NCBI GenBank assembly: GCA_017652545.1
Contig: JAGCAV010000035.1
Location: 1-29,361 of the forward strand
Direction: 5' to 3'
DNA: 29,361 nt
Source: Lachnospiraceae bacterium
GTDB taxonomy: Bacteria; Bacillota_A; Clostridia; Lachnospirales; Lachnospiraceae
The notes beneath the pieces are model-generated. The model was given only the letters and a program-made list of their open reading frames with translations, did no database searches and had not been told where the DNA came from. Below are positions 1-29,361 of the stretch, piece after piece. Position numbers and translations under genes: made by a program. Numbering within the stretch: position 1 is the stretch's first letter; every line of letters starts with the position of its first letter.

Positions 1-1801
1 CAGGAAAGCCGCAGAGCAGTCGGAAGCGGTCTATATCCGGCTGCTCAGGGAGGAAACCTCCGGAATCGCGCTGAATGAGACTGCCTGGATCCAGGTCGGC
101 TCTGTGCAGGAAGCGGTCGACTTCCTGAAGGATCACCCCGGCAACGTGCTTGCGGCGACCGGGAGCAGGGAACTCCATCTGTACACACAGATCCCGGATT
201 ACCGGAACAGGGTCTTTGCCAGGATCCTCTCAACGGCAGAATCGATGGATATCGCCTCGCGGCTCGGATTTCAGGGGAGAAACCTGATCTGCATGCAGGG
301 ACCTTTTTCCGAGGAGCTGAATGTGGCAATGCTCCGTGCCGTGAAAGCCGCCTATCTGGTCACGAAGGAATCGGGCCGGACCGGAGGCTTCCCTGAAAAG
401 ATTGCTGCCGCAGTCAAAGCCGGCGCCCGGCTCATCGTTGTAGGAAGACCGCCGCAGGAGACAGGGTATTCTTTCGAAGAAGTCATCGCCCTGCTTGATG
501 ATGCATTCGGGATGCATGATCAGGAAGAGAAGGCCAGGCAGACAGCCGGAGACAGGGGTGCCGCGAAACCCGGAACAAGGACTGTGACCCTGACGGGGAT
601 CGGAATGGGCGCCCATGAAGGCATGACCATTGAGGCGGAGCGGTCGATCCGTGAGGCGGACCTGCTGATCGGCGCGGACAGGATGCTGCGCATTGCCGAC
701 GGTCTGAATGAACACGCACTGCGCTGTACTTCCTATCTGGCGGATGAGATCGTATCCTGCATTGCATCCCATGAGGAATGCAGCAGGATTGCCGTTCTTC
801 TTTCGGGGGATATCGGGTTCTACAGCGGCGCCAGAAAGCTTCTGGACCGTCTGGATGATATGGAGCAGGTGCAGGTGAATGTGATCTGCGGAATCTCCTC
901 TGTTGTCTATCTGTGTGGCAGGCTGCATACGGCCTGGGAAGACGTCAGGCTGGTCTCGCTTCACGGGCGGAAAGGAAATATCGTAAGCGCTGTGGCAAGA
1001 TACCCAAAAGTGTTCGCGCTGGTCGGAAAGCAGGAGACATTTGCGGCGCTGTGCCGGGAACTGACAGAGTATGGCCTGGGAGACGTACGCGTGAGTGTCG
1101 GCAGCAGGCTGTCCTATCCGGATGAGAAGATCCTGAGCGGCAGCGCTTCACAGATGGAGACGGCACAGACCGGTGATCTGTGTGCGGTCCTGATCGAGAA
1201 CAGTGCGGCGGATCATACCGTAACAGCCGGCCTGGAGGATGAGGCGTTCATCCGCGGCCAGGTCCCGATGACAAAGAGCGAAGTTCGAAGCATCTCCCTG
1301 TCAAAGCTTCGTCTGGCTGAGGACAGCATCGTATATGACATAGGCGCCGGGACCGGATCCGTTTCCATTGAAGCCGCGCGCCTTGCATGCAGCGGCATGG
1401 TCTATGCGATCGAGAAGAAGACGGAGGCTGTGGAACTGATCCACAGGAACATGCGGCATCTGAAGGCCTCCAATATCCAGGTGATCGAGGGAACGGCACC
1501 GGATGATATGGAAGATCTTCCGGCCCCGACACATGCGTTCCTCGGCGGGACTTCCGGCAATATGATGAGCATTCTGTCCCTCCTTCTGAGAAAAAATCCC
1601 AGGGTCCGGATCGTGATCAACGCCATCGCGCTTGAGACCGTAGGGGAGACATTGCGGGTCCTGAAGGAACTGGGGATCGATGGGGCGGATATCACCTGCG
1701 TGAACATTTCAAAAGCAAAGGCCGTCGGAAGCTACCATCTGATGATGGGGCAGAATCCGGTCTATGTGATCGCCTGCGGCGGGAAAGAAGCGGGTCAATG
1801 A
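1..1801 (+). CDS. cbiJET: CbiJ-CbiE-CbiT fusion protein (cobalt-precorrin-6A reductase / precorrin methyltransferase-decarboxylase), 5' truncated
   Basis: The reading frame is open from the first full codon (nt 2) to TGA 1799-1801, so the true start lies upstream of the window. About 599 residues are visible. Nt 2 to about 560 encode the C-terminal part of a CbiJ/CobK-type precorrin-6A reductase, which reduces the corrin ring. Nt 581 to about 1200 encode a CbiE-type SAM methyltransferase that begins TVTLTGIGMG and carries GDIGFYSGA, acting at C5. Nt 1262-1795 encode CbiT, the C15 methyltransferase and C12-acetate decarboxylase; it starts VPMTKSEVRS and has the SAM-binding motif DIGAGTGSVSIEAA. 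CbiE-CbiT fusions (CobL/CbiET) are common, while a reductase fused in front is less usual. No stop or frame change separates the domains. The protein should be cytosolic. The stop overlaps the cbiA start. The domain calls are strong; the N-terminal call rests on the part that is visible. Confidence 0.9.
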   Translation, partial: RKAAEQSEAVYIRLLREETSGIALNETAWIQVGSVQEAVDFLKDHPGNVLAATGSRELHLYTQIPDYRNRVFARILSTAESMDIASRLGFQGRNLICMQGPFSEELNVAMLRAVKAAYLVTKESGRTGGFPEKIAAAVKAGARLIVVGRPPQETGYSFEEVIALLDDAFGMHDQEEKARQTAGDRGAAKPGTRTVTLTGIGMGAHEGMTIEAERSIREADLLIGADRMLRIADGLNEHALRCTSYLADEIVSCIASHEECSRIAVLLSGDIGFYSGARKLLDRLDDMEQVQVNVICGISSVVYLCGRLHTAWEDVRLVSLHGRKGNIVSAVARYPKVFALVGKQETFAALCRELTEYGLGDVRVSVGSRLSYPDEKILSGSASQMETAQTGDLCAVLIENSAADHTVTAGLEDEAFIRGQVPMTKSEVRSISLSKLRLAEDSIVYDIGAGTGSVSIEAARLACSGMVYAIEKKTEAVELIHRNMRHLKASNIQVIEGTAPDDMEDLPAPTHAFLGGTSGNMMSILSLLLRKNPRVRIVINAIALETVGETLRVLKELGIDGADITCVNISKAKAVGSYHLMMGQNPVYVIACGGKEAGQ

Positions 1802-3255
1802 TGGAGCGGAAAACAATTCCGAGGCTTCTGCTGGCGGCCGGTGCCAGCGGCAGCGGAAAGACACTGATCACCTGCGGCATTCTGCAGGCGCTGTTGAAGA
1901 GGGGGCTCACACCGGTCTCATTCAAGTGCGGGCCGGATTATATAGACCCTATGTTTCACACGACTGTGCTTGGAACAAGATCAAGGAACCTGGACACCTT
2001 CTTTACGGGAGATGAGATGACCAGATACCTGTTCGCGAGGAACGCCTCCGGCGCGGACCTCGCGGTGATCGAAGGCGTGATGGGATACTACGATGGCCTT
2101 GGCGGTATCAGCGAACGGGCCAGCGCCTATGATGTGGCCTGCGTGACGGACACGCCGGTGGTGCTGATCGTAAACTGCAGGGGAATGAGCCTTTCGGTCA
2201 TTCCTTACATCAAAGGGTTCCTCTCTTACCGGGAGGACAGCCGTATCCGCGGCGTGATCCTGAACCGGCTCGCCCCCGCGCTGTATCCTCAGATCAGCGA
2301 ACGGATCAGAACGGAACTTGGCGTAACGCCGCTCGGATATGTTCCCGTGATCAGGGATTTTTCTCTTGAAAGCCGTCATCTGGGCCTGGTCATGCCTGAT
2401 GAGATCGATGGGATCCGTGAAAAACTTGACCGGCTGGCTGATACGCTGGAGGACAGCCTTGATCTGGATGCCATGATCACGCTCGCTCATGAGGCGCCGG
2501 ACCTTGAATGGGATGAGCCGGCGTCCAGAAAAGAAGCGGTCGGGGAAGCGCAGAAAACAGGCCGGAAGCCTGTGATCGCGGTCGCAAGGGATGAGGCGTT
2601 CTGTTTCATCTATGAAGACAATCTGGAGCTTCTCCGGGATATGGGCGCCCGGATCCGGTATTTCTCACCGGTCCATGACGCGCATCTGCCCGAGTGCGAC
2701 GGCCTGATCCTGAGCGGCGGGTATCCGGAACTGCACATGAAGGAGCTCAGTGAAAACGAAAGCATGCGGGAAGAGATCAGGCTGGCTGTCTCCGAAAGGA
2801 AACTTCCGTGCATGGCGGAATGCGGCGGTTTTATGTACCTTCAGCAGGAGATGGAAGACATGGAAGGTGTCAGCCGTCCTGCAGCCGGGGTGCTGCCCGG
2901 AAAAGCCTTCCGGACGCAGAAGCTCACACGGTTCGGTTATGTGGAGCTTACTTTGAACCATGATCCGGAAAAGGACGGGAGGAAGGAACTGTCCGGTATG
3001 CTGGGTGCGGATATCGGACCGATCAGGGCGCACGAATTCCACTATTTTGATACAACGCATAACGGAAACTCGTTTCATGCGGCAAAGCCGCTCAGAAAAA
3101 CAGGCTGGGACTGCATCGCAATGACAGAAAACCTGGCGGCCGGTTTCCCGCATCTGTATTATCATTCCAACCCGCAGGCTGCGCTGCGTTTCTGGCAGGC
3201 ATGCATGAATTATACTGCCGGCTCCCGGGCGGCAGACAGGAGTGACGAACCATGA
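1798..3255 (+). CDS. cbiA: Cobyrinate a,c-diamide synthase
   Basis: This 485-residue cytosolic enzyme amidates the a and c side chains of cobyrinate, using ATP and glutamine. The N-terminal dethiobiotin-synthetase-like domain has the P-loop GASGSGKT at residues 15-22, followed by FKCGPDYIDPMFH, which is typical of CbiA. The C-terminal class I glutamine amidotransferase domain has LSGGYPE near 306-311 and the nucleophile Cys342 in MAECGGFMYLQ. The length fits the family (about 450-480). The start is ATG 1798, which overlaps the upstream TGA by 4 nt; ATG 1801 is an equally possible start one codon later. It also overlaps cbiB by 4 nt, so translation through the three genes is probably coupled. 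Confidence 0.96.
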   Translation: MMERKTIPRLLLAAGASGSGKTLITCGILQALLKRGLTPVSFKCGPDYIDPMFHTTVLGTRSRNLDTFFTGDEMTRYLFARNASGADLAVIEGVMGYYDGLGGISERASAYDVACVTDTPVVLIVNCRGMSLSVIPYIKGFLSYREDSRIRGVILNRLAPALYPQISERIRTELGVTPLGYVPVIRDFSLESRHLGLVMPDEIDGIREKLDRLADTLEDSLDLDAMITLAHEAPDLEWDEPASRKEAVGEAQKTGRKPVIAVARDEAFCFIYEDNLELLRDMGARIRYFSPVHDAHLPECDGLILSGGYPELHMKELSENESMREEIRLAVSERKLPCMAECGGFMYLQQEMEDMEGVSRPAAGVLPGKAFRTQKLTRFGYVELTLNHDPEKDGRKELSGMLGADIGPIRAHEFHYFDTTHNGNSFHAAKPLRKTGWDCIAMTENLAAGFPHLYYHSNPQAALRFWQACMNYTAGSRAADRSDEP

Positions 3256-4235
3256 ATACAGCCTATCTTCTCAGAATCGTGATCCCGGTTTTGATCGGCT
3301 TCGGACTGGATCTGCTGGTGGGGGATCCCCACTGGCTCTATCATCCCGTACGTCTGGTCGGCAAAATGATCGAAGGACTGGAAAAACTGCTCAGGTGGGT
3401 GTTCCCGGAATCGAAGGCCGGTGAATTTGCCGGCGGCATGATTCTGGCACTGTTCACCTCGGAGTTTACGGCAGTGATCGTCCTGCTTCTTTGCCGCGGG
3501 GCGGACAGGCTCCACATCGTGGCAGGGATCCTGGTCAGGACGCTGCTCTGTTACTGGCTGTTCGCCGTCAGATCACTCAGGGATGAGTCCATGAAAGTTT
3601 ATGACGCGCTGAAGGCGGGCGATCTGCCCGGTGCCAGGGAAGCGGTTTCGATGATCGTCGGACGGGACACACAGAAGCTGGATACGGAAGGCGTGGCAAA
3701 GGCGGCTGTGGAGACGGTTGCCGAGAATACCTCGGACGGCGTGATCGCCCCCATGTTCTATATGCTGATCGGCGGGCCTGCGCTGGGATGGTTCTACAAG
3801 GCTGTGAACACCATGGATTCCATGATCGGATACAGGAATGACGATTATCTGTATTTCGGCCGTTTCGCTGCCAGGATGGACGATGTAATGAATTTTATCC
3901 CGGCGAGACTTTCCGCACTGCTGATGATCCTTTCCTGCCGGATGGCAAGACTGGACGGAAAGGAAGCATGGCGGATCTTCCGGCGGGACAGGTATAATCA
4001 TGCCAGTCCGAATTCCGCCCAGACCGAGGCGGTCATGGCCGGCGCCCTGCATGTACAGCTGGCGGGAGATGCCTGGTATTTCGGGAAGCTGCATAAGAAG
4101 AAGACGATCGGGGATCCGCTGCGCCCGGTGGAAGCAAGGGATATACGCAGGGCAAACCGGCTGATGTATGTCACTTCCTTTTCGGGACTCGGCATCTTTA
4201 CACTGATCAGGGTCATCACACTGTTTTTCTTTTAG
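3252..4235 (+). CDS. cbiB: Adenosylcobinamide-phosphate synthase (cobalamin biosynthesis membrane protein)
   Basis: This 327-residue polytopic membrane protein joins the aminopropanol (phosphate) arm to adenosylcobyric acid. The family signatures are near the N-terminus (GFGLDLLVGDPHWLYHPVRL), in the middle (AVETVAENTSDGVIAPMFY) and just after it (GYRNDDYLYFGRFAARMDD). Hydrophobic segments lie at about residues 5-25, 60-80 and 85-100, in the middle, and at the C-terminus. ATG 3252 overlaps the cbiA stop by 4 nt, with AGGAG at 3238-3242 as ribosome binding site. The next gene but one, cobD, supplies its aminopropanol phosphate substrate, which fits the operon order. Confidence 0.96.
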   Translation: MNTAYLLRIVIPVLIGFGLDLLVGDPHWLYHPVRLVGKMIEGLEKLLRWVFPESKAGEFAGGMILALFTSEFTAVIVLLLCRGADRLHIVAGILVRTLLCYWLFAVRSLRDESMKVYDALKAGDLPGAREAVSMIVGRDTQKLDTEGVAKAAVETVAENTSDGVIAPMFYMLIGGPALGWFYKAVNTMDSMIGYRNDDYLYFGRFAARMDDVMNFIPARLSALLMILSCRMARLDGKEAWRIFRRDRYNHASPNSAQTEAVMAGALHVQLAGDAWYFGKLHKKKTIGDPLRPVEARDIRRANRLMYVTSFSGLGIFTLIRVITLFFF

Positions 4236-4258
4236 GACAAAGAGGGACAAGGATCGAA

Positions 4259-5146
4259 ATGAAGCGTAAAGAAAAAGGAAAGAAAGCTGGAACCGGCAGG
4301 TTCAAGGCATTCCTGATCGATTTTTTATGTGACCTGACGGGCAGCATCTTTTTTGCCATGGGGATCTACACGTTTGCCAGGATGGCGAATTTCGCGCCGG
4401 GCGGTATTTCCGGCCTTGCGCTGATCGCCAATCATCTGTGGGACCTGCCGATCGGTGTCGTGACGATCCTCCTGAATATTCCGCTGGTGATCATCAGCTG
4501 GAGGGTCGTCGGAAAGGAATTCCTGCTGCGCACCGCGCGGACGATGATCATGACCACGGTCTTTCTGGATGTTGTATTTCCGCTGATACCGCCCTATTCC
4601 GGAATGCCGCTGCTTGCCTCCTTGTATTCCGGTGTATGTACGGGCGTCGGAATGGCCTTTTTCTATCTGAGAGGGAGCAGTTCGGGCGGAACGGATTTCC
4701 TGATCATGACCATTAAGGTGCGCCATCCCTATATGAGCTTCGGTTTTGTGACCATGACCCTGGATTTCCTTGTGATCATGCTTGGCTGGCCGGTCTTCGG
4801 AAATGTGGATGCCGTGCTCTACGGACTGATCTGTTCCTTTACGACTTCGATCGTGATGGATAAGATCCTGTACGGCATGGGTGCCGGAAAACTGGTCATT
4901 GTCATCACGAACAGGAGCAGTGAACTGGTCGAGAGGATCAGCCGCATGACAGGCAGAGGCTCCACGATGATCAGGGCGATCGGCACCTATACCGGTGAGG
5001 ACCGGGACGTCCTGCTCTGCGCCTGCAGCAAAGCGCAGACCTATTCCATTACGAACGCCGCACATGACGTGGACGAGAAGGCTTTTGTGATGGTGACGGA
5101 AACCAGCGAAGTGTTTGGTGAAGGGTTTATTGAGAGGAGAAAATGA
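4259..5146 (+). CDS. YitT-family membrane protein with C-terminal DUF2179 domain
   Basis: This is a 295-residue protein. Residues about 20-200 contain several hydrophobic segments interrupted by short loops; one region reads FARMANFAPGGISGLALIAN and a later loop YLRGSSSGGTDFLIM, both typical of the YitT (formerly DUF161) family. Residues about 220-290 form the soluble DUF2179 domain, with VIVITNRSSELVERI, RGSTMIRAIGTYTGEDRDVLLC and a VMVTETSEVFGEGF end. The biochemical role of the family is not established. It sits inside the cobalamin operon, 23 nt after cbiB, and its stop overlaps the cobD start by 4 nt, so it is very likely co-transcribed and translationally coupled. A role linked to cobalamin (for example transport) would be inference from position only. 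The family call is firm; function is unknown. Confidence 0.9.
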   Translation: MKRKEKGKKAGTGRFKAFLIDFLCDLTGSIFFAMGIYTFARMANFAPGGISGLALIANHLWDLPIGVVTILLNIPLVIISWRVVGKEFLLRTARTMIMTTVFLDVVFPLIPPYSGMPLLASLYSGVCTGVGMAFFYLRGSSSGGTDFLIMTIKVRHPYMSFGFVTMTLDFLVIMLGWPVFGNVDAVLYGLICSFTTSIVMDKILYGMGAGKLVIVITNRSSELVERISRMTGRGSTMIRAIGTYTGEDRDVLLCACSKAQTYSITNAAHDVDEKAFVMVTETSEVFGEGFIERRK

Positions 5147-6192
5147 AACATATTCACGGCGGCAACATCTATGCAAAAGCATATGAACTGGATTTTTCCG
5201 CGAACATCAATCCGCTGGGGATTCCCCCGAAAGTGGTGGAGGCTGCCTGTGAGGGCGTGAGAAGGAGTACTGCCTATCCGGATCCGGACCAGACGGCGCT
5301 TCGCAGGGCTGTCGCGAAGAGGCATCAGGTGCTGCCGGAACAGGTGATCTGCGGGAACGGCGCCGCGGAGCTGATCTTCATGCTCTGTGACGCGATCAGG
5401 CCGCAAAAAGCGCTCCTGGTTGCTCCGGGGTTCGCGGAATACGAAGCGGCGCTTGAAAAAACGGGATGCCGGATCGCATACTATCCATGTGCGGAGGAAA
5501 CAGGATTCTCGCTCGGGGAAGATTATCTTGCCTTTCTCACGGAAGAAACGGACATTGCTTTCCTGTGCAGTCCGAACAATCCCACCGGCGTCATGGTCCC
5601 GCTGGATCTGCTGATCAGGATCGTACGCAGGTGCAGGGAGGAAGGGATCGTTCTGGTCATGGACGAGTGCTTTGTGCCGCTTACCGATGCCGGCGAGGCG
5701 AATTCCCTCATCCCGGTGATCGGGGACAATCCCGGCCTGTTTATCCTGCGGGCTTTTACAAAACTGTACGGTATTGCCGGGCTGCGGCTCGGATACGGCA
5801 TATGCAGCGATCAGAGGCTGCTGGAGCAGATGAAAGAGACCGTCCAGCCCTGGAATGTATCCCTCCCTGCGCAGATGGCAGGGGTCGCGGCACTTGAGGA
5901 ATCTGATTTCGAGGTGAGGAGCCGGGAATATGTATCCGTTCAGAGAACGCACCTTCTGGAAGGACTGAAGCGGCTGGGCCTTGTCAGTTTCGAGCCCGGC
6001 GCCAATTTCGTTTTTCTGAAGGGGCCAGAAGACCTGGGGGAGGCATGCGCCGCGAGGGGGATCCTGATCCGCGACTGCAGCAATTACAAAGGCCTGAAAA
6101 AAGGATACTGGCGGATCGCGGTCCGCACCCGGGAAGAGAATGACAAACTTCTTGACTGTCTGGAGGAGATTCTATGGCAAGATCGATCATGA
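5143..6192 (+). CDS. cobD: L-threonine-O-3-phosphate decarboxylase
   Basis: This 349-residue PLP enzyme of aminotransferase fold type I makes (R)-1-amino-2-propanol O-2-phosphate from threonine phosphate, the side arm of cobalamin. Visible features are the N-terminal HGGN motif and FSANINPLG at residues 18-26, SPNNPTG at 143-149, the PLP-ring aspartate in VMDECF (Asp174), and the Schiff-base lysine Lys207 in [16 protein letters not shown]. Plain histidinol-phosphate aminotransferases are the nearest alternative, but HGGN and FSANINPLG together with the operon context favour CobD. ATG 5143 overlaps the upstream stop by 4 nt and has GAGGAGA in front. Its 3' end overlaps cbiP by 19 nt. Confidence 0.95.
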
Positions 6193-7685
6193 TACAGGGA
6201 ACCATGTCCAATGTGGGGAAGAGTCTGCTGACGGCAGGCCTGTGCCGGATCTTCCGGCAGGACGGATATCGGGTTGCTCCCTTTAAATCACAGAATATGG
6301 CGCTGAATTCCTTCATCACGAAGGAAGGCCTTGAGATGGGCAGGGCCCAGGTCATGCAGGCGGAAGCCGCGGGAGTGGACCCTTCCGTGGACATGAACCC
6401 CATTCTGCTCAAACCCACAAACGACATCGGATCCCAGGTGATCGTAAACGGCGAAGTGCTCGGCAATTATTCCGCCCGGGACTATTTCGCGTTCAAGAAG
6501 AAACTGATTCCGGAAATCATGAAGGCGTATCACCGCCTGGAGGAAAAGGCGGACATTATTGTCATTGAAGGGGCGGGGAGTCCTGCGGAGATCAACCTGA
6601 AAGAGGATGATATCGTCAATATGGGCATGGCGAAGATGGCGGATGCACCGGTCCTTCTGGTCGGCGATATTGACCGCGGCGGGGTGTTCGCGCAGCTTCT
6701 GGGAACGGTGGATCTACTGGAGCCGGATGAGCGGGAGCGTGTCAAAGGCCTGATCATCAATAAATTCAGGGGTGACAAGACGATCCTGGATCCCGGGATC
6801 GTCATGCTTCAGGAGCGGGCCGGCATTCCGGTGATCGGCGTAACGCCGTATCTGAACATCCAGGTCGATGATGAGGATTCGCTTACAAGCCGTTTTGAGA
6901 CAGATAAGAAGGCAGCCGCGATCGACATCGCCGTGATCCGTCTTCCGAGAATATCCAACTTTACAGACTTCAATCCCTTTGAGCGGTTTGAGGGGGTGAG
7001 CCTGCGCTATGTGGGAAATACGGCGCAGCTCGGTGATCCCGATATGATCCTGCTGCCCGGTACAAAGAACACCATGGATGATCTTGCGTGGCTGCGCCAG
7101 TGCGGCCTGGAGGCTGCCGTGCTCAAGATGGCTGCCCGGGGAAAACTGATCATGGGGATCTGCGGGGGATACCAGATGCTTGGAGAAAGTCTCAGTGATC
7201 CCGACGGAGTGGAGGCCGGCGGGGCCATGAGAGGCATGGGCCTGCTGCCGATGGATACCGTATTTGCGGGGGACAAGACAAGGACGCTGGTGACAGGAAA
7301 AATACAGGCGCCGGAAGGTGACCTGAAATCCCTTGGCGGGATCGGCTTTGAAGGATACGAGATCCATATGGGCGTGTCGACCCTGAAGGGCGACGCGAGA
7401 CCTCTTACAACTCTCACAGCCAGAACAGGGGGACGGACCGAGGAGAAAGAGGACGGCGCTGCCTGCGGCAATGTGATGGGAACCTATACCCACGGGATCT
7501 TTGACGAGGGGGACCTTGCGGGAGCGATCGTCAGACTCCTGGCACAGCGCAAGGGAATCGATTCCGGGCAGATCGGAAGTATGGACACAAAGGCTTTCAA
7601 GGACAGCCAGTACGATCTTCTTGCCGCAGGCATGCGGGAGCATATGGATATCGGAATGGTGTATGAGATTATGGGAATCCGTTGA
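6174..7685 (+). CDS. cbiP: Adenosylcobyric acid synthase (glutamine-hydrolysing)
   Basis: This 503-residue cytosolic enzyme amidates the b, d, e and g side chains to give adenosylcobyric acid. The P-loop-like GTMSNVGKS is at residues 9-17, followed by [10 protein letters not shown], a CobQ/CbiP signature. The stretch [14 protein letters not shown] is also typical. The amidotransferase domain has [12 protein letters not shown], the nucleophile Cys330 in [13 protein letters not shown], and the catalytic His in GTYTHGIFD near the C-terminus. The length is normal. ATG 6174 lies inside the end of cobD, with GGAGGA just upstream. The symbol cobQ is also used for this gene. Confidence 0.96.
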
Positions 7686-7721
7686 AGCGGCACCCGGGAC
7701 ACAGTGACTGAAGGAGACATC

Positions 7722-8363
7722 ATGAAGATTGAGCTGGAAAATGTAAGACCCATGGATATCGAACGCCGCAGCTTCGAGATCATTTCACAGGAACTTGCCC
7801 TGATGGGAAAGACGCTGAAGGAAGGCACGGAGCCGGTTGTGAAGCGCTGTATCCATACGAGCGCGGATTTTGACTATGCCGACAGCCTGTATTTTTCCGA
7901 CGGCGCGGTGGAGAAGGCGCTTGAAGCGATACGCGGCGGCGCAGACATCGTGACGGATACGCAAATGGCCAGGTCCGGCATCAACAAACGCTCTCTCGCA
8001 AAATTCGGCGGGGAGGTGCTGTGCTTTATGTCGGACGAGGATGTCGCTGCAAGAGCGAGAGAGCAGGGTTCGACAAGGGCAACCGTCTGCATGGATAAAG
8101 CGGCCGGCCTGGAAAGAGACCTGATCTTTGCCATCGGAAACGCCCCGACAGCGCTGATCCGGCTGCGCGAGCTGATTGATGACGGATTTGTCCCGAAACT
8201 GATCATCGGGGTACCGGTCGGCTTTGTCAATGTGGTTCAGTCCAAGGAACTGATCATGGAAACCGATGTACCGTGCATCATCGCAAGAGGAAGAAAGGGC
8301 GGCAGCAATATCGCAGCCTGTATCTGCAACGCGCTGCTGTATATGCTCGATCTTGAGAGATAA
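7722..8363 (+). CDS. cbiC: Cobalt-precorrin-8 methylmutase
   Basis: This 213-residue cytosolic enzyme moves the C11 methyl group to C12 to form cobyrinic acid. The catalytic histidine is His45 in VVKRCIHTSADFDYA. Other family stretches are DTQMARSGINKR, AIGNAPTALIRL, GVPVGFVNVVQSKE and the C-terminal GRKGGSNIAAC. The start is ATG 7722, because AAGGAG lies at 7711-7716 at good spacing; an in-frame GTG at 7704 is less likely. It is the last gene of the cobalamin cluster and is followed by about 200 nt without a gene. Confidence 0.96.
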   Translation: MKIELENVRPMDIERRSFEIISQELALMGKTLKEGTEPVVKRCIHTSADFDYADSLYFSDGAVEKALEAIRGGADIVTDTQMARSGINKRSLAKFGGEVLCFMSDEDVAARAREQGSTRATVCMDKAAGLERDLIFAIGNAPTALIRLRELIDDGFVPKLIIGVPVGFVNVVQSKELIMETDVPCIIARGRKGGSNIAACICNALLYMLDLER

Positions 8364-8364
8364 G

Positions 8365-8389
8365 AAAAAATTCCGAAAAAAGGATTTTT
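8365..8389 (+). terminator. Weak A/T-rich hairpin after cbiC, possible operon terminator
   Basis: An A-rich arm ending in TCC (8365-8374) can pair with GGATTTTT (8382-8389) around a GAAAAAA loop. The stem is short and has one bulge. The T tract forms the end of the stem, as in a weak intrinsic terminator. It begins directly after the cbiC stop codon. Confidence 0.4.
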
Positions 8390-8401
8390 ACACAAAAAAG
8401 G

Positions 8402-8430
8402 TTGCGAAAGTGGGCCTTATGGTGTAAAAT
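8402..8430 (+). promoter_or_regulatory. Predicted sigma-A promoter for the opp operon
   Basis: TTGCGA (8402-8407) and TAAAAT (8425-8430) are separated by exactly 17 nt. The -10 box matches the consensus at 5 of 6 positions and the -35 box at 4 of 6. Transcription would start near 8437, giving oppB a leader of about 130 nt that includes the hairpins at 8472-8516 and 8525-8543. Confidence 0.6.
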
Positions 8431-8471
8431 TTTTCAGTTATTTGTTGACGAAAGAAGAAATAGATGACCTG

Positions 8472-8516
8472 AAACGAACCGTTTTCACCAAAAAGAAGAG
8501 GAAACGGTTTGTTTTT
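8472..8516 (+). terminator. 15-bp hairpin with T tract in the oppB leader (terminator or attenuator)
   Basis: Arms 8472-8486 and 8500-8514 pair over 15 positions, including two G-T wobbles, around a 13-nt A-rich loop. The 3' side ends in five T residues (8512-8516). It could stop read-through from the cobalamin operon. Because it lies after the predicted opp promoter, it could also attenuate opp transcription. Confidence 0.55.
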
Positions 8517-8524
8517 GGCGGGAT

Positions 8525-8543
8525 GTGTCCGCTTACCGGACAC
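8525..8543 (+). other. Small perfect hairpin just upstream of the oppB ribosome binding site
   Basis: GTGTCCG (8525-8531) and CGGACAC (8537-8543) form a 7-bp perfect stem with loop CTTAC. It ends 17 nt before the AGGAG at 8560-8564 that serves oppB. No T tract follows, so it is a leader structure and not a terminator. Confidence 0.45.
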
Positions 8544-8570
8544 CGGCACTCAAAGCACTAAGGAGCACAC

Positions 8571-9518
8571 ATGGATCTGTTAATCTACACACTGAAACGA
8601 ATCGGCGTTTCGATCATGACGCTTCTCCTGGTGGCAGCCATCACCTTTTTCCTGATGAATGCCATTCCGGGCAGCCCGTTCATGACAGAAAAATCCACAC
8701 CGGAGCAGATCGCTCTGGCGAATGCGAAGTACGGACTGGACAAACCTCTGGTCGTACAGTTTGTCAATTACATCAAGAACCTCCTTCACGGAGACATGGG
8801 CGTCTCCCTGAAGATGCAGGAGGGGACAGCCGTCACAAAGATCCTCTTCGGGCAGGGAAAATTCCTGCTCTCCATCAAACTGGGACTGTGGGCGCTGTTC
8901 TTTTCCGTGCTGATCGGGATCCCGCTGGGCGTTATTTCAGCCTATTACAGGGGGAAGGGAGTTGACAGCATTCTCCGTGTGGTCACGACACTTGGGATAG
9001 CCATGCCAAGCTTTGTGGTGGCGACGCTGATGCTGTTCGGATTTGCCGTAAGACTGGGATGGCTTCCGGTTCAGTCCGATTCTCTCGGAAGGGTATCCCA
9101 GTATGTCATGCCGGTGATCACGCTTGCCATGGCGCCGCTTTGCAGGATCGTGAAGCTGACCAGGACCAGTATGCTTGACTCCATCAGCCAGGACTATATC
9201 CGGACTGCAAGAGCCAAGGGCCTGAAGACAAAGATGATCCTGTTCAAACATGCCCTGCGCAATTCCCTGATCCCTGTCATCACATACCTTGGCCCGCTGA
9301 CGGCAGGCATTATCACCGGTGCCCTTGTCGTAGAACAGATCTTCCATATACCGGGACTTGGCAATTACTTCGTGACGAGTATCCTGAACCGTGATTATCC
9401 GGTCATTATGGGTACGACCATTCTGCTGGCAGTTCTGATCATCTTCATGAACCTGGTGGTGGATATTGCCTATAAGATCGTGGATCCAAGAATCAATATT
9501 ACCAAGAAAGGAAACTGA
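8571..9518 (+). CDS. oppB: Oligopeptide/dipeptide ABC transporter permease (OppB/DppB type)
   Basis: This 315-residue inner subunit forms half of the membrane channel for peptide uptake. It has the N-terminal OppB helix (LIYTLKRIGVSIMTLLLVAA), the loop KYGLDKPLVVQFVNYIKN, and about five further hydrophobic segments. The EAA loop that contacts the ATPase is at about 208-232 (QDYIRTARAKGLKT then FKHALRNSLIP). The C-terminus VDIAYKIVDPRI is typical. The ATG at 8571 has AGGAG 7 nt upstream. The gene is 4 nt from oppC. Substrate (peptide, nickel or other) cannot be told from the permease alone; the symbol reflects family, not proven specificity. Confidence 0.93.
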   Translation: MDLLIYTLKRIGVSIMTLLLVAAITFFLMNAIPGSPFMTEKSTPEQIALANAKYGLDKPLVVQFVNYIKNLLHGDMGVSLKMQEGTAVTKILFGQGKFLLSIKLGLWALFFSVLIGIPLGVISAYYRGKGVDSILRVVTTLGIAMPSFVVATLMLFGFAVRLGWLPVQSDSLGRVSQYVMPVITLAMAPLCRIVKLTRTSMLDSISQDYIRTARAKGLKTKMILFKHALRNSLIPVITYLGPLTAGIITGALVVEQIFHIPGLGNYFVTSILNRDYPVIMGTTILLAVLIIFMNLVVDIAYKIVDPRINITKKGN

Positions 9519-9522
9519 TAAG

Positions 9523-10887
9523 ATGTCCGGGAAAAAGAGTTTTCAGGTATTTCATACCAACACCGACAAGATCCTGGATGTATCTCAGTTTACCGCACAG
9601 GATTTTGAGGCAGCCAACGCAGACGAGAAGGCTTCCATGGTGCAGATGCATAAGAGCGTCTCATACTGGCAGGACGCATGGAGAAGATTTAAAAAGAATC
9701 ATGTCTCCATGGGTGCGCTGATCGTATTCATTATCATCCTGCTCTTCTCATTTGTAGGACCGAAGTTCATTGACTACAGCTATCAGCAGCAGTTCCGCAG
9801 CTCCCAGAAGCTGGGTCCGATGCAGTATTCCGAAGTGGAGCAGATGGCCCGTGAGATTCTCAAGAGCGGTGTGGACGGCGCGTATATCACATCCATCAAA
9901 GAGGGTTCCCTGACGGCGATCCGGAAGGGAGACTGGTATATTTCCAAAAACGGAAAGACCTATGCCTTCCATCTGGATAAGGCCATCGAAAAGTCGACGC
10001 TTATTCTTGATGAGGATTCCGAGGAAGTCCTGTATGTCGGAAAGGACAAGGACTGGGAAAACGGAGCGTTTACGGAAGTGACCCCCGTTGAGTATACCGA
10101 CACGCCGGCTGAAGGCGCACAGGAACTGAAGCTGGACAAACGGGTGTTTCCCCATTATTTCGGAACCGATTCACAGGGCAGGGACCTGATGGCCAGATGC
10201 ATGTACGGTTCGAGGGTATCCATCATCATCGGTATCGTGGCAGCCCTGATCGTGCTTGTCATCGGCGCGCTTTACGGATCGATCTCCGGATTCGCGGGCG
10301 GAAAAGTTGACTTTGTCCTGATGCGTATCGTTGACCTGATCTATTCCGTACCGGATGTGCTGATCGTCCTGCTTCTGCAGGTCGTTTTGAAAGAGCCGCT
10401 GCAGGCCTGGTTCGATGCGGGAAAGGATCCGCTCTCCAAAGCGCTCAGTTCACTGGGCGTGGGAATCGTGAGTATCTTCATCACCTTTGCCCTCCTGTAC
10501 TGGGTCGGCATGGCAAGGATCATCCGCGGTCAGGTGCTCCAGCTGAAAGAGCAGGAATATGTGACCGCCGCGACTGTGCTTGGCGCGTCATCCTCAAGGA
10601 TCATCAGGCGGCACCTTCTTCCGAACTGTGTCGGCCAGCTGATCATCCAGACCTGCCTGCAGATCCCGTCGGCCATCTTTCTTGAATCGTTCCTGTCCTA
10701 CCTGGGACTTGGCGTTTCGGCTCCGATGGCATCGCTTGGTTCGCTGTGTTCGGATGCCAAGGAGACTTTCCTGCTGTTCCCGTACAGGCTGCTGTTCCCC
10801 GCCATCCTGCTGAGCCTGATCGTCCTGACACTGAACCTGGTCGGTGACGGACTCAGAGATGCGCTGGATCCGAGACTGAAAGACTGA
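9523..10887 (+). CDS. oppC: Oligopeptide/dipeptide ABC transporter permease (OppC type) with enlarged extracytoplasmic loop
   Basis: This is the second permease subunit, 454 residues from ATG 9523; AAGGAA lies just upstream, while in-frame codons further upstream lie inside oppB. After a cytosolic N-terminus with the OppC-type lead WQDAWRRFKKNH (50-60), the first membrane helix is at about 63-80. Residues about 85-205 form a hydrophilic segment that ordinary OppC proteins of about 300 residues lack. The usual permease then resumes with YFGTDSQGRDLMAR (212-225). The EAA loop is at 346-369 (EYVTAATVLGASSSRIIRRH). The C-terminus GDGLRDALDPRLKD is typical. The extra segment has no cysteines or motif I recognise and should face outward. 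Confidence 0.92.
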   Translation: MSGKKSFQVFHTNTDKILDVSQFTAQDFEAANADEKASMVQMHKSVSYWQDAWRRFKKNHVSMGALIVFIIILLFSFVGPKFIDYSYQQQFRSSQKLGPMQYSEVEQMAREILKSGVDGAYITSIKEGSLTAIRKGDWYISKNGKTYAFHLDKAIEKSTLILDEDSEEVLYVGKDKDWENGAFTEVTPVEYTDTPAEGAQELKLDKRVFPHYFGTDSQGRDLMARCMYGSRVSIIIGIVAALIVLVIGALYGSISGFAGGKVDFVLMRIVDLIYSVPDVLIVLLLQVVLKEPLQAWFDAGKDPLSKALSSLGVGIVSIFITFALLYWVGMARIIRGQVLQLKEQEYVTAATVLGASSSRIIRRHLLPNCVGQLIIQTCLQIPSAIFLESFLSYLGLGVSAPMASLGSLCSDAKETFLLFPYRLLFPAILLSLIVLTLNLVGDGLRDALDPRLKD

Positions 10888-10900
10888 TGGAAGGGAGGGA

Positions 10901-11932
10901 ATGAATCTGATGAGTCAGAAAAATGCGAATGCGAATACAGAAAAAACCCTTCTGGATGTGAAGGATCTGCGGGTCACTTTCTTTACACCTGCGGGTGAAG
11001 TCAAGGCTGTTGACGGTATCAGCTATACGATCAAGGAACACGAGGTCATGGGAATCGTGGGGGAATCCGGCTCCGGTAAATCCGTGGAAGCGTATTCCAT
11101 CATGGGCCTGCTTGCGCATCCGGGAAGGATCGTCGGCGGCAGCGTGACCTTTGAGGGCGAGGACCTCCTTGCCTATGATGAGAATCAGAAAAGAGAATTC
11201 AGGGGCAGCAAGGCGGCCATGATCTTCCAGAACCCGATGACCTGCCTGAACCCGGTCTATACCATCGGCAATCAGCTGATGGAGGCGCTGACCTGCCACG
11301 ATAAGACCATCAGCAGGGCGGAAGCCAGGAAAAGAGCGATCGAGATGCTGGAGCTTGTCGGGATCAATAACGCCGACAAGCGTGTGGATCAGTATCCCCA
11401 TGAGTTTTCAGGCGGCATGCGCCAGCGTGCGATGATCGCCATGGCACTGATCTGCCATCCGAAGCTGCTGATCGCGGATGAGCCCACAACGGCGCTGGAC
11501 GTGACCATACAGGCCCAGATCCTGGAACTGATGAAGAGTCTTCAGGCAAAGACCGGCATGGCCATCATCTTTATCACGCACAATCTGGGTGTCGTGGCCG
11601 AGATCTGTGACCGTGTAACGGTCATGTATGCCGGCCATGTGATGGAGCAGGGCATCGTGGATGACATCTTCTACTCGCCGGAACACCCCTATACCCAGGG
11701 GCTTCTGCGCTCCATGCCGAATCTGGATGACGAGAAGGGCAAGAAACTGATCCCGATTGAAGGAACGCCTGTCGATCTGCTTGATCCGCCAAAGGGATGC
11801 GCTTTCGGTCCCAGATGCGAACACTGCATGAAGATCTGTCTTACGAAGCAGCCGCCCCTGGTTGAGGTCGGCAATGGTCATGTATCCGCCTGCTGGCTGC
11901 ATGTGAAGGCGATGAGGGAGGAAAAGGCATGA
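10901..11932 (+). CDS. oppD: Peptide ABC transporter ATP-binding protein (OppD type)
   Basis: This 343-residue cytosolic ATPase powers the transporter together with OppF. Walker A is GESGSGKS (54-61), the signature is FSGGMRQR (169-176), Walker B is LLIADEPT (189-196) and the H-loop histidine is His227. The C-terminal oligopeptide/dipeptide domain has Cys300, Cys306, Cys309 and Cys313; similar clusters bind iron-sulfur in some OppD/DppD proteins. The start is ATG 10901 after GGGAGG; ATG 10910 is possible. It overlaps oppF by 4 nt. Confidence 0.95.
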
Positions 11933-12921
11933 GCGAAGAACGCAAAAAACTGGTGGAAGTAACGAAGCTTCGCAAGTACTTTCCCGTAAAAGCCGGCATG
12001 TTCAGGACAAACTACGTCCAGGCGGTGCAGGACGTTTCCCTGTTTGTCTATGAGGGGGAGACACTTGGCCTGGTGGGAGAGTCCGGATGCGGCAAGACCA
12101 CCTTCGGACGGACTGTCCTGCAGCTGTATCAGCCGACTTCCGGCAGGATCGTGTATGACGGAACCACCATCTATGACAGTGAGACGAATACAAGGGCGGA
12201 TATGAAGCCCTACAGACGCAAGATGCAGCTGATCTTCCAGGATCCGTCCGCATCCCTTGATCCGCGTATGACTGTCGGTGAGATCGTCGGAGAAGCCCTG
12301 GACATCCACAAACTGTACCAGGAAAAGGACGCCAGGCGGCAGCGGATCAATGAGCTGCTCAGCAGGGTCGGCCTGAACACGGAGCATTCCAACCGTTTCC
12401 CGCACGAATTCTCCGGCGGACAGCAGCAGCGTATCGGTATCGCCAGGGCGCTGGCGGTGGAGCCGGAATTCATCGTGTGTGACGAGCCGATCTCCGCGCT
12501 GGATGTGTCCATCCAGTCTCAGGTGGTCAATATGCTGGAGGAGCTTCAGGAATCGATCGGGCTGACATATCTTTTCATCGCCCATGACCTTTCCGTCGTT
12601 CGTCATATTTCAAACCGGATCGGCGTGATGTATCTCGGATGCCTGGTGGAGCTGGCCGAGAGCTATGAACTGTGCGCGCATCCGATCCATCCGTATGCGC
12701 AGACGCTTCTTTCCGCGGTGCCGCTCACGGATCCCGAAAAGAACCGCCACAGACAGCGGATCCTGCTGGAGGGAGATATCCCCAGCCCGTTGAATCCGCC
12801 TTCAGGCTGCCGCTTCCATACCCGCTGTCCCTACGCGACAGCCAGGTGCAAAGAGGCGATGCCGGAGCTTAAGGAGTATTCGCCGGGCCATTATGCCGCC
12901 TGCCACATGCTCGAAAAATAA
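11929..12921 (+). CDS. oppF: Peptide ABC transporter ATP-binding protein (OppF type)
   Basis: This is the 330-residue partner ATPase of OppD. Walker A is GESGCGKT (50-57), the signature is FSGGQQQR (161-168), Walker B is FIVCDEPI (181-188) and the H-loop is AHD near 218-220. The C-terminal domain has Cys294, Cys300 and Cys307 plus Cys325, again a possible metal or iron-sulfur site. ATG 11929 overlaps the oppD stop by 4 nt, so the two ATPases are probably made at equal levels. The stop is followed at once by the palindrome at 12922-12933. Confidence 0.95.
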   Translation: MSEERKKLVEVTKLRKYFPVKAGMFRTNYVQAVQDVSLFVYEGETLGLVGESGCGKTTFGRTVLQLYQPTSGRIVYDGTTIYDSETNTRADMKPYRRKMQLIFQDPSASLDPRMTVGEIVGEALDIHKLYQEKDARRQRINELLSRVGLNTEHSNRFPHEFSGGQQQRIGIARALAVEPEFIVCDEPISALDVSIQSQVVNMLEELQESIGLTYLFIAHDLSVVRHISNRIGVMYLGCLVELAESYELCAHPIHPYAQTLLSAVPLTDPEKNRHRQRILLEGDIPSPLNPPSGCRFHTRCPYATARCKEAMPELKEYSPGHYAACHMLEK

Positions 12922-12960
12922 AAGAGTACTCTTGAAAAGAGATGTGCCGTGGTGTATTCT
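12922..12960 (+). promoter_or_regulatory. Predicted oppA promoter with a 12-bp perfect palindrome overlapping the -35 box
   Basis: TTGAAA (12932-12937) and TATTCT (12955-12960) are 17 nt apart, a good -35 and a fair -10. The perfect palindrome AAGAGTACTCTT (12922-12933) begins right after the oppF stop and overlaps the first two bases of the -35 box, where a repressor could block polymerase. A separate promoter would let the binding protein be made in excess over the channel, which is usual for such systems. A second weaker pair (TTACAG 12962, TATAAG 12984, 16-nt spacer) is also possible. Confidence 0.5.
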
Positions 12961-12997
12961 GTTACAGGTGGTTTGATGATTGATATAAGGAGCAGGT

Positions 12998-13015
12998 ATG
13001 AGGCTCTTTATATAG
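12998..13015 (+). CDS. Possible five-codon leader peptide (MRLFI) upstream of oppA
   Basis: ATG 12998 opens a reading frame of five codons ending in TAG (13013-13015). It is preceded by AAGGAG (12987-12992) at 5-nt spacing, an excellent ribosome binding site. It lies in the predicted oppA leader, before a hairpin and before the main oppA ribosome binding site. It may be a regulatory leader peptide or a chance match. Confidence 0.3.
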   Translation: MRLFI

Positions 13016-13031
13016 AAGTTTATCAATATGT

Positions 13032-13059
13032 GCGGCCGGACCAGAACCTGTAAGGCCGC
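13032..13059 (+). other. Hairpin in the oppA leader next to the ribosome binding site
   Basis: GCGGCC (13032-13037) pairs with GGCCGC (13054-13059) around a 16-nt loop. An alternative pairing, GCCGG (13035-13039) with CCGGC (13059-13063), shifts the stem towards the AAAAGGAGGAG ribosome binding site that starts at 13065. It could influence oppA translation or mRNA stability. Confidence 0.4.
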
Positions 13060-13082
13060 CGGCTAAAAGGAGGAGTAACCAA

Positions 13083-14753
13083 ATGAAGAAAGCATTATCT
13101 GTGGTTGTTGCCCTTGGTGTGGCAGCTGCCTGCATGAGCTCCCTTGCAATGGCTGAGACAAATGTCAATGCCTGTATCGCATCCGAGCCCGAGACACTGG
13201 ATCCCAACCTGGAATCATCTGTTGACGGTGCGACCTATGCCATGCATATGTTTGAGAACCTGATGAAATACAATCAGATCGAAGACAATGCGGCACTGGA
13301 TGACAGCGACAATGTGAAGCTTCTGGTTCCGGATTTTGGTCAGGCTGAATCCTATGATGTTTCAGATGACGGACTGGTTTATACCTTCCATCTTCGCGAT
13401 GACATTTTCTGGAGCGATGGCGAGCCCGTCGTTGCCGCTGACTGGGAGTATTCCTGGAAGCGTATCGTAGATCCCGCGAACGCGGCTGACTACGGTTACA
13501 TTCTTGACGGCATCGTTGCGAACGCTGCCGCGATCCAGGCAGGCGAAGCTGAGCCGGATACCCTGGGTATCGTAGCTGTTGATGACAAGACGCTCGAGGT
13601 TACCCTTGAGGCTGAGTGCCCGTATTTCATCGGCCTGTGCGCTTTTGCCGCTCTTGAGCCCCTTCGCCAGGATGTGGTCGAAGAGTTCGGCATTGAGTGG
13701 ACCAATCCCGAGAATATCGTATCCAACGGCGCATATGTGCTGACCGAGTGGGTTCATGACAGCTATCTGAAGATGACCAAGAACGACAAGTATTACGGCG
13801 AAGTTGCCGGTCCCGACACCATCACATGGTACCTGAACAATTCCGAGACCGCTCAGCTGGCTTCCTTCAAGGCCGGTGAATATGACTTCTTCGATGCAGT
13901 TCCGGTTGACCAGATCGCCGCTCTTCAGGAAGAAGGCGTAGAACATTCCGCAAACCAGGTCGGTACCTATTATCTGTATATGCACACAGAGAATATTCCG
14001 GACTGGAGAGTACGTGCTGCCATCGCGCTGTCCATCGACCGCGAGAACATCGTTGAGAACGTAACCCAGGGCGGCCAGACACCGGCTACCGGTATTGTTG
14101 CAGCTGGTATCACCAACAGCGAAGACGCTGAATGGACCGAGACCTATGGCGATGTGATGTACGAAGCACTTGCAGAGCTGTATCCGGATGCTGACCTTGA
14201 GACCTACTCAGGCCGCTGCGATCTGGCTGTTCAGCTTCTCGATGAGGCTGTTGCTGACGGATATGACACCTCCGCAACCATCAACTATGAGTACAACACC
14301 AACGAAGCCCACAAGGCGATCGGTGAGGCTGTTCAGGCTGACGTAGCCAACGTTCTTGGCCTGGATATCTCCCTGAACAATTCCGAGTGGCAGACCTACA
14401 CCAACAACCTTGGCGAAGGCAACTTCGGTCTTGCCCGTCTTGGCTGGATCGCTGACTATGATGATGCCATCACCTACATCGAGCTGTTCACCAACGGCAA
14501 CAGCTACAACTACGGTGAGTGGGTCAGCGACGAGTATACCGATCTCGTGAACCAGGCCAAGGCTCTTCCGGGCGGCGAAGAGAGAGATGCTCTCCTGGCT
14601 GAGGCTGAGATGGTTCTGTTCGGCGAGAACGGCTGGACAGTCTGCCCGATCTACTTCTACACCCAGCAGTACTGCTGCAACCCGAAACTCAAGGGCGTAG
14701 GCTGGACTCCGCTTGGATACTTCCTGTTCGACCAGGCTGTGATCGAGGAGTAA
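13083..14753 (+). CDS. oppA: Extracellular peptide-binding protein of the Opp transporter (SBP family 5)
   Basis: This 556-residue solute-binding protein captures peptides outside the membrane and delivers them to OppBC. The N-terminal signal (two Lys, then a hydrophobic stretch) ends in AMA before ETN at residues 24/25. Cys17 in VAAAC could instead be a weak lipobox. Family features follow: EPETLDPNLESS, FHLRDDIFWSDGEPVVAADWEYSWKR split over 98-125, NGAYVLTEW, and VRAAIALSIDRENIV in the second lobe. OppA, DppA and MppA types are hard to separate by sequence. The ATG has a very strong AAAAGGAGGAG site. Codon use is more biased than in neighbouring genes (many GCT, ACC, AAC, TTC codons), suggesting high expression. 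A strong terminator follows. Confidence 0.94.
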   Translation: MKKALSVVVALGVAAACMSSLAMAETNVNACIASEPETLDPNLESSVDGATYAMHMFENLMKYNQIEDNAALDDSDNVKLLVPDFGQAESYDVSDDGLVYTFHLRDDIFWSDGEPVVAADWEYSWKRIVDPANAADYGYILDGIVANAAAIQAGEAEPDTLGIVAVDDKTLEVTLEAECPYFIGLCAFAALEPLRQDVVEEFGIEWTNPENIVSNGAYVLTEWVHDSYLKMTKNDKYYGEVAGPDTITWYLNNSETAQLASFKAGEYDFFDAVPVDQIAALQEEGVEHSANQVGTYYLYMHTENIPDWRVRAAIALSIDRENIVENVTQGGQTPATGIVAAGITNSEDAEWTETYGDVMYEALAELYPDADLETYSGRCDLAVQLLDEAVADGYDTSATINYEYNTNEAHKAIGEAVQADVANVLGLDISLNNSEWQTYTNNLGEGNFGLARLGWIADYDDAITYIELFTNGNSYNYGEWVSDEYTDLVNQAKALPGGEERDALLAEAEMVLFGENGWTVCPIYFYTQQYCCNPKLKGVGWTPLGYFLFDQAVIEE

Positions 14754-14797
14754 TCAGTCCCTGCTGTCGGGTACAATCATTGATTTGCTGAGCAAGA

Positions 14798-14832
14798 GGC
14801 GGCACAGGATCTTTCCTGTGCTGCCTTTTCGT
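14798..14832 (+). terminator. Intrinsic terminator of the opp operon
   Basis: GGCGGCACAGGA (14798-14809) and TCCTGTGCTGCC (14814-14825) form a 12-bp stem with one G-T wobble and loop TCTT, followed by TTTTCGTT. It lies 45 nt after the oppA stop. Confidence 0.9.
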
Positions 14833-14835
14833 TAC

Positions 14836-14865
14836 TTGCACGCTGGACGGCAACTATGGTATAAC
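14836..14865 (+). promoter_or_regulatory. Predicted promoter for the pspC-holA unit
   Basis: TTGCAC (14836-14841) and TATAAC (14860-14865) are 18 nt apart. Transcription would begin near 14872 and leave a leader of about 150 nt before the PspC-domain gene. That leader contains the 14-nt perfect palindrome at 14965-14978. Confidence 0.5.
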
Positions 14866-15025
14866 AGTACCAGGCTGCGCCGGTTCCGGGAGGAGTGCGA
14901 AGAGCCTTTTTTGGTGCTTCGTATCGGAGGTGTCCGGTCTCACACGTATCTATCCCGGGAACACGCTCCGGCCGGAGCGGCTTTTATTCAGTGTGGAGTC
15001 TGGAGATTGGAGTTTACGTGCTGTT

Positions 15026-15262
15026 ATGAAAAAACTTGTAAAATCTGAAACGGATCGTTATATCTGCGGCGTCTGCGGCGGCATCGCGGAGTATTTCGGA
15101 ATCGACTCGACGATCGTGCGGCTGGTGTTTGCCGCCCTTGGAATTGTCGGAGGCGGCGGCATCCTTCTTTACCTGGCAGCTGCGATCATCATTCCGAAGG
15201 AAGGCGCCGTCACGCAGGATCCGCAGGACTGGAATGAAAGCGGGCAGGATGAACAGGATTGA
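15026..15262 (+). CDS. Small PspC-domain membrane protein
   Basis: This 78-residue protein consists almost only of a PspC domain: DRYICGVCGGIAEYFGID at about residues 10-27, then a hydrophobic helix at about 33-57 with a glycine-rich turn (GIVGGGG), ending in an acidic tail. PspC-domain proteins sit in the membrane and in some bacteria take part in envelope-stress responses; many short Firmicute versions are uncharacterised. ATG 15026 matches where family members begin, but its ribosome binding site is weak (GGAG at 15009-15012). The open frame extends upstream, so GTG 14993 is an alternative. The 3' end overlaps holA by 14 nt. Confidence 0.85.
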   Translation: MKKLVKSETDRYICGVCGGIAEYFGIDSTIVRLVFAALGIVGGGGILLYLAAAIIIPKEGAVTQDPQDWNESGQDEQD

Positions 15263-16235
15263 TGAGGACATCAGAAGCGGCAGGTTTGCCGGTCTGTATC
15301 TGCTGTACGGCGAAGAAGAATATCTTCGGACGCATCATGTAAACAGATTGAAAAAAGCCATCTTTCCGGAAGAAGATCAGATGAATATCAAAATCTGGAA
15401 GGATGATGAATTCGATGCGGATGAATTCTGCCGGCAGGCGCTGACCCTGCCTTTTTTTGCTGAGCACAGGCTGCTGATCGTCCAGAACAGCGGTCTTTTT
15501 AAAAAGGGCGGCACGGAACTGGCTGATTTTCTGCCCTCGGTGCCTCAGGAAACGATCATTGTCTTCTCGGAGGCTGAAGTGGATGCAAGAAGCAGGCTCT
15601 TCAGGCTTTTCAAGACACAGGGCGTTGTCCATGAGTTTAAGCGGCTGAACAGCAAGGGCATGGAGGAGTGGATCCTGAGATATCTGGGAAGGCACGGCAG
15701 ACAGATCCAGCGGTCGGCCCTTAACCTGTTTACGGAGCGGACGGGCTCGGACATGCGGCAGGTGCGGCAGGAAATGGAAAAGCTGATCGATTACACGCAG
15801 GGTCTTGATGCGATCAGGCTGGAGGATGTGCGCGCTGTCACCACAGAGCATCTGGAAACAAAAGTATACATGATGATCAACGAGATGGCCCGGCACAGGC
15901 AGGCGCAGGCCCTGGAACGGTACAATGAGCTGCTGGCAATGAAGGAAGCGCCGCTCAAGATCCTTGTGATCATGGGAAGGCATTATGAAGCGCTGATCCG
16001 GATCAAGGAGATGAGGGAGCGCGGCATGGGGCAGAGCAGTATTGCCGAACAGATGGGCATGAAGGAATATCCCCTGAAGGTCGCCCTGTCCCAGGCTTCC
16101 GGGGCTTCCATGGAAGAGCTGCGGCATGCCCTGGAGATGTGTGTGCAGGCGGATGAAGACATCAAGATGGGGCGGATCAGGGACGTGCTGGCAGCCGAGA
16201 CGGTGATCGCCCAGCTGTCATCACCGCAGGGCTGA
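15249..16235 (+). CDS. holA: DNA polymerase III subunit delta
   Basis: This 328-residue clamp-loader subunit opens the beta clamp during replication. The N-terminus has the family pattern GLYLLYGEEEYLRTHHVNRLK (split by two residue changes from the usual). It continues with LPFFAEHRLLIVQNSGLFKKG, FLPSVPQETIIVF, and the helical collar region VYMMINEMARHRQAQALERY. The length is normal. Two in-frame ATGs are possible, 15234 and 15249; neither has a strong ribosome binding site, and translation may depend on coupling to the overlapping pspC gene. In Firmicutes holA commonly precedes rpsT, as here. Confidence 0.93.
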   Translation: MNRIDEDIRSGRFAGLYLLYGEEEYLRTHHVNRLKKAIFPEEDQMNIKIWKDDEFDADEFCRQALTLPFFAEHRLLIVQNSGLFKKGGTELADFLPSVPQETIIVFSEAEVDARSRLFRLFKTQGVVHEFKRLNSKGMEEWILRYLGRHGRQIQRSALNLFTERTGSDMRQVRQEMEKLIDYTQGLDAIRLEDVRAVTTEHLETKVYMMINEMARHRQAQALERYNELLAMKEAPLKILVIMGRHYEALIRIKEMRERGMGQSSIAEQMGMKEYPLKVALSQASGASMEELRHALEMCVQADEDIKMGRIRDVLAAETVIAQLSSPQG

Positions 16236-16251
16236 ACTGGAATGGAATAAA

Positions 16252-16283
16252 AAGAGCGCTGACATGACGGGATCAGCGCTCTT
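16252..16283. terminator. Bidirectional terminator between holA and rpsT
   Basis: AAGAGCGCTGA (16252-16262) and TCAGCGCTCTT (16273-16283) form a perfect 11-bp stem. An A-rich stretch lies on the left and a T-rich stretch on the right, so it can end transcription from both convergent genes. Confidence 0.9.
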
Positions 16284-16323
16284 CTTTATTCTTTATATAT
16301 AGTTCAGTTACAGACAAGATCCA

Positions 16324-16587
16324 TCAGCCGATGCCGTTAACGGCCTTGGACAGACGGGAAACCTTTCTGGAAGCATTGTTCTTATGATAAACGCCCTTCT
16401 TGGCGGCTTTATCAATGGTAGAAGTAGCTTCGAGAAGAGCTTTGGAGGCAAGGTCCTTATCGCCTGCGGCAACAGCGGCCTCGACTTTCTTGATAGCAGT
16501 CTTAACTGAAGACTTGATCGATTTATTACGGTCATAGTTCCTCTTGGTAACAAGAACTCTCTTCTTTGCAGATTTGATATTAGCCAA
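16324..16587 (-). CDS. rpsT: 30S ribosomal protein S20, TTG start
   Basis: This 87-residue basic protein binds 16S rRNA in the small subunit. The N-terminal ANIKSAKKRV and the C-terminal NNASRKVSRLSKAVN are diagnostic. The start codon is TTG (complement of 16585-16587), since no ATG precedes ANIKS. It is preceded by the near-perfect AGGAGGTG site (complement of 16595-16602) at 7-nt spacing. A non-ATG start is also known for S20 in Escherichia coli, where UUG matters in autogenous control; whether that applies here is inference. Confidence 0.97.
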   Translation of the reverse strand: MANIKSAKKRVLVTKRNYDRNKSIKSSVKTAIKKVEAAVAAGDKDLASKALLEATSTIDKAAKKGVYHKNNASRKVSRLSKAVNGIG

Positions 16588-16671
16588 TTCTTTTCACCTC
16601 CTAACCTGATAAAGTATTCTTGTGTGCTCCATTAAACAGACACGGGCGCTTAATGAAAAACATACCCTGTT

Positions 16672-16700
16672 ATATTAGCCGAATCGATCCCCTGTGTCAA
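16672..16700 (-). promoter_or_regulatory. Predicted rpsT promoter
   Basis: On the minus strand, TTGACA (complement of 16695-16700) and TAATAT (complement of 16672-16677) are 17 nt apart. The -35 box is perfect. This leaves an rpsT leader of about 75 nt. Confidence 0.8.
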
Positions 16701-16738
16701 TGATAAAATAAAAGACATATGGATGAGGACATCATTTA

Positions 16739-16767
16739 TTGTGAAAACGCCCGGCATGTGGTAAAAT
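16739..16767 (+). promoter_or_regulatory. Predicted lepA promoter
   Basis: TTGTGA (16739-16744) and TAAAAT (16762-16767) are 17 nt apart. The site is divergent from the rpsT promoter and lies 43 nt upstream of the lepA start. Confidence 0.65.
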
Positions 16768-16809
16768 CCCGTTTGATAAGAAACACAGATATATCAATCG
16801 GAGGAAACA

Positions 16810-18627
16810 ATGCCGCAAACTGACCAGAGCAAAATCAGGAACTTCTGCATCATTGCCCATATAGATCACGGAAAATCAACCCTTGCGGACCGCATCATCG
16901 AAAAGACCGGTCTTCTGACCAGCCGCGAGATGCAGGCGCAGGTGCTCGACAATATGGAGCTGGAACGGGAGAGGGGCATCACGATCAAGTCCCAGTCCGT
17001 GCGCATTATCTACAAGGCAAAAGATGGCCAGGAGTATATTTTCAACCTGATCGACACCCCGGGACATGTGGATTTCAACTATGAAGTGTCCAGATCCCTG
17101 GCCGCCTGTGACGGCGCGATTCTTGTGGTGGATGCCGCGCAGGGTATTGAAGCGCAGACACTGGCCAATGTTTATCTGGCCCTGGATCACGACCTTGACG
17201 TTTTTCCCGTCATCAACAAGATCGACCTGCCCAGCGCGGATCCGGAACGGGTCATCAACGAAATCGAGGACATCATAGGGATCGAGGCACAGGACGCGCC
17301 GCGTATTTCCGCCAAGACGGGTGAAAATGTGGAAGATGTGCTGGAAGCCATTGTGGAGAAGATTCCGGCACCCGAAGGGGATCCCGACGCGCCGCTGAAG
17401 GCGCTGATCTTCGATTCCCTGTATGATTCCTACAAGGGTGTCATTGTCTTCTGCAGACTGCGGGAGGGCAGCGTCAGAAAAGGAACACGGATCCGCATGA
17501 TGGCGACCGGCGCCGAGGCGGACGTGGTGGAAGTCGGCTATTTCGGGGCCGGCGCCTTCATACCCTGTGAAGAGCTTTCCGCCGGGATGGTGGGATATCT
17601 GACAGCCAGCCTGAAGAATGTGAAGGATACGCGGGTGGGCGACACCGTGACGGATGCGAACCGCCCCTGCGAGCAGCCGCTTCCGGGATATAAAAAGGTA
17701 ACGCCGATGGTATACTGCGGCATGTATCCTGCTGATGCGGCCAAATATCAGGATCTTCGGGACGCGCTTGAAAAACTGCAGCTCAACGACGCGTCGCTCC
17801 AGTTTGAGCCGGAGACATCCATTGCCCTGGGTTTCGGTTTCCGCTGCGGTTTTCTTGGACTTCTTCATCTGGAGATCATTCAGGAACGGCTGGAAAGAGA
17901 ATATAACCTTGATCTGGTGACGACAGCGCCGGGCGTTGTCTACAAGATCCATAAGACCGACGGGACAGTCATGGATCTGACCAATCCGTCCAACCTGCCG
18001 GATCCCTCCGAGATCGAATATATGGAAGAGCCTTTTGTCAGCGCTGAGATCATGGTGACAAAGGAGTTCGTCGGCTCCATCATGGAACTGTGCCAGGAAC
18101 GCAGAGGAATCTATATCAGCATGGAATATATGGAGGAGACCAGGGCGCTGATCCGGTATGAACTTCCGCTGAACGAGATCATCTACGATTTCTTTGACGC
18201 GCTCAAGTCCAGGTCCAGAGGCTATGCATCTTTCGATTATGAGATGAAAGAATATGTTCAGTCGCCTCTCGTCAAAATGGATATCCTGGTCAATCATGAA
18301 GAGGTGGATGCCCTGTCCTTTATCGTCCATGCGGATACAGCCTATGAGCGCGGCCGCAGGATGTGCGAGCGCCTCAAGGATGAGATCCCGCGCCATCTGT
18401 TCGAGATTCCGATCCAGGCGGCTGTGGGCGGCAGGATCATTGCCAGGGAGACGGTGCGGGCCATGCGCAAGGATGTCCTGGCCAAGTGCTACGGCGGAGA
18501 CATTACCCGAAAGAAGAAACTGCTGGAGAAGCAGAAGGAAGGCAAGAAGCGGATGCGCCAGATCGGAAACGTGGAGATTCCGCAGAAAGCGTTTATGAGC
18601 GTGCTGAAACTGGACGAAGGGAAATAA
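16810..18627 (+). CDS. lepA: Elongation factor 4 (back-translocating GTPase LepA)
   Basis: This 605-residue ribosome-associated GTPase is of normal length. The G1 motif AHIDHGKST is at residues 16-24, then DTPGHVDF (G3) and NKIDLP (G4). The EF-G-like domains follow, with [23 protein letters not shown] and the LepA-specific C-terminus, including [22 protein letters not shown] (split by one residue here from the usual pattern). ATG 16810 has GGAGG at 16800-16804. HemW follows after 7 nt, the usual Firmicute order. Confidence 0.97.
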
Positions 18628-18634
18628 CAGAACA

Positions 18635-19879
18635 TTGGACAGGACTGAATTGGGGATATATATACATATCCCCTTTTGTATTCGAAAATGCGCATACTGT
18701 GACTTTCTTTCGTTTCCCGCAGGAGAGGAGCTGAGGGAGGCGTATGTAAATGCGCTCTGCCGGGAGATCGAAGGCTGGAATACCGACGGGAATGCCTGGC
18801 TGGCGGGACTGCGCAAAAAGGGCAGCAGCCCGGACGGCACCCGGAAGAGCAGCAGTCCGGCCAGCGGCCAGCTTCATGCGGCCAGCGTATTCTTCGGAGG
18901 CGGCACGCCTTCCCTGCTGGAACCGGAACAGACCGGGAGGATCCTGGAGGCTGTAAGACGGTCGTTTGTCTGTCCGGAGCAGGCGGAGACAACCATGGAG
19001 TGCAACCCCGGCACCCTGACAGCCGGGAAGCTGCGATCGCTCCGGGAAATGGGAATCAACCGGCTGTCCATCGGGCTCCAGTCAGCGAGTGACGCCGAAC
19101 TGAAGCGCCTCGGCCGTATCCATGACCGGAAGACATTTGAAGAAAACTATTACGCTGCGAGAGATGCCGGATTTACCAATATCAATATTGATCTGATGAG
19201 CGCACTTCCCGGGCAGACGGTGGAGGACTGGGAAAGAACGCTGGCCTGCACGGCGGGTCTTACTCCGCCTCCCGAGCATATTTCCGCCTACAGCCTGATC
19301 ATCGAGGAGGGAACGCCTTTTTATACCCTTTATGGTGAGGGGGGAGATCATCACGGACTGCTTCCGTCAGAAGAAGACGAACGCAGAATGTATCATCTGA
19401 CGCGGGATTTCCTTATGTCATGCGGGTATCACCGGTATGAGATCTCAAACTATGCCCGGGAGGGGTATGAATGCGTTCACAACCTGGGGTACTGGAAGCG
19501 GCGCAGCTATCTGGGCTTCGGGCTGGGAGCCGCTTCCTGCATGGGCCGGATCAGATGGAGCAACACCCGGGATATGGAAGCATACCTGCAGTCGTTCGGG
19601 CAGAGCCTGCATGAAACAGACCGCTGCAGGACGGATATCCAGGTACTGTCCCGGCAGGAACAGATCGAGGAGTGTGTGTTCCTGGGACTTCGCATGACAA
19701 AGGGGATCGACCTTGACGCGTTTTCACGGGAATTCGGTTCCGGTTTTGAGGAGGTTTTCGGAACGAGAATCGCAAAGCTGGAAAAAGCAGGTCTTCTGCT
19801 GATCCGGGACGGATATGCCCGCGTGACGGACGAAGGCCTGGATCTGGAGGGATACGTGGAGAGAGAACTGCTCACATGA
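18635..19879 (+). CDS. hemW: Radical SAM heme chaperone HemW, TTG start
   Basis: This 414-residue protein belongs to the HemN-like radical SAM family. The iron-sulfur motif is Cys15, Cys19 and Cys22 (CIRKCAYCDF). It lacks the fourth cysteine of true HemN and has HNLGYW, both HemW features, so it is more likely a heme chaperone than a coproporphyrinogen oxidase. GGGTPS is at 88-93. Residues about 52-82 form a Ser, Gly and Lys-rich insertion that lengthens the protein beyond the usual 380 or so. No ATG occurs upstream of the cysteine motif in this frame; TTG 18635 fits, with GAAGGGA at 18615-18621 at a rather long distance. A terminator-like hairpin lies within codons 6-15. Confidence 0.93.
   Translation: MDRTELGIYIHIPFCIRKCAYCDFLSFPAGEELREAYVNALCREIEGWNTDGNAWLAGLRKKGSSPDGTRKSSSPASGQLHAASVFFGGGTPSLLEPEQTGRILEAVRRSFVCPEQAETTMECNPGTLTAGKLRSLREMGINRLSIGLQSASDAELKRLGRIHDRKTFEENYYAARDAGFTNINIDLMSALPGQTVEDWERTLACTAGLTPPPEHISAYSLIIEEGTPFYTLYGEGGDHHGLLPSEEDERRMYHLTRDFLMSCGYHRYEISNYAREGYECVHNLGYWKRRSYLGFGLGAASCMGRIRWSNTRDMEAYLQSFGQSLHETDRCRTDIQVLSRQEQIEECVFLGLRMTKGIDLDAFSREFGSGFEEVFGTRIAKLEKAGLLLIRDGYARVTDEGLDLEGYVERELLT
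18652..18677 (+). terminator. Terminator-like hairpin inside the 5' end of hemW
   Basis: GGGGATAT (18652-18659) and ATATCCCC (18666-18673) form a perfect 8-bp stem with a 6-nt loop, followed by TTTT. It begins 25 nt after the lepA stop, where a lepA terminator would be expected, but it is also hemW codons 6-15. It uses two ATA isoleucine codons, which are uncommon in this window. Confidence 0.45.
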
Positions 19880-19881
19880 AA

Positions 19882-19916
19882 AAAGGGACAGCCCCGTTGA
19901 TCGGAACTGTCCCTTT
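19882..19916. terminator. Bidirectional terminator between hemW and the SGNH gene
   Basis: AAAGGGACAG (19882-19891) and CTGTCCCTTT (19907-19916) form a perfect 10-bp stem. On the minus strand it is followed by a run of T residues (complement of the A run at 19879-19884), so it is strongest for the minus-strand gene but can serve hemW too. Confidence 0.85.
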
Positions 19917-19920
19917 CTGC

Positions 19921-20934
19921 TTACTGCTTTTTCATTTTTTCGACTGACAGAACCGCGTAGTCATGGATTCTGCGGTACTGCTTCTGGGAATAGTGGACAC
20001 CGTCCACATCTTCAAATCCGCCCCGGAGCATCCAGGAGCAGGTATCGATATACTGATCCGGATAGGCTGCCTGCAGCGACCTGTTGAAGGCGAGTACATC
20101 AGAGAGCGGCACGTGGGGGGATTCCTCAGTGACCGGGTTGACGGACATATAGAAGAAATCCGTATCCGGGTAACCGACCTCGATGCTGTGATAGACTTCG
20201 ATATATGCCCGGATCGCGTCGCAGTCATTGACACCGAAGTTGAAGACGACAGGCACACCGGGGTTGGCGCGGATCGCCGCGTCCAGCAGGTCGATCCCGT
20301 ATTCGATCAGCCAGTTGTATCCCTCGCCTTCTGCACCGATATAGATACATTCATCATCTATCTTGGCTTCAGCACCGCCCATTCCGACTGTCCTGGAGTC
20401 GCCGACGAAGATCACTTTATGCTTTGAACCGGCGACTTTTTTCAGTTCCCTGACGGACCAGAACCCGGGCAGATCCGTCTCGGGCAGATTCCCGTACGCG
20501 TCACTTTCCGATTCGATAACGGTCTCGGACAGCAGCTCTGTGGGGAAGATCTTCTCAGAAACATGTTCTGTTTCCTCTGTCAGGCGTTCCGATACGCTCT
20601 CTCCGGGAACCGCTTCCGTCATTTCCTGCACGGTGCCTGCGCCAAATTCCGTGAGGCTCTCGACCGCCGGTTCAAATTCTTCCGTGAGGCTCTCCAGCAA
20701 TTCCGAAAGCTGTTCGGGTGTCATGTTCTGAAGATCCTCAGCTGTGTAAAGAGGATGATCAAGAACCGCATTGATCAGGGCATCCTTCTCTTCAAGGATG
20801 GAGAGCGCGCGGTCGGTCTCATCCAGGATCAGATCTGTCTGCCACTTCAGCCAGACAGTGATGCCGGCCAGAGCAAGCAGGCACAGCAGCAGCAGAAGTG
20901 CAGGGATCAGCGGCAGACGGTTTTTTTTCTTCAT
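19921..20934 (-). CDS. Membrane-anchored SGNH/GDSL hydrolase-like protein with acidic stalk
   Basis: This 337-residue protein starts with basic residues and one hydrophobic helix (about 9-29), an N-terminal anchor that puts the rest outside. Residues about 33-150 are rich in Glu, Thr, Ser and Leu, probably a stalk. The C-terminal domain carries the SGNH pattern: VIFVGDSRTVGM with Ser180, FNFGVNDCD with Asn236, and DGVHYS with Asp311 and His314. Such enzymes are esterases, lipases or deacetylases, some acting on cell-wall polymers; the substrate here is unknown. The start ATG has GAGGG upstream. It is a single-gene unit between hemW and hrcA, with its own promoter and terminator. Confidence 0.8.
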   Translation of the reverse strand: MKKKNRLPLIPALLLLLCLLALAGITVWLKWQTDLILDETDRALSILEEKDALINAVLDHPLYTAEDLQNMTPEQLSELLESLTEEFEPAVESLTEFGAGTVQEMTEAVPGESVSERLTEETEHVSEKIFPTELLSETVIESESDAYGNLPETDLPGFWSVRELKKVAGSKHKVIFVGDSRTVGMGGAEAKIDDECIYIGAEGEGYNWLIEYGIDLLDAAIRANPGVPVVFNFGVNDCDAIRAYIEVYHSIEVGYPDTDFFYMSVNPVTEESPHVPLSDVLAFNRSLQAAYPDQYIDTCSWMLRGGFEDVDGVHYSQKQYRRIHDYAVLSVEKMKKQ

Positions 20935-20978
20935 AAGTAAAATCCCTCTGGTCTACGATATCTTTTCTCTTATTTAGA

Positions 20979-21006
20979 ATGATAACAGAAAAAAAGCATT
21001 AGTCAA
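20979..21006 (-). promoter_or_regulatory. Predicted promoter of the SGNH hydrolase gene
   Basis: On the minus strand, TTGACT (complement of 21001-21006) and TATCAT (complement of 20979-20984) are 16 nt apart. It lies 45 nt upstream of the start codon. Confidence 0.65.
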
Positions 21007-21086
21007 ATACAGTCGCCTGTCCGGCCTGAAAAAGACACCTGTTCCGGTCATATTCATCGTGCGGAATGAAATATTTCAAAAAACAG

Positions 21087-21115
21087 TTGACAAACGCTCC
21101 GGCAGGACATATTAT
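21087..21115 (+). promoter_or_regulatory. Sigma-A promoter of the hrcA-grpE-dnaK-dnaJ operon
   Basis: TTGACA (21087-21092) and TATTAT (21110-21115) are 17 nt apart. The predicted start near 21122 is a few bases before the CIRCE operator, the standard layout for HrcA-controlled operons. Confidence 0.88.
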
Positions 21116-21128
21116 ACGGTCATGGGTA

Positions 21129-21155
21129 TTAGCACTCCAATGCAACGAGTGCTAA
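21129..21155 (+). promoter_or_regulatory. CIRCE operator (HrcA binding site)
   Basis: TTAGCACTC (21129-21137), a 9-nt spacer and GAGTGCTAA (21147-21155) match the CIRCE consensus at every arm position. HrcA should bind here and repress the operon, including its own gene, until heat shock. Confidence 0.98.
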
Positions 21156-21182
21156 CAATCCAAAAAACGGGAGGACAAAGGG

Positions 21183-22211
21183 ATGCAGATGGATGAACGC
21201 AAATGGACGATCTTAAAAGCGATCATCAAGACGTATCTGGAGACCGGGGAGCCGGTAGGGTCCAGAACCATTTCAAAATATACGGATCTGAACCTGAGTT
21301 CGGCGACCATCCGCAACGAGATGTCCGATCTGGAGGAGATGGGATATATCCTGCAGCCTCACACCTCGGCAGGCCGTATTCCCTCCGATGCCGGTTACCG
21401 GTTCTATGTTGACCATATGATGGAGGAGAAGGATCAGGAAGTCGCCGAGATGAAGGAGATGATGCTCCAGCGTCAGGACAGGATGGAACTGATGCTCAAG
21501 CAGGTCGTCAAGTACCTTGCGGTGAACACCAATTACGCGACGATGATCACCGGGCCTGTATATCATCAGACCAAGCTGAAATTCATCCAGCTGTCAGTTG
21601 TCAACGAAACCCAGATCCTGGCTGTGATCGTGACGGAGGCCAATGTCGTCAAGAACAAGATCATCGAGATCGAGCACGGACTGGACAGGGAGACGATCCT
21701 GAAGCTGAATGTGCTGCTCAATACAAGCCTGAACGGTCTGACACTGGAACAGATCAATCTCGGCACGATCGCGGCACTGAAGGAAGAAGCCGGCATACAC
21801 TCGGATGTGATCGGAAAAGTTCTGGACATCGTGGCGGAAGCCATCAGCCAGGAAGAGGATGTGGAGATCTATACAAGCGGTGCCACCAACTTCTTCAAGT
21901 ATCCGGAGCTGTCGGACAGCGAAAAGGCCAGCGAGCTGATCAGCACCTTTGAGGAGAAACATCCGCTGGCACAGCTGATGAGCGGCTCTGAGGGACAGGA
22001 TGAGAACGGCATTCAGGTGTATATCGGTCAGGAAGCACCGCTCGCGACCATGCGGGACTGCTCGGTCGTAACGGCTTCCTATGATCTGGGCGGCGGCATG
22101 TACGGACGGATCGGTATTGTCGGACCCAAGCGTATGGACTATGAGAAAGTAGTGAGTGTTCTTCGGAACATAACATCCCGGCTTGATGAGATCTATAAAA
22201 AAGACGAATAG
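21183..22211 (+). CDS. hrcA: Heat-inducible transcription repressor HrcA
   Basis: This 342-residue repressor binds the CIRCE element 28 nt upstream of its own start. The N-terminal winged-helix domain includes ETGEPVGSRTISKY and SSATIRNEMSDLEEMGYILQPHTSAGRIPSDAGYR (here given as two parts of one region, residues 38-72). The C-terminal part holds VVTASYDLGGGMYGRIGIVGPKRMDY, also a family signature. ATG 21183 has GGAGG about 10 nt upstream; ATG 21189 is an alternative. The normal HrcA cycle depends on GroEL; no groESL genes are in the window. Confidence 0.97.
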   Translation: MQMDERKWTILKAIIKTYLETGEPVGSRTISKYTDLNLSSATIRNEMSDLEEMGYILQPHTSAGRIPSDAGYRFYVDHMMEEKDQEVAEMKEMMLQRQDRMELMLKQVVKYLAVNTNYATMITGPVYHQTKLKFIQLSVVNETQILAVIVTEANVVKNKIIEIEHGLDRETILKLNVLLNTSLNGLTLEQINLGTIAALKEEAGIHSDVIGKVLDIVAEAISQEEDVEIYTSGATNFFKYPELSDSEKASELISTFEEKHPLAQLMSGSEGQDENGIQVYIGQEAPLATMRDCSVVTASYDLGGGMYGRIGIVGPKRMDYEKVVSVLRNITSRLDEIYKKDE

Positions 22212-22247
22212 TCGGGAAAGATATGAAGGAACTGAGGAGACAACAGC

Positions 22248-23009
22248 ATGGCACAGATCAATATAGAAGACGCGCGCGAAGAACGGGAGATCCGGGATCA
22301 GGAATGCGCGCAGGAGACAGAAAATGTACCCGAAGCAGATGAAACGGCTGCCGGGGAGCAGACAGAAGAAATCAGCCCCGAAGAATTGAATGAAGAAGCG
22401 GATTTGGCCGAAACGTCCGAGGAGACGGGGGAGGAGGCTGAAGCCGGGACAGAAGAAAAAGAAGCCGGGGAAGGAGAAGAAGCAAGCACCCGCGAGGAGG
22501 CCTGTGATCAGGCAGAGGCGGACGCCGGACAGAAAGAAGGCGGGATCAAAGGCTTCTTCAGGAAAAAAGATAAAAAAGACAAGAAGGATCAGCAGATCGA
22601 GGAGCTGACCGACAGGGTGAAGCGCCAGATGGCGGAATTCGACAATTTCCGGAAGCGTACCGAAAAGGAAAAAGCCGCCATGTATGAGATAGGCGCGAAG
22701 AGTGTGATCGAGAAGATCCTTCCCGTTGTGGACAACTTTGAAAGAGGGCTTGCCACTGAAGAGAACAAAGAGGATCCTTTTGTGGAAGGCATGCAGAAGA
22801 TCTACAAGCAGCTGATGACAACACTGGAATCACTTGACGTAAAGCCGATCGATGCTGTGGGAAAGGAGTTCAACCCGGACCTGCACAATGCAGTGATGCA
22901 TGTGGATGACGAGAACGTCGGAGAGAATATTGTTGTCGAAGAACTGCAGAAGGGTTATATGTATCGGGACAGTGTTGTCAGATACAGCATGGTAAAGGTC
23001 GCAAACTAA
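22248..23009 (+). CDS. grpE: Nucleotide exchange factor GrpE with long acidic N-terminal extension
   Basis: This 253-residue cofactor releases ADP from DnaK. Residues about 1-95 are highly rich in Glu and Ala, followed by a basic patch GFFRKKDKKDKKD at about 101-113. The conserved coiled coil starts near IEELTDRVKRQMAEFDNFRKR, and the beta-wing domain ends with QKGYMYRDSVVRYSMVKVAN. The extension makes it about 50 residues longer than a typical GrpE; it is likely disordered. It follows hrcA after 36 nt, with GAGGAGA upstream of the ATG. Confidence 0.96.
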   Translation: MAQINIEDAREEREIRDQECAQETENVPEADETAAGEQTEEISPEELNEEADLAETSEETGEEAEAGTEEKEAGEGEEASTREEACDQAEADAGQKEGGIKGFFRKKDKKDKKDQQIEELTDRVKRQMAEFDNFRKRTEKEKAAMYEIGAKSVIEKILPVVDNFERGLATEENKEDPFVEGMQKIYKQLMTTLESLDVKPIDAVGKEFNPDLHNAVMHVDDENVGENIVVEELQKGYMYRDSVVRYSMVKVAN

Positions 23010-23062
23010 GAAGCTGGCTGACAATATCAGATTTGGAATTCAGACTTTTTTCAGATATATAA

Positions 23063-24964
<1,902 letters not shown>

Positions 24965-25079
24965 GACCTGATCCGGATCAACCGGCAGAGTGAAGTGTGG
25001 AGAGTCAGGAGCGGAGCTGAAAGCTTCAGGATTTTTCCCATCCGAACTGAGCGATTATACAGAATATAAAAAATGTAAG

Positions 25080-25105
25080 GGAAACGCTGAGTATTCAGCG
25101 TTTCC
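25080..25105 (+). terminator. Hairpin between dnaK and dnaJ (partial terminator or processing site)
   Basis: GGAAACGCTGA (25080-25090) and TCAGCGTTTCC (25095-25105) form a perfect 11-bp stem with loop GTAT, followed by only three T residues. It lies 22 nt before the dnaJ start. The short T run suggests partial termination or a stabiliser of the upstream dnaK message, giving less DnaJ than DnaK. Confidence 0.6.
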
Positions 25106-25127
25106 TTTGCGAGGGTAAAGGATCAAT

Positions 25128-26333
25128 ATGGCAGAACAGAAGAGAGACTATTATGAGGTGCTGGGGGTTGACAAGAACGCTGATGACAATGCGCTGAAAC
25201 ATGCCTACCGTGCCCTTGCGAAGAAATATCATCCTGATATGAACCCCGGTGACAAGGAAGCCGAGAAAAAGTTCAAGGAGGCTTCCGAAGCCTATGCTGT
25301 CCTAAGCGATCCCGAAAAGAGGCGCCAGTACGACCAGTTCGGACATGCAGCCTTTGACGGAACAGGCGGCCCCGGCGGGTTTGGCGGTTTCGATTTCTCC
25401 GGCGACATGAGCGATATATTCGGGGATCTTTTCGGAGATCTGTTCGGCGGCGGAAGAACAAGACGCAGCCCCAATGCCCCGATGCAGGGTGAGAATCTGC
25501 GTGCCAGCGTACGCATTACCTTCGAGGAAGCGGTTCACGGCTGCGAGAAAGAGATCTCCATCAATCAGAAAGACCCGTGTACAACCTGCGGCGGAAACGG
25601 AGCAAAACCCGGTACGTCACCTGTGACCTGCCCGAAATGTCAGGGTAAGGGACAGGTCATCTATTCGCAGCAGTCGATCTTCGGCATGATGCAGAACGTT
25701 CAGACCTGCCCGGATTGCCGCGGCAGCGGAAAGATCGTCAGAGACCGGTGTCCGTCCTGCGGCGGAAGCGGCTATAAGACGACCCGGAAGAAGATCTCTG
25801 TTTCTGTTCCTGCCGGTATTGACAACGGACAGAGCATCCGGCTGCGCGGTCAGGGAGAACCCGGAACCAACGGCGGGCCGAGAGGAGATCTGCTTGTTCA
25901 GATCCTGGTTTCCGACAGTCCGGAGTTTGCCAGACAGGATATGGACATCTATTCTGCTGTGGAGATCAGTTTTGCCCAGGCGGCATTCGGAGACGATGTA
26001 CGGATCAAGACCGTGGATGGCGACGTGATCTATACCGTCAAGGCAGGGACCCAGCCGGGAACCCGTGTACGGCTGCGCGGAAAGGGCGTTCCTTCTCTGC
26101 GGAACAGTACGGTCAGAGGAGATCACTATGTCACATTGAATGTGAAAGTCCCCACGAAGATGAATGATGAAGCAAAGCGCGCCCTCCGTGCGTTTGATGA
26201 AGCAACAGGCAATTCGCTCCGGCAGGCGGAGACCTCTTCCGAATCTGACGGAAAGGGCAGCGGCGAGAAACCCAAAAAGAAAGGCTTCTTCAATAAGCTG
26301 AAGGAAGGCCTGGATGAAGCATTTGACGACTGA
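25128..26333 (+). CDS. dnaJ: Chaperone protein DnaJ (Hsp40)
   Basis: This 401-residue type I co-chaperone stimulates DnaK. The J domain (about 1-70) has HPD at 35-37. A Gly/Phe-rich region follows ([20 protein letters not shown]), then four zinc-binding CxxCxGxG repeats: [24 protein letters not shown] and CPSCGGSG. The C-terminal substrate-binding domains follow, with RLRGQGEPG and [10 protein letters not shown]. The last 20 residues, [19 protein letters not shown], could form an amphipathic helix; Firmicute DnaJ proteins often end in a similar way. Confidence 0.97.
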
Positions 26334-26427
26334 TCAGGTGCCTGAGTTCCTGCAATTAAGCATGTTTCGGACGGATCGGCATGAGCAGATTCTAAAAAAA
26401 CAGTAAATGAGTGAAATACTGGGTGAC

Positions 26428-26487
26428 TTTGCAGGGAAAATGCGTTAAGATAATAATGGAATGGTTCGCATGCGGGCCATGAAACCA
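26428..26487 (+). promoter_or_regulatory. Predicted pckA promoter and adjoining imperfect inverted repeat
   Basis: TTTGCA (26428-26433) and TAATAA (26451-26456) are 17 nt apart; a one-base shift (TTGCAG, AATAAT) is equally good. Directly downstream, TGGTT and CATG (26462-26472) pair with CATG and AACCA (26478-26487), a 9-bp stem with a small asymmetric bulge and loop CGGGC. It sits at the expected transcription start, so it could be an operator or a 5' mRNA stem. A second possible -10, TACAAT near 26503, has no good -35. Confidence 0.45.
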
Positions 26488-26534
26488 GGAAATGCAGCTG
26501 TAGTACAATATTTTATAAAGAGAGGTTTAACAAA

Positions 26535-28148
26535 ATGGCAGTACTTGATCTGACAAAGTATGGCATCACCGGCACCACTGAGATCGTCCACAATCCTTCA
26601 TGGGAGTTCCTGTATGAGGAAGAGATGAAGCCCGAACTGGAAGGCTTTGACAAGGGCGTTATGACGGAGCTTGGCGCTGTCAATGTCATGACCGGTATCT
26701 TCACCGGACGTTCCCCGAAAGACAAATACATCGTCATGGATGAGAACTCAAAGGACACCGTATGGTGGACAACCGATGAGTACAAGAACGACAACCATCC
26801 CATGAGCGAAGAAACCTGGGCTGTTGTGAAAGATCTTGCCAGGAAAGAGCTTTCCAACAAGAGGCTGTTTGTGGTTGACTGCTTCTGCGGTGCCAACAAG
26901 GATACCCGCATGGGCGTTCGCTTCATCGTTGAGGTTGCATGGCAGGCTCACTTCATCAAGAACATGTTCATCATCCCCACGGATGAAGAGCTTGAAGCTT
27001 TCGAGCCGGATTTCGTCTGCTACAACGCTTCCAAGGCTAAAGTCGACAATTACAAAGAGCTCGGCCTTAACTCTGAGACCGTGGCCGCTTTCAACATCAC
27101 CAGCCACGAGCAGGTTATCCTGAACACCTGGTACGGCGGCGAGATGAAGAAGGGCCTCTTCTCCATGATGAACTACTACCTGCCGCTGAAGGGCATTGCT
27201 TCCATGCACTGCTCCGCCAACACCGATATGAACGGCGAGAACACCGCCATCTTCTTCGGTCTGTCCGGCACCGGCAAGACCACTCTGTCCACCGATCCCA
27301 AGAGACTGCTGATCGGCGATGACGAGCACGGCTGGGATGACAACGGCGTGTTCAACTTCGAGGGCGGCTGCTATGCTAAGGTCATCAACCTCGACAAAGA
27401 GTCCGAGCCCGACATCTACAACGCCATCAGGAGAAACGCTCTGCTTGAGAACGTGACAGTCGATGAGAACGGCAAGATCGATTTCGCCGACAAGTCCGTC
27501 ACCGAGAACACCCGCGTTTCCTATCCGATCGAGTTCATCGACAAGATCGTCAAGAACGTGCGTCCGATCAGCGCAGGCCCCGCAGCCGACAATGTCATCT
27601 TCCTGTCAGCTGACGCCTTCGGTGTTCTTCCGCCCGTGTCCATCCTGACTCCGGAACAGACACAGTACTACTTCCTGTCCGGTTTCACAGCAAAACTGGC
27701 AGGCACCGAGCGCGGCATCACAGAGCCGACCCCGACCTTCTCCGCATGCTTCGGCCAGGCATTCCTGGAGCTGCATCCCACCAAGTACGGTGAGGAACTC
27801 GTTAAGAGAATGGAGAAATCCGGCGCCAAGGCATATCTGGTGAACACCGGCTGGAACGGATCCGGCAAGCGTATCTCCATCAAGGATACCCGCGGCATCA
27901 TCGACGCGATCCTGAATGGCGACGTGCTGAAAGCTCCGACCAAGATGATCCCGCTGTTCAACCTCGAGGTTCCGACAGAGCTTCCGGGTGTTGATCCCGC
28001 GATCCTTGATCCGCGTGACACCTATGCAAATCCTGCTGACTGGGATGAGAAGGCGAAGGATCTGGCAGGCCGCTTCATCAAGAACTTCAAGAAGTACGAA
28101 GGCAACGAAGCAGGCAAGGCCCTTGTCGCAGCAGGTCCGCAGCTTTAA
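26535..28148 (+). CDS. pckA: Phosphoenolpyruvate carboxykinase (ATP)
   Basis: This 537-residue cytosolic enzyme interconverts oxaloacetate plus ATP with phosphoenolpyruvate, CO2 and ADP. In anaerobic fermenters it often runs in the carboxylating direction. Family marks are [15 protein letters not shown] near 53-67, the P-loop [11 protein letters not shown] at 242-252, the metal-binding [10 protein letters not shown] at 259-268, and the C-terminal [16 protein letters not shown]. The length is typical of the ATP-dependent family, not the longer GTP-dependent one. Codon use is strongly biased (many ACC, AAC, ATC, TTC codons), suggesting high expression. ATG 26535 has GAGAGG upstream. Its 3' region holds an unusual array of hairpins before the terminator. 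Confidence 0.98.
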
Positions 28149-28227
28149 GAAGCAATAACTGCGTGAGCAGTTATTGGCAGACACCGCGAAGCGGTGGATG
28201 CACAGCTTCGTCAGAAGCTGGCTTCTT
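28147..28227 (+). other. Cloverleaf-like RNA/DNA fold starting at the pckA stop codon
   Basis: A 7-bp closing stem (AAGAAGC 28147-28153 with GCTTCTT 28221-28227) encloses three perfect hairpins. They are: 9 bp, 28154-28162 with 28167-28175, loop GTGA; 6 bp, 28182-28187 with 28191-28196, loop GAA; and 7 bp, 28203-28209 with 28214-28220, loop GTCA. The first and third hairpins abut the closing stem with no unpaired base, and the two linkers are each 6 nt. The closing stem overlaps the TAA stop (28146-28148). It is not a tRNA: arm and loop sizes do not fit. Function unknown. Confidence 0.6.
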
Positions 28228-28268
28228 TAACGAAAGAAAATGCGCAGCATTTTCTTGAGTGTAAGAAG
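28224..28268 (+). repeat. 45-bp direct repeat, copy A, with a 10-bp hairpin (loop GCA)
   Basis: It contains AAGAAAATGC (28234-28243), loop GCA and GCATTTTCTT (28247-28256), followed by GAGTGTAAGAAG. It matches copy B at 44 of 45 positions; the only difference is the middle base of the loop. Confidence 0.9.
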
Positions 28269-28288
28269 CGCAAGAGAAAAGCATAACA

Positions 28289-28325
28289 AAAGATGGTGGT
28301 AGCTCCGCAAGGAGCTGTCATCTTT
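28289..28325 (+). other. Extended hairpin with GCAA tetraloop in the pckA 3' region
   Basis: AGCTCC (28301-28306) and GGAGCT (28311-28316) pair around loop GCAA, a GNRA tetraloop. A perfect 7-bp outer stem, AAAGATG (28289-28295) with CATCTTT (28319-28325), closes it. Copy B of the direct repeat starts within the 3' side of this outer stem. Confidence 0.7.
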
Positions 28326-28365
28326 AACGAAAGAAAATGCGTAGCATTTTCTTGAGTGTAAGAAG
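28321..28365 (+). repeat. 45-bp direct repeat, copy B, with a 10-bp hairpin (loop GTA)
   Basis: AAGAAAATGC (28331-28340) pairs with GCATTTTCTT (28344-28353) around loop GTA. It lies 97 bp downstream of copy A. Confidence 0.9.
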
Positions 28366-28370
28366 TACAG

Positions 28371-28400
28371 GAAAATGCGCAGCATTTTCTTGAGTGTAAG
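28371..28400 (+). repeat. Partial direct repeat, copy C (30 bp), with an 8-bp hairpin (loop GCA)
   Basis: These 30 bases are identical to 28236-28265 of copy A, including the GAGTGTAAG tail. GAAAATGC (28371-28378) pairs with GCATTTTC (28382-28389). It ends just before the terminator stem. Confidence 0.9.
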
Positions 28401-28404
28401 TAAG

Positions 28405-28436
28405 AAAGAGACAGGATTTTCCTGTCTCTTTTTTTT
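28405..28436 (+). terminator. Intrinsic terminator of pckA
   Basis: AAAGAGACAGG (28405-28415) and CCTGTCTCTTT (28421-28431) form a perfect 11-bp stem, and the T run continues to 28436. It lies 256 nt after the pckA stop, so the whole hairpin array should be part of the pckA mRNA. Confidence 0.92.
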
Positions 28437-28469
28437 GGAAACTTACGAATGTCTTCATCGAATCTCTGG

Positions 28470-28498
28470 TTGCGAAATCATCGAAAATGCTGTATGAT
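28470..28498 (+). promoter_or_regulatory. Predicted promoter of the 6S RNA gene
   Basis: TTGCGA (28470-28475) and TATGAT (28493-28498) are 17 nt apart. It lies 34 nt after the pckA terminator, with the predicted start near 28505, directly before the 6S-like sequence. Confidence 0.75.
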
Positions 28499-28504
28499 TT
28501 AGAC

Positions 28505-28699
28505 AGATTAAAAAGGCAATACCCCTGGGGTGTGCGATAACTCTCTTTATTTTGAACCTACATTTACTTAATGGGACTCCTATATAGTCGGCGGTAATGT
28601 CAGGCCCTCCTTCGAAGGGAAGACAGCGGCGCCCTCTGCGGACACCCACCTGGCTTCGGCTAGGCGTCAAAATTAGGGAACCGGCACTCTGGGGTTTTT
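28505..28699 (+). ncRNA. ssrS: 6S RNA
   Basis: This is a gene-free stretch of about 195 nt with its own promoter. The two ends can pair as a closing stem (CCCC 28522-28525 with GGGG 28691-28694, and GTGC 28532-28535 with GCAC 28684-28687), followed by TTTTT. The 5' central strand has TTTTGAACCTAC and the 3' strand has the small hairpin CCTGGC-TTCG-GCTAGG (28649-28664), as in Firmicute 6S RNAs. A terminal arm is formed by TGTC and CCCT with AGGG and GACA (28598-28625). 6S RNA binds sigma-A RNA polymerase holoenzyme and inhibits many promoters in stationary phase. The identity rests on recalled consensus and folding by eye, and the exact ends are approximate. Confidence 0.8.
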
Positions 28700-28729
28700 G
28701 ATTCTGAAGAAGAACTTCTTGAAGAAGAT

Positions 28730-29361
28730 ATGAGAAAAAGACGCTTTCGATCATTTCTGCATCTGATCAAATGCTTTCTGAAAAAAATGTCGGCGGACAG
28801 GCTTGACGTATATTCGGCTCAGTCTGCTTTTTATCTTGTCATGGGTCTGATTCCGATCCTGATGCTGATGCTGATGATGCTCAGGTTCACGCCGCTCGAT
28901 GAGGAGATGATTTTGGATGCCCTTTCGCAGATCATGGATGAGACAGTGATGGGCTATGTTGAGCAGGTTGTCGGGAATGTGTATCACGGATCGGTCGGTA
29001 TCCTTTCCTTCGCGACCGTGACGAGCCTTTGGGTAGCCAGCAGGGCGATTCTCGGGCTGACGAACGGCCTGAACAGTATCCGCAGGGTGAGAGAGAACAG
29101 AAACATCCTGTTCCTTATGTTCAGGTCTATGGTCTACACGCTTCTGCTGATCGTATTATTTGTCATGGCGCTCGGTATCCTGGTGGCAAGTGTTAAGGTG
29201 AACAGGGTCCTGCTGAAGGCGATCCCGTTTCTTAACGGAATAAGTGCCGGGACACGCTGGCTGCTTTCCCTTCTCGGACTTGTGCTGATGACGATGATCT
29301 TCACCATGCTCTATATCGTCCTTCCGAACGGAAAGAGAAGATTTCGGTCACAGCTGCCCGG
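28730..29361 (+). CDS. YihY/BrkB-family membrane protein, 3' truncated by the window
   Basis: The open frame runs from ATG 28730 to the window end (210 codons) without a stop. The N-terminus is basic (MRKRRFRS), followed by YSAQSAFYLVMGLIPILMLML at about 28-48, a signature of the YihY/virulence factor BrkB family. LWVASRAILGLTNGLN at about 99-114 is also typical. Two further membrane segments follow, at about 130-155 and 170-195. Family members were once called ribonuclease BN, but that activity belongs to another protein, and the true role is unclear. The ribosome binding site is weak (GAAGAAG). The frame stays open upstream into the 6S gene but has no start codon there. It begins about 31 nt after the 6S RNA end and may depend on read-through. 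Confidence 0.88.
   Translation, partial: MRKRRFRSFLHLIKCFLKKMSADRLDVYSAQSAFYLVMGLIPILMLMLMMLRFTPLDEEMILDALSQIMDETVMGYVEQVVGNVYHGSVGILSFATVTSLWVASRAILGLTNGLNSIRRVRENRNILFLMFRSMVYTLLLIVLFVMALGILVASVKVNRVLLKAIPFLNGISAGTRWLLSLLGLVLMTMIFTMLYIVLPNGKRRFRSQLP

Follow-up and report, generated by a model that had tools for sequence, protein, structure and literature searches.

What is the array of hairpins that separates pckA of this Lachnospiraceae bacterium from its terminator, and in which form, RNA or single-stranded DNA, would it have been selected? The upstream gene of the array, pckA, encodes phosphoenolpyruvate carboxykinase (ATP) at 26535..28148 on the + strand (TIGR00224, E 3e-244) of the window, by which we mean the whole 29,361-nt stretch of DNA that was analysed. 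The array lies in the stretch 28149-28400, with the pckA stop (28148) on one side and, on the other, a probable pckA terminator formed by an inverted repeat and a T run (28402..28434, + strand; repeat I6, 15-nt arms, 93 per cent complementary) that a simple terminator scan missed.

Loop class and copy structure of the array

The sequence-only reading had noted seven perfect hairpins here with loops that begin with G, end with A and are closed by a C-G pair, and all seven were located on the + strand: hairpin 1 (28153..28176, 10 bp stem, GTGA loop), hairpin 2 (28182..28196, 6 bp, GAA), hairpin 3 (28203..28220, 7 bp, GTCA), hairpin 4 (28234-28256, 10 bp, GCA), hairpin 5 (28301..28316, 6 bp, GCAA), hairpin 6 (28331-28353, 10 bp, GTA) and hairpin 7 (28371-28389, 8 bp, GCA). 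Hairpin 2 contains GCGAAGC at 28186-28192, just where it had been reported; d(GCGAAGC) is a GNA minihairpin with known loop chemistry. Three hairpins repeat a single one and belong to the same repeat family, a relationship that had also been recognised. A direct duplication (28204-28278 / 28301-28375, spanning 28204..28375 on the + strand; 85 per cent identity, spacing 97, repeat family D1) is followed by a third, partial copy lacking the 5' half of the core described below, which consists of hairpin 7 and a GAGTGTAAG tail (28371..28400, + strand; repeat family D2, 30 nt, 3 copies). The array had been taken to end at 28389, which is right for the hairpins and too short for the repeat, which continues to about 28400.

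Loops of the form C(GNA)G or C(GNNA)G occur on the + strand in 7 of the 27 perfect tri- or tetraloop hairpins of the whole window (stem of at least 6, overlapping alternatives counted), all of them at 28153-28389, and on the - strand in none. Relaxing the stem to at least 5 adds one such hairpin (4290-4303, GGCA) within an ORF. The same reading had put the chance of each loop at about once in 16; the measured background is lower, at 44 of 1697 hairpins per strand, or 2.6 per cent, in 131 loci of related DNA (L001-L135 minus L112-L115). Counting the three related copies once leaves about five independent hairpins, and the chance of five such loops would be 0.026^5, about 1e-8 by our own arithmetic.

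It might be supposed that these are ordinary terminator-like or slippage-made inverted repeats with a coincidental loop pattern, given that the array adjoins a terminator and that three of its hairpins duplicate one. We consider this very improbable, both from the background loop rate and from the lack of T runs: by eye no T run directly follows any stem, by which the array hairpins were rejected as intrinsic terminators, and the terminator scan inside the array returned weak, overlapping matches at 28203-28222 only. The frame, the covariation and the strand-specific loops described below recur across genomes, and for the family this reading is largely refuted.

A covarying core with internal mismatches

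The lead to a conserved core came from a search with part of the array, which found locus L112 in genome G358, between mfd on one side and a lipoprotein gene resembling PPIase (by eye) on the other. The L112 array has four consecutive hairpins with the loop class of the pckA array, in the frame TAACGA-hairpin-GAGT. A pattern search and reading of the loci gave the frame of the core: an outer stem, a U.U mismatch, three pairs, GA opposite GA, and an inner hairpin, with the consensus CUUARYGA-[hairpin]-GARYUUAG, of which the window version is UUUAACGA-hairpin-GAGUGUAA. Core copy 1 of the window (28220..28271, + strand; 43.5 bits with covariance model R1, and seen in the fold) reads TTTAACGA-hairpin-GAGTGTAA, a variant of the consensus, encloses hairpin 4 and has the outer pairs GCTTCTT/AAGAAGC; it is one of the 18 sequences that seeded R1. 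Core copy 2 (28317..28368, + strand), which encloses hairpin 6, is outside the seed and scores 32.9 bits (E 2e-6; E-values from R1 are rough). Hairpins 1-3 have as an enclosing stem in the window only GAAG/CTTC, which the predicted fold does not choose; in L112 and L185, by contrast, the eye readily picks out a stem around the hairpins that precede the core.

By script, 40 core frames were found in 2.32 Mb, much of it loci fetched for holding the motif, versus 2 in the reversed sequences. The pattern search itself matched 90 of 299 genomes, a figure not taken as a prevalence because the background of the pattern is high and the reversed control also matches many. The covariance model and covariation check that had been suggested for these stems showed that the core helix covaries. 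In the seed alignment, free of any fitting to the model, 85.9 per cent of cells are paired versus 68.6 per cent after shuffling, with 40 double changes versus 13.1; among 95 distinct matches the values are 87.5 versus 68.4 per cent and 255 versus 73.9, and slid controls of these 95 rows reach at most 43.7 per cent paired and at most 55 double changes. Within this covarying helix the GA/GA, the U.U and the adjoining bases are invariant or nearly so.

At gathering score, no Rfam 15 family matches the repeat: the window scan returns 6S only, a scan of 14 loci nothing beyond tRNA and rRNA, and a scan of the L315 array no match. The best weak match is CsrC (E 0.0046, 16.8 bits against a cut-off of 61). 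A kink-turn has a 3-nt bulge beside tandem GA pairs; the GA/GA of the core is flanked directly by C-G or U-A, and kink-turn identity was rejected because the bulge is absent.

The loop rule also holds beyond the window. In the 150-nt flanks of 127 cores outside it (37.9 kb, in which neighbouring tandem copies may share flank sequence), 18 C(GNA/GNNA)G hairpins lie on the core strand versus 3 on the opposite strand, against backgrounds of 0.061 and 0.066 per kb (1.9 Mb), an enrichment of about 8-fold beside cores that is confined to the core strand. The array's membership in a repeat family, which the sequence-only reading had entertained, is supported by the same enrichment around cores of other genomes. 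Within cores such loops occur in 9 of 27 perfect hairpins (stem of at least 5), and other loops, e.g. TTT, AAA, TGT and TAC, are common, so that on one strand the rule describes a tendency of the family. Together, core covariation and this one-strand enrichment support the proposal that selection acts on the structure of the array and its family.

Distribution and probable gain at pckA

Core model matches (E at most 0.01) were found in 33 of 37 chosen genomes, 31 of which had been chosen through an earlier pattern or DNA match to the motif; among those 31, G221 and G280 have no model match. The other six divide into G003, G008, G041 and G153, which match, and G119 and G192, which do not, with G003 and G008 chosen since L004 and L011 hold such hairpins. 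The highest copy number at this threshold is 31, in G281, with at most 150 candidates scored per genome. Among 14 genomes of the family selected for their long contigs, seven match (E at most 0.01), two of them (G191, G259) known carriers beforehand. In a class-wide sample 2 of 41 genomes match, G155 and G220, both of which are in the family sample too, and the other 39, scanned with stricter filters and given without their families, have no core match. A wider scan, with just 21 candidates scored per genome, matched 7 of 291 genomes, five within the family lists and two (G586, G676) of unstated family. Within the family, then, the repeat is common, and in the rest of the class as sampled it is rare or absent. 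A phage or plasmid origin found no support: BLAST with the array gave no match, and viral contigs lack the exact window-type motif. The exact class-A core pattern was seen in six viral-contig stretches (L383-L388; prophage or host flank).

The host is probably a member of Lachnospiraceae: most close pckA relatives carry that name or a related one, and HrcA is nearest to family-sample genomes around G003 (best G155, 81 per cent). Of the 20 nearest genomes, pckA was located in 17. None of the 17 orthologues has the array, though 2 of the 17 have a single GNA-type hairpin (stem of at least 5) within 360 nt, and R1, run at E up to 0.5 over 1.42 Mb, found no match in 80 further pckA loci (3' regions were viewed for 34 of the first 80, and the model scan took in all 80). 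Conservation behind pckA is therefore rejected for this locus, where the pattern would count as chance by a criterion of the sequence-only reading itself, a verdict that does not extend to the family. Because it is missing from all of these loci, the array was probably gained in the window's lineage; loss in other lineages instead is conceivable. In G155 a terminator-like hairpin begins about 15 nt past the pckA stop, and 6S RNA comes next. In the window, too, a 6S RNA (28519-28699; RF00013, 74.9 bits) lies directly beyond the pckA terminator, and pckA with a nearby downstream 6S RNA was also seen in L346, L348, L351 and L358.

Gene neighbours and strand of the core

Core sites include the spacers pgk-tpiA, rpsN-rpsH, rpsH-rplF and rpsM-rpsK. 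Upstream sense ORFs (n = 58) include PGK and S13 (4 each), S8 (3) and S14 (2), and downstream ORFs (n = 51, scanned of 60 found, with 9 short or doubtful ORFs omitted) include L6 (4), TIM (3) and L2, S8, S11 and L7/L12 (2 each); the remaining neighbours are of many kinds, with one or two each. These counts are not a random sample, because most loci were fetched for holding the motif. The pgk-tpiA spacer served as an unselected check: among 29 loci, drawn from 30 genomes close to that of the window, 6 carry a core (E at most 0.01; L315, L318, L320, L321, L323 and L338), and L317, L334 and perhaps L327 hold, by eye, cut-off core halves; the other pgk-tpiA spacers of the 29 show no core. The L315 and L318 spacers hold two units in direct orientation (117 and 119 nt), with two hairpins apiece, and end in a copy cut off near the loop. 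By eye, tandem arrays ending in a copy cut off near the apical loop were noted in L315, L318, L189 and L193.

It is possible that the repeat is an mRNA site bound by a regulator of its own, a protein or a small RNA, which would control how messages for ribosomal proteins and glycolysis are translated or decay. The GA/GA, the U.U and the bases beside them, all invariant or nearly so within a covarying helix, are consistent with such a contact, as is the recurrence in r-protein and pgk-tpiA spacers. The binding partner would be a hypothetical one, most of the 29 pgk-tpiA spacers lack a core and many copies adjoin unrelated genes, and we consider this reading unlikely.

Orientation was counted with each tandem copy entered, genes called by a simple ORF rule and classes assigned by script. 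Between co-directional genes, operon-type cores (A1 and 'other') are 27 sense to 4 antisense and window-type cores 8 to 1, and the palindromic subtypes A2/A3, at 10 to 12, have no bias. Over the first 99 matches of all classes, minus 15 with an ORF across the core, the count is 33 sense to 11 antisense. Several loci carry further arrangements of the core. Upstream of a 16S rRNA gene, and antisense to it, two cores lie within 100 nt (L155:315-400). L166-L173 (G074) are, by eye, near-palindromic core-bearing elements of ~190 nt with near-identical long inverted ends at several sites, MITE-like in form. In L194, L195, L198 and L199 the outermost stems of palindromic copies vary by site, as if set into existing palindromes (by eye).

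Selected form: RNA or single-stranded DNA

The + strand of the array folds as RNA at -113.2 kcal/mol (z -10.5), beating every shuffle, and with the terminator included at -134 (z -12.7); with DNA parameters the same strand has z -11.7. The antisense RNA fold is weaker and still unusual (-89.4, z -9.7), so that sense stability exceeds antisense by 24 kcal/mol. An excess of G.U in the core helix, sought as a sign of RNA selection, was absent (26 G.U versus 42 A.C, 18 of the A.C-type cells being C.A from one pair), as was a preference for GNRA (5 GNRA versus 4 GNYA) among loops of the C(GNA/GNNA)G class, which comprise 28 triloops versus 9 tetraloops. We would have predicted both for an element under purely RNA-level selection.

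These same counts speak for single-stranded DNA or for neither form, and would suit a selfish or replication-linked repeat that is selected as folded single-stranded DNA, in which a hypothetical copying or moving enzyme would recognise GNA minihairpins and sheared GA pairs and the position in transcripts would be incidental. Presence and absence at orthologous sites, tandem units that end in cut-off copies (by eye), and palindromic subtypes without sense bias, such as the ~190-nt element of G074 (by eye), point the same way. In G191, 6 of 7 copies with clear GC skew are, by our own reading, on the strand opposite to leading, a replication-strand reading that is partial only because the sampled GC skew flips sign more than twice. 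The sense bias of operon-type and window-type cores weighs against this alternative, but sense and replication strand mostly coincide. The Y1 transposase counts given below weigh against it as well, and we judge it possible though somewhat improbable. Coding strand in L363-L382 (G191) tracks the multi-flip GC skew, as in a rearranged or misassembled chromosome.

The sense bias in operons, the better fold of the sense strand and the place in translation and glycolysis operons speak for RNA, and the evidence as a whole points both ways.

Relation to known repeat systems

In its place and palindromic build the family resembles REP/BIME. Passages of PMC2817692 describe REP as having a 5' GT(A/G)G head adjoining the palindrome, and REP/BIME associated with RAYT (TnpA_REP) as short, multicopy intergenic palindromes in composite or tandem groups. 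The present family lacks the head found in RAYT-associated REP: GTRG lies near the 5' edge of 15 of 127 cores and near the 3' edge of 4 of 127. REP also has a linked cognate Y1 transposase flanked by the repeat, whereas here 12 of 28 carrier genomes lack PF01797 and a scan of 30 Y1 loci (87.9 kb, part of the Y1 matches) found no core, so that mobilisation by Y1/RAYT is not supported. REP usually exceeds 100 copies per genome, compared with the 31 reached here with at most 150 candidates scored per genome; BIME palindromes alternate in orientation, whereas the tandem units of L315 and L318 are direct in those two loci; and the conserved internal GA/GA and U.U mismatches are unlike REP/BIME.

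Passages of PMC1590033 present ERIC and NEMIS as transcribed intergenic repeats with stems that are possible ribonuclease targets, and, set side by side by description only, the family shares with them the form of a putatively transcribed intergenic stem-loop repeat in different hosts. The G074 copies, as one ~190-nt element with long inverted ends (by eye), are MITE-like, whereas window-type and operon-type copies have no common inverted ends. GNA minihairpins of the d(GCGAAGC) type, like GNRA tetraloops, share the C-G-closed loop class and are structural motifs, not a genomic repeat family. A literature search, mostly open-access in coverage, found no earlier description of the family, although one may exist, and we take these structured repeats to be a new REP/BIME-like family with a putative function.

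Proposed function of the repeat

The repeat probably acts in mRNA 3' regions. Our leading explanation, on which we stand evenly balanced, is that the array represents a dispersed Lachnospiraceae structured repeat, duplicated locally, that was gained between the pckA stop and the terminator and would stabilise the upstream mRNA. The transcribed sense strand would fold into a chain of compact hairpins, which may hinder 3'-5' exonucleases or set a processing boundary, and the upstream message would persist, be it pckA or, in operons, pgk, rpsH, rpsM and others. The repeat itself would multiply through DNA-level duplication and insertion by some agent. We cite in support of the mRNA reading the covariation, the cognate array in L112, the operon neighbours, the sense bias, the 18-to-3 loop count, the pgk-tpiA check (6/29) and the sense stability; counted against it are the missing G.U excess and GNRA preference, the unbiased palindromic subtypes, the pckA site that is not conserved, and the many cores with other loops.

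A more specific version, which we advance tentatively and with clearly less confidence, is a Lachnospiraceae-specific structural code in which the GA/GA and U.U core with its GNA-capped hairpins would be read on one strand by a hypothetical dedicated factor, would mark highly expressed transcripts (those for ribosomal proteins, glycolysis and pckA) at their intercistronic and 3' ends, and would spread without RAYT. The structured repeat family described here lies beyond every Rfam model, in a major gut-bacterial family and often in ribosomal-protein and glycolytic operons. With it, Lachnospiraceae would gain a counterpart of REP/BIME without the known transposase, and R1 offers a defined covariance model for asking on which of the two, RNA or single-stranded DNA, selection acts.
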